A DNA stretch of 64,000 bases from Spiroplasma sabaudiense Ar-1343 (GTDB taxonomy: Bacteria; Bacillota_I; Bacilli_A; Mycoplasmatales; Mycoplasmataceae). Below the pieces are notes generated by a model. That model searched no databases, was not told the origin of the DNA, and saw nothing but the letters and a program-made list of their open reading frames with translations. The stretch lies in assembly GCF_000565215.1 (NCBI RefSeq), contig NZ_CP006934.1, positions 682,001 through 746,000 of the forward strand, given 5' to 3'. A program made the translations under genes and the position numbers. This document shows, piece by piece, positions 1-64,000 of this stretch (position 1 is its first letter; every line of letters starts with the position of its first letter).

Positions 1-953
1 CCGATTATATTGTCTTTTTCCAGGCTATCATTTGCCAATTCAGTTATTTTTATTTCAATCTCTTCAAAATAAAAAACAATATTTTCGGTCATAATCTGAA
101 AAATGCTATCTTTGACAAATTCAAACTTGTTAAAATCTTTCTCAACCTGCTTTTTAAAATGGTTTAGTTTGGTATTGTATTCTTTAATTATTGGCTTAAA
201 AAACGGATCAGGATGAGGCTTAATGGCTTTTGAGGCAATTTCTGTGCTCATTTTTTTTATATAATTGACCGCTGTATTATATTTTGAAGCTATTTCCACA
301 ACACTTTTGTCATCGATTACATGGCCATCATTTAAGAAAATAACTCGCGAAGCATAGTGGTCAATAAAATCATGGTCTGGAGAAACAACAATAAGAGTTC
401 CATTATAATTTTGGATGTACTTATTAAAAAATTCAAAAATTCGGTTTCTAAAATTATAACCAATCGATGAGGAAATTTCATCAACAACGACAAGTTCTGG
501 CTTGTGAAAAAATGCTAAAAATAAGTTGAACATTTGCAAATTAACTACACTTAACTTAGCTAACTGTTTATCTAAAAAAGTGTTGATTTCAAATACTTCA
601 ATTAATGTTTGAACTCAAACTTCGTCTTGCATTTCAAAAATATTTCTATATAGTTCAATTATATCCTTGACAAAAAAACCTGAAGGTCAGTTTTGGTCTC
701 TCAATTGGACTCCTATTGAGTTTGAAACTGAATCTTGCAAAAAATAATAGTCAATAAATCCCGAAGTTTGCGCAAGATCATTGGCAATAATGCTCGCCAA
801 AACAGATTTACCACTTCCATTTGCTCCTAAAAAAACAATAATTTCATTTTGATAAATCTTTAAATTTATTTTTTTAACGGCTCATGCCCCTTTTTTAAAA
901 ATCTTGGAAATATTATTTAATTCCACTAGAACTGTTTTGCTTTTTAATTCCAT
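1..953 (-). CDS. ABC transporter ATP-binding protein (partial, runs off the left edge)
   Basis: ABC-type ATPase; about 317 residues are visible and the C-terminus lies outside the window. Visible motifs are Walker A GANGSGKS (43-50), Walker B LVVVDE (154-159) and an H-loop His at about 194. The ABC signature, normally LSGGQ, is replaced by LSVVNLQ at 134-140. After about residue 215 comes a charged helical extension of at least 100 residues that lacks ABC motifs. Several Trp positions are TGA. The ATG start at 953 lies 18 bases after the stop of the upstream hydrolase gene, so the two are probably cotranscribed. No permease is adjacent in the window, so the substrate is unknown and a non-transport ABC role is possible. 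Confidence 0.8.
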
Positions 954-971
954 TACCTTGCCCCTTATGCT

Positions 972-1931
972 TTATTTCTGATTATTCAAAATGAACTGGT
1001 TTGAGACACTCATATACTCTTCAAAATTTTTGACAATTGCTTTTGTATGACCTCCAGCATTAAATAATTTTAACTCGTTTTTAGGTAATTTTTCAGATAA
1101 ATTTTTTAAGTAATAAATTTTTTCTGAGTCGTGATAACTTGTTACGTCATCATCTAAAGTATGAATTAAAAGCATTGGAAATGTTTTTAAATTCTGGGGG
1201 ATTAAATTTGGATAATCTAAATTTTTTAGGTTAACCCCGTATTCTTCTTGATAAATATTAATAATATCTTCTTTAACCATTCCTAAGTAATTACCAAAAA
1301 TGCTTGGTACTTGATTATTAATTAAAAAATCCAGTGCAATTGGTGCACTCAAATAAGTTGAATCTGAAATTCCAAATTTAATATTGTTTTTCTTAATGAA
1401 CTCCAACTCTGTAATTGAAAAATAATTTAAAGTAAAAGCCCCCATGCTAGTACCAGAAATACCAATTAATTCTACTGACTCATTTGAGTTTAAATACTCA
1501 ATGGCCGCTTTTAAGTCTCAAGTTTCCTTATAACCTAGTGTGATAATATCAGTTTCACTGTTTCCGTGATTTCTGAAATCAAAAACCATTAGGTTATAAC
1601 CCAATTCGCGATAGTTTCAAATTGAAAATAACTTAGCTATTCCAGAACTTGAATAACCGTGCAATCCAATAATTCATTTTTTGGTTTTTACTGGGTTTCG
1701 ATAAATTGTTCCTGATAACTTAATCCCATCCTGAGAAACAAAAGAAATATCCTCCAATTTTACGTTGTCACCAATATATAATGGATTAGTCTTAAATTGC
1801 TCATCAAAAGCACTATTAAATAGTTTAACAAGGTTGTAGTTAACTTTTGTCTTTGAGCTGCTCAAAAAACTTAAGTTTGTGGCCTTATTAAATATGCGAA
1901 TTATTTTTCTAGCTATTATACGATCTTCCAT
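972..1931 (-). CDS. alpha/beta hydrolase family protein (319 aa)
   Basis: Serine hydrolase of the alpha/beta fold, likely an esterase or lipase-like enzyme of unknown substrate. The nucleophile elbow GTSMG is at 160-164, an Asp cluster (LDDD) lies near 260, and the catalytic His is in AGGHT near 295. An upstream LHGYSSSG segment resembles an oxyanion-hole strand. The ATG at 1931 is chosen over an upstream TTG because GGAGG sits 5 bases before it. A terminator-like hairpin lies just upstream (about 1951-1971). The protein resembles the hydrolase at 32784-33836, suggesting paralogues. Confidence 0.85.
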
Positions 1932-1941
1932 TGTTACCTCC

Positions 1942-1972
1942 AAAAAAATAAAAAAGAGCTTGTACTCTTTTG
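1942..1972 (-). terminator. intrinsic terminator after sepF
   Basis: On the minus strand an AAAAGAG/CTCTTTT stem with a 6-base loop is followed by a T-rich run (TTATTTTTTT). It lies just after the sepF stop and before the hydrolase RBS, so it likely ends the division-gene transcript, perhaps incompletely because the next gene starts within about 15 bases. Confidence 0.65.
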
Positions 1973-1977
1973 TAAAA

Positions 1978-2316
1978 TTAGTGATTTAAGACAAATTGAT
2001 AAATTTTATTATCCAGTTTTCGATAGTCGCCCTCAAGTCCGTACATAACTCCAGTTAAAAAATCTATTACTCTTACTTTATCAGCTGCGCTCAGTTTTGA
2101 AAAACTAATTGTTGCTTTACGAAAACGAATTAAGGCATCAGCAATTTCTTGAATTTCACTGTAAGATTGTGGTTCGAAATGTGTAGTATGACTAACATCA
2201 AATACTTCGTTAACAAAATTCAAATTCATTGAAAGCGGTCTTTCGTGAAGTGGCTGATATTTTGATTCTGTTTGTTCTGATTCTTTTGATACTTTTTTAT
2301 CTTTTTTTCATCCCAT
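1978..2316 (-). CDS. sepF: cell division protein SepF (112 aa)
   Basis: Short SepF-family protein, which in Firmicutes bundles FtsZ filaments and helps anchor the Z-ring to the membrane. The core is recognisable: PQSYSEIQEIADALI, then a basic/hydrophobic strand, RVIDFLTGVMYGLEG and an I-x-Q-F-V-L strand at the end. The start is placed at ATG 2316, seven bases after the ftsZ stop. This adds a 29-residue Lys/Glu-rich N-terminal segment (MGWKKDKKVSKE) before the internal Met at 2229; SepF proteins normally have such a segment. It is the last gene of the cluster and is followed by a terminator. Confidence 0.85.
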
Positions 2317-2322
2317 AATTAA

Positions 2323-3684
2323 CTACCATTTTTTTCTTAAAAAAGTTGGAAAGTCCCCATCATCATCGCTGTTATCTGCAACATTGACTGGTTCATTTTT
2401 GGGAGTATCACGATCTTCTTCGCGGAAACGTTCCATTCGATTTTGGATAGAAACCATTTCATTATCATCTTGAACAAAACTTGGTCGTTTTGGATCTTGA
2501 CGTTCTGTTAAAGGCGTGCGACGATCATATGCATTCATCATTGGATTTTCATCTTCAAATTCATCATTAAAATTATCTATCGGTTTACTAATCGGTTCAA
2601 CAACTCGTTCATTATTTTGTCTTGTTGGTTGACTTTCATAGTTATTAATAGCACTTGGATTAGCATTAATTACTTGCTGGCGTACTTGACTATTTAAATG
2701 GTTTTGTTGAAAGTTAACCTCTGAATTGCGATATTCATCCTCAAAACCTGTTGCAATTACAGTTACAATAAGTTCATCGTCTAAGTTTTCATTAATAGCG
2801 ATTCCAAAAATAATATTTAAATCTTCTCCGCTTGCTTGTTGAACGATATCAACTGCATCATATGCATCGTTTAAAGAAACATTTTTGCCACCAGTTACGT
2901 TAACAATTGCATCTTTGGCTCCTCTTACACTTGTTTCTAATAAAGAAGAAGTTATTGCTTTATTAGCTGCTTCTATTGCTTTATCTGGTCCTTTTCCAAT
3001 TCCGATTCCAAATAAGGCATTTCCTTTACCTTGCATTACGGTACGAACATCTGCAAAATCTAAATTAATAACAGATGGGACGGCAATTAAATCTGTAATT
3101 GTTTGAACTCCTTGTTTTAAAATATTATCTGCTTCACGGAATGATTCAGCAACAGGAATTCCTCCAATAATATCTAATAAACGATCATTGGAAATAATAA
3201 TTATTGAGTCAACATATTTACGTAGCTCAGAAATTCCTTGAACTGCGTATGAATTTCTCATGCGCCCTTCAAAGCGGAATGGTTTTGTTACAATTCCAAT
3301 TACTAGCGCTCCGGTTTCTTTAGCAATTCTAGCAATTTCTGGGGCTGCACCAGTACCAGTTCCCCCACCCATTCCAGCGGCGATGAAAATTAAATCACTT
3401 CCAGCTAAAACTTCTTTTAATTTATTTTCACTTTCAATTGCTGCTTGGCGACCAACGTCTGGATTTGCTCCTGCTCCTAGGCCCTTTGAAATTTCAGCTC
3501 CAATAACAATTTTAGTTTCAGCTTTACTTGCAGCTAAAACCTGAGCATCCGTATTTGCAACGATAAATTCAACACCTTGAACATTTTCTTCAACCATTCG
3601 GTTTACTGCGTTGCAACCACCACCACCAACACCAATTACTCTAATTTTGGCAGTTTGGTTTACATTTAAATTAATTTCGCTCAT
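2323..3684 (-). CDS. ftsZ: cell division GTPase FtsZ (453 aa)
   Basis: Tubulin-like GTPase that forms the cytokinetic ring. It has the nucleotide-binding GGGGCNAVNRM near residues 20-30, the tubulin signature GGGTGTG at 106-112 and the T7-loop region NLDFADVRTVM. After about residue 320 comes a long Asn/Gln/Asp-rich linker. The protein ends with DFPTFLRKKW, matching the conserved C-terminal peptide that binds FtsA and SepF. Both partners are adjacent (ftsA upstream, sepF downstream). The ATG is preceded by AAGGAGAAAATAA. The intact C-terminal peptide suggests the divisome contacts are still used. Confidence 0.97.
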   Translation of the reverse strand: MSEINLNVNQTAKIRVIGVGGGGCNAVNRMVEENVQGVEFIVANTDAQVLAASKAETKIVIGAEISKGLGAGANPDVGRQAAIESENKLKEVLAGSDLIFIAAGMGGGTGTGAAPEIARIAKETGALVIGIVTKPFRFEGRMRNSYAVQGISELRKYVDSIIIISNDRLLDIIGGIPVAESFREADNILKQGVQTITDLIAVPSVINLDFADVRTVMQGKGNALFGIGIGKGPDKAIEAANKAITSSLLETSVRGAKDAIVNVTGGKNVSLNDAYDAVDIVQQASGEDLNIIFGIAINENLDDELIVTVIATGFEDEYRNSEVNFQQNHLNSQVRQQVINANPSAINNYESQPTRQNNERVVEPISKPIDNFNDEFEDENPMMNAYDRRTPLTERQDPKRPSFVQDDNEMVSIQNRMERFREEDRDTPKNEPVNVADNSDDDGDFPTFLRKKW

Positions 3685-3695
3685 TTATTTTCTCC

Positions 3696-5240
3696 TTACA
3701 AATTATTTTGAAACGCATAATTACCGTTATTATTTGGTTTATTAATGTCCGTTTGTTTTATAATACCATTTTGTTGTCCAAAATTTAAGTTTTCTTGAAA
3801 TTTCGGTTCAACTAATTTTTGTGATTGTTGGTTGTTATTTAAATCCTGATTATGTTGAATTGGATTGGTGTTACTAAATTGATTTACAAAGTTATGATTA
3901 TGTTGAATTGGATTTGCATTATGGAATTGATTTACAAAGCCATGATTGTGTTGCATTGCGGGATTATAATTTCCATTTCTTATAATTGGTGCTTGGTTTT
4001 GATGGTTAGGTCTAAATTCTGGTCTTTGTACTGGTTCTGGATCTTTCAAGTTTTCTTCTCCAAGTGATGTAACAACTCTTGAATTGTTTTTATTAATTAA
4101 ATGTTCTTGAATCATAATTCCACAAAGAGCTGTAATTCATATTTCATTTCCACCAATCACATCAGAATAATAAATCATTTGATTTTCACCTAATTTTTTT
4201 TGAGATAATAGGTTTTCAAATCCTGAAATTTCTGTTATTTTTCCGGTGTGATAAATATTGTACTGGTTATCAGTATTTTGAACCACCTCATGTTTTATTA
4301 TTAAATTCAATTTACGAATTACATCATCAATTACCTCAACAAAAATTCTTTTAAACTCACTCATTGTAAGCTCAAAATTTTTATTTTCTTTTGTTAAATA
4401 TTTTCGATAAATTATTGTATCGCTTAAATTATCAGATTTAAAATCAACAATTTTAAATAAGTATTTTTTTACAATTTCGGGTTTTGCATAAATTTTTGCA
4501 CCAATTTCTTCAGCAATTTTTTCTAATCCAACATTAATTGGGGCAATTCGAAGCAAAGTTTCTTGAGCAAAAATATTTAAGGAAATTGCATTTAAATCTC
4601 AATCTACCAGTAAAGAAATTTTGCTTCTTAAACTGGCGACATTTACAATTTGACGAGCCAAAGCATAGGTTTTAATTAAGCAATTTAAAACACCAAATCC
4701 AGCCGTTGAAACTACCTTTAAGTGTGAGTTGTAAACTTCGCTTGGCACAGTGTAAACATTTGCATACATTGTTAGTTTATGAGCAACAGCCCCAATCGGA
4801 GCAACTCCTTTTTTAAAAGTATCATCAACCAAATATCGAGTGGGTTTTATTGAAACAACTTTACGATTATTTGAGTAGTTAACATCTTTGGCATCGCTAT
4901 TTAATTGGCTAATGTCTTTTGATGTAACAATTCGAGCCGGACCTCCATTTGCTAAATTTAAAGTTGAAATCGCTTCTTTAATCTCGGTATTTTTTTCAGG
5001 AATTACTACTGTTATTTTCAGGATTTTCTTTTCAAAAGTTCTTTCATATTCTTGGACTAAACGATTTAAAAGGTTGGCTGCTGCTTTTATATCAATAACT
5101 TCATTATTGGCATTTAATCAATTTCCAAATTCTTGGTGCTTATATATTATTTTCAAGACTTTGTTAATCTGATATTTTCCAATAGCAAAACGAAATTCAT
5201 TTCTAGTTATTTCTAAAGCTGCGTAAATTTCATTTTTCAT
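3696..5240 (-). CDS. ftsA: FtsA-like actin-fold division protein with repeat-rich tail (514 aa)
   Basis: Placed between rsmH and ftsZ, where ftsA belongs. The N-terminus keeps the FtsA outline: VIDIKAAANLLNRLVQ matches the family's V-x-D-x-x-A-A-A region, followed by a strand ending VVIPEKN. The ATP-binding loops are eroded. Where FtsA has LDIGTT this protein has LEITRN, and where it has VVDIGGGTTD this has LLVDWDLNAIS. ATP binding may therefore be lost. The last 130 or so residues are a Gln/Asn/His/Pro-rich tail with repeats of the NPIQHN-x-x-FVNQF type. FtsA is usually 400-450 aa, so the extra length is the tail. TGA codons are used for Trp. RBS AAGGAGG precedes the ATG. Confidence 0.8.
3840..3962 (-). 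repeat. in-frame tandem repeat in the FtsA tail
   Basis: Two to three imperfect copies of a roughly 54-base unit encode NPIQHN followed by FVNQF-type segments. The plus strand shows recurring atgttgaattggatt and tgatttacaaag blocks. The copy number may vary between strains. Confidence 0.75.
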
Positions 5241-5255
5241 ACATATTTCCTCCTT

Positions 5256-6194
5256 TTACTTTTTCTTAATTGCTCATAGTTTTGCGCTGTGAGCGCGACG
5301 GTTATTTTCTAATTCTAATTCCCTGGGTTTGAAAGGCTTTTTATTCACTAACTCAAATAGGCTTTTACTAGGTACATTAATTGGTAATTTTGCTAAAATT
5401 TTGTCTTCTTCAAATATTGTTACCCCTTTAAAAATTTCTTTTACAATTTTTTCTTCAAGGGATTGGAAGGTTATAACAACTAATGTTCCTCCACTTTTTA
5501 ACAATTTTAAAGAGCTTTTAAGAGCATCTTTTAAAACTTCAAGTTCGTTGTTTACACAGATTCTTAAAGCCTGAAAAATCTTCTTAGCTGGATGCTTTTT
5601 TTCCTTTAGAACTTTTTGAGGTAGACCGCTTTTAATTATTTCAACAAGTTCAAAAGTCGTTTGAATTTCTTTGATTGCTCTAGCCTCGATAATTCGATTT
5701 GCGATTTTGACGGCGTATGTTTCTTCACCAAAATCACGAAAAATTCTAATTAAATCACTTAAACTCCAATTGTTTACAATTGATTTGGCTGTTAATTGAT
5801 TTGATTTTTGATCCATCCTCATATCAAGTTCGCTGTCAAAACGATAACTAAAACCACGATCTTTATTATCAAATTGTGGTGAGGAAACTCCCAAATCAAA
5901 TAAAATACCATCCACTTCAAAAACGCCTTGAAAAGCAAGTAAACTTTCAAGATCCCTAAAATTGCCCTTTAAGATTTTAAAATTTTCACTTATTTTTTCA
6001 AGAATTGGTTGACTATAATTTATCGCGGTTTCATCTTGATCAATTGCAAATAGTTTCCCTGTTGTTAAACATTTTAAAATTTCTTTGCTGTGCCCTGCTC
6101 GCCCTAAAGTAGCATCAACATAGATACCACTTTTCTTAACATTTAAAAAATCAATTGCTTCATTTAATAATACCGAAACATGATGTTCTTGCAT
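5256..6194 (-). CDS. rsmH: 16S rRNA m4C1402 methyltransferase RsmH (312 aa)
   Basis: SAM-dependent methylase that modifies N4 of C1402 in the 16S rRNA decoding centre. Residues near 24-36 form the SAM motif VDATLGRAGHS. Other family segments are ILFDLGVSSPQFD, KHPAKKIFQALRI and VITFQSLEEKIVK. The C-terminus reads RRAHSAKL, then a UGA-encoded Trp, then AIKKK before TAA. The start overlaps the mraZ stop by one base (TAATG), implying translational coupling. Confidence 0.95.
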
Positions 6195-6622
6195 TATTTT
6201 GCTCCGCCTAGTTCATTTGCAACAGATTCTAAGTCAGTTAAGTGTTGATTGCTGTAGTCTCTATATTTTTCAATATCTCATATTTCAATTTTATCTCCAA
6301 TTCCCAAAATCAATACTGATTTTTTGATATCGCCCAGACTAAGAAGATTTGTTGGTATTTTGATTCGCCCTGCTGAATCAAAATCAATTTCTGATGAATT
6401 TGAAAATATTTGTCTTGCTAGCAATCTTGCATTTGAGTTAGTGGAACTGTGCTGAGAGATTTCTTTATATCAAATTTCAAACTCATTTTGACTTCGAACC
6501 TCTAAACAACCCTCAAAACCTTTTGAAATATAAATAGTATCACCTAATTGATTTCGTAATTTTGAAGGAATCGTTAGTCGAGATTTTTCATCTAAATTGT
6601 GCTCAAATGTACCTAATAACAC
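6194..6622 (-). CDS. mraZ: transcriptional regulator MraZ (142 aa)
   Basis: SpoVT/AbrB-type DNA-binding protein that controls the division cluster it heads. It has two copies of the MraZ half: LGTFEHNLDEKSRLTIPSKL near the N-terminus and IDFDSAGRIKIPTNLLSL in the second half. The start is a GTG at 6622, preceded by GGGGGA and giving M-L-L-G-T-F-E-H, the family's usual start position; no ATG fits. The stop overlaps rsmH. Two AAGTGGG-type boxes lie directly upstream, so autoregulation is likely. Confidence 0.93.
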
Positions 6623-6628
6623 AAAATC

Positions 6629-6681
6629 CCCCACTTTCTCCCACTTGAAAACATTATATATCTTTTTTTGACAATAAACAA
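6629..6681 (-). promoter_or_regulatory. mraZ promoter with MraZ-box direct repeats
   Basis: Read on the minus strand: TTGTTT (-35, 6676-6681), a 17-base spacer and TATAAT (-10, 6653-6658), then CAAGTGGGAG and AAAGTGGGGG, two direct repeats with a 10-base period. Known MraZ sites are TGGG-type direct repeats at 10-base spacing, and the Mollicutes motif is AAAGTG[T/G]. A third, weak copy (TTTGTGT) would fall on the GTG start codon at the same period. Confidence 0.7.
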
Positions 6682-6718
6682 CATTTTTTAAATTTATTTA
6701 AGAAAAATTAATAAATAA

Positions 6719-6816
6719 TATAATAAATAGAAATGCCCAAATTACAGCATTATTCGCAAAAATACTCTAAAAAGACCCGTGTTTTTGAAAAACTTTAAAC
6801 TAATTTGGGCAAAAAA
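6719..6816 (+). ncRNA. possible structured small RNA between mraZ and rpmF
   Basis: A perfect 10-base closing stem, GCCCAAATTA (6735-6744) with TAATTTGGGC (6801-6810), encloses about 56 bases containing a small GTTTT/AAAAC hairpin (6781-6793). A TATAAT lies at 6719-6724, 10 bases before the stem, and a 16-bp hairpin follows at 6817-6852. The strand is uncertain. No match to SRP RNA, tmRNA, RNase P RNA or a known riboswitch was recognised, and no credible protein is encoded. Confidence 0.35.
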
Positions 6817-6852
6817 AATAAGCTTAATTCCGTTTACGGAATTAAGCTTATT
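6811..6852 (-). terminator. intrinsic terminator after rpmF
   Basis: A perfect 16-bp inverted repeat, AATAAGCTTAATTCCG with a 4-base loop, is followed on the minus strand by eight T residues. It ends the pheS-pheT-yceD-rpmF transcript. On the plus strand the trailing ATTTAAAATTTT could give weaker termination of the putative small RNA. Confidence 0.9.
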
Positions 6853-6869
6853 TAAAATTTTAAGTTAAA

Positions 6870-7049
6870 TTAGTCTTCAACTCTTACTACTTCTTTACCT
6901 TTGTAGTTTCCACATTCTCTACATACGCGGTGTGGTCTAATCATAGCACCACAGTTTTGGCATGAAACAATTGCAGTTGATACTAAAGCCAAGTGACTAC
7001 GACGTTTATTTTTCGCAGCCTTACTGGTTTTTCTAAATGGTACAGCCAT
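6870..7049 (-). CDS. rpmF: 50S ribosomal protein L32 (59 aa)
   Basis: L32 of the large subunit, beginning [19 protein letters not shown] as in the family. It has a zinc ribbon with CQNC (about 30-33) and CREC (about 43-46), so it is the zinc-binding form. It is preceded by yceD, its usual partner, and followed by a strong terminator. RBS AGGAGGTGG lies just upstream of the ATG. Confidence 0.97.
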
Positions 7050-7066
7050 ATTTCCACCTCCTAATG

Positions 7067-7585
7067 CTATTTTTGTTTCTTGTCTTTTTCTTGTAAATCA
7101 AGAAGTTTAGATCAGCGCTCATCGACGCGATTTTCTTGTTGTTCGTTAAATTGATCTTCTGATAATAAACTTCAATTTTTACCAACCTTAGAAATTGTAT
7201 CACAATTATTTGACAAATTAACAGGAATATTTAAAAGAATTTGCTCAATTATCAAGTCTTTTAATTCAAATTGATCTCCCAAAATTAAGTTTTCTTGGTC
7301 ACTATATTTATCGTTGAATGTATAGTTTTCTTCTCATTCGACCAAATCATGATATGGAAAAGTTCCCCCATTTTTAGCATCAATGGCAATTAATTCAAAT
7401 TTGATTTTTCCGCTAATTGTCAGATTTTCTAGAGTATCAGAATATTTAAGCAAGCCCTTAAATGAAATTCCGTTAAATTTATCAATTAAAAAGTTTGTGT
7501 AATCTTCATCATTACCAATTTCAATTTCAAGATTTACGGGAATTTGTTTTTTGAGATTTAACTCTCTTTTTGTAAAAATACTCAT
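7067..7585 (-). CDS. yceD: YceD/DUF177 family protein (172 aa)
   Basis: DUF177 proteins sit directly upstream of rpmF in many bacteria and are linked to 23S rRNA accumulation. Here the sequence begins [20 protein letters not shown] and ends with a Gln/Lys/Asp-rich tail. Under the standard code it would stop at 7334, but that TGA is Trp and the frame runs to TAG at 7067. The start lies one base after the pheT stop. Identification rests on position and general sequence pattern. Confidence 0.7.
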
Positions 7586-7586
7586 T

Positions 7587-9995
7587 TTAACGAACCTTAA
7601 ATCCTAATCCACTAATGTTATTTAATATTTTATCAAATTCTTCACCGACCTCTTGATCTGATAATTGCTTATCAAAGGAGTTAAATGTAAAATTCATTGC
7701 AATGGCTTTTGCATTATTTGCCTTTAAAACTTCGTCTTCATAAACATCGATTACCTTATAATCAATTAAGTTCTCGAGGTTTTGGGTAATTTTTTTGAAA
7801 TAATTTCCCAAATTTAAATCAGCATTTATTTCAAAAGAAACATCACGCGTGGTTTTTTGAAACTTTGAAATTGGTTTCAATTCAATTATTCCTTGACTTT
7901 GTTTTTCAATTTGAGTCAAATTTAGTTCCATTAAAAATACACTAGTTACCTTTAATGCTTGTTCTTTGCGAGGATTTAGTTTGAATAAAAATCCAATTAA
8001 ACTACCGTTTAACATGATTTTTGAGCTAATAAATGGGTGAATTTCATTTACAACTGTTTCATTTTGCTCAAAACTAACTTGTTCTAGATTAACATTCATT
8101 ACTTTTAATATATTTTCTGTAACAGATTTTAAGTAATCAAAACTTCCTGGAATTTTGATTTTTGAAATTTTATCGTCAATAAAGTCACCAGTTAAAGATA
8201 AAGCTAAATGGCGCTGTCTAACATTTTGTAAGTTGTAGACGTCTGCAATCTCGTAAAACTTGGTGTTTTTGTTACCTTTATTAGAATTTGTTTCTATTAC
8301 ATCAATAAATGATTTAAACAAAGATTGACGATAAAATTCATGATTTTTGCTAATTGGTGACATTAGTTGAATTGGGTAATCTATTTTGAATAAATCCCAT
8401 TTTTTTGCATCTTCCTCTTTAATTAAAGAGTAGGTTTTAATATTTGTGAACCCTGCTCCAATTAAGTAATTTCCAATTTTACTTTGTACTGTTCTTGACA
8501 AATCTTTTGCCTTTCCAGTCATTACAATACTTGGGGCTATTGGTTTGATGTTATCATAACCAAATAAGCGAGCAATTTCTTCAATGATATCAGCTTCAAA
8601 ATTTAGGTCAAGTCTTTTTGGATCGCATGTAAATTCAAAAATATTATTTTTTTCTCCGGTAATTTTAATTTCAAAGTCCAAATGACTAAAAAGTTTTTGT
8701 AAACGTTTCAAATTAAGGCTAAAACCAAGGTATTCACGAATCCTTTTGGCTGGTAGCAATATTTTCTGAGTTTCTTGTTGAGTTTGTTTGATAAACTTTA
8801 GTGGTTGAAAACTCTCAATAAAATCATATTTCAATAATCAATTAATCGTTGTTTCTCAGGCTTGATTTATTATATTTAGACTCATTGGCTTCATATATCT
8901 TTGCAAGGCACAGTTTGACATATTTAATTTTTTTTGCTGACGACGCATTAAAATCGGATTGATGTTGAAATACAAAATTATTAGTTCTTTACTTCGTTCC
9001 TTTGGTAAAAAATCTTTTTCAATACCCTTTCCCAAAACAGAAACTAACTTGTCACCCATTTTTATTTCAACTTGAGGATCTTTTGAGGTTCCCGAATTGA
9101 CAATAGTTAAATTCTCAGTAACTTTATTGGCATCTAAAATAACCACTGGTTGACCTGATTCAAAAGCAATTAAGTTGGCAATGTCTTCAAAGAAATTTTC
9201 TTCCTTTTTAATTCCGCTAAATTTGGCAATTAGTTCATCACTTGAATATAAAAATAAATTTTCATCTTTTAGTGAATAGATTTTCTTTGTTTCAACCGCT
9301 GTATAGGCGATCATATTAATATCTTCACTCAATTCCTGCGAAATTTTTACATCAATGTTGTGCTTAAACGTTTTTGCTTCTAATTGATCATTAAAACCTA
9401 AATTAAAGTCCCTTTTAAAATAATTAGCAATTTCTTTACCGATTTGAAAAGCAGATAAGGCATCGCTGCGATTTAATGTTAAGTCTACCTCCCAAGTATA
9501 ATCCAAAAAACCAATTGTCTTTAAAATTGGTGATCCTGATAGTTTATATAAATCTTCTTTTGCATGGATTTCATAAATTCCGTCAAGTTCCTTTGGGGTT
9601 TGTAATTCCTTTTTTAAACCGATTTCCTCTAATGAACAAATCATTCCCTCTGAGGTTTTTCCTTGAATTTCTCGTTTATTAATAGTTAATCCATTGGCGA
9701 TTTTCATTCCCGGTAATGCAGTTATAACAAATTGTCCTTCTGCAACATTTCCAGCCCCACACAAAATCAAATGTGGTAATTCGGTTCCTGTATCAACAAA
9801 TGTTGAATTTAAGTGGGTTCCTTGAATTTTTTCGCAAAATCCAATATGCCCCAAGACCAAATCATCATTTAATTTACTATAATCATTTTCTTCTTCAACT
9901 TCAAAACCTAAAGAATTTAAGGCGATTGAAATTTGCGAATTTTGGATACCTTTTAAATCAATGTATTTTTCTAGTCAATTTCTTGTAATTATCAT
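7587..9995 (-). CDS. pheT: phenylalanyl-tRNA synthetase beta subunit (802 aa)
   Basis: Beta chain of the alpha2-beta2 PheRS. It begins MIITRNWLEKYIDLKG and has an EMAP/tRNA-binding-like domain (LPHLILCGAGNVAEGQFV, about 60-150), a B5 domain with LPAKRIREYLGFSLN, the core region RLDLNFEADIIEEIARLFGYD, and a C-terminal ferredoxin-like anticodon-binding domain (KFQKTTRDVSFEI onward). The length is normal for the family. Internal TGA codons near 8834-8856 and elsewhere are Trp. It follows pheS with a 14-base gap. Confidence 0.96.
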
Positions 9996-10009
9996 ATATT
10001 CAACTCTTT

Positions 10010-11065
10010 CTAGTTACCAAAAAAATGAAATTGATTTAAAAATCTTATGTCATTTTCATAAAAATCTCTTATATTCGAGATTCCGTATTTTAGCATTGCA
10101 ATTCTTTCTACTCCAACACCAAAAGCTAGAGCAGTGTTCTTTTGTGGGTTTATTCCATTTAAGCGCAAGACATTCTCGTTAAACATCCCCGAGCCTAGAA
10201 TTTCAATTCATCCTGAATTTTTACATAATTTGCACCCTTGGCCTAGACACTTGAAACAGCTTAAATCAACTTCTGCACTTGGTTCAGTAAATGGGAAATA
10301 ACTGGGGCGCATTCTTATATTAACTTGATCTCCAAATAGTCTCTTGCATAAATATTGTAAAATTCATTTTAAATTTGCAAAAGATATTTTTGGGCCAATT
10401 AAAAAGGCATCAATTTGCATAAATTGATGTGAATGAGTCGCATCATCAACATCACGGCGATAAACATTACCAAAACTTACAGAACCATGTTGTTTAATTT
10501 CTGACCCTGTTTGACTTAATTTAGATAGAATTCGCGAAGACATATTCGTACAATGGGTTCTTAAGACTTGTTTTTCATTTACATAAAAAGTATCTTGCAT
10601 ATCTCTTGCTGGATGACCTTCAGGTAAGTTTAGGCGTTGAAAATTGTATTCATCTTCCTCAAATTCAGTTCCATCAACCATCTCAAATCCCAATTCCGAA
10701 AATATTTCACTCAATTCTTCGATAACTAAATTTAATGGGTGCTTAGATCCAAAAGATAAATTCATCCCCGGAAGAGAAATATCTTTTTTTTCTGAACTCA
10801 ACTGCAATTTCAAATCATCTTGATCGAATTTTTCTTGCAATTCATTTATTGTATTTAAAATCTGTGTTTTAATTTCGTTTGCCAATTTTCCGGCTTCTTG
10901 ACGGGTTTGGGCATCGGCATTTCTTAATTCTTGCAAAATTGAATTTAGTGGCGAGTTTTTACCAATAAATTCTTTTTTTAATTCTTCAATATCACCGCGA
11001 GATGAAGAATTTACAATTTTTTCATTAAATTTTATCTGTAGTTCTTTTAATTGATTTAACATCAT
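10010..11065 (-). CDS. pheS: phenylalanyl-tRNA synthetase alpha subunit (351 aa)
   Basis: Catalytic subunit that charges tRNA-Phe. It has an N-terminal coiled-coil (1-90), then the class II core: [50 protein letters not shown] (motif 2), [16 protein letters not shown] and [11 protein letters not shown] (motif 3). A cysteine-bearing [12 protein letters not shown] segment lies before motif 3. Two adjacent ATGs are possible at 11065 and 11062; AAGGAG suits either. No T-box leader is seen in the 51-base gap upstream. Confidence 0.96.
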
Positions 11066-11116
11066 TTATTTCTCCTTAAATATAATACTATCATTAATGA
11101 TTTGCTTTATAAAGAA

Positions 11117-11728
11117 TTATTTTGTTTCTTTAAGTACTTGAACCGCTTTATTGTTAATTGATACTTCTTGATTTTTTTCAATTATAATACGATTCAGTTC
11201 ACTATCAATAATATTAGTTTTCAGCAATATTTTTGTGAGTTTGATTTTATTTAATATTAAATTATTCTTCAGCTTTAAGAGCTCTAAATCATAATATTTA
11301 TCAATATCCAAATTTTGGCCATTAATATAAACATCTTCGTGAATAATATTGTGAAAAATTCATTTAATCAAGACTAAACTGATAAAATTTTTAATTTTGC
11401 TATATGAAAATATCAAATATTCTTTATATTGTTTTAACTGATCTTCAAAATTATTAAATTCGTATATTATTCTTACCGAGAAATCATAACCTTCTTTTAC
11501 TAATTTTCTTATTGTCTCCAATTTATTTTCAATTTCTTCAATTAAGAGATTACCAAATTTATAATTTAGTTCCCGTTCTAAAAATGTTATTAAATTTGGC
11601 AGGTTAAAAATTCTAAAATAATCTTCATAAGGTCATTTAAATTGATATTTATTATAGTTTATCTTAACTACCTTTTGCATATATTTTTCAACAATGGCAT
11701 CATAATAATCCAGAAAATTCAAAAGCAT
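11117..11728 (-). CDS. hypothetical protein (203 aa) downstream of the FtsX-like permeases
   Basis: No family recognised. The protein is Leu/Ile/Asn/Lys-rich, mostly helical in appearance, with no signal peptide, no clear membrane segment and no cysteine cluster. It begins MLLNFLDYYDAIVEKYMQ and ends in a charged helix, EKNQEVSINNKAVQVLKETK. Its GGGGGAA RBS overlaps the end of the upstream permease gene and the gap is six bases, so the two are very likely co-expressed. It may be a cytoplasmic partner of the permeases, which is inference from position only. Confidence 0.7.
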
Positions 11729-11734
11729 TTCCCC

Positions 11735-14700
11735 CTACTCTAAATTATTGACAATTGATTCTCTTTTAACTTTAATTTGAGCTACCAATCATCCAAAAAA
11801 ACAAACAAAACCTAAAGCTAAAAATGTGACTAGTGGAGCTCAAAAACTTCAAGGAAATTCCATTAAAATTTGAGATGATGACCATGCAATATCCAAGACC
11901 ACTCTTCAAACTATTAACGAAAATAAATATGAAATCATAAATGCCACAAGCGAATATATGACATAGTTTCCAATAACAATTCAATTCACCTCAGAATTTC
12001 GATATCCAAAAGCTTTCATTGTGAAAATAATATTTCTTGAAGTGTCAATAACAATGCTCATAATTACCACAAATAATATTATTAACAAAATCGAACTTAA
12101 AATTATTAATATCAACATCATTGAACTAATTTGACTCATCAAATCTTTTGCAAAAACTCGCGTGAGCCTTAAGTAAGCTACGTTGGAATTACTTAATCTA
12201 TTTGTAAGACTTGGATTTGTTAAAAAACTAGGAGTTCTTAGTAAACTATCATCAGTTTCAAATAACTGTTCCAGAGGCAATATTTCCTTAAATCAAAACC
12301 CCAAAATTGGAGTTCCAAAATCATATCTCACAGCTAAAGAATTTGCATTAAGTTCCAAATTTAAGAAAGTATCTGCAAAATTGTTAGTATCAATTTCACC
12401 ATTATATAACTCCATTTGTGAAAATAAGCGGTTTTTCAAAATCAAATGGTTTTCATCCTCAGGGTTAAGAATCCCGTTGGAATTTACTTTAAAAAAGGAG
12501 TTGTAGTCAGCGAAAATAGTATCAGTGTAAGTGTTTGCAAGATTAATATCAACAACTTTTACTCGGTTTATACCCGTTAACCCTGGTCTTGTTTTTGGAG
12601 CAATCAAAAAAGAGTCCCCTATTTTTAAATCATATTTTTTGGCAAATAATTGCGAAATGATTACCTTTGTCTCAAAGGGATTATCAAATAATTGATTTGA
12701 CATATTTTTCAAAGTATCCGCTTTTGTTAACCTCATTCTTCATGCGGTTTGTAAATCAACTTTATCATCACCAAAATCAATTAACTCTAAATTTGCCAAA
12801 TCTAAATTAGGCTTCATTAGTGGTTTTACTGAAAAACTATAAGATAGTAATTCAGTCGTTTCATTGTAAAATATCTGGTTACTTGTAATTAAAGTTGATG
12901 AATTTGTTGGAGCAGAAAATGCGGCTTCAAATAAAATTCTTGTCATTTCAGGTAGATTTCCAATTTGAAAATCAATATTTTTTTGACTTTGTCGCATTAA
13001 GGATCCCACAACTTTATTTGAAATATCAAAACTTTGAAAGTCTTGAATAGAAATTAATTCATCAATTCCCTTGCGAACAATTTCAATCGCAATTTTATTT
13101 TCAATACCCTGAGCAACTAAATTTTCATATGCCTCGTTGGCATAACTTAAGCCTGAACTTTGAGCAAATGCTAGCTGGGATATGGCTTTGAAATCACTTA
13201 GTCTGAAAGTGCTGTTTTTTTCATCGCTATTCTGTTGGGAGTAAAAAAGTGCTGTTTTTTTAAAATCAGCGGCATTGCCAATTTGTGGTAAACTTTCAAA
13301 ACTATCTGTACTCTCAATTGCTGTTAAATCTGTTTTTAAAAATTTCGTCATTGAGGGTCCAAAATTTTCTCAAGCATCCGGTGAAGTGCCATTAACAATC
13401 ATCATATCAGTTACTAAATTTTCACTATTACTTTTAATCGCCTCGGTTACAAGACTGGTTAGTAAACTAATTTTTGTTTCAAAATCATTACTATTTTGAT
13501 TAACAACTTCATTAAAGTTTGAATTTTGATAACCGATGTATTTAATTGGATTGTCTATAAAATCATCTTCTTCTTCGATTTTAAAACCATCTTCTTGGTT
13601 TCACACGACATTTGGTTGAGAGTTGAAACGATAAAAATGACTCAAATTTTGATTGTATGGATTTGTATAGCGGTTATAATTCTGCTCAATTAAGCTTTGA
13701 GAACCTAATTGAAATAAAAATAGCATAGAGGCAAGTGAAAATAAAAATATTGTTGTAATAAACTTACCTTTTGACCTTTGAGTAAAGGCAGTTCTTAATC
13801 GGTAATTGAAACCTATGCTTTTGCTAGATAAATAGTGATTTATTTTTTGGCTTATGAACTGACAAATAAAAATAGGGAAAATAATGTAGGCCATAGTTGT
13901 TGAAAACTTGGAAGGCTCTTTTATTCTCGCGGTATTATTAATTAAATATAAGACAGGTTTTCCTAAAAAAAACGAAATTAGCAAATAACTCATAAGCATC
14001 AATGAAAGCGGAATTAGTATTAATATCAATGCTAAAAATCACAAAGAATAAAGAATTGGGTTCACAAAAAATATAATTTGATTTTCAAATAGAGCTAAGA
14101 CATAAATTTGAATCGGAAAAGAAATAAAAAAACCAATTAAAATTCCGATGAAAATTGAAATTGTCACTTTAATCGCAAAAACTCACGCTAATTGAAAATT
14201 GCTATAACCGCTTGCCTTGAATATTCCAAGTTGTTTTAGAGAATCATTTATTTCCTTGCGAATTAAGAAATTAGTAAAAATAAATGATAGCAATAAAAGA
14301 ATCACTGCAATTAAGATAAAAAGTATTGCTTGAATTTTTGTGATGCTTAGAGTTTCATGAAAAAAACTTTCCTTTATGCTAAACATAATTTTCTCAGAAT
14401 TGTTAAATACCGTGGTTCCCTGCGATTCATTTATAAATAATTTTTCAATGTTAAAATTTGGGTCTTTTAATTTTATTAGAGTTTGAGTTTGCAAGGTAAG
14501 AGCTTTTGTAGTTTGATTTTCATAAAAATTATAATAAATTTCATCAAAAGCAGTTTCATCTAAAAAAGCAAAAAAATAATTTTGACTCGTTTTTCAAGAC
14601 GATAAAAAGTTTTCTCCAGTTACCAATGATTCTAAATTTGATCCAAATCCTGAAATTCTAAATTCAACATCATGCATTAACCCGTTAGAAAAACCTAGCG

Positions 14701-15553
14701 GCAGTTTAATCACATCACCAATTTTTAGTCCATTAGACTTAGCAAACAAATCCGTTATCAAAATCTCTGGTATTACAGCGTTTGAATTGGGCATATGACC
14801 GTCAATTAAAACAACATTGTTTAACTCTGCTTTAGAGTCTTCAATAATTTTTCTAACTTCAATTGATCGGCCACGTGAATTTAACATCGGTTTCTCTTCA
14901 AAATAAATTTTAGGTTTATAATCGATGACTGCCTGATTTTCTTTGGCTATACTTTCAAAAATTTGTCTTTGCAAATACAATTGAACACTTCCAAAATTAC
15001 CACTATCTTTGCCCAACATTTTTTGAAAATCAAAAGTAAAAATATCAAAATAAGTCAAACTACTACTGCTATTTATTTTTTTAATTTGCGAACTAGTTTG
15101 AAGGCCATTTTCTGAATTCATTAATACATTTAAGGTTGCATTTAAAATATCAACATAAATTCTATTTGTTTCAATTTCTTCCATTTTTAAAGGACGATCA
15201 ATATCCCCCACCCCAATTTGGTGGTGCAAGGCCTTGTAGTATTCGGGAGTAAAAAAACTAAAACTATCATTTTCTATTTTCAAGATAAAATTATCATTTA
15301 CTTGAAAATCTTCATGCGAATAAAAATACTTAAAAACAATTTCGGCTGACAAATAATTATAGTCATTATCCATCTCAAAATCTCACTTATTTGTATTTCT
15401 TTCAACATTATTAATTCGACTCATAATTTGAACAGATGGAGCCATTAAGCCAATTGATATAAGAGCCAGCAAGATTGTGAAAATAATCGAGCCAACTGTT
15501 TCAATTCATGCATTAAAAAAAGTTTTTAAATAGCTTTTTATTATTTTTTTCAT
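11735..15553 (-). CDS. FtsX-like ABC transporter permease, copy 1 (1,272 aa)
   Basis: Giant two-halved FtsX-family permease. A first membrane helix lies at about 14-36, then an outer domain to about 400, three helices (about 409-530) around GIFKASGY, another helix near 600-618, a second outer domain to about 1,140, and three C-terminal helices around MKAFGYRNSEV. That gives eight membrane segments and two FtsX cores. Many TGA codons are Trp and all fragments share one frame. No ATPase is adjacent. It lies 18 bases downstream of copy 2. RBS GGGGGAC precedes the ATG. FtsX-family permeases move lipids or lipoproteins, export peptides, or control wall enzymes; the substrate here is unknown. Confidence 0.85.
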
Positions 15554-15571
15554 AAAAGTCCCCCGTAAAAA

Positions 15572-18500
15572 TTAGACGGTAATTTCGGTCATTTTCTTCT
15601 TTTTTATTTTAACATAACTAGATAATCATCCGCATAAAATCACAATTCCCAAAATTCCAAGAGTTATAAGCGGAATTTTAAAGCTTATATGGTGGTCAAC
15701 AAGTAGGCTCATATTTTTTCATGCATAAATACTGAAACCATAAAATATTACTGAGGCCATTAAATAGCAAAATAATAAAGAAATCAAACTTCAGATAACA
15801 TAATCTCCAAGTACAATTCAGTTAACTTGTAAAACCGAGTATCCAATTGATTTAAATGTCAGAATTATCTTAGAAGCTTCATCAATAATTGCCAATATCA
15901 AAACTATCAATATAATAGAAAAAATCGCAATTATCATGACTAAAACTATATTCAAAATAACGATTAGATTACGGGACATATCAAGAGAGTGTTGCCTTTC
16001 TATTGAATATAAATTTGAATATGGTCCATCTCCATCAGAATAATTTAATGGATTTGTCATTAAAATCGGCTTATTGTCGAAGATATTGCCCATTGGATAA
16101 TCAATAAAATCACTAAAAATCGTTCCAAAAAACGGTGTCGACTCGTCGATATTATTTGTTAGGGTTTTGGTAACTAGTGACGTGTTTTCAATTTCCAATA
16201 GAGATTGGTAATTGCTAAATTTAAATAAGGGATTGGTAGAAACCAGACTATTTATTAGATTCCCACTGCTGTTATTTATAGAATCATCACCATAATTTTT
16301 AAAAAAAGTATTATCGTCAACAATGATGTCATGAGAGTAAATATCATCGTTATTAATAGCTGAAACAACCAATGAAATTTTTACCTTGTTTTCGGTTTGT
16401 ATAACAACTTCGATTGCGTCACCCTTTTTAAAACCAAATGTTTTGGCTGTTAACTTACTAATTATTGCATTTACATTATTATCACTTTCGCGATTATTGG
16501 ATAAATTATCTCAATCACGACTACTCAAACTACTATTTTTTATTACATCAAAATAGCCATCTGTGTTGCTTCTTGTATCTGTTAAAACTAAATTCATTTC
16601 GGCTTTAATATTTTGCTCAAATGGAAGCGCTTTTAAATTGTAAACCAAAGCTTCCTTAGTACTGTTGATAAAAATCTGATTATTAAGAACCAAGGTTCGC
16701 GACTTAGGGTTACTTAAAAAGGCTAATTTAAGAATATCTTTTGAATAAGTGCTGGCACTTTCCCAGTTATTCATTTTAAAATTTGGTTGAGTTGTAAAAT
16801 TATTAGTCACTTTTAAATCATTAAACGCCAATGGGTCTCAAAAGTAATTATCATTACAATTTATATTATTATCCTGAATCATTTCGTTTATAAATTTCCT
16901 AGTTTCTTCTAGTGCAATTTGTGCAGTGTTTTTTTCTAATGCTTTCTTGTAATAATGATTCCCCTCATTTTGTAAGAAGTCCCTTTGATTGATTAAACAG
17001 GCGGTTTTACCAACATCTGATAGAAAGTAATTATTTTTTAAACCATTTTCGTCACTTGCAGTCATAAAAAATAATGATTTTTTTAAAGAATCTGGGTTAA
17101 TTATATGAATTTTTTGAATCAAATCAATGTCATGATTTTGGCGCGGATTTATTTTTGATAAATCTGCTAAAAATAAATCTTTCACTATTGGTGCTGAATT
17201 GGTTGTGATTCCAGTAATTTCACTATCAGAAATTATATAATTGCTATTATTTGCTGCTTCATTAGAAACTGTTGTTAGTAGCCAATTAATTTGGTTGCTT
17301 GATTTTGTTGAGGTTTCCTCTAATATGGCTTTTAAACTATTTTTATCATTGTATTTTTCAAAGTTTATTGGGCTTGGATATATTTTATTTGTTTCAGTTA
17401 AAAATAATTTTTTCGTCTTAGAGTTATAATCAATATTTTGGAAATTGCTGAATTCAAATGAGTGATCGATTGAATTAACATACTTTTTGTCTCTTGTTGG
17501 TGTTAAGTCCTCACTAAAAGTCCGCACTTGAAACTGTAAAATTAAAATTACTGATGCAAAATTAAATAATGTCATTATCAAAATAAATTTCCCAATTGAG
17601 CGAGCAGTAAATGCTCTTCGAACTCTTCATCCAAAACCAAGACTTCGCACTTCCAAAAAACGAGAGATTTGATTATTTATCAGCTTAATAACTAAAAATG
17701 GAAAAAAAATAAACTGTAATATTTTAATAGCGATATTATTTTGTTTACTCTTATTTGAGCCACCTTCCATCATTTCCAAAGAAGTCTGTTGCATTGAAAG
17801 TAAAATCCACATAAATGATACTAATCCAAAAAATAATGGCACGAAAATAAGTAGAACAACTAAGAAAAATCAATTAAAATAAAATCTTTCAATAAAAAAC
17901 ATAATATTAATATCAAATGCCTTAAAACCAAGATTTTGTAGGGGCAATGAAACAAATAAACCAAAAAAGACGCCAATAGCAATTATTATCGTTGTTTTAA
18001 TCGAAAAAATTATTGCAAAAGTTGAGTTCTGATAACCGAAGGCCTTGAAAATACCAATTTGGCGTATATTTTCTTGCAATTCTTTTTTAATTAAAAACAT
18101 AATAAAAATAAAAGCCAAAGTCACCATTAAAAAACCGATAATAATATTCATAATCATTTGAGCTCCAACACTAATGATAATAAATTGATTTTTGAATTTG
18201 TTTAAAGTATTAAAATTGACCATATTTGCTTCATAAATACCAAATTCGTTAATTTGGCTAGTTTTAAAAATCATATTTAAATCAGCATTCGGATCTTTAA
18301 AGTTAATATATTTAGTAATTTCAACTTTTGTTCTTGGAGTTAATGAGTTTATCCAGTTTTGTTCAATAATGTCTCCAATTATTTTATCATCAACATAACC
18401 GTAGCCAAAGTTTTTCATATCTCGGCTAGCATCAGCAAAGTTTCCAAAAGTTGCTAAATCTTCGTATTTGATTCCGATTCCCACAACATTTCAATCTTGT

Positions 18501-19381
18501 TTTATTTGAAGGCCATCATTTCAGCCCGTATTTAAAAATATTTGAGATCCAACTTTTAAATTATTTAAACGAGCAAACTTGTCTGTTAAAACAATTTCTC
18601 GTTGACCAAAGTTCTCAGCATTAACATTACGACCTTCTTGGATAATAACCTGAGATATTTCATTATTATTAAAATTATTAAAATCTCTTGAGATACCATT
18701 TTTTAAATGAACAACTTTAGAATCAGAATTTGAAGATGTTTTAGCACTAAATGTTGGCAAATCCAGAGATCAAGTCATTTGAATTTTGTCACGATTTAAA
18801 TTATTGTTACTTATTTCATAAGCTACATAAAATGGTATTTCATAATTAAAATTAATTTTTGAGGGGTTATCTCCATGTAAGTAATCCATAAATTCCTTAG
18901 AAAAAAAATCTTTCCCATAAAAAAATCCGTTTGAATCCTTAATATTTGAGTTAACTAAAGCACCTTGGGAAAAATACCCCATTGCTTTTTTAATTTCGTT
19001 TGCCACAATTGTTTTAGAATCATCTAAATTGTTTTCTTCAAGAGCAATTAAGTAATCTCTAAATCTCTCACTCAAAAAATTATAATCATCACAACTGTTC
19101 GGGGTTGATAGAAATACCTCATCACCCTCGCTGACTTGTTGACCCTGATAAAAAAATTGGTAAACAAATTCTGTGGTAAAAGAATCTTGGTTGGACTCAA
19201 AAAACAAGTCTCATTTATTAGTATGCCTATTAACTGCTTGAGTTCGGGTATGAATTTGTAATGACGTTGTCATCATACCAATCGCAACACCACTTAGGAT
19301 AACAAGAAATAGCAACACTCCAATCATTTGACCGAAATATTGCTTAAATGATCTTAAATAGTTCAATAAAATTTTTCTCAT
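15572..19381 (-). CDS. FtsX-like ABC transporter permease, copy 2 (1,269 aa)
   Basis: Same layout as copies 1 and 3. The N-terminal helix is QMIGVLLFLVILSGVAIGMM, the first core has GIFKAFGYQNS near residue 455, and the second core has LTFKSIGYSVLQVN near 1,180 followed by further helices to the C-terminus. The large extracytoplasmic domains are poorly conserved between copies, which suggests different partners or ligands. The start is ATG at 19381 with GGAGA upstream. A terminator separates it from copy 3, while copy 1 follows after only 18 bases, so copies 2 and 1 form one transcript. Confidence 0.85.
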
Positions 19382-19431
19382 TAATTCTCCGTTATAATTA
19401 AATATTTTTGTTAATTAATAGTATTTTACAA

Positions 19432-19469
19432 CAAAAAGTTAGAAACAATTTTTGAAAATGCTTCTAACT
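19432..19469 (-). terminator. intrinsic terminator after permease copy 3
   Basis: On the minus strand AGTTAGAA and TTCTAACT form an 8-bp stem followed by TTTTTG. The hairpin overlaps the stop codon of copy 3 and separates it from copy 2. Confidence 0.7.
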
Positions 19470-22400
19470 ATAGGCTGTAATATTTGTTAATGGTCGATTT
19501 GAAATTTTTAGCATTGCTGTGATTCATCCCACAACCATTATAGCTGCTAAAATCGAGAATGAAATGACTGGGGTTTGTCAATCTGAAGGGAATGGTATTA
19601 ATATTCCAAACGACTGTCAAACAAATTCCAAAATTCCGGTTCAAACAATCACCGATAGAACATATGCGATTAGGAAGCCGATTAGGGTTCAAATTAAGTA
19701 GTTACCCATAACAACTCAATTAATCTCCCCTGGTTTATAACCTAATGCTCGCATTGTTAAGATGATAACTGCTGCTTCATCAACAACAATATTCATAATT
19801 ACGACTAAAATAATTGTTAGCAAGAATGCTACCAATAAGATAAAAATCGTCATTAATACTGTTGAGCGCGCTAGAATAGTGTCCAGAGTCGCTGTCATTA
19901 AATTCAAAGGTATGCTTGATGATAATTCTGTTGAAGCCAGTAAACTTCCATTTGTTAAGACATCAAAACGCTCGGGACCAGAAGCAAAAGTCTGTTCACC
20001 AATCCCGTTAAGAATTTCTTGAAAAATAGTTCCAAAAATTGGGGTATCCTTACCAACGGAAATAGCAACATTGTTTTTAGCAAATTTTAGGTTTGCAATT
20101 GATTGCCCAATATTATCAATATCAATAGCACCATTAAATAGTGGTTGTTTAGATCAAATTGAGTTTCCATAGACAATTTTATTAGTTTTTAAGTCGTTAA
20201 TTACTTCATTATCATTTTCATCGCTTGTTTTAAAGGCGTTAAAGTAATTTTCATATGAAGCAATTATCAATGTCCCAAAAGCATTTGAACGATTTATTCC
20301 CGAAACCCTAATTGTTAATTCTTGTTTTGTGGTAGTATTTGTACGAACCTTAAACTCGCTACCAACAGATAAATTCAATAACTTAGCAATTCGATATGAA
20401 ACGATTGAGTTTATTACTGTTGGATCTGAATTTGCAGTTTTTAATTCGTTAAATTGACTATCACTTACTCCGCTAAATTTATAGATATTTTGTGTTCTAC
20501 CTAAATTATCATCAAAGTAATCTAACTCTAAGTCAAATTTTTGAGAATTTAAATCATTAACTAAGACATCAGTTTTATATTGTAATAACTCTTTTTGAGA
20601 ATCAATATAAATTTGATTTGGAGTTACCACGGCATTAGCATCCGGCTCTGCTGTTAGAGCCATTGATAACATTGCTCTAACGTCTGGGGATACCCCTTGG
20701 AAGAAGTCAACTTTAGTATTGTCATCTGAATTCATTGCTGAATTAGCTTCTAAAATACTTAGATCGTTGCAATTTCCACTAGCTTTTTGTGGGATTCTGC
20801 TGTTAACAATTGGTGCTGCCTCTGTCATTAAACAAAGGGTTCTTGAAATATCTTTCAAGTAATAGTTGTTGTATTCTTGTTCAGCATTTTGAAAAGTTGC
20901 TCCCATAGCAGTTTTAGAAGCATCTGTTGTTGCAAAATCATCAAGGTTATTAAGGTTTTGAAGGTTAATTAACTCAGGATTGGTTAAATCTGTTTTTGAA
21001 TAAACTTTTTGAAGGTTAAAAATTCATGCTGGATTTGATATGCTATCCTCAATTAGTAAATCTAACACATGAGCAAAATTTTCTCTAAAGTTACTTGAGT
21101 GTGATTTTAATGAGGTTTGAATGTCACCAGTATAGCCAATATTTTGTGAGTTTCTCTCTCTTCAGTCTGAGTTTATTATTGAAACTTTGCCATCCTTATA
21201 ATCAATTTCTGGAAGTTTTTTTCAAGAAAAGCGGTGATCTACACCATCTTGAACCATTTCATATCCTTGACTAATTGCTGAGCCCATTACAGCTTTAGCT
21301 CCCAATTGAAGGGTAAATAGTAATGCTGAAAATGAGAAAATTAAGATAACCATCACAAATTTCCCTTTTCCTCGGGCTGTAAATGATTGTTGTAGCCTTC
21401 AAGTAAATCCTCTATTGTGATAACTCAAAGACTGAGCAGTTTTTGTTAAAACTAGACTAGTAATCCCAACTGGGAAAAATACTCATTTCATCACTGTTTT
21501 AAAGGTTGATTTTGTTGGTGGTTTTGAAGCATTGGTAATTAATTTCAATGCTGACTCATTCAAATAACTTAAAGTCAGTAAATAAGAAATTAGTGTAAAT
21601 AATAACGGAATTACTACAAAAATTATTGTTGCAAATCAAAGTGAAAAGTACACACTACTAAATGCATAAGTAACACTACCACTAAACTGTCCAGAAACAT
21701 AATTTTGTAACGGAATTGAGATAAGATATCCTGCAAAAACACCGATAAAAATAGTTATCAACATTTTGGTTGCAAAAATTCATGAAAGTTCTGAGTTTTT
21801 ATAACCAAAAGCTTTAAAAATCCCTAATTGAACTCGGGTATTATTAATTTCTTTTTTAATAACAAAGTTTATGAAAATAAATGCCAATACTAGCACAACA
21901 ACTGCTAAAACTAAGAAAATAATTACTTGAATTCTAATATTACTCAAGGCATTAATGGTTGGATAATCATATTGTGCAGTAATGAAATTTTCTCCCTCAC
22001 GATAAATCGAGTTTGAATTCATCAAATCAACCGCGAATAAATTAATAACATTTAAACCAGGAATAATATTTTTGGTTCTAATAATTGTGTCAAATTTTAG
22101 CGTATTATTTCTATCACTTTTTCAAGTTTCACTACGTAGTTGATCTAAAAACTCATAACTGACAAAGCCATAAGAATAGTTGTCTGGATCACTTGTCAAC
22201 ATTGAATAATTTGAGCTAGGAGTTAGCGTGTCAAATTTTGTTCCAAAACCAACCACAGTGAGCTCTTTTGGTAAAGTTGTTGAATTAATTCCAGGAAGAC
22301 TAATTTTATCTCCAATTTTAATATTATTAGTTTTGGCATATTTCTCAGTTAGAACAATTTCACTCATTGAATTGGTTTCAATAGTTCTTCCTTTTGAAAT

Positions 22401-23090
22401 AATTAATTGATTAATTGGAGTACCATTTATTAACTGCTCTTTGGTGTTATCAGCTTGACGCAAATCTAGTTCAAAACTATTATTACCAACATCTTGCTTG
22501 GTCAAAAAAAATGATAGTTCATAGGAAATGTCAATTTTTTCATTTTGATTAGTTAAAACATTTTCAACAATAAAATAGTTAATATCGTTGTAGTAGTTCT
22601 CGCTTAGAATTTCTTGAAATTCAGCACTAAAAATTTCTTGGCCACTAATTTCATTAAATAAAGCAGCCCCACCTTTTTGATAAGTTGCAAAAATGTTACG
22701 AATTTCTTTACCCAATTCGCCATGATTGCCCTCTTTTTCTTGATCAACAATTGGTTTTAAATAATTCATTACCGCTGTACTGAAAAGAATTTTTCCTTCT
22801 CCTAATGGGTTAGCAATGATTGAGTCTCCATTTGGTCGATTATAAGATTTTCCCTCATAAAAATAGCTAAATAAAAAATTATCATTAAAATAACTTGTTT
22901 TTGGTGTCACGTAATTGTCCCAGTGATTAGTTTCATTTTCAATTCCACGATTTTTACTTGTCAGTTGTAAAGGCGTTGCCACCATTCCAACAACAACAGC
23001 AGTTAGGGTCAAAACAAAAATAATGGTTCCAAACGTTTCCACTCAGGCTTTTATAAATGACTTTAAATAACTTTTTAGAACTTTTCTCAT
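19464..23090 (-). CDS. FtsX-like ABC transporter permease, copy 3 (1,208 aa)
   Basis: First gene of the permease array. It begins MRKVLKSYLKSFIKAWVE with a helix at about 17-38, has a first core with LGIFKAFGYKNSEL near residue 425 and a second with ILTMRALGYKPGEIN near 1,110, then C-terminal helices. The outer domains contain Asp/Asn/Ser-rich stretches. It has its own extended -10 promoter (23151-23156) and a terminator at its end. The repeated KAFGY/RALGY loop after a helix is the FtsX-core landmark shared by all three proteins. No ATPase gene is next to it. Confidence 0.85.
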
Positions 23091-23150
23091 AATTCACCCT
23101 ACTATTTTTTGCTTATAATTATTAAATAATTTATACTGTTAATTTGATAT

Positions 23151-23159
23151 ATTATACCA
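23151..23159 (-). promoter_or_regulatory. extended -10 promoter of permease copy 3
   Basis: The minus strand reads TGGTATAAT, an extended -10, about 60 bases before the ATG. No strong -35 is visible in the AT-rich upstream sequence. Confidence 0.5.
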
Positions 23160-23201
23160 AGTTAATTAAATATTTTAAAATTAATTTAAAAAATTAATAA
23201 A

Positions 23202-23228
23202 AAGAAATTATAAAAATAATTTCTTTTA
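23202..23228 (-). terminator. intrinsic terminator of nrdD-nrdG
   Basis: AAAGAAATTAT/ATAATTTCTTT forms an 11-bp stem with a 4-base loop, followed by a T-rich run on the minus strand. It overlaps the nrdG stop codon. Confidence 0.7.
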
Positions 23229-23723
23229 AATCGTTTTAAATCACTCTTTTGTATTAATTATCCTTTGATTACTGCTTCCGCGAAACTCTAATTCAGGGTC
23301 ATATAATTCTTTAACTCACCGTCCATCAACTAATGTATCAATATTTGAGAGAATTTCAAAGCGAGCTTGACTTTCTAAATTTTCAAAGCGTTGTTCATAC
23401 AATTCTTCAATTGTAAAACCGGTATATAGTCAAATATTTAAGCCGGTTTGCAATTTTATATCTTTGATTAATTCCAATACTTCAATTGGAGAAAACATTG
23501 GATCACCTCCTGAAAAAGTTACTCCATTTAATAATGGATTACTCTTTAAATCAAAGATAATTTCATTATGATATTCTTGATCAAATTCTCTGCCAACTTT
23601 AAAACTTCAACTTCGAAGATTATGACAGCCCTTGCAAGCATGCAAACAACCAGAAACATAAATGGAATATCTTCATCCTGGGCCGTCACTTATGGTTTCC
23701 TTAAAAATTTTTAGAATTTTCAT
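23226..23723 (-). CDS. nrdG: anaerobic ribonucleotide reductase activating protein (165 aa)
   Basis: Radical SAM activase that installs the glycyl radical on NrdD. The cluster motif CLHACKGC (C26, C30, C33) binds the [4Fe-4S] cluster, and TFSGGDPMF is the SAM-contacting GGE-like region. The length is normal. The start lies inside the end of nrdD (23-base overlap), so the two are translationally coupled. The C-terminus uses a TGA Trp and ends at TAA 23226. Confidence 0.95.
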
Positions 23724-25857
23724 TATTTAATTTGTGTTTAACCCTTTCGCGCTCCTCTGCTTGCTTACCACTATTTCAGCCATCTAAATCTCCGACTAAA
23801 TAACCAGTAATTCGACGAGTTCGTGAAATTTCTAAGCTTGCACAGTTTGGGCAGGCCAACCGTATTAATGAACTATAGTTACAATTCTTACAACGATCAA
23901 CTGGATGATTTAAACTGCCATAATTAATTTCATTATCTTTCATCGCCTTAATAATTCCTAAAACTGCGTGCAAATTCTTTCTAGCCTCTCCATCCAATTC
24001 AATATAACTAATACTTCCCCCAAGTGTTAAAGGGTGGTATTTTGCCTCTATTTTAATTTTATCAATTGCCTTAATATTGTAGTAAACTGGGACATGGTTT
24101 GAATTTGTGAAATATTCTCGACTTGTGACATTTTCAATAATCCCAAATTTTTTTGCTGTGATTTTGGCCATTCTCCCAGCGACTGATTCTGCGGGGGTAC
24201 CAATAACTCCAAAATTCAAGTTTTTTGCTCTCTTTCATTGTGTAGCTACTTGGTTAATTGTTTCAATTATTTTTAGACCAAATTCTTGAGCACTTGGTGA
24301 TTCTCCATGATGGGAACCGGTGAGCGCTTTTAAGGCCTCAGCTAAACCAACAAATCCTAAAGTCAGAGTTCCTTGACTAAAAACTGTTGCAACATTATCG
24401 CTGGGTTTTAATTTTGAGCCCCCCTTTAAAATATTATTTTGCATTAAAAATGGGAATTGTTTTGCTTGAGCAGTTATTTGGTAATTAAATCGCTCCCATA
24501 GTTGTTCAGCAACAATTTGAGCATTATTTTCAACAATTTTTAAATAGTCATTTTTAATTTTTTCTTGATCTATTTCTTGATAATTAATTTTTTCATTTTT
24601 TAAAAGGTTGTGTTCTTGCAAATATTCAAGTGCTAAAAATGGTAAGTTAATTGAGGTAAAGGAAATGTTCCCTCGACCTAAGGGGGTTTTTTCTCCGTTA
24701 ACATTTTCAAAAGTTCGTGTACGACAACCCATTGTAGCTGGTTCATACTTTCATTTTTGGGGATCATTTATGTTTCAAAGTTCGTGGAAATTAAATGGGG
24801 TATCTAAAAACATAAAATTTGGGAACAATCTTCGCGAAGTTGTTTCAATCGCTTTTAAAAACAAATCAAAGTTAGGAGTTTTTCAATCGTTAACTTCTGA
24901 CCATTGGCTTTGACTTAAACCAAAAGCGCGTTGAACATCAGCTTCATCGTAATTAACTTCCTCTTTAACCTTGAAAATAACAATCGGAAAAATTGAAGTT
25001 TCACCATTTCCCAAACCATTATTCAAAGCTTCCAGTAACATAAAGGTTACTAATCGACCGGATTTGCGTGAATCAGTTCCTAAATTAATTGATGAAAAAA
25101 CAACTTGATTTCCTCCTCGGGAGTGCTGGGTATTTAAGTTATAAATAAATCCTTCCATTGCTTGCATAGTCTCTTTTTCAAGATGTCTTTCAGAAATCTC
25201 AACGATTTTATTAAATAATTTCTCATTTGCAACAATTTTTTTAGAGATTAAGTCTTTTTGAAATTTTTCTTTTATTTCTTTTGATGTGTCAAAATTAAAA
25301 CAATGCTTTTCAATTAATTCATCAAGTTGTTCTTCAAATGAAAATTTTGAATTCGTTAATTCATGAAAATCTTTAATTAATCTAATAAAAATTTTAAGAA
25401 AGCTTTTGTTGACTCCAGGAGCCATGAAATAATCAAAAGCTGGAATAGCCTGACCACCATGCATTTCGTTTTGAGCCGTTTGAAAGACAATGGCTGCCAA
25501 TTCTGCATAAACCCCGATTGATTTCGGGGTCTTAATAAATCCGTTTCTAGTTTTAAAACCCTTTTCAAATAATTCTTCTAAGTCATACTGAACGCATGTT
25601 GCAGATTTAGTAATATAAAAATCTAAGTCATGAATATGAATTAGCCCTTGCTCGTGTAATTGGGCAAATTTTTTGTCCACAACGTTAGTTAGTGCAAATT
25701 CTTTACTGGTAATTGAAGCAAACTTCATCATTTGACCACTTGGTGTATTTCCATTCATATTGGCATTTTCATTTTTTAAATCATTATTTTGAGTTGCAAT
25801 AATTGATTTAATTTCATTTTGATTTTTGTGTATTTTAAAAGCTTTATCTTGATTCAT
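23701..25857 (-). CDS. nrdD: anaerobic (class III) ribonucleoside-triphosphate reductase (718 aa)
   Basis: Oxygen-sensitive glycyl-radical enzyme that makes dNTPs for DNA synthesis. The catalytic region runs from about residue 45 (TPSGQMMKFASITSKEFA, then GLIHIHDLDFY). A zinc site is formed by C656, C659, C669 and C672, and the glycyl-radical motif RITGYLVGDLDG places the radical Gly at about 685. There is little sequence before the catalytic domain, so an N-terminal ATP cone appears to be missing. RBS GATGAGG precedes the ATG. Its presence implies dNTP synthesis without oxygen. Confidence 0.95.
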
Positions 25858-26018
25858 AATTTTGTCCTCATCTTTATCTATTTATAAAATACTCCTTTTT
25901 TAGCATAACTGTGAATTTGCACTTTGATTTGAACATTAAAAAAAGCCGATAAAACTTAGAGTTTTTCAAAATGAATAGGAAATTATTTTTTAGTTTTGTA
26001 TTCAAAAAGTAAAAAATA

Positions 26019-26049
26019 AAAAAACCTAGTTTAAAACTAGGTTTTTTTT
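26019..26049 (-). terminator. intrinsic terminator of the rRNA operon
   Basis: AACCTAGTTT and AAACTAGGTT form a near-perfect hairpin flanked by A and T runs, directly after 5S on the minus strand. Confidence 0.9.
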
Positions 26050-26050
26050 G

Positions 26051-26158
26051 AACTGGCACTGTGCTATTTTGCACTTTCGTACTATCGTCGCCGCAGTAGA
26101 GCTTAACTTCTGTGTTCGGCATGGGAACAGGTGCGACCTCTACGCTATGAGCACCAGA
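26051..26158 (-). rRNA. rrf: 5S ribosomal RNA
   Basis: Last gene of the rRNA operon. The minus strand contains the conserved 5S segments ACCTGTTCCCATGCCGAACA, GAAGTTAAG and a terminal stem pairing the ends (CTGG... with ...CCAG). Ends are approximate. The small reading frames crossing it are not genes. Confidence 0.95.
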
Positions 26159-26202
26159 TCGGTTTTTTTGAAACAATAATATCCTTTAATCGAAATTGAA
26201 GG

Positions 26203-26233
26203 TGATTATTCTTTCAAAACTGAACATTAGATT
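26203..26233 (-). other. 3' arm of the 23S processing stem
   Basis: The plus-strand tctttcaaaactgaacat block is complementary, with few mismatches, to tctaatattcagttttcaaaga at 29291-29312 upstream of 23S. The paired arms would enclose 23S as an RNase III-type processing stem. Confidence 0.65.
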
Positions 26234-26277
26234 TAACATAAATTTGCAACTTTTTAGATTTTTCTTGATTCTAAAAA

Positions 26278-29188
<2,911 letters not shown>

Positions 29189-29454
29189 AAACCTATTGCA
29201 AATTTATGATTTCAATTTTAGTTTTTTTAATAACAATTGATGTCTAATTTTTTATTTATATAAAACAAATAAGAAAATTGTATTTTTTCATCTAATATTC
29301 AGTTTTCAAAGAACAATTCTTTTTTCAAAGATTATCAATAATTTGTTGCCAAATTATTCAAATAATCTCTGAAAACTAAATAGAACATAAAAGATAGTCG
29401 AAGCTGTTAATACACTTAGTCACTTTCAGCTTCATTACTTAAAATCTCTCCATA
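29189..29454 (-). other. 16S-23S spacer without tRNA
   Basis: About 265 AT-rich bases. No tRNA cloverleaf is visible. It carries the 3' arm of the 16S processing stem (29360-29386) and the 5' arm of the 23S stem (29289-29317). Nothing else was recognised. Confidence 0.8.
29360..29386 (-). other. 3' arm of the 16S processing stem
   Basis: GAAAACTAAATAGAAC at 29371-29386 is the exact complement of GTTCTATTTAGTTTTC at 31076-31091 in the leader. Pairing extends further with mismatches (CAAATAATCTCT against AAAGATCATTTG). Confidence 0.75.
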
Positions 29455-30977
<1,523 letters not shown>

Positions 30978-31075
30978 AAAAACGTGACTATATTTGATTC
31001 TGACTATCCTTTATTTTATTAAACTCAAACAAATTGATACAAGTTAAATTGTACAATTAATGATTGTTGTAAATT

Positions 31076-31102
31076 GTTCTATTTAGTTTTCAAAGATCAT
31101 TT
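31076..31102 (-). other. 5' arm of the 16S processing stem
   Basis: GTTCTATTTAGTTTTC (31076-31091) and the following AAAGATCATTTG pair with 29360-29386 downstream of 16S. The first 16 pairs are perfect. This looks like an RNase III processing stem. Confidence 0.75.
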
Positions 31103-31124
31103 GGCGCAATATCGCGACTTATTG

Positions 31125-31153
31125 ATAATATCAAATGTGTATTATCATGTCAA
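31125..31153 (-). promoter_or_regulatory. rRNA operon promoter
   Basis: Minus strand: consensus TTGACA (31148-31153), a 17-base spacer, then TATTAT (31125-31130). Transcription would start near 31118, about 140 bases before 16S. One of the strongest promoter matches in the window. Confidence 0.85.
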
Positions 31154-31240
31154 CAAAAAAAGTCATTTTATTTATTTTTTTATAAAATAAATATTTTTAC
31201 AGGTAAATAAATTTTCACAATGTAAATAAAATAATTATAA

Positions 31241-31273
31241 AAAAAATAAATTCCTTTTGGAATTTATTTTTTA
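31241..31273 (-). terminator. intrinsic terminator after the membrane-protein gene
   Basis: AATAAATTCC/GGAATTTATT is a 10-bp stem with a TTTT/AAAA loop, flanked by A and T runs. It insulates the rRNA promoter from the upstream gene. Confidence 0.8.
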
Positions 31274-31308
31274 CTAAGTTGTCTTATTTAAAATTAAGCT
31301 TAGTTAGA

Positions 31309-32613
31309 CTAGGCGTCATCTCCCCAGTCAATGGTTTTATCATAAGTATAGATACTTTTAATTTTTTCAATTTCAGCTTCATTTGGCTGATAATAATTTT
31401 TTTGAGGTGCTTGATTTTGGAGAGATGCTGGGTGCTTTTTCAAAATATCTCTATTAGCGTGACGAATAGCTTCTCATATTCTATCTGAATCCCCTAAAAA
31501 TATTTTATTTTCGTACTCGGGTTTAATTAAATCACGATTGCGTTTAAATCCACGGAGTGGGTCATGGAAGGTAACCCCAATTGGTCCGCGATCTTCAAAT
31601 TGCTGAGCTTTTTGTTTCCCACCACGTCTTGGAGTAATTGTTTTGACATAGGGATCTATTAAAATTGGCTCATAAACAGATTCTTCAATGATTGGTAGTG
31701 GTTCTTTGGGTTTAAAACTGTTTGCTTCGTCTTGAACAATAATAAGAGGATCAACAATTTGTTCATCTAAAGTTTGATTTAATTCTTGAGTTACAAATTC
31801 TTTTAAAACTGGTTGGGGTTTAATTTCCTCTTCTTGAGTGATTGTATTTGTAATGGTACTCTCCTCTGTAAACCCTTCCATTTCAGCTGGACTCTTCGCT
31901 AAATCTGAGCGTAAACGATTAATTTTTGAGTTTAAATCAATCGAGTCCTCGCCCATTCTCAAAGTCTCTGATGCTTTTGGTTGTGGTTGGGTAAAATTTT
32001 CTTTAACATGATTATTTTGAGTTTTATCAATTTGAAGACGACTTTTTTGGCAAAATATTAAAATTATATTAGTAATCGCAAAAAATAATACCGGGAAAAA
32101 TATTGCTGGATTAATTTGCTGAACAGCATTTAGCCCATTTTGGGGGTTGGTAGTTTCTAAAAAGAAAAAAATTGAAATTGGCTTATTTGAAAAAACCGCT
32201 TCATCAAAATCAGAGTTAAAATTTGAAAATCCGAAAGTTACTTGAATGGCGATTAATAAAATAATAGCTATTGAATACGATATTGTTCCAAAAATTTTAA
32301 TATTTTTTGAGACTCCCTTTTTAAAGGCTACTGAAACTATAATTAGCGAGATAAAACTTAAAATTATAATAAGTAAGAAACCCGATAAAATAATAGTTGT
32401 GATTAATTTTTGCAAATCTAAAGCTGCTGAAGTTCCACTTGCAATCGCTAATATCCCAAACCAATTGAAGAAACCTGTTGAAGTACTCAAAACCTCATAG
32501 TTACCATTTGAAAAAGCCTCTTTATCAATAACGGTCTGATCTATTACAAAAATTGAAGATAATAAAATAATTAAATAGATAACTGCAGTAAATAGTGTAA
32601 ATTTTTTTATCAT
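31309..32613 (-). CDS. membrane protein with long charged cytoplasmic tail (434 aa)
   Basis: Unknown function. The first half has about four membrane helices: FTLFTAVIYLIILLSSIFV near 8-28, one around 75-110, one around 115-135 and AIFFPVLFFAITNIILIFC near 180. The second half is hydrophilic, Glu/Pro/Gln-rich and likely disordered (about 200-350), then basic (PRRGGKQKAQQFEDRG) and ends IDWGDDA. The ATG at 32613 fits AAAGGA better than an in-frame TTG at 32625. It is monocistronic and followed by a terminator. The tail suggests an intracellular binding partner, which is inference. Confidence 0.75.
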
Positions 32614-32715
32614 TTTAATCTTCAATTCCTTTCGTAACTTATATAGATAATTATAGCATATTTAAGTGATTTTTTTAAGGCATTCATTCGCTGGGAAGAC
32701 TGACATTTAAAAAAT

Positions 32716-32751
32716 AAAAAAGTAGAATTTAGAAAATAAATTCTACTTTTA
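32716..32751 (-). terminator. intrinsic terminator after the gapN-hydrolase pair
   Basis: AGTAGAATTTA/TAAATTCTACT is a perfect 11-bp stem with A and T flanks, about 35 bases after the hydrolase stop. Confidence 0.8.
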
Positions 32752-32783
32752 GATCATTTAGTAAAAAAACTTCTATAAAGTTT

Positions 32784-33836
32784 TTAAATTCTATTACGGT
32801 TTTCAATTGGGTTTTTGATTTCAAAAAAATCCAATATTGGCTGTAAATCAATTTTAGAATCTTCAAATCCATTAACAAAATTTAATATTAATTGTGATTG
32901 AGTTTCAAAATTTAATCTCGTTGATTGAGTATGGGATGAGTTATTAAAAGTATAAATTTCATTACCCGGAATCAACTTCTCTGAAAATATATATAAATCA
33001 TAACTATCTGTTACCGGAGTGACAGCATCATATTTTCCGTGCAAAAATAGTGTCGGAGCTGCTGGAACTAATTTATCGATTTCTAATTTTTCAATTAAAT
33101 TTGAGGCCCTAAGGTCGACATTATTATTTTTGTTTAATTTATCAATCAGTTTATTAATTCGTTTTTTAGCCATTTTTTTTGGTATCAGTTTTAAATATTG
33201 ATTTTTAACTTTTCAAAAAAGCGTCTCAATTGAACCATAGGGAACATCAGCTATCGCAAACTTCAAGTTCACAGATCTTAATAAATCGGCATTAATAATA
33301 TTATTATATTCTGTCACATAGGCACCCATACTTGTTCCCATAATACCTAAAGAGTCAATTTCTTTCTCGTTTTCCATTAATCAATTAAGAGTTGCTAAAA
33401 AATCAAGATGCTCTGTTGCTCCCATTGTAACTGGAGACTTACCACTATTACCATGATTTCTAAAATCATATGCAATAACATTGTAACCCATTTTAGTTAA
33501 TATTAGAGCGTGGTACAATGATCAGTATTTATGACCACCAAATCAATGACTTCCAATAATTCATTTTTTAGAATCTGGATTTGGTTTATAAACCAAAGCT
33601 TCGATTTTAACATTATCACTTGATTCAAAGTTTACAATCGAAATATTTTCTTTATCATGGATTTTTAAGCATGGATTCTTATAAAACACATCCATTATTC
33701 GATTCATTCGATCAATATCTGGTAAATCATCTTTTTTGGTGTGATGTAATCTCATTCCAGCTGTTCGCTCTAAATTTTTATAAAGTCGATTAAAAAATCT
33801 TTGGACATGGTCCATTGTTGTTTTTTTTCTTTTCAT
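32784..33836 (-). CDS. alpha/beta hydrolase family protein (350 aa)
   Basis: Alpha/beta-fold hydrolase related to the one at 972-1931; both share the pattern DFRNHGNS followed by GTSMGA. The nucleophile elbow is GTSMG in the middle third, the probable acid residue is in HGKYDAVTPV and the probable His is in NSSHTQS. The N-terminus is basic (MKRKKTTMDHVQRFF) with no clear signal peptide. It starts eight bases after gapN with no strong RBS, implying coupling. The substrate is unknown. Confidence 0.85.
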
Positions 33837-33844
33837 ATTTATCT

Positions 33845-35260
33845 TTATTTGTAATTAATTACAATTCCTTTAAATCTTGTCATACTTAGGAGTGCTTCTC
33901 TGACTCCTTGAACCCCCATCCCTGAATCTTTAATTCCTGAGAAAGGAAAACTATCAGGTCCTCTTTGGGATTTGCCATTTATATTTACAGTTCCACAATT
34001 AAGAGCTTTGGCAATTTTAATAGCCTGATTTATATCTCGGGAAAAAATACTTGCCTGTAATCCAAAATTTGATTCATTTGCAATTTCTATCATTTCACCA
34101 ACGCTTTTTAGCCTTAAAATAGGTAATACTGGTCCAAACGGTTCTTCTCAAGCTAGTTTCATATCCTTTGTTACATAATCAACTAAAGTTGGTTCAAACA
34201 TATTTTTTTTACGGTTTCCCCCAAATATAATTTTTGCCTTTTTTTCTTTGGCATCATCAACCAAAGTTTGAACAAATTCTGCTGATTTTTCATCAATCAT
34301 CGGAACTATATCAGGATTATCATTTGGATAACCAACTTTTAGTTTTTTAACCTCTTTTAATAACAGCGGCACTAATTTATCAGCAATTTCATCTGTTGTT
34401 AAAACCCTCTTTATCGCTGTACACCTTTGACCAGAATAACCAAATGCTCCTGCAACAATTTCCTTGGCATTTATTTCTAAATTTTGATCATCCAAAACTA
34501 GAGCTGGATCTTTACCTCCAAGTTCTAAAACAAAGTCTTTTGTTTGAGAAATTGATTTTAAGTGTTCTCCAACTCCAACGCTACCCGTGAAAGAAATAAA
34601 ATTAATTTGTGGATTGGCTGTAATTAAGTCACCAATCTCACGACCTCTTCCAGTGACTACATTAAAAATTCCTGGTGGCAAATTAGCTTCTAAACTTAGT
34701 TCCCCCAAGAAAGCTCCAACTAAGCTTCCAGCCGTGGCCGGCTTAAAAACAACTGTATTCCCGGTAACAAGAGCTGGAAAAATTTTAGCCAGTGATAAGT
34801 TAACTGGATAGTTGAATGGTGAAATCGCTAGAACAACACCTTTTGGGACACGTGAAAATACTCCCAATTTATTCTCAACGCCAAATTCTTCCCCGGTTAG
34901 TGCCAACGGATTTAACCGTTTAGCCTCTTCAAAAGTATAATCAATTAGCTCTAAAGTTCTTTGAACCTCTATTTGCGAATCTTTTAATCCTTTGGCAATT
35001 TCTAAGCTCATGATTTGAGCAATTTTTAGCGAATTGTTTTCAATTAAATCCCGAAATTTTTTTAAAACCATTATCCGGTCTAATAATTTTGTTTGAGACC
35101 ATTTAAGCTGACTATTTCGAGCTACTTCAAAAGCTTCGCTAATTTCTTTTTCAGATAATGCTGTTACTCTACCTGCAACTTTTTGATCGCTTGGGTTTAT
35201 AATTTCTAATCAGTTATCATTTAGTACTTTTTTTCCATTTATTATTGCTCTAAATTCCAT
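33845..35260 (-). CDS. gapN: NADP-dependent glyceraldehyde-3-phosphate dehydrogenase, non-phosphorylating (471 aa)
   Basis: Aldehyde dehydrogenase family. It has SPFNYPVNLSLAKIFPAL (NADP region, about 147-164), FTGSVGVGEHL, the general base Glu in LELGGKDPA (E246) and the nucleophile Cys in GYSGQRCTAI (C280). The length and motifs match GapN, which oxidises glyceraldehyde 3-phosphate directly to 3-phosphoglycerate while making NADPH. That would supply NADPH in an organism with limited pathways. The start is ATG 35260 after AAAGGGGAAAG. A TATAAT lies at 35281-35286. A general succinate-semialdehyde-type enzyme is a less likely alternative. Confidence 0.85.
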
Positions 35261-35280
35261 TTGACTTTCCCCTTTTTCAT

Positions 35281-35286
35281 ATTATA
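35281..35286 (-). promoter_or_regulatory. -10 element upstream of gapN
   Basis: TATAAT on the minus strand, 20 bases before the gapN ATG. The upstream sequence is too AT-rich to name a -35. Confidence 0.4.
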
Positions 35287-35323
35287 ACTTCAAAAAAATA
35301 AAATATTTTTTTTATTAAATAAT

Positions 35324-36073
35324 TTAATTAAAAGTTAAGTTCATTATGATTGCCCCTGCAACACTGACATTCAAGGATTCTACTTGTTCATTCATCTCAA
35401 TTACAAAATTAGTTGAAATAAATTTACTAATTATGGAACTCAAACCTTTGCCCTCGTTTCCCAGCAGCAAAACCTTTTTATTATTGCTGGTAATGCTTTC
35501 AAGTGGTGAACTTTTTTCGTGAATATTTGTCCCAATAATTTGATATTTTTTTGATCTAGCAATAGTCAAGAAGTCTACTAGATTCATAGTTTTTAAATTT
35601 GTCGAAAATATGTAACCCTGCGTTGACCTAATAACTTTTGGATTAAAAAAACTAACACAACTAGGTGATGCCACAATTGTTGAATAACCAAAGGCCTTTG
35701 CACTTCTAATTAAACTTCCCATATTACCAGGGTCTTGAATATCTTCTAAGACAAGAATATTATGGGTTCAATCAAATTCTTTTTCTTTAATTGCAACAAC
35801 TCCAATGAAATTTTGAGGACTTTTAGTATCACTCAATTTTTTTATTATTTCTGGTGTCACTTCAAATTTTTCAACAAAATCAGGAACCCAATCAGGGGAT
35901 GTCCCGTTTGTTAAAAGTTTGACTAATTGCTGATTTATAATTGCTTCTTTAATTAAATTTTCACCCTCAATGAGAAATAAGCCCTTCTCTTTTTGGAATT
36001 TGGCTTGCCTCAATAATAATAAATCTTGAATTAACTGGTTTGAAATCGCTGTGATTTTTGTTGCTTTAGTCAT
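35324..36073 (-). CDS. TrmH/SpoU-family RNA 2'-O-methyltransferase (249 aa)
   Basis: SPOUT-fold rRNA or tRNA ribose methylase. An N-terminal substrate-binding domain (1-95) precedes the catalytic knot: motif 1 DPGNMGSLIRSAKAFG, motif 2 LLLGNEGKGLS and motif 3 LNVSVAGAIIMNL. A TGA Trp lies at the junction near 35765. It overlaps the upstream gene by eight bases. Similar proteins (RlmB, or Firmicutes YsgA) modify 23S rRNA; the exact target cannot be read from sequence. Confidence 0.9.
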
Positions 36074-37079
36074 TAAATAAAAATCCTATCTTATATAATT
36101 TGTTTTCTGGATTTGCAAAGTTTTTACCTTTATACTTAGGATTTAAACACGGCATCACTACCAAAAAACGACATCGTCTAGGAGGTAATAGTAGTTTAGC
36201 CTGAATTACCTGCAATGCTGTAGTCTTACTTTTGTCCTTATTTTGCATTTTAATTTCATCATTTAAATCTTCAATATCTTTTTGGCCAGCAATCTTTATC
36301 ATAATATTAATTTTATTTTTGACATACCATTTTTCAATTTTTACATATTCTTCATAAGTAAATAATTTGAAATCATGATTGCTGCTAATAAAGCGATTTC
36401 TATCAAAATTCACATCAACCACATAGTCCCTAAATAGGTTAACTCCGGTTTTACCCTTTGACATTAAGTTATGGACCTTATTAATAAAGTCTTCAAACTC
36501 AACAAAACCATATCCGATAAAAGAATTACCTTGCCAGACATGCTTGTATTTTGGACTTTTTAAATTAATGGGTTCTTGGAATTCTAAGGCATTAACTCAA
36601 AAACGATTATTACTTCCATCAATAAATAATTCATAACCAAATTTGCGATCTTTTAAAATTACTAATTTGGGCGTAGCTGAAATTACTTTTTCTTTAAATT
36701 CATGAAAAATAGTTTTTATCTGCTTATCGGTAAATTTTAAAAAGATTTTTGGCTCTTTTGTAATATTTATCTTTGCTTTATTGCGATTAAAATCAGCTTT
36801 TGCTGCTTTCAAAGACTCTAGGGCCCAGCCGCGGTTATAAATGTTATTAAAAGATTTTTTATCGGGATAAATAGTATTATCTTCTTGCTCACAATTATTA
36901 TCAACACTATTCTGGTCAGCTGAATTTTCTTCAAAAATCTTGGGTGGCTCTAAGTTTTCAGTGACTTCACTGGTGATATTGATATTTTCAATTGTGACAG
37001 TTGAATCTAAACTCAAATTTGGACGTTTAGAAATATCAATATCAACTTCTTCGTTCTTCAAACGCTTTTTGTAACTCAT
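36066..37079 (-). CDS. hypothetical protein (337 aa) with acidic N-terminus
   Basis: No family recognised. Residues 1-75 are polar and acidic, probably disordered (SKRPNLSLDSTVTIEN onward). A Lys-rich region around 90-110 is followed by a mixed alpha/beta C-terminal part with aromatic residues and a PPRRCRFLVVMPCLNPKYKG segment near 300. There is no signal peptide or membrane helix, so it is cytoplasmic. It sits between dUTPase (stop 13 bases upstream) and the SpoU methylase (8-base overlap), all in one direction. TGA Trp codons occur near 36597. The basic C-terminal half could bind nucleic acid, which is speculation. Confidence 0.7.
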
Positions 37080-37092
37080 TTAGGACCCCCTT

Positions 37093-37599
37093 CTAATAGT
37101 TTTCTTCTTGGCGATTAAAATTAATTTTATTTTTTTTATTATAGGCTCCAATTATTTCTTCTTCTGTAAAGTCGAAAGCTTGCGAAATAGTTAAAAAATC
37201 TCTTAGTAAATTTTGATAGTTAAAAACTGTCTTATCTAAAATATAGCTTGCAAGTGATTGAATAATATTAAAATAAATAATTTCAATTGACAAATTTTTG
37301 TTGAAAGTGGCCGCTGGATATTCTAAAAAATTATAACCAACTTCATTACCAATACTTACAATGAAATGAATTCCATCAATGTATTCTTCTAGTAAAACAC
37401 TTCTCTCACTTGAAGGTTTTTGCGATCAAAATTTGAAGCTCTTTTCTTCATTTATAAACTCACCAAGTTCGACAAAAAAGGCAATAATTTTTTTATTACT
37501 TATTGTTGAATCAAACTTAATATTTTTCTTTTTATAAATAAAGTCATCAAGACGACGTTGTTGTTGTGCGAGAAAATGTAAAATTTCAGGTTTAAGCAT
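37093..37599 (-). CDS. dimeric dUTP diphosphatase (168 aa)
   Basis: All-alpha, MazG-like dUTPase (dUTPase_2 type), which hydrolyses dUTP to dUMP and keeps uracil out of DNA. The metal-binding ELGEFINEEKSFKFW (ExxE and the following E) and EEYIDGIHFIVSIGNE (EExxD) motifs are both present, with helices on either side. The start is ATG 37599 with AAAGGAG at good spacing. The short Gln/Arg-rich N-terminus reads HFLAQQQRRLDDFI. It is the first gene of a three-gene unit with the unknown protein and the methylase. Confidence 0.88.
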
Positions 37600-37737
37600 A
37601 ATTTACTCCTTTAAAGTTATAAAATAAGGTTTTAAAGTTCCAAAATAATATAAAATGGATTACCCTTAAACTTATTTTAAATGATTTTTGACAATTTACT
37701 ATATTTAAAATTGAATTAGTTTGTCAGGTTTTTATTT

Positions 37738-37768
37738 AATTGCTTTTAAAGCGCAATTCCTCTATTAT
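37738..37768 (+). promoter_or_regulatory. flavin reductase promoter with overlapping palindrome
   Basis: TTGCTT (37740-37745), a 17-base spacer and TATTAT (37763-37768) form a promoter. The -35 lies inside a near-palindrome, AATTGC...GCAATT (37738-37758), with an inner GCTTTTAAAGC. A second small inverted repeat, TACGC-N7-GCGTA, is at 37774-37790. These look like operator candidates for an unknown regulator. Confidence 0.5.
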
Positions 37769-37794
37769 TATTCTACGCAAACAAGGCGTAATGA

Positions 37795-38880
<1,086 letters not shown>

Positions 38881-38913
38881 TTAAGCTCTATTAGAAAATT
38901 AAAAATCATAGTT

Positions 38914-38946
38914 AAAAAGTCCAATCATTAGATGATTGGACTTTTT
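38914..38946 (+). terminator. intrinsic terminator of the flavin reductase
   Basis: AAAAAGTCCAATCAT/ATGATTGGACTTTTT is a long perfect stem with a three-base loop, ending in a T run on the plus strand. Confidence 0.85.
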
Positions 38947-38983
38947 GATTTGGTTGATGAAATTTGCCAGATTATTAAATAAA

Positions 38984-39009
38984 AAAAATGAGACCATAGT
39001 CTCATTTTA
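38984..39009 (-). terminator. intrinsic terminator of pgi
   Basis: ATGAGAC/GTCTCAT stem with A-run and T-run flanks, between the convergent flavin reductase and pgi genes. On the minus strand it ends pgi after about 90 bases of untranslated sequence. Confidence 0.75.
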
Positions 39010-39094
39010 CAACTCTTAAAATAATTGTTCGTTGCGAACTAATGCTAAGAATATGTTTCCTACTGAAAATTGTTAATAATCATTAAAGATCTAG

Positions 39095-40378
39095 TTATTT
39101 CTTACCCAAAAGTTTGAACATATTTTTTTTGTAAATCTCAACACCTGGTTGGTTGAAGGGATTTACATCCAATAGGTAAGCGCTCATCGCACAAGCTTTC
39201 ATAAATCAATAAGAAATATAACCAAATGCTTTTGCACTCATTTCTTCTATCTCTAAAATGATATTTGGAATTCCTCCATCATTTGCATGAGCATCAATAA
39301 CTCCTTCAAGAGCAGTTAAATTTACCTCATGAAATGATTTCGAATAAAGGTAATTTAGTTCATCAAGATTAATTTCATCTTTTGGAATCTCTAAATTTAG
39401 AAGAGGATTTTTAATTTTTAAAACTGTTTCAAACAGAAGCCCTTTTGTACCGTCTTGAATAAATTGGCCTAGCGAATGTAAATCAGTTGAGAAAACAACA
39501 CTTGTTGGCAATAGACCTTTGTTGTCTTTACCCTCTGATTCTCCAAATAATTGTTTTCATCACTCTGTAAACATTTGCATTTGTAATTCGTAAGATACAA
39601 GTGTCTCCACCTTATAACCCATTTTTGTATTTAAAACATAGCGTGCCACAGCATACTGATAAGCTGAATTATTTGCAAGTGAATCTCCTGAAATTTCTTT
39701 CATGGCTGATTTGGCACCTGCTAAAATTTCGTCAGTGTTGACTCCAGCAACAAGTAGTGGAAAAATACCAACAGGAGTTAATACACTAAATCTTCCACCG
39801 ATATCATCTGGAATAACAAAGGTTTTATAAGACTTGGCATCTGCCATAGTTTTTAAAGCTCCTTTGCTTTTATCTGTAATTGCAACAATTAGTTCTGATG
39901 CGGCTTTAGCACCAACTTTTTTGATAAGTAAGTTTTCAAAAACACGAAATGCGATTCCCGGTTCAGTTGTTGTCCCCGATTTGGAAATGTTAACAATTCC
40001 AAAATTCTTATTTTCTAAATATTCAAGAACCTGTTTTGTGTATGTTGAAGAAATAGTATTTCCCACATAAACTAACTTACACCCATCTTTTGGGTATAAT
40101 CCTCGAATCATCTCATCCGCTGCTCTGGAACCTAAATAACTTCCCCCGATTCCAACAACCACGAGTATCTCAATTTTTTTACTTAAAGTATGAGCAACTT
40201 TTTTCATTTCCTCATACTCGACTTGGTCAAATTTTTCTGGCCAATCTAGTCAGCCCAGAAATTCTGATCCAGACCCTGTTTTTTCAACAATCTGATCATT
40301 TATTTTTTTGACCAACTTCTCATCAATTAAATTTTTCAGGTTTTCTAATTTTGCATGTTTTAAATCGACTTTAATCAT
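39095..40378 (-). CDS. pgi: glucose-6-phosphate isomerase (427 aa)
   Basis: Glycolytic enzyme converting glucose 6-phosphate and fructose 6-phosphate. It has [16 protein letters not shown] (about 74-89), the phosphate-binding [10 protein letters not shown] (131-141), [22 protein letters not shown] and the C-terminal [16 protein letters not shown] signature with the active Lys. The length suits the short bacterial form. The start is ATG 40378. It reads against the preceding flavin reductase and is separated from it by two terminators. Confidence 0.95.
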
Positions 40379-40404
40379 TTTATTTCTCCAAATTTATAGT
40401 TATT

Positions 40405-40749
40405 TTAGTTGTTGTTGATTGAATCATCAATACTATCTTCTAGTCTTGAAAAACCGTCGCCAGTTTCTTGGATTTTATTTTCTGAACCTTTTAATAATTC
40501 AGGGTGTAAAGCTTTATAACTTAATTTAACTTGCTTTTTGGGTGCATCAAATTCAAGTACTTGAACTTCAATTACATCACCAATTGCAAAGAAACTATTT
40601 ATATCTCTTACAAAAAAGTCTGATAACTCACTGATGTGGATTAATCCTTTTGCAATTAACTCTCCATCTTCAGTATAAACTTCTGAGAATACACCATAAT
40701 TTACAATACTAGTAACTTTAGCATTAATAATCTGTCCTTTGTTTAACAT
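40405..40749 (-). CDS. S1 RNA-binding domain protein (114 aa)
   Basis: Small single S1-domain protein similar to Firmicutes general stress protein 13 (YugI type), thought to bind ribosomes or RNA. Residues 1-75 form the S1 domain (GQIINAKVTSIVNYGVFSEV, GLIHISELSD, VQVLEFDAPKKQVKLSYK). An acidic tail (DSIDDSINNN) follows. ATG 40749 is chosen because GGAGG precedes it; an upstream ATG at 40764 has no RBS. Confidence 0.88.
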   Translation of the reverse strand: MLNKGQIINAKVTSIVNYGVFSEVYTEDGELIAKGLIHISELSDFFVRDINSFFAIGDVIEVQVLEFDAPKKQVKLSYKALHPELLKGSENKIQETGDGFSRLEDSIDDSINNN

Positions 40750-40848
40750 TTTAATTTCCTCCATTTTTATTATAAACCGAATTTCCGAAAAAACTCTACT
40801 TTTATGTAAATTAATTTATAATTAGATTAACAATTTAGAGGAAAAAAA

Positions 40849-41082
40849 ATGAGTGAAATTTCAAAGAAAATTGAAGATAAAATTAATGAACTAAAGTTTT
40901 TTGTTCAACAAGATGGTGGAGATATGGAATTTGTCGCATATAAAGACCGTACAGTTTATCTTCGACTAATGGGAAATTGCATTGGTTGTGGTTTAGTTGA
41001 TGTTACTTTCCGCGAGGGTATTGAAATGATAATGTTAGAAGAATTTCCACATGACGTTGATGGAATTGATATTGTTATGTAA
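40849..41082 (+). CDS. NifU C-terminal-domain Fe-S scaffold (77 aa)
   Basis: Nfu-type scaffold or carrier for [4Fe-4S] clusters. The whole protein is one NifU_C domain, with QQDGGDMEFVAY and the CxxC motif GNCIGCG (C44, C47). It begins MSEISKKIEDKINELKFF after GAGG. It is convergent with the cyclo-ligase gene, with an eight-base overlap of the ends. It fits functionally with the nearby suf operon. Confidence 0.92.
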   Translation: MSEISKKIEDKINELKFFVQQDGGDMEFVAYKDRTVYLRLMGNCIGCGLVDVTFREGIEMIMLEEFPHDVDGIDIVM

Positions 41083-41632
41083 GCTTTGGAATAATTATTT
41101 GGTCAAGCCTTACATCATTAACAGAAATAGGCAGTTGGTTTTTTGATTGTTGCCAAGAAAAACCCAGGCCAACTTTTAACACTTTATCAGAAATACTTGA
41201 CAATAGGCGATCATAATAGCCCTTGCCTCGACCTAATCGGTTATTTAGATTATCAAATGCAACCAAAGGAACGAAAAATACCTCTATTGTAGATAAAGGT
41301 ACTTCGGTAATTTTTTTAGGTTGATTAACACTAAATTTGTGATGTTTTTCAATTTCGTTTTCCAAGTTTAGAATTTGGTAAAAAGTCATTGTAAAATCTT
41401 CATTAATTCGCGGACAAGCCACTAAAATATTTTGTTGGAAACAATAGTTAATTATCGCGGTTGTACCAACTTCTCTTGGATTGGAAATGTAAATTCCAAT
41501 TACTTTAAAATTAGAATTTTTAATTAAGGTGATTGCTTCTTTAGCAATTACCTCGGATTCTTTTTCAATTTCAGCGGTTGTTTTGCTGCTTGAAAGCTGT
41601 TGAAATTGAAGACGAAGTTGTTTTTTTAACAA
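41075..41632 (-). CDS. 5-formyltetrahydrofolate cyclo-ligase (185 aa)
   Basis: ATP-dependent enzyme that converts 5-formyl-THF to 5,10-methenyl-THF. It shows the N-terminal MLKKQLRLQFQQLSSSKT region and the family signature GRGKGYYDR (134-142). No ATG is available at the expected position; a TTG at 41632, one base after the sufB stop, gives the right N-terminus. It therefore seems to be the last gene of the suf operon. Folate use fits the window's TrmFO. Confidence 0.9.
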   Translation of the reverse strand: MLKKQLRLQFQQLSSSKTTAEIEKESEVIAKEAITLIKNSNFKVIGIYISNPREVGTTAIINYCFQQNILVACPRINEDFTMTFYQILNLENEIEKHHKFSVNQPKKITEVPLSTIEVFFVPLVAFDNLNNRLGRGKGYYDRLLSSISDKVLKVGLGFSWQQSKNQLPISVNDVRLDQIIIPKLT

Positions 41633-41633
41633 T

Positions 41634-43046
41634 TTACCCTACCGAACCTTCCATGTCCATTCTAATTAACTGATTTAATTCCACAGCATATTCTAGAGGC
41701 AACTCCTTTGTAAACGGTTCAATAAAGCCCATTACAATAATTTCTAGAGCCTCAAGTTCAGTCAAGCCCCGACTCATCAAATAAAATAGTTGTTCCTCGC
41801 TAACTTTTGATACTGTGGCTTCATGTTCAATTTGACTACGGTTATTTTCAACCTTATTTTTAGGAATTGTGTCAGAATGCGATTGATTATCTAAAATAAG
41901 CGTGTCGCACTCTACTCTAGCTTTTGAATCTGTTGCATTAGGACCAATATAGACTAAACCACGATAGTTAGCAGTACCACCTTGAAAAGTGATTGATTTA
42001 GAAATAATTTTGGATTTAGTTTCCTTTCCGAAATGAATCATTTTCCCACCAGCATCTTGGTAAACTCCATTTTTAGCAACCGCAATTGAAATTGTATCTC
42101 CTTGAGCTCGGTCACCCTTTAAAATACACGAAGGGTACTTCATATTTATCTTTGAACCAATGTTACCATCAACTCATTCCATTCTTCCATCTTCTTCAAC
42201 TAGACTTCTTTTTGTCACTAAATTTAAGACATTATCACTTCAATTTTGAACAGTTGTGTAACGTAAATTACTGCGTTTACCAACAAAAAGTTCAACCGTT
42301 GCTGCATGAAGATTATTTTTTGAGTAAATCGGAGCTGTACAACCTTCAATATAATGAAGACTTGCATCATCATCAACTATTATTAGAGTTCGTTCGAATT
42401 GTCCAGCCGCTTGATAGTTTATTCTAAAATAGGCTTGCAATGGTTTTTCTAATTTAACACCTTTGGGGATATAAATAAATGTTCCCGCCGACCAAACAGC
42501 TCCATTTAGTGCTGCATACTTGTTGTCATCGTTTGCAATTAGTGTTCCAAAGTATTTTTTAAAAAGTTCTGGATGTTCTCGTAGAGCGGTGTCGCAATCT
42601 GAAAATATTACCCCCTGGTCCTCAACTTCTTTAAGCATTTTTGTATAAACCGGGGTAGCATCTCACTGGGCATTAATACCAATTAAAAAATCTTTTTCAG
42701 CTTGAGGAATTCCAAGACGGTCAAAAGTATTTTTAATTGAGTCTGGGATTTCATCTCAATTTGAAGCTGATGCATTTGTTCCTTGACTAAAATAGCAATA
42801 ATCTTGAAAATTAATGAAATTTAAATCTGGCCCAAAACTTGGTTGCCCCATTGCTTGAAATTTTTTGAAGCTATCGAGACGATAGTCCAACATTCACTTA
42901 GGTTCATTTTTATGTTTTGAAATTTGCTCAATAATTTTTTCATTAATTCCCATTGCAGTTTTATAAACTGAAACTTCACCTTCGTTAAATCCGTACTTAT
43001 ACTTGCTAATTTCTTGAATTGTTTTAGTTTGTTTTAAAGGTTTCAT
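41634..43046 (-). CDS. sufB: Fe-S cluster assembly scaffold SufB (470 aa)
   Basis: Scaffold subunit of the SufBC(D) complex, where Fe-S clusters are built. Visible features are [21 protein letters not shown] near the N-terminus, [57 protein letters not shown] with the conserved Cys, [20 protein letters not shown] and the C-terminal [20 protein letters not shown]. The frame is continuous through TGA Trp codons. The start overlaps sufU by 23 bases. It is located after sufC, sufD, sufS and sufU. Confidence 0.96.
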
Positions 43047-43488
43047 GATTTAACTCCTTCTGTTTGCTAATTAAATTTTTTAAACCATTTGCTCCCAGCA
43101 AAGCACAGGCAACTCGATTTCCTTGTTTGCCAACATTGACAAAAGCTATCAATTCTTCAAGGCTTTCCTCGCTATAGGATTGGTTGCTAATTAAATTATA
43201 GTAATTGGTTAATATTTCAAGTCCCTTATCTAAGGTTTGATTATGTAACTGTTCTGCTAAGATATCAGTTGACGCTGAAGAAATTGCACAACTTGTTCCA
43301 GACCATTTTACAAAAGAAATTATATTTTTATCAAAAAGCACTTCTAAAGTTATTTCATCACTACAAGTTGAACTACTTTGTAATTCTTGAATAGCTGCTA
43401 AATCATTTACCAATCCCTTATGGTCGGGTTCAAGAAAGTGTTGCATTATGATTTGACGCATCATAATTTTATCATTTTTATCGTACAT
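43024..43488 (-). CDS. sufU: Fe-S scaffold/sulfur-transfer protein SufU (154 aa)
   Basis: IscU-like protein that accepts sulfur from SufS in Gram-positive type systems. It has the three conserved cysteines C42 (in TCSDE, with the SufU-type Asp at 44), C67 (in SGTSCAIS) and C128 (in NRVACALL). It overlaps sufB by 23 bases, so it is coupled. Confidence 0.93.
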   Translation of the reverse strand: MYDKNDKIMMRQIIMQHFLEPDHKGLVNDLAAIQELQSSSTCSDEITLEVLFDKNIISFVKWSGTSCAISSASTDILAEQLHNQTLDKGLEILTNYYNLISNQSYSEESLEELIAFVNVGKQGNRVACALLGANGLKNLISKQKELNHETFKTN

Positions 43489-43502
43489 AAGAACCTCCCT
43501 CT

Positions 43503-44726
43503 CTAAACTATGGCTTCAAGAAAATTATCACTATTTAAAATCGCCTCAAATAACTTGTCAATTTCTGCTGTCGTATTAAAAAATGCAAAACTTGCTCTTA
43601 CACTTGTGGGAGCTATATTTTGATTTTGCACAATCCGAGCACAATGACTTCCTGATCGAACTTGAATTTTATACTTTACTCACAAAAATGTTGCAATGTC
43701 TTGAGGGTTATAATTGCGAATATTGAATGTTAATATTGGTCCATCATTTTCCAAATTGTAAAAAGTTGCTAAATCACTTGGAATATTTTTTGCCTTTATA
43801 ATCGCATAATTTTTTAGTTTTTTTTCATATTTTGCAATATTGGCAATTCCAATACTTTGAACAAACTCAATTGCTTTAAGAAAGCCATAAATTGCTGAGA
43901 TGTTAGGAGTTCCCCCTTCAAGGCGTTCGGGTAGAGGTTTCATTTTAAAACCAATTCCTTCTAAATCCACTGAATCACTCATTGCTCCACCAAAAAATAG
44001 TGGTGTTAATTTTTCCAACTGTGGTTTTTTACCTCAAAGTATTCCTGTTCCAAATGGCGCAAAAATTTTATGACCAGAAAAGGCGATAAAGTCCGCATCC
44101 CAATCACTCAAATCCGTTTTATGATGACCAATTGACTGAGCAGCATCAACAACAATTATGATTTCTTTATTAACCTTGCGAATTGCTTTATTAATAAGTG
44201 CGACATCATTTAAGGCTCCAATTACATTTGTTGAGCTGGCATAAACAATAATTTTAGTTCTGTCAGTAATTTTGGTTAATAATTCTTTAATGACAATTTT
44301 ACCATGGTCATTTTCAGTTAATAGTTTGATTTTTGCTTTTTGTCGATTGGCAACTTCAATAAATGGTAATAATGCTGCTGAGTGTTCTAAACTTGTTGTT
44401 AAAATTTCATCACCAGGGTTAATAAAACTTTGTAGTCCAAATGCCACTTGATTTAAACTGTGAGTGGCTCCAGAAGTTAAAATAAAGGAACTATTTTTTG
44501 GAGCATTTAAAAACTCTGAAAGTCGTTCTCGTAGCTGAGTAATCATTTGAGTTGCCTCAAATGCTTGCTTGTAGTCTTGGGTATGGGGGTTTGCTGCAAA
44601 AAACCTATTGTAGTTAGCTTCTGCATTAATAACAACTTCTGGTTTTAGACTGGTTGCGGCATTATCAAAATAAATAATGTCCTCTTGGTTTTGCAAGTAT
44701 GGGAATAATTTAGCATAAGGTTCCAT
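43503..44726 (-). CDS. sufS: cysteine desulfurase SufS (407 aa)
   Basis: PLP enzyme that removes sulfur from cysteine for Fe-S assembly. It has the PLP Lys in FSGHK (K220), a conserved His in TSLEHSAALLPF, and the sulfur-relay Cys in RSGSHCARI (C362). It begins DIIYFDNAATSLKP as in class II desulfurases. The start overlaps the sufD stop (TAATG) and AAAGGAG precedes it. Confidence 0.95.
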
Positions 44727-45529
44727 TAGTTGATTTTCTCCTTTAAGCCTTCAAGAATAATCTGCGCATATTCAGGATTGTGGATTTTAATTGTCTCTAA
44801 AATTGGGTCAAAATAACCTAAAATTAAAAGTTCTTGGGCTTCAATTTTACTTAGACCACGCGAGTTTAAATAAAATATTTGCTCTTGATCTAGCATTCCA
44901 ATGGCATTAGCATGACTTGCAACAATATCATTTTCATCAATTAATAAAATTGGGTCGGAATGAGCTTTTGCGGTTGAATCAAGAATTAGTAGTCGCAGTT
45001 CTTGATGGGCTTCAGAGTTTGTTGAACCTTTACGAATATCACTTGCACACTTCACCAATCCTAGGGCATAATCTTTAATTATTGTGTAGCTTACAATATC
45101 ACTTGTAGTATTACGAGCAAGATGAACCGGATTAATAAAAATTTTCTTCTCAAACTTTTGAGCAGCAATCACCGCACTATAAAAATTAAGTGAACTATTT
45201 GGCTCTTTTAAATTAATTAAAGCCTCAAATTCAATATTTTGGTTACTTAAATCAGCATATTTTAAATTTAAATGGGCATTTTCTTCTAAATTAATTTGGC
45301 AAATAATTTTAGCCTCATTTTCATAACTACCTGAGTTATCAACAATAATAACTAATTCTAATTTTGTATCACGTTTAACATTTATTTTGAGATTTTGATG
45401 TTGAGAATTTAAATTAATAAAACTTGTTTGGGATTGAGAATATTCGATTAGGCTTTGGTCTTGCACTCTTAAATCAAAATGATTTGGTAACGAATTTTTT
45501 TTAAAAACTGGGTTTAACTTTTGGCTCAT
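44726..45529 (-). CDS. sufD: Fe-S assembly protein SufD (267 aa)
   Basis: Beta-helix partner of SufB. The C-terminal half shows the family pattern (SDIRKGSTNSEAHQELRLLIL, HSDPILLIDENDIVASHANAIG, FYLNSRGLSKIEAQELLILGYF). It is shorter than typical SufD (about 400 aa), with a reduced N-terminal part. Its start lies 16 bases inside the end of sufC and its stop overlaps sufS. An active-site-like His (SHANAIG) is retained. Confidence 0.88.
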   Translation of the reverse strand: MSQKLNPVFKKNSLPNHFDLRVQDQSLIEYSQSQTSFINLNSQHQNLKINVKRDTKLELVIIVDNSGSYENEAKIICQINLEENAHLNLKYADLSNQNIEFEALINLKEPNSSLNFYSAVIAAQKFEKKIFINPVHLARNTTSDIVSYTIIKDYALGLVKCASDIRKGSTNSEAHQELRLLILDSTAKAHSDPILLIDENDIVASHANAIGMLDQEQIFYLNSRGLSKIEAQELLILGYFDPILETIKIHNPEYAQIILEGLKEKIN

Positions 45530-46251
45530 GAGTATCCCTCTTTATTAATTTTATCTATAATATCACTACCTCCCGAAATCACAATTTTACCATCAATAAT
45601 AACATGGGCGTGAGTTGGCTGAATTTTGTTAAAAAACCTATCATAGTGCGAGACAATTACCATTCCAATTGCCGCCTTGGTTTCAGAATTCAAGTTTTGC
45701 GAGACAATTTCTAGGGCATCCACATCAAGTCCAGAGTCAATTTCATCAATTAAAGTAAACTTTGGGTTTAATAGCTTCATCTGTAAAATTTCGTTTTTTT
45801 TCTTTTCTCCCCCAGAAAAGCCATCATTTACTGAACGCTTTAGCATGCTTACATCAAAGTTCAAATCTTTTGCTGCGCTTTTTATGTCTGCAAATATTTT
45901 TGGCAGTTTTTGTTTCTCTTGGGAATGAGCGTTCACAATGTACTTTAAAAATTCTAAATTGCTAACCCCTTGAATAGTTTGAGGATTTTGTAATGCCAAA
46001 AACAATCCTTCGCGACTACGTTCATCCACTGGAAGGTCCAAAATTGATTTTCCGTCTAAGAGAATATCTCCTTTAGTAATTTCATATTTTGGATGTCCCA
46101 TTATTGCCATCAATAATGTCGATTTCCCGTTACCATTTGGTCCCATTAAGGCATGAATTTCACCGGTTTCAACCACTAAATTGATTCCTTTTAAAATTGT
46201 TTTTGAATCAATTGCTACATGTAGGTTTTTAATTTCTAATTTATGCTTCAT
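45514..46251 (-). CDS. sufC: Fe-S assembly ATPase SufC (245 aa)
   Basis: ABC-type ATPase that powers SufBCD. Walker A is GPNGNGKS (37-44), the signature is FSGGEKKKNEI and Walker B is FTLIDEIDSGLD. Under the standard code it would stop at 45526 (TGA), but with UGA as Trp it ends ...GYSWAKS at TAA 45514 and overlaps sufD by 16 bases. It is the first gene of the suf operon; the upstream 160 bases are shared with a divergent lipoprotein gene. Confidence 0.95.
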
Positions 46252-46380
46252 TTTTATAATTCCCCGCTTCTACTTTTTTAAGATATCTATCTAATTATTA
46301 TGTATTATTTTTAGAATTTTTTATCTTTTTTTTAGTAAAAAAGCATATTATAAGCAAATTTTAATTTATAATTAAAGTTG

Positions 46381-46386
46381 TATAAT
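46381..46386 (+). promoter_or_regulatory. -10 element of the lipoprotein pair
   Basis: TATAAT, 27 bases before the ATG of the first lipoprotein, in the divergent region facing sufC. No convincing -35 is visible. Confidence 0.45.
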
Positions 46387-46413
46387 TATTTTTAAAGAAA
46401 GAAGGAGTTTTAA

Positions 46414-48582
46414 ATGAAGAAACTAATGAGTATACTTGCATCAGCTGCACTAATTTCTGGAGCTGCGGGGACAGTGGTTGCTTGTACGGGAAAATACGAA
46501 AGAGAACAAAACGGTAACTCAATCTTGGCTTATTTAACAATAAATGGGAAAAAAGTTGCAATTGACTCAAGTCACGTTTTAATGGAAATGATTAATGAGT
46601 CAGGTCCAACAAACAGAAATAAATTTATTTTAGATATTTTAAAAATTCTAAATACCTCATTTTTTGTTAATGCTGAGGAGTTTCAAAATTCAGTTGAAGG
46701 GAAAACCGAGTATCAAAATGATAATATGGTCAAAGCTTTAAGTGATCGTTATGTAATTATTAAAGAAGAAGCTGAACGCCAAATCAGCGAAGAACGCAAA
46801 AAATATAAAGAAGATTATGGTAAAAAAGCTACTGCTAAATGATATGAGATGTTAGAAGCTAAATTCAAAGGAATTACTGACCGTGATGAATTAGATGCTA
46901 AATACTTCCAAAGCATTATAATTGGTGGAAGCAAAAATACTACATCGGAATTAATTGATATGCTTTTAAACAGTAATCAGCTAACTTATACTTTTAAAAA
47001 TCGTCTTGATATTATTAATCAAGAAATGTTGGATTTAAGAACTTATGTTGCCAAAGGTAAAACTGTTAGCGACTACTATAAAGATGAGTCAAAAGCTTCA
47101 AAAGTGTTGCTTCTATGAAACGCAAGCGGTCAAGCTGGTGACGCCTTTGCTCAAAAAATTGAAGATGTTTCAGAAAGCGCATTTACAAGCCACTTTGATT
47201 TAGAAGAGATTGATACCAAACTTATTTTAAATAATGCTCCCACTGATGCGAGTGCTTATGCAAGAAACACAACAGCTCGTGGAATGATTTCAAACTCACA
47301 ACGCTTTTTTATCGATAAATACTTTAATTATCAAAAACCCGTTGCTTTAAGTGAGATTACCTTCCCATTTGACACTAACCAAAAATTTGAAGATGGAATA
47401 ACTGCAGATGACTTTGGAGTTGCAACTGATAAAACTTCAGAATTAGGGAAAAATATTAATCAATTTTTAGAGGGTAAAACCAATGCAAGTATTGCATTTT
47501 GAGATGATGCCCTAGATGCCACTATTCCAAGTGGAACCGCTAAAAGATATGATACCCTATTAACTCTTGATGCTTCAACAGAGGTTTTCTCAAATACTTT
47601 AAGAACTGCTGTTTATGAGTATTTAAGCACTAATAAATCTCCTAGTGCAGCAACCAACGGAGCTGATTTAGTTGCTAAAATTAATCGTAATGCCGCAGAT
47701 AAGGTTTACACAGTTTTAGACGACGGAATTATCGCTTTTGCTGAAACTGATGGTTTACACTTCGTAAGAATCGAAGGTTACAATTTCTTAAAAGAAGCTA
47801 CTTGAAACTCAAAAGATGGTACTGGTGCTCCTGGAACCAACGATAAAGAATTAGCAGCTTTTGATGATTTTTGAAATAATAAAAATGATAGTGAGAGAAT
47901 CGCTGCAATGCGAGACACCACAAGTCAAACATATAAAAATTTAAATAGTAATATTAAAAACGAATACTTAAAATTTTTATTAAATAGTTCATTGACAAAA
48001 GGACTGACAGGATCCAAAACACAATTTGATTTAATGAGTCAAATAAAAAATTACGTTAAAATTGAAGAACCATCTGCGGGTGAAGGAACTTATGTTTGAT
48101 GGACTGCAATTTTGGAGTACTTTGAATACATGATGCAAGCACCTGAAACAAGTAACCCAGAAAAATATAATGAGGTCTTTTTAGGAAAATTCTTGACATT
48201 TGGTGATGCCAAAAGCGAGAATAGCGTTAATGATATTGCTTTAAAAATGCAAGATTGATTTATTAGTCATATTGGTTCGGCAAAATCAACTGCTGCAGGA
48301 ACTCCGCTAACAACTCATGCTGAAAACCAAAAAGCTTGAGAGAAAACCACTAAGTCATCAGTTGCTTCAGGAACTGGTTATCCAGAACACGTAGTTGGTG
48401 ATAATATTGATAATATTATTGCTTCAAAACGATTTGGCCTACCAGAAAATATGACAACTTCAGCTACTGAGGAGTCAAAAATTTTAACTGCTGGTCTTGG
48501 ATATGAGAAAATGCAAAATCAAGATTTTAACATTTATTACAATAATAATAGTTACGCCGTATTTTTGGGAGGTAAATGATAA
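46414..48582 (+). CDS. lipoprotein, possible P80-like (722 aa)
   Basis: Surface lipoprotein with a short basic signal (MKKLMSILASAAL) and a lipobox ending TVVAC, with Cys at about 24. The mature chain is hydrophilic, Asp/Lys/Asn-rich and has no clear membrane helix. Many TGA Trp codons are present. It is followed with a one-base TAATG overlap by a second lipoprotein, then by a HIT gene. Length near 80 kDa, a 60-kDa lipoprotein partner and HIT next door resemble the P80/P60/HinT set of Mycoplasma hominis; sequence homology was not tested. RBS GAAGGAG. Confidence 0.85.
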
Positions 48583-50204
48583 TGAGAAAATTATTAGGTC
48601 TTTTAGCATCGGTTTCTTTAACCGCCTCTACAGCCGCAACTGTAGTTGCCTGTGATACTAATAAACGTATCACAGAAGCTAAATTAAACGAAGAAACATT
48701 ACGTGCTTTATTGGCTTCTGTTTTTGGTGATGCAAGTGCAGCTTCAATTGATTTTGGTGATATTTTCAATAGTGGTGATATTTCTAAATCATTATTACAA
48801 ATTATTAACTTAATGATTGCCCAAGATAACTATCATCGAGCAAATAACAATTTATTAGAAGGCTTAGGACTAGAAAAAAACGAAGTTGAAGAGTCACTTG
48901 CCAATTTCAACTTATTAAATGATTCAATTGCCGCTGATAAACTTTATACTGATTATACTAAGAGTATTTCAGGAACCTCAAGTACTCAAGCTCTTGATTA
49001 CAGCATTCGTCGTCAAAGTTATTCTCTAAACTCCCAAGCAATCTCACTAATGGTTGATGGTGAAGCTAAAACTTTTGCCAGTGTTGGAGTCCAATTACCA
49101 GATGGTAAATTGTGACATATTCGAAATGAACTATCAACAAGTAATTACGAACAAAATATCCCAACCGCTAAACAGTTGAGTTCAGATGGATTTAAACTAG
49201 TTGATTTAAGTCAAGGAGCAAGTACTGTAATTGCTGGATATGATAACTTAAGCGGTCGTGACGCTTTAAAATACCGCTTTAATGACTGATTTGTTAACGA
49301 AATTCAAAAGAAAATTATTGAAAATTTACTATCGATGTCTCGTCAAATCCCAGAAACATTTAGAATCGGAAATAGTAGTGAATCATCAAAAAAAGCCGCC
49401 TATTTTAATCGATACTCTTCAGTTGGTAAGTATTCACAAACTTGAAATACTTCAACCACACCATGAACCTCAAATGTTAAAATGGTTTGAGAGTTATCTT
49501 TCAAAAATAATCAATTTAAAAAATTTAGTGATTTAATTGAGAGTTCTGCTGTAAAAGAATTAATTGATGTGAACTCTGGAATCTTAAAAGCAGACAAGTC
49601 AATTAAGGATTTGATCGCCGCCTTTTCAACTTTAGAAAATGTTACAGAAGATGGGGATGACCCTTATTTACACCAATCAGGTTTCAAAGGATTTATTAGT
49701 TTTAAAGACGGAGAAATTTATGGAACAAATAACTTAGATGCTGAATTTAAATATAAAACAGCCCTTCTAGGAGCCAATGAGCCTGGAATGCTATCTGAAA
49801 ACGGTCACCTTTATTTCCAAGGGGCCAAGAGTGATGAAATTTCGCTAGTATTTGTTTTACCAGTTTATTTAATTGAACTATTAAAAGATTATGAAATTAA
49901 AACAAACGCTAACGATGAAGAAGGTGCCAAAGTTAATTTGGGTCCAAGTGCTACAAACGCTAACCAATATCAAGATATTTGAAACCAAGAACAAAACATT
50001 AAAAAACATAGTAAAGATATTAATGAGTTATCTCGAGAAGAGAAAAACAATATGATTAATCAATTTCAATACATTGTTTCTCAAAATGCTGATGTTCTAG
50101 CTGAATCAAAAACAGCCCTATATTCACTTTACTTAGATGCTGATGACATCTTATACTCAAGTTTATGAGATGAAATTAGTAAATACATTAAAGATGAAGA
50201 ATAG
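48582..50204 (+). CDS. lipoprotein, possible P60-like (540 aa)
   Basis: Second lipoprotein of the pair. The signal is MRKLLGLLASVSLTASTAAT, followed by VVAC, so Cys at about 24 is the lipid site. The mature chain contains GEAKTFASVGVQLPDGKLW and a C-terminal YLDADDILYSSLW. The ATG at 48582 is nine bases after GGGAGG; the ATG at 48576 is only three bases away. It shares one base with the previous stop. Its N-terminus is similar to the first lipoprotein only in the signal region. Confidence 0.85.
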
Positions 50205-50212
50205 TAATTCAA

Positions 50213-50241
50213 AACAACAACTTATATAGTTGTTGTTTTTT
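50213..50241 (+). terminator. intrinsic terminator after the lipoprotein pair
   Basis: AACAACAACT/AGTTGTTGTT stem followed by T7, nine bases after the stop. Confidence 0.75.
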
Positions 50242-50250
50242 TGTTATAAT
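50242..50250 (+). promoter_or_regulatory. extended -10 promoter of the HIT gene
   Basis: TGTTATAAT is a TGnTATAAT-type extended -10, about 27 bases before the HIT ATG. Confidence 0.5.
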
Positions 50251-50276
50251 TTAATAAACGAGAAGAGGATTTAACT

Positions 50277-50684
50277 ATGGAACAGTGCTTATTTTGTCAA
50301 ATTATTGTTGGAAAGATTCCTAGTCGTAAAATTTACGAGGATAAGGATATTTTCGCCTTTTTAGACATTACCCCCAACAGCGATGGTCACAGCCTTGTGA
50401 TTCCTAAAAAACATTCTGTGGATTTACAAAGCACGGACTTAGAAACTTTGAAGGCTGTAAGTGTTGGTAGAAAGATTGTGGCCGATATCTTAAAAGCAAA
50501 ACTAGCAAAACCAGTTAAAGGCTTTAATTTCGTTTCAAACCAAGGTAGTGAAGCATTTCAAATGGTTTTTCATTACCACGAACATGTAATTCCTAAATAT
50601 ATTAAAGAAGAAGGTTTTTTAATTAATAAAAACGAGCAAAATCTAAGTGATCTTGATGAAATTCACAAACAACTAACATCTTAA
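50277..50684 (+). CDS. HIT family protein, HinT type (135 aa)
   Basis: Small nucleotide-binding phosphoramidase-like protein. The HIT triad is HYHEHVI with H99, H101 and H103. It begins CLFCQIIVGKIPSRKIYED, with a C-x-x-C typical of zinc-binding HinT proteins. It has its own promoter and terminator, so it may be transcribed apart from the two lipoproteins. In M. hominis HinT interacts with the P60/P80 lipoproteins, which makes the neighbourhood noteworthy. RBS GAAGAGGA. Confidence 0.92.
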   Translation: MEQCLFCQIIVGKIPSRKIYEDKDIFAFLDITPNSDGHSLVIPKKHSVDLQSTDLETLKAVSVGRKIVADILKAKLAKPVKGFNFVSNQGSEAFQMVFHYHEHVIPKYIKEEGFLINKNEQNLSDLDEIHKQLTS

Positions 50685-50698
50685 TTAATTACCGATTA

Positions 50699-50729
50699 AA
50701 AAACCAAAAGCGCAAGCTTTTGGTTTTTT
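50699..50729 (+). terminator. bidirectional terminator between HIT and the yhaM-like gene
   Basis: AAAACCAAAAGC/GCTTTTGGTTTT stem with T run on the plus strand and A run on the other side. It serves both convergent genes. Confidence 0.8.
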
Positions 50730-50774
50730 AATATTTTCTAGTTTAAATAAGCCCTATTTTGGCTAGTTTAAAAG

Positions 50775-51761
50775 CTATTTCTTTTGTGGGTCAAAGTGAT
50801 TTAAAAACATTTTACCCTCTTCACTTGAAATTCGAGCACTTCAGTCATCTTGACCAACTTTATTTAACTCTTCATTAATCTTAAAAATTCGCGCATCTAG
50901 GTTATCAAATGTTGAAAGGATAACAGCCTCTAATAATACTGGTTCGATTGGAGAACCATATTCATTTTTTCCATGACTTGCAATAATCATATGTTGCAAC
51001 TTCGTGACATCAGAATTTTGAGTTCCATCAGAATTATATAATAATTCTAATTCTTTTGCGGTATTGTACACTATTGTATTCCCGATTGAAATATGTCCTA
51101 GAAGTTTACCCTCTAAACTATAATCAGTTCCGCTAATATCTGTTAGTTCAATAATTTTACCAATATCGTGTAGAATTGATCCACAAATAACTAAGTCTCA
51201 GTCGATGTTAGCGTAGCCATAATTACCTCTAATTGATTTTGCATTTCGCACTAAAGTGTAACTATGTCAAAATAATCCCCCAACAACATTGTGATGAATT
51301 GTCATCGCTGCTGGAAAAGATAAAAAATCTTCTTTCAACTCCAATAAAATGGCTTTAGTAATTTTTTTATAAATTGGATTTTTAACTTCTTCAAGAATCA
51401 TTAAGAAGTTGTTTCAATTTTCTTCAATATTGATAGGAGCTGACATATTAAAATCTTGCAAATTAATTCCTGCAGCCTCACACTCATCTGGTGCATAGAT
51501 TTTGTATTGATTAATTTTCAACTGAATTTGATTGCGATATAAATTTGCAATTGCTTCAATCCTTACAATTTGATTTGCTTTAAAGGCCTCTTTATCTTCG
51601 ATTGTTGCATTTCATAATCGTGCCTCAACTCTTCCGGTTTTATCAACTAAATGAATAATTAAATAATTCATCCCATTACTTCCCGTAGAAAGAACTATCT
51701 TTTCAACCCTTGCGGTAACTACAATATTTTTATCAGAACTTTTAATTTCAACTATTTTCAA
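50775..51761 (-). CDS. OB-fold/HD-domain 3'-5' exoribonuclease, YhaM-like (328 aa)
   Basis: N-terminal OB nucleic-acid-binding domain (LIIHLVDKTGRVEARLW), then an HD phosphohydrolase domain with His motifs HHNVVGG, H-D in ILHDIGKI, H in MIIASHG, and a conserved Asp in STFDNLDAR. The architecture matches YhaM of Firmicutes. It ends at a TGA-containing C-terminus reading WSARISSEEGKM and stops at TAG 50775. No ATG exists at the N-terminus; TTG 51761 with GGGGAA upstream is the best start. Confidence 0.85.
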
Positions 51762-51778
51762 AACTTAATTCCCCTTTT

Positions 51779-53719
51779 CTAAATTAATAATCCAGGATTG
51801 ATAATGTATTTGCTAAAGTCTTGTAAAAAGTTATTTGCTTGAATTAAGTTAACTAACTCGCAATTAAAAGTCATCGAGACAACAACCATATTTTTAATAA
51901 AGACTGTGTTATTCTCTGCAACTGGTTTTTGGTAAATGTGACCAACACCAAAATTAAAAAACTCTCCAGGTCTTAATTTTTTTTGACCTCTAGTTAATTT
52001 CAGATAGCCGAAGTCGGTTATTGAGATTTGAGATTCTGGGGCAATTGGAAAATCTCCTGAGAATTGGAATTCTTGCCTTTGGTCAGTTAGCCGTCTTGTT
52101 AATTCGTTTATATTTATTTCAGCATCAAGGAAAATTGCTGCCTCGACCATTTCTTTAACGCTAAATAGCGAATACTGGATTGCATTTTGTTCCTCCAAGC
52201 CTGGAATAATTTTATGGTTTAACAACTTCTGACGTGCCTTTAAAATTGCCTTTATGAAAAACGCCATCAAACTAAGTTCTAAACCTTGTTCTAAAAATGC
52301 TCGCGACATTAAATCATACAAGTTAGTTAGTGATGTTAAATCAATCTCTACATCGATTGTCATGCTTGGGGTTACTTGCTCATTTACCTTTTTATCCAAA
52401 GATTTAGTGTTTGTGGATTTTTTAAGAAATTGCGAATTTAACCCCTTTGAATTATCAAGGTTAGCTGTTTTAGTTAAAAAATTAAACTCTTTAATTGTTT
52501 TTTCCCAACTATCTCCTTTATTTTTAATAAACAGCGACTCATCAATTACTTCACTTTGAGTTTCTTTCAAATCACTTGCAAGGGATTTTTTTATTTCCTC
52601 AATTTCAGTTTTAAAGTTGAAATTAGGGTTTTGAGAGGATTCTTTCAAATCATCTTTGTCTTGACTAGATAGATGTAAAAAATCCTTTTCTGGCTCTTTT
52701 TTGGCCACTTTATCCTGATTTATTTCTGATAATTGAGGTTTCTCATCTTCATCACTGTTTTGATATTGATTAAAAGTCATTGTATCATCATTTAAATGAT
52801 CGCTAAAATCCGTCGTTTTTTGAGGTATTTCTTTAATATTATTTGAGTTAAGGTCCTCAACCATTGGCTTTTCACTAAAGTCAACTTCGAACTGAGATAG
52901 TTCTTTTGAAGTTTCTACAGTTGGTTTAACATCAAAATCATCTAGATCTTCGAATGCTAAAATTTGCTCAAAAAGGTCATCATTATTTGTTTGGGTTGAT
53001 GATTTATCTAAATCAGATAGTAAACTTGAAGCTGGAAGATTAAAGCCATCTTCATTATGTAAAAGTGCTGTTGCCAGAGTGGAATCATCAGCCATTTGTG
53101 ATTCAAGGTTGGCTTGTTTTTTTAACTCTTGGGTTAAACCATCAAAGCCACTTGTTAAGTCATCAAAGCGAACGCGATTCATTTCCAAAGTATTTGTATC
53201 GTTTTCTTCTTCTCATTCTTGACTGATTTCTGAAAGCTGTTCTTCTAAATTAATATCTTTGAGTTGTGTTGTTGAAATATTTATTGGTCGAGTTTTCATA
53301 TTTACTGTCTCAACCAATATTGAACTTTTTTCTTCTCCATCCAAAACTTCCATTGTCATCGTTTGTGCGTTTTCATAAATTTCTTGATCTCTTTTATCAT
53401 ATTTTGGAGCATTATAGCGGGGTTTTTCTGTGATTACATCTTTTAAGGTTCTACCAACACTACTTGTTCCGTGAATATTTTTAACTTCTTGCTCCGAAAA
53501 AATATCAAAAATAATATCTCCGTTACTAACAATGAGAGACTCTAAGATATTTATATTTTTAATAACACCATTGACATGGGCTATAATATCAAAAGTTTCT
53601 AATTGAGTAGAAATCTTCGCAATAACTTGGCCTTTTTCAACAATATCACCATCAAAAACATAAACTTTTTCAACTATTCCCTTGAGATTACTATTTGTTT
53701 TAAATTTAATTCTATTCAT
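51779..53719 (-). CDS. E2-like protein with degenerate lipoyl and acyltransferase domains (646 aa)
   Basis: Residues 1-75 resemble a lipoyl/biotinyl fold (VFDGDIVEKGQVIAKI, then NGVIKNINI and SNGDIIF), but the lipoyl-Lys turn (DKA) is replaced by QLETFDI. A 350-residue acidic, Ser/Asp-rich, probably disordered linker follows. The last 200 residues align with the E2 acyltransferase core (TPSMTIDVEIDL, LSLMAFFIKAILKA, ISITDFGYLKL, FGVGHIYQKPV). The active site FDHRxxDG is replaced by FNCELVNL (618-625). Under the standard code it splits into two proteins at a TGA (53213), but both are in one frame. No E1 or E3 genes are near. It may be structural; see findings. Confidence 0.72.
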
Positions 53720-53829
53720 TTTAAAGCCCTTCTTTAAACATTTATTTTATTTTACTACATTTAATATTTTTTTACAAAATATGATAATAATATTAATTAG
53801 ACAAATATTGCTTGATTTATATTATTTAA

Positions 53830-53866
53830 ATAAAATAATTGCTAACAATAACGCTAGCAATTTAAA
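53830..53866 (-). terminator. intrinsic terminator after trmFO
   Basis: AATTGCTA/TAGCAATT hairpin with a T-rich tail on the minus strand, in the 168-base gap between trmFO and the E2-like gene. Confidence 0.6.
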
Positions 53867-53887
53867 AAATAATTAAAATAGGAGAGC

Positions 53888-55183
53888 TTATTTTAATAAA
53901 TAAGCTTCCATTGATGCCAAAGCCCTATCACACAAAGCCTGATTTTTTAACTTTCGATCAGAAAATTGCTGTTCCATCGGAGGTAAAATTGCTAAATTAG
54001 CTTTCATTGGTTTGAGTTTTTTATGTTTTGAATTCGTCACATAATTGGTAAGTGCCCCAATAACTGTTTCTTGAGGTAACGGCTGGAATTTTTGTTTTGT
54101 TAAAAAGGCAACCATTCCCAAGGCAGCAACCATTCCAGAGGCAACCGATTCTAAATAACCCTCAACCCCTGTTATTTGACCAGCAAAGAACAAACTTTTC
54201 TTTCGCATAACTTGTAGACTCGGATTTAAAATTTTTGGAGAATTAATATAATTATTTTTATGCAAAACTCCATAACGAATTATTTGCGCCTCTTTCAACC
54301 CAGGCAATAGTTTAATAATTCTTTCCTGCTCTGGTCATTTTAGATTTGTTTGAAAGCCAACGATATTATATAAAGAGTCAATTGCATCATCTTGGCGCAA
54401 TTGCACAACCGCAAAAGGAGGTTTTTCTTGACCGGGTGCAAGTAGTTTATTTGCACTTAAAGGACCATTTAATAAATTTCGTTTCCCTTTTTTTGCCAAA
54501 ATTTCAACTGGCTGACATCCGTTAAAAAATATTTCTTTTTCAAATTCTGGAAGCGCAACAACTTCTGCTTTGATTAATTCGTCATGCCAAGCATTAAATT
54601 TTTCTTCATCCAAAGGAATACATATGTAGTTACCATTACCTTGATTATGACGAGAGGCTCAAAAAACCTCGTCGAAATTAATTGATTCTTTTGTAACAAT
54701 TGGTGCAGAAGCATCTAAAAAAAATAATTTATTTTTACCAGTAATTTTTGAAATCGCTTCTTGTAATTTTAAGGTTGTTAGCGGACCTGAAGCAATAATA
54801 GTCGGATTTTCATCAATTTCACAAAAATCTAAATCAATAACTTCAATATTTTCATGTTTTGAAATAATGTCAGTGAGTTTTTGAGAAAAATTATTTCTAT
54901 CAACTGCTAGTGCGTCATCGCTTGGAATTTGGGTTTCATACGCAACATTCAAAACTACAGAGTTTAATAGTTTTAATTCTGCCTTTAAAATCCCTACTGC
55001 ATTTTTTAGAGAATTACTTCGAAAAGTATTACTGCATACCAATTCGCCAAATAAATCTGTTTTTTGAATTTCGTTTTTTTGGATTTTTTTAACTTCATAG
55101 AGTCTAACCTTGAAACCGCGTTCTGCTAATTGGAAAGCAGCTTCACAACCAGCCAAACCGGCTCCAACAACATTAACTTGCAA
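53888..55183 (-). CDS. trmFO: FADH2/folate-dependent tRNA U54 methyltransferase (431 aa)
   Basis: Flavoprotein that makes ribothymidine at tRNA position 54 with methylene-THF. It has GAGLAGCEA (Rossmann motif, 7-15), [12 protein letters not shown] with the catalytic-region Cys, and [21 protein letters not shown] near the C-terminus. The length is typical. TGA Trp at several positions. The start is two bases after the cutC stop. The folate cofactor links it with the cyclo-ligase in the window. Confidence 0.95.
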
Positions 55184-55185
55184 TT

Positions 55186-55857
55186 TTAAACCTGAGCCTT
55201 TGACTGTTTAAATGCATTTATTTTATTAATATCAATTTCACTATCCCAATTATTTTGAGATCTAGCTGCGGTTCCAATGTGAATTTGATCTGTAACATTT
55301 AATATTTGTCCAACATTTTCAATGTTAACCCCACCACCAGCTAGAACCTTTAAAACGGTATTGAGATTTACATCATTAATTACTTCAAGATTATCAACAA
55401 TATCTCCAAGGCCTCCAGCAGTCAAAATATTGCTAACATTTATTGAATCCAAAAACAATGCTCCTTCAACTGGATTATTTAAAAAGTCAAAAGCTTTGTG
55501 AAAAGTTACTGTTTTATTTTTAACAGTTTCCATTATCTTTAACATTCTCTTGTAATCAATTTCGTTATCTTTTGTCAAAACTCCGATTACAATTCCTTTG
55601 GCAGTAGTTTTGTTAATAAATCTAATATCATCTAGCATTTGATTAAATTCAGCTTCAGAATAGACAAAGTCTCTAGCTGTAGGTCTAACAATTACATTAA
55701 CTGGAAGCCTAGAAATCTGAGTAACCGCTAAAATTAATTCACGATCTGGAGTTAATCCCCCAACCTCTAAATTAGCGCACAGTTCAATACGGTTAGCTTG
55801 CGAATTGTTTATTCTTTTGACATCTTCTAAATCCTTAGCAATAACTTCTAAAATCAT
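55186..55857 (-). CDS. cutC: CutC family protein (223 aa)
   Basis: TIM-barrel CutC, named for copper homeostasis; its biochemical role is still debated. It starts MILEVIAKDLEDVKR, with ANRIELCANLEVGGLTPDREL, VNVIVRPTARDFVYSE, KAFDFLNNPVEGALFLDS and ILTAGG near the C-terminus. It sits between metK (upstream) and trmFO (downstream) with short gaps. RBS AAGGAG. Confidence 0.93.
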   Translation of the reverse strand: MILEVIAKDLEDVKRINNSQANRIELCANLEVGGLTPDRELILAVTQISRLPVNVIVRPTARDFVYSEAEFNQMLDDIRFINKTTAKGIVIGVLTKDNEIDYKRMLKIMETVKNKTVTFHKAFDFLNNPVEGALFLDSINVSNILTAGGLGDIVDNLEVINDVNLNTVLKVLAGGGVNIENVGQILNVTDQIHIGTAARSQNNWDSEIDINKINAFKQSKAQV

Positions 55858-55868
55858 TATTTTTCTCC

Positions 55869-57014
55869 TTATTTTAAGTAATTTCTTAAAACTTCTACTT
55901 TATCAAGATTTTCTCAAGAACAATCTTGAATTCCAAAATGACCATACTTACTGGTTTTAAAGAATGTTGGTTTTCGTAAATCTAGTTTTTTAATTATTTG
56001 TGCAACCGAAAAGTCAAAATTATTTTCCAAAGCAGCATAAATGTTTTCAATATTTGTATGTTCTGTTCCAAATGTTTCAATAAAAATAGAGACTGGGGTT
56101 GGAATTCCAATTGCATAACTTAATTGAATTTCCAATTTATCAGCCAGCCCTGCTGCAACTAAATTTTTAGCAGCATAACGTGCCATATAGGCTGCACTAC
56201 GATCAACCTTTGTTCCATCTTTTCCAGAAAATGCTCCTCCTCCGTGGCGAGCATAGCCCCCATAAGTGTCAGCAATAATTTTACGACCTGTTAATCCAGT
56301 ATCCCCTTGCGGCCCCCCAATTACAAAGCGGCCAGTTGGATTAATTAAGATTTTAAAGTCATCATTTAATTGGTATTTATTTACAACAATTTCGTTCATT
56401 ATTTTTTCTTTTACAAATTTTTTAAAGTTTTTTTCGTCAAAATCTGAATTGTGTTGAATTGACATTAAAATTGTATCAACTTTAGGTTTTTTTATATCTG
56501 AGTAATCAATTGTTACTTGAGACTTCATATCTGGGCGAGCATCAATAAATATTTTATTTTTTCTTAACTTTGTTGCTAGGTAAACTAAGTCGTGGGCAAT
56601 TGCGATTGCCAAAGGCATAAAGTTTGGTGCTTCATTTGTTGCATATCCAAACATAATCCCCTGGTCTCCAGCTCCAATAATATCGTTTGCCTGATCAATT
56701 CCCATTGCAATGTCACTTGACTGCTCTTCAATTTTATTGATAATTTCACATGTGTCAGCGCCAATACCTCATTCTGAGTTATTATAGCCAATGCGTCTTA
56801 GTACGTCTCTTGCAACTTGAATATAGTCAACTTTTGCTCGAGTCGATATTTCTCCACCAATTAAAATAAAATTAGTTGTTGCAAAACACTCACATGCAAC
56901 TTTTGAATTTGGATCCTGCTTTAAAACCTCATCCAAAATTGCATCAGAAATCTGATCGCAAATCTTATCTGGATGTCCTTCTGAAACCGATTCGCTTGTA
57001 AATAATTTTTTCAT
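55869..57014 (-). CDS. metK: S-adenosylmethionine synthetase (381 aa)
   Basis: Makes SAM from methionine and ATP. The signatures are [20 protein letters not shown] (GHPDK at 14-18), [12 protein letters not shown], and [16 protein letters not shown] (P-loop-like). Frame continuous through TGA Trp codons at 56705-56769. SAM serves the methyltransferases in the window (RsmH, SpoU family). No SAM riboswitch is visible in the short gap upstream. It precedes cutC by 11 bases. Confidence 0.96.
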
Positions 57015-57050
57015 AAATTTCCCCTTAAACTATTTTTGATTTTAAACAAT

Positions 57051-58457
57051 TTAGCAATTTACTGCAAGTAATTTTAAATCCAAGTTTCCTTTTTTTTTCA
57101 TTTTTCTTATCAAGAAAGAAGCATAAAGATTTATTATTAAACCAAAAACATTTAAAAATATTCCATCGATAATATAATTCATTTTTAAATAAATGGCGTA
57201 TTCTAAATAGTTCATTGTTTTTTTGATATTTAAAAAAATTCAACAAAAAGACAAAATAAAAATACTAATAACTGTAATTTTCAAACCTCAACTTTTAAAC
57301 ATTGCCGAACTGTTTTCTAAGTATCCAAGAATTCATAAAATAAAAATAATTTCAACAAAAGCAAACAACAGGAAAATATTTATCATAATTATAAATACCG
57401 AAAAACGGTTGATTTTATATTTGAACTCCTCAACCGGCGTTTGGCGATATAGATTTACCTTAAAGATATAAATACTGCTTGCAAAAAAATACGGAATATT
57501 AAATGTTAATGCATCAAACATACAGTTGCCAATTGGTACTGGAATTAAATTTTCCAAATAATACTTTTTATAGACGATTGAAAAAATCGTTGATAAGTTC
57601 ATTCATACTCATATTCAAATAATTGTTCACGGCAAGAACCCCGGGGTTAAAAGTGCAAATCTTGAATAAATCACAATTAGATTCCAATATAAACTAATTA
57701 TCATTCCCCCAAAAAATATTCACAAGATAACACTTACAGCTCTGTTTAGGCCGGTTCTTTTTTGAGGCAAAGTAGCCTTATTGTACTGAATTTGTCAAAC
57801 TTTATACATTGGATTGTGCATAATATTATATAGTTGGGCAATTGAAAAAATGGGGTTTAAACAAAATAGTGACATAAAACCAATAGCGACTCTCGAACGT
57901 GCGTCAAAATCTCTTAAGTAAACGGTGCGAGAATTTGCCATTAAGTAGATTGTCAATGGCATTAAAAAAGGTAAAAAAATTAACGAAATGCAACCATTCA
58001 TAATTAAGAAACCATGCCAAACTTTTTTATTTTTGTTATTATAAATTTCTTCAGTAATAATTAAACTTGCAAAAGTTTCCTTTTCGTTTTCATAATTATT
58101 TACTTTTAATAGCTGAGGAATTATGAAAAAATTAATTGAAAATATTGCTGTAATTATTAACGCATCTCGATTTTTTTTCAGCATTTCTGTTGGAGAAAAA
58201 GCTAATATTAATCACAGACTTGCTCAAAAACCAAATAATATCATTGCTGGCCCAGTTAATTTTATAAATATAAAATTTCGGTGCCTTAATAAATCATCAT
58301 CAAAATAAAGCAATCAATTAGCGATTGCTGCAATAAAAATTGTAAACGAAATAATTGAAACAGAAAATAAAAATAGTCCAATCATTGTAAACACTTTATC
58401 TGAACTGGTATTTTTAAATACTACTGATTCGCTCTTTTGATGTAAATAGTCCTTCAT
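57051..58457 (-). CDS. multi-pass membrane protein (468 aa)
   Basis: No family recognised. About ten hydrophobic helices (from TMIGLFLFSVSIISFTIFIAA near 30 to IIDGIFLNVFGLIINLYASF near the C-terminus), with short polar loops. There is no large soluble domain. Under the standard code it breaks into several frames; reading TGA as Trp gives one continuous protein. The ATG at 58457 follows GAGG and overlaps the previous gene by 44 bases, so it is coupled to the hydrolase-like protein. A transporter or membrane enzyme is possible. Confidence 0.7.
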
Positions 58458-59406
58458 TTATTAAAACCTCTTTGATCTCATTAAAAATAACTTCAGAATT
58501 GATATCATTTAATAGTAAATGTTTTTTTGCCTTAACTATTTTAAATTGTTGTATTGGTAATTTGGAAATTTGAACTTTTTTTGATAAAAACTTTGAATCA
58601 GACAAAACGTCATTATCAGACTGTCAAATAACTACTTTTTTATTATTTTTACTAATTTTTTTTCAAAATCGATTTCTTAATATTTTAAACTGATAAATTT
58701 CTCTAACCGAAATAAAGCCCGCTTGTGTTAAATTTTGGTCAAATGCTTTAGCTTCAATAGTGTCTGTAGTAAAATCGTTAACAGAATAATTAAGCTTAAC
58801 CAATTTTTTTGAGGAGAATAAGGTTCCCCCAAATACTTTAAAAAAAGTTTTTCCTTCTATTGTTTGAAAAATTTTTGAAGGAATAGAAAACAAAAATATC
58901 TGACCAACATCTGTATTATTAAAAAATTCCTGAGCTAGTAACGCCCCAAACCCTGAAGCCAAAATCGAAATATTTTGCTCTGGATGCTTTGATTTAATTA
59001 AAGAAACAATGCTTTTAAGATCTTGTAAGTGTTGACCTAAATTTCGAATTTGAGTGGCATTATTTCTTCCATAATTTCTTTGATCATAACTTATTACTGA
59101 AATTGTTTTAGATTTTTTCAAGAAAAAATCTTCGAGTTTGTCAAATTGCTTAGAAGAATAACCTAAGTCGTGTAAACACAGGAGTATTTCTTGACCGTTA
59201 GGATTGATTTCACCAAATCATTTTAAATTGTATTGATCTGATGTAATAAAAAACTTTTTTTTAACTAATTCTGGAGCTTGGATTTTGTTTGAACTTTTAC
59301 TTAAAGTATTGAAAATAATAATTTTAAAAATTATGGCAGCCAGAATTAACATTTCAAAAAAACCAATTATTGCGTAAAGCAACATAACTACTCAACTGCC
59401 CGTCAT
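58414..59406 (-). CDS. membrane-anchored alpha/beta hydrolase-like protein (330 aa)
   Basis: N-terminal helix (VVMLLYAIIGFFEMLILAAI, about 6-25), then an alpha/beta-hydrolase-like domain with LLCLHDLGYSSKQFDK (oxyanion-hole HxLG), ISYDQRNYGRN and an elbow ILASGFGALLAQ. The elbow is not a standard GxSxG, so the catalytic nucleophile is uncertain. It ends ERISSI at TAG 58414. The start ATG 59406 has AGGAGG upstream. It overlaps the membrane protein by 44 bases. It is the third hydrolase-fold protein in the window. Confidence 0.7.
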
Positions 59407-59463
59407 TTTAAAGCCTCCTTTTTTAAATAATACTATAATCTAGTTTAAATAGATTAGAACAAG

Positions 59464-60237
59464 TTATTCCTTTACAAAAACTCTATTTAAAGTTTCAACT
59501 TTATCAGTAACTTCATTAATTGTTATAATGACTCCACAAAATTGTCCAGGACCTCCCGCAGGATGAAACTTTGTTGGTAAACCTGTTTTTTCTTTATAAA
59601 TGACATTTTCAGGCTCAACTCCGATTATCGAATTTGCTGGACCAGTCATGCCCAAATCAGTAATATAGCCGGTTCCTTTTGGTAAAATTTGTTCATCTGC
59701 TGTTTGAACATGAGTGTGTGTACCAACTAGGGCTGTAATAACTCCATCATAATTTCATGCAAAAGCCATTTTTTCAGCACTTGCCTCAGCATGGAAATCC
59801 ACAAGGTGAATGTTTGCTTGAGGGTGATTCTTTAACAAATTATCAAAAGCAAAATATGGGTTCTCAGCTGGTTCCATAAAACTTCTACCAATTAGATTGG
59901 TGACACGAACAGTTTTATCTTTAATTTTCAATAAAATAGTTCCGTGACCTGGAGTAAACGGGTTTATATTTAAAGGTTTTAATAATTTTGGACTAGATTC
60001 AATATAACTTAATACTTCTGGAAGTTTAAAAATATGATTTCCCGAAGTTACAACATCAACACCATCTTTTAATAAACCCTCAAAATGTTTTTTTGAAATT
60101 GATTTTCCGTGTGTAACATTTTCTCCATTGGCAATTACCAAATCAATGCTATTATCAGATTTAAAACTTTGTAAGTATTTTGAAACTAGTTCTCTTCCTT
60201 TTGAACCGTAAATATCACCAATCATTAAAATTTTCAT
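59464..60237 (-). CDS. ymdB: YmdB-family metallophosphoesterase (257 aa)
   Basis: Family of calcineurin-like phosphodiesterases that cleave 2',3'-cAMP and affect RNA levels and motility in Firmicutes. Metal-binding motifs: GDIYG at 7-11, NGEN, SGNH and GTHTHV. The C-terminal region reads DLGMTGPANSIIGVE. TGA Trp at 59755. The start ATG overlaps the ylxM stop (TAATG). Confidence 0.92.
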
Positions 60238-60560
60238 TAGCCAATTACCTCTTCTATTTTTCTCAAAATTTCTTGAATTTCTAATTGAGGAGAGTTTTTA
60301 AAATCTTCTACTATTTTTCGGAAATTTGAATGTTGCTTTAATAGATTCAATTTATCTTCAAAACTTGCCAATAGTTTAATAGTTTTTTGTAAACTATCTG
60401 AAACTGCTGCTCGAGAAATTTGGTGCTCATCAGCAATTTCTTGTAGCGAAAAATCCTCAAAATAATAAAATTCAAAATATTTTCTTTGTTTACTTGTTAA
60501 TAGCCCCTTGTAGATGTCAAATAAAGCTATAGTGTGATTGTTTTTTTCTAAATTAATCAT
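60237..60560 (-). CDS. ylxM: YlxM/UPF0122 family HTH protein (107 aa)
   Basis: Small HTH protein related to sigma-4 domains, linked with the SRP pathway in Firmicutes. The HTH is QEIADEHQISRAAVSDSLQKT, near residues 42-62, after LLTSKQRKYFEFYYFEDFSL. ATG 60560 overlaps the ftsY stop by eight bases; an upstream TTG is rejected. Usually ylxM sits with ffh, but here it follows ftsY. Confidence 0.88.
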   Translation of the reverse strand: MINLEKNNHTIALFDIYKGLLTSKQRKYFEFYYFEDFSLQEIADEHQISRAAVSDSLQKTIKLLASFEDKLNLLKQHSNFRKIVEDFKNSPQLEIQEILRKIEEVIG

Positions 60561-61536
60561 CAGATGATTCCATAAAGTCAGCAACTAAATCGTAAATGTA
60601 GTCCTCAATATCAAAGGGCTCGATATCATCTAGTTTTTCCCCAATACCAATCATCTTCACCGGGATATTGAGAAGATCTTTTATTGCTAAGGCAATTCCA
60701 CCTTTACTTGTTCCATCCATTTTTGTTAATATTATTCCCGTTACATTTGTTGACTCACTAAATGACTTAGCTTGGGAAACACCATTTTGACCTGTTGTTG
60801 CGTCAATTACTAACAATCGTTCATGGGGAGCATTTTTAATTTTTCTTGAAATTATGCTTTGCATTTTTTCCAATTCTCGCATTAAATATTCTTTATTTTG
60901 TAATCTTCCAGCTGTATCAATTAAAAGTAAATCATAGTTTTCGGTCTCGGCTTTTTCTAGAGCATCAAAAACAACGCTTGCTGGGTCTTGATTCATTTTT
61001 TTTCCTCGAATTAATTCAACACCCGAAAGTCTAGTATCAACTCATTCTTGAAGCTGTTCAACAGCACCGGCTCTAAAAGTATCAGCAGCGGCAACCAAAA
61101 CTTTATAACCCTGTTTTGCATAAAAATTTGCCAGCTTTGCTAAACTTGTTGTTTTACCGGTCCCATTTACACCAACCATCATAAAGATATTTAATCGATT
61201 GGGAACAAAGTTTAATTCTGTCTTAAATTTTCCCGAATCCGCATAGCTATCATATAATTCTTCAATTAAAATTTCTTTAATTTCCTGGAAAGTTGATTTT
61301 CGCTTCACTTTCTTTTGAACTGCGTTTGAAATTTTTACGACCATGGCCATTCCCATATCAGTTGAAATTAAAACATTTTCTAGTTCTTCAAAAAAATCAT
61401 CATCTGCCTCTTTGTATTTTTTTGATAACTTTTTAATTTCCTTTGAAAAACTTAAACTTGATTTAATTTCTTTTATTTTGATTTTATCTTTGCGTTTTTC
61501 TTCGCGCTTAGCTTTTAAATTTTGTCAAAAACCCAT
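60553..61536 (-). CDS. ftsY: signal recognition particle receptor FtsY (327 aa)
   Basis: SRP-GTPase that docks ribosome-SRP complexes at the membrane. The Lys-rich N-terminus is short (GFWQNLKAKREEKRKDKIKIK). GTPase motifs: GVNGTGKTT (122-130), DTFRAGAVEQL, DTAGR (207-211) and TKMDGTSKGG. The C-terminus is acidic. RBS GGAGG. Overlaps ylxM by eight bases. Confidence 0.96.
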
Positions 61537-61598
61537 TTCAAAACCTCCAATCTGCTACCTTAATTGTATCTTATTTTGTATATTACTTAACATTGAAA

Positions 61599-61621
61599 AA
61601 ACTTTAGCAAAGCTAAAGTTT
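61599..61621 (-). terminator. intrinsic terminator after phoU
   Basis: AAACTTTAGC/GCTAAAGTTT is a 10-bp stem with a three-base loop, followed on the minus strand by T5. It overlaps the phoU stop. Confidence 0.75.
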
Positions 61622-62303
61622 ATTGAAAATCATTGTCATCAACAAAAACTTCATCGAATTTTCCGGTTCTAATAAAGTTCAAAATTTCTTCTACATTAAC
61701 TAAGTGATCCCCGGCGCGCTCTAAATTTCTTAGTTCTCGAATAGCGCTAATAAATAACATTGACTTTTTGGGCGCAAGTTTATTTGAACTTTCAATTTCT
61801 GCAACTAAACTTTCATTTAATTCAGCTAAGTTAGTATCTAACATTTTTCTTAGTTCCAATACTTTTTTTCGATGTTCATTTTCATAGTTTTCAAATAAAC
61901 TAGAAATAAAATTTAGCATTTGATTTACTAGGTCAAACATTTTTGATATATAACCAATTTCAATTTCTCCTGGTTGATAATTAATATAAAACATGCATAT
62001 TAGTTTTGCATAATCCGCAATTCGCTCAATCTCTCTACTAATCAGAATTGAACCAACTGCCAAGCGCAAGTCACCAGCGACCATTTGTTGTTTTGCGATT
62101 TTTCACAATGCCATATTAGTAAATTTATTTTGTAATTGATCGATGACCTTATCCCCACTAATTACTTGATTAGCAAGTTCAATATCTCTTTTTTTCATCG
62201 CTTCAAAAGTTCTTCCATATTGCGATTTTGTGGCTTCAACTAAATTACTCATATCTTTTTTTATTGCTTTGACATCGTTGTCTAAAATTTTATTGTATGA
62301 CAT
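61620..62303 (-). CDS. phoU: phosphate transport regulator PhoU (227 aa)
   Basis: All-helical negative regulator linked to the Pst transporter. Two PhoU three-helix halves are visible: LANQVISGDKVIDQLQNKF with ISREIERIADYAKLI (E-x-x-R-x-x-D metal motif) and AIRELRNLERAGDHLVNVEEI. The full 227-residue length fits. TGA Trp at 62100. RBS not striking; it starts eight bases after pstB. Terminator follows. Confidence 0.93.
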
Positions 62304-62311
62304 ATCTATTT

Positions 62312-63289
62312 CTATCCAAATCTACCTGAAATGTAATCTTCAGTTTTTTTATCTTTAGGGTTGGTAAATATTCTTTTCGTGCGATCATATTCAACAAGTT
62401 CTCCTGAAAGAAAAAACGCTGTATAATCACTAACTCTTGTGGCTTGGGCCATAGAATGAGTTACTATTACTATTGTATAATCTTTTTTTAATTTTAAAAT
62501 TAATTCCTCAACTTTTAATGTTGCAATTGGGTCTAATGCACTTGTTGGCTCATCCATTAAAAGAATTTTTGGGCGCATTGCGATTGCACGAGCAATACAC
62601 AAACGTTGTTGTTGCCCCCCAGATAATCCCAAAGCAGAATCCTTTAAATAATCTTTAACATCATCTCACAAAGCAGCTTTTCTTAATGAGTCTTCAACTA
62701 GTTGATTTATGACTTCTTTATCGCGAATTCCTTGACTTCGCGGTCCAAAAGCAACATTATCATAAATTGAGATTGGAAATGGGTTTGCTTTTTGAAACAC
62801 CATTCCGACTTCAGTTCGCAATCTAGCAACATTTATTCCTGGTTCATAAATATTTATCCCATTTACTTTAATAGCCCCTTGAATAACTACATTTTCAACC
62901 AAATCGTTCATACGATTTATTGAGCGAAGTAGCGTTGATTTCCCACAACCACTTGGTCCTATGAAAGCTGTCACTGTATTTTGCTTGATTTTCATATTTA
63001 TTTTTGAAAGCGCTTGTTTAGTTCCAGAAGAGTAGTAAAAATCCAAATTCTCAACTTCAATTACGTTTTCGCGATCTTTTAAAAGTGGTTTTTTGACTTT
63101 GGTAAATAAGTCTTGGGGTTCAATTTCTTTAACTTCAATTGTATTTTTAAACGCTTCTTTTTTAGCCTCTGATTCAGCAGCCTTTTTATTCTTTTTCTCT
63201 AATTTGATAGCCTTTGAATCAATAATAGTTTGATCATTTAATTCAACTGTTGAAAGAGAATCTTCTGTTTTATTTTTTGTTGGAATCAT
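62312..63289 (-). CDS. pstB: phosphate ABC transporter ATP-binding protein PstB (325 aa)
   Basis: ATPase of the phosphate importer. Walker A is GPSGCGKST (111-119), the PstB-type [23 protein letters not shown] region follows, the signature is LSGGQ (222-226), then [13 protein letters not shown] and THSM. Residues 1-75 are an unusual Lys/Glu-rich extension ([19 protein letters not shown]) absent from typical 250-270-residue PstB. The start lies inside the end of pstA (20-base overlap). Confidence 0.95.
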
Positions 63290-64000
63290 TTTTACCCCTC
63301 CCTTCCTTTAGGATATCCTTAATTACTTTTCGATTTTTTTTGCGATTGCCTCTTATTATTTTATTTCTTTTGAAGTTAAAAAGCAAAAGAAATTTTTTAA
63401 ATCTTACAGTTGTTGCATACCAAAATTTTTTAAAGTCCGCAGCATAATTATGTTTAAAAATTCCTGAAAATAGCGCTGATCAATAAGCTAAAAATTTGAC
63501 TGGGCGATATTTTGGATCTAACTTAACTGAAATCGTCTTACTAATGTAATTCAATAGCAATACTAATCCCAAGGTTACTAAAGCTAGCTGATAGGCTACA
63601 CTCATTGTATTTGGGTTCCCTCCCTCGGCTGCCATCATGTAAATTTGAGTTGTCATCGTTGCCCCAGAAGACAAGAAACCTTCAGTTGGATAACGCACTG
63701 CTGTTCCTAAAGTTAGATAAACTGGCGCTGATTCACCAATTATTCGTGAAATCGCCAAAATTGATCCTGTTAAAATACCTTTCATCGCATTTGGAATAAC
63801 AACCTTAATTGTTGTCATTGTTTTACTTAAACCCATTCCAATAGCGGCTTCCCGATAAGATTCTGGAACCGAGGTAATGGCATCCTTAAATGATGTAATA
63901 AGCGTTGGTAAAATTACTATTGTCATTGTTAGACTCGAAGCAAAAATAGACATTGGCAAGCCAAAAAAGACAATGAAAACCGTTAAACCAAAAACCCCAA
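63270..64000 (-). CDS. pstA: phosphate ABC transporter permease PstA (partial, start outside the window)
   Basis: C-terminal part (about 243 codons) of the Pst permease. It has membrane helices around the EAA-like loop [20 protein letters not shown], then [35 protein letters not shown], matching PstA. The C-terminal extension after VKFLAY is strongly basic ([15 protein letters not shown]). The stop is inside pstB. Whether it is fused to PstC, as in some mycoplasmas, cannot be seen here. Confidence 0.9.

Follow-up and report, generated by a model that had tools for sequence, protein, structure and literature searches.

A catalytically dead E2 paralogue of helical spiroplasmas as a candidate scaffold outside the pyruvate dehydrogenase complex

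To our knowledge, the known dead paralogues of the E2 acyltransferases, i.e., the E3BP proteins, all act inside the pyruvate dehydrogenase (PDH) complex. In E2 structures, the trimers contact each other in a knob-into-hole manner, with a short C-terminal helix serving as the knob (PMC8421416), and the pocket of this contact in a fungal E2 is formed in part by helix 2 (PMC7494870). In the fungal E3BP, the trimer-trimer surface has been turned into a new oligomer interface (PMC10156792). In spiroplasmas, the fibril protein is descended from a nucleosidase (PMC9710875), showing that the path to an internal structure is open to a metabolic enzyme. That the coccoid clade has lost fib and mreB has already been published (PMC6117150). 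A search of the accessible literature for a pseudo-E2 in Spiroplasma found no paper. Judging from the sequence comparisons described below, helical spiroplasmas contain two ancient families of dead E2 paralogues, referred to here as PE2-A and PE2-B, and the protein under study is a member of the first of them.

The analyzed window, a stretch of 64,000 nucleotides from the genome of Spiroplasma sabaudiense Ar-1343 (positions 682001-746000), carries the PE2-A gene on its minus strand at positions 51779..53719, including the stop codon. The frame is open across 646 codons under genetic code 4, with a single TGA read as Trp, and its product matches the Pfam families PF00198 (2-oxoacid_dh; 47.0 bits, curated cut-off of 23) and PF00364 (Biotin_lipoyl; 28.2 bits, curated cut-off of 22.1). 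The AlphaFold2 monomer model, calculated with a 34-row alignment, consists of two confidently predicted domains, an all-beta lipoyl-like domain at residues 1-76 (53492..53719, minus strand; pLDDT of ∼90) and an E2 (CAT-like) core at residues 450-646 (51782..52372, minus strand; pLDDT of ∼92). They are joined by a mostly disordered acidic linker, residues 84-446 (52382..53470, minus strand), which has a net charge of -35, pLDDT values mostly below 50, and predicted helices at residues 158-211 and 369-418. The core superposes on those of E2 proteins, for example, the Escherichia coli E2p (7b9k_A; VIA Z score of 25.0, 2.0 Å over 197 residues), and Foldseek matched it to E2 cores with an E value of ∼1e-16. 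The first-pass annotation of this DNA, made from the sequence, had described a lipoyl-like N-terminal fold, a long acidic linker, and an E2-like C-terminal domain, and had proposed predicting the structures of both end domains; the models bear out all three parts.

The next gene downstream (50775..51761, minus strand), separated from PE2-A by a 17-bp gap, codes for a YhaM-like protein that combines an OB fold (PF01336) with an HD domain (PF01966). The upstream neighbor (53888..55183, minus strand) is a trmFO-like gene, so named from its sequence, and by synteny it is part of a conserved metK-cutC-trmFO block. Farther along, the region from 46414 to 50204 encodes two large lipoproteins and a HIT family protein, in an order shared by the pseudo-E2 genomes and several coccoid relatives.

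The functional sites were read from a joint alignment of 34 PE2-A members and 15 genuine E2s. In the window protein, T38-Q39-L40 (53600..53608, minus strand) stand in place of the lipoyl-domain T-D-K, with Leu40 at the position of the lipoylated Lys. This Lys is present in 15 of 15 genuine E2s versus none of the 34 PE2-A sequences, and Gln39 is found in 33 of the latter. The equivalent of the DHRxxDG motif is N619-CELVN-L625 (51845..51865, minus strand), in which Cys620 replaces the catalytic His and Asn624 the catalytic Asp. The His, again retained in all 15 genuine E2s, is missing from every PE2-A member, in which the same column is occupied by Glu, Gln, Asn, Ser, Cys, Lys, Thr, or Ala. A reading of this change as His to Asn was dropped, as the joint alignment with the genuine E2s sets the Asn on the preceding Asp and Cys, Glu, or Gln on the His. 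Both replacements had been spotted from the single sequence, and they now extend to the whole family: since the lipoyl Lys and the catalytic His are both missing across all 34 aligned members, a sequencing error is excluded as the cause, and together with the low dN/dS values given below, this rules out a pseudogene as well. The E2 subunit-binding domain (PSBD, PF02817) gave no match in the window protein up to an E value of 1 and was absent from every pseudo-E2 scanned, PE2-A and PE2-B alike, whereas the genuine E2s from two of these genomes contain it with scores of 48 and 57 bits. By the features tested, the window protein is neither an E2 enzyme nor an E3BP. A non-catalytic role for PE2-A is well supported by the family-wide loss of both sites, purifying selection, and retention in genomes that lack PDH.

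What the family has retained lies elsewhere in the protein. Near-invariant positions of the core among the 34 members (D460, L464, L467, M471, L482, L484, F487, K490, A491, A628, N641, P642, G643, and L645) map in the model to the first two helices and their surroundings, the last long helix (Ala628), and the C-terminal NPGLLI; none of them is at the active site. Lys13, Gly14, Val27, Leu464, Ala491, and Pro642 are invariant. The NPGLLI segment (51782..51799, minus strand), in which Pro is found in 34 of 34 members and Asn, Gly, and Leu645 in 33 each, can be assigned by its sequence position as the equivalent of the E2 trimer-trimer knob (PMC8421416). These near-invariant helices and C terminus, set against the freely varying active-site columns, suggest that PE2-A has retained an assembly surface and lost catalysis and would still assemble.

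PE2-A is a fast-evolving yet constrained protein. Its sequence identity across genera is ∼20%, and the dN/dS ratios of its core in well-separated pairs are 0.014 (G030/G013), 0.049 (G001/G002), 0.12 (G009/G064), and 0.10 (G009/G065). Among the PDH-less genomes, full-length PE2-A shows dN/dS of 0.43 to 0.91 at dS of 0.03 to 0.10, compared to 0.10 to 0.26 (with 1.09 in the shortest pair) for yhaM and 0.20 to 0.30 for pgm. As PE2-A thus exceeds its neighboring genes in most of the same pairs, its constraint may be weaker where PDH has been lost. Overall, both pseudo-E2s, PE2-A and PE2-B, are under purifying selection.

The second E2-like gene of the same genome, PE2-B, lies outside the window at G000:C1:810125-813052 (L052:6123-9053) and codes for a protein of 976 amino acids. 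It resembles PE2-A in having a lipoyl-like domain without a conserved Lys (just 3 of the 18 members carry one there) and a dead E2 core, in lacking the PSBD, and in occurring in much the same genera. It differs from PE2-A in forming a separate clade, in the far better conserved core (206 bits in Pfam), in the presence of a long helix of ∼110 residues predicted in the middle of the protein (residues 490-598), and in being found also in the second Spiroplasma family. The catalytic His is replaced by Gln in all 18 aligned members, so that PE2-B reads DQR where E2 has DHR. PE2-B also contains Met/Gln-rich stretches. In the tree of core domains, PE2-A (support of 100/99), PE2-B (100/98), and the genuine E2s (93/95) form three separate groups, the order of which is unsure because of long branches. 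The suggested comparison with relatives and with the PDH E2 that this genome encodes has yielded 34 aligned PE2-A sequences, a distinct genuine E2, and three separate groups. An EAGR box in a small protein encoded beside PE2-B was not supported. In genera g8 and g7, the gene for a protein of ∼520 to 650 amino acids, apparently J-domain-like and with a membrane segment, is a direct or close neighbor of PE2-B (L091, L097, L099, L100, and L101).

PE2-B is found in 40 of 40 genomes of the genera g1, g6, g7, g8, g9, and g12, at full length in nearly all of them. The second Spiroplasma family (f9) adds three genomes with PE2-B, one of them with a broken or partial copy. PE2-B is absent from all 18 coccoid members of the family and, at an E value of 1e-60, from the rest of the 320 genomes of the order, except for one borderline match (6e-61) in f7 that resembles an ordinary E2. 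A profile search of contigs with PE2-B returned five named loci. PE2-A occurs in the same six genera, being intact in nearly all genomes examined; its g6 members are very divergent and were assigned by the N-terminal domain and the position before yhaM. It was looked for and not found in f9. Genus g11 is intermediate, with MreB present, PE2-A absent, and PE2-B shortened and devoid of the lipoyl-like domain; in G066, MreB is present and PE2-A is broken. The coccoid genomes retain the block of metK, cutC, trmFO, yhaM, hit, and lipoprotein genes, but the place of PE2-A is either taken by a different gene or empty, which points to a loss of PE2-A there. At three such loci, the ORFs between trmFO and yhaM (L172:4187-4837, L174:4535-5452, and L175:3236-4153) read like uracil-DNA glycosylase or mannose-6-phosphate isomerase.

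The relation of PE2-A to PDH bears directly on the possibility that it is an accessory PDH subunit, a bacterial counterpart of E3BP (protein X) that assembles jointly with the genuine E2 and modifies the complex. The core is dead, as in E3BP, and in several g8 genomes (e.g., G009, G017, G023, G035, G064 [Spiroplasma poulsonii], G065, and G068), the PE2-A orthologue precedes lplA and the PDH genes (pdhA, pdhB, E2, and E3) by a few genes. The first-pass statement that E1 and E3 genes are not nearby thus holds for the window genome, in which a genuine PDH gene set (L051) is encoded more than 400 kb away (E1-alpha at G000:C1:275908-276771), but not for these g8 genomes. The main point in favor of a PDH subunit is the possibly weaker constraint on PE2-A in the PDH-less genomes, one of which (G066) has the broken copy. 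However, in addition to the distance between the genes in the window genome, PE2-A has neither the PSBD nor the lipoyl Lys, and its distribution does not match that of PDH. Four genomes, G032, G063 (Spiroplasma phoeniceum PmM2021), G066, and G067, lack E1-alpha, G062 (S. phoeniceum P40) has it in truncated form, and only fragments of E2 and E1-beta remain in G067; all five of these genomes encode PE2-B and all except G066 encode an intact PE2-A, although they are partly close relatives and thus represent few independent PDH losses. Conversely, 16 coccoid genomes of g2, g3, g5, and g10 have E1-alpha but no pseudo-E2. Taken together, these data make an accessory PDH subunit improbable. Among these g8 genomes with lost or broken PDH genes, parts of the neighborhood remain (e.g., L122 and L170). 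In G010, the genuine PDH E2 seems to be split into a 261-amino-acid core ORF (L054:5378-6163) followed by a 107-amino-acid lipoyl-domain ORF (6180-6503), the reverse of the usual order.

The gene order suggests another possible partner. The yhaM gene directly follows PE2-A at nearly all loci, including those in g8 where the wider neighborhood is different, and an acidic, disordered linker would suit a role of PE2-A in scaffolding YhaM, which is an RNA-processing or HD-domain enzyme, by analogy to the non-catalytic partner-holding tails of RNA degradosomes. However, yhaM is present in 60 of 60 genomes of the family, with or without PE2-A, the metK-trmFO-yhaM-hit block persists after the loss of PE2-A, and in G069 and G074, PE2-A and yhaM do not lie side by side. 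The adjacency may therefore be inherited gene order; a strict functional pairing of PE2-A and yhaM is weakened by these data, and a YhaM scaffold is unlikely. It is also quite doubtful that the pseudo-E2s have kept some other activity, whether as sensors that bind CoA, acyl-CoA, or another small ligand in a remodeled channel or as enzymes that use a different catalytic group. The mostly preserved core of PE2-B and its uniform DQR, a specific rather than random substitution, are in line with such an activity, but the catalytic-His column of PE2-A varies freely and its near-invariant positions are away from the active site. Finally, rapid divergence and the one broken copy might be taken as signs of a functionless, decaying duplicate. 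Family-wide, this is refuted by the long-range purifying selection on the core, along with the invariant residues and the intact genes in almost every genome examined across six genera, which leaves decay very hard to credit.

The pseudo-E2s appear to be retained along with the multi-copy MreB set and not with PDH. The 40 pseudo-E2 genomes contain 5 to 9 MreB-family matches each, usually including one of the DnaK type; the coccoid genomes contain 1 to 3 weak ones, which are DnaK-type or divergent and sometimes represent broken MreB-like genes. Describing the coccoid relatives as devoid of MreB would be too strong, as several of them hold one or two divergent MreB-like genes and others have none or broken ones. 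Such genes are found at G003:C1:546190-547143, G005:C3:78190-80312, G016:C1:3699-4652, and G031:C1:2933-3424, some with internal stops. In f9, MreB and PE2-B occur together in G055 and in G044, the Spiroplasma endosymbiont of Nebria riversi (in which MreB is partly broken), and both are missing in G050. These are raw genome counts that rest on two separable losses and one partial case, with g11 and G066 as exceptions, so that the pseudo-E2s are possibly linked to helical cell architecture through a correlation across few events. Neither PE2-A nor PE2-B could be recognized in the list of 16 proteins from the Triton-insoluble internal structure of Spiroplasma eriocheiris, Table 1 of that study covering resolved gel bands only (PMC5289999). 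When PF01048 was used to look for the fibril gene, only short, nucleosidase-size ORFs were returned.

As the constant features of PE2-A are the E2 fold and the assembly knob, the best supported reading, with a probability of about 0.55, is that PE2-A is an E2 core repurposed as an oligomeric scaffold independent of PDH. The first-pass proposal of a scaffold rather than a working E2 is thereby upheld with respect to the lack of catalysis and partly supported with respect to the scaffold. The ancient family, the second pseudo-E2, the missing PSBD, and the retention that tracks the MreB set and not PDH had not been seen at that stage. PE2-A would then be an ancient paralogue of E2, no longer catalytic and acting outside the PDH complex, with a core that probably still builds an E2-type trimer or a larger particle and with acidic arms, each tipped by a lipoyl-like domain, that might hold partners by binding instead of acyl transfer. 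Being dead as enzymes yet kept in species without PDH, the pseudo-E2s are probably structural parts, and the retention of two of them by such bacteria suggests that the E2 particle itself is the useful part.

More tentatively, PE2-A and PE2-B might serve the cell architecture of the helical, MreB-rich spiroplasmas, a role that we regard as possible rather than probable. The same caution applies to the full scenario, in which an E2 was duplicated in the spiroplasma ancestry, stripped of catalysis, and became two dedicated structural scaffolds of the wall-less helical cell, in parallel to the fibril protein. The shape and swimming of spiroplasmas rest on incompletely known internal proteins, for which PE2-A and PE2-B are two lineage-wide candidates. 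If these genes carry the labels “dihydrolipoamide acetyltransferase” or “subunit E2,” such annotations would mislead metabolic models.

Among the known systems, the E2 acyltransferases of the PF00198 family, such as the E. coli E2p and the PDH E2 encoded alongside PE2-A in its genome, share with PE2-A the core fold, the N-terminal lipoyl-type domain, the flexible linker, and the hydrophobic C-terminal knob after a conserved Pro. PE2-A differs from them in the absence of the lipoyl Lys, the catalytic His and Asp, and the PSBD, as well as in the location of its gene away from PDH in the window genome and its persistence in genomes without PDH. The other close counterpart, E3BP or protein X (PDHX) of mammals and fungi, is likewise an E2 paralogue whose core, of E2 origin, is catalytically dead. 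However, E3BP is a eukaryotic protein that resides within the PDH complex and carries an E3-specific PSBD, whereas PE2-A has no PSBD and is retained in bacteria that have no PDH.
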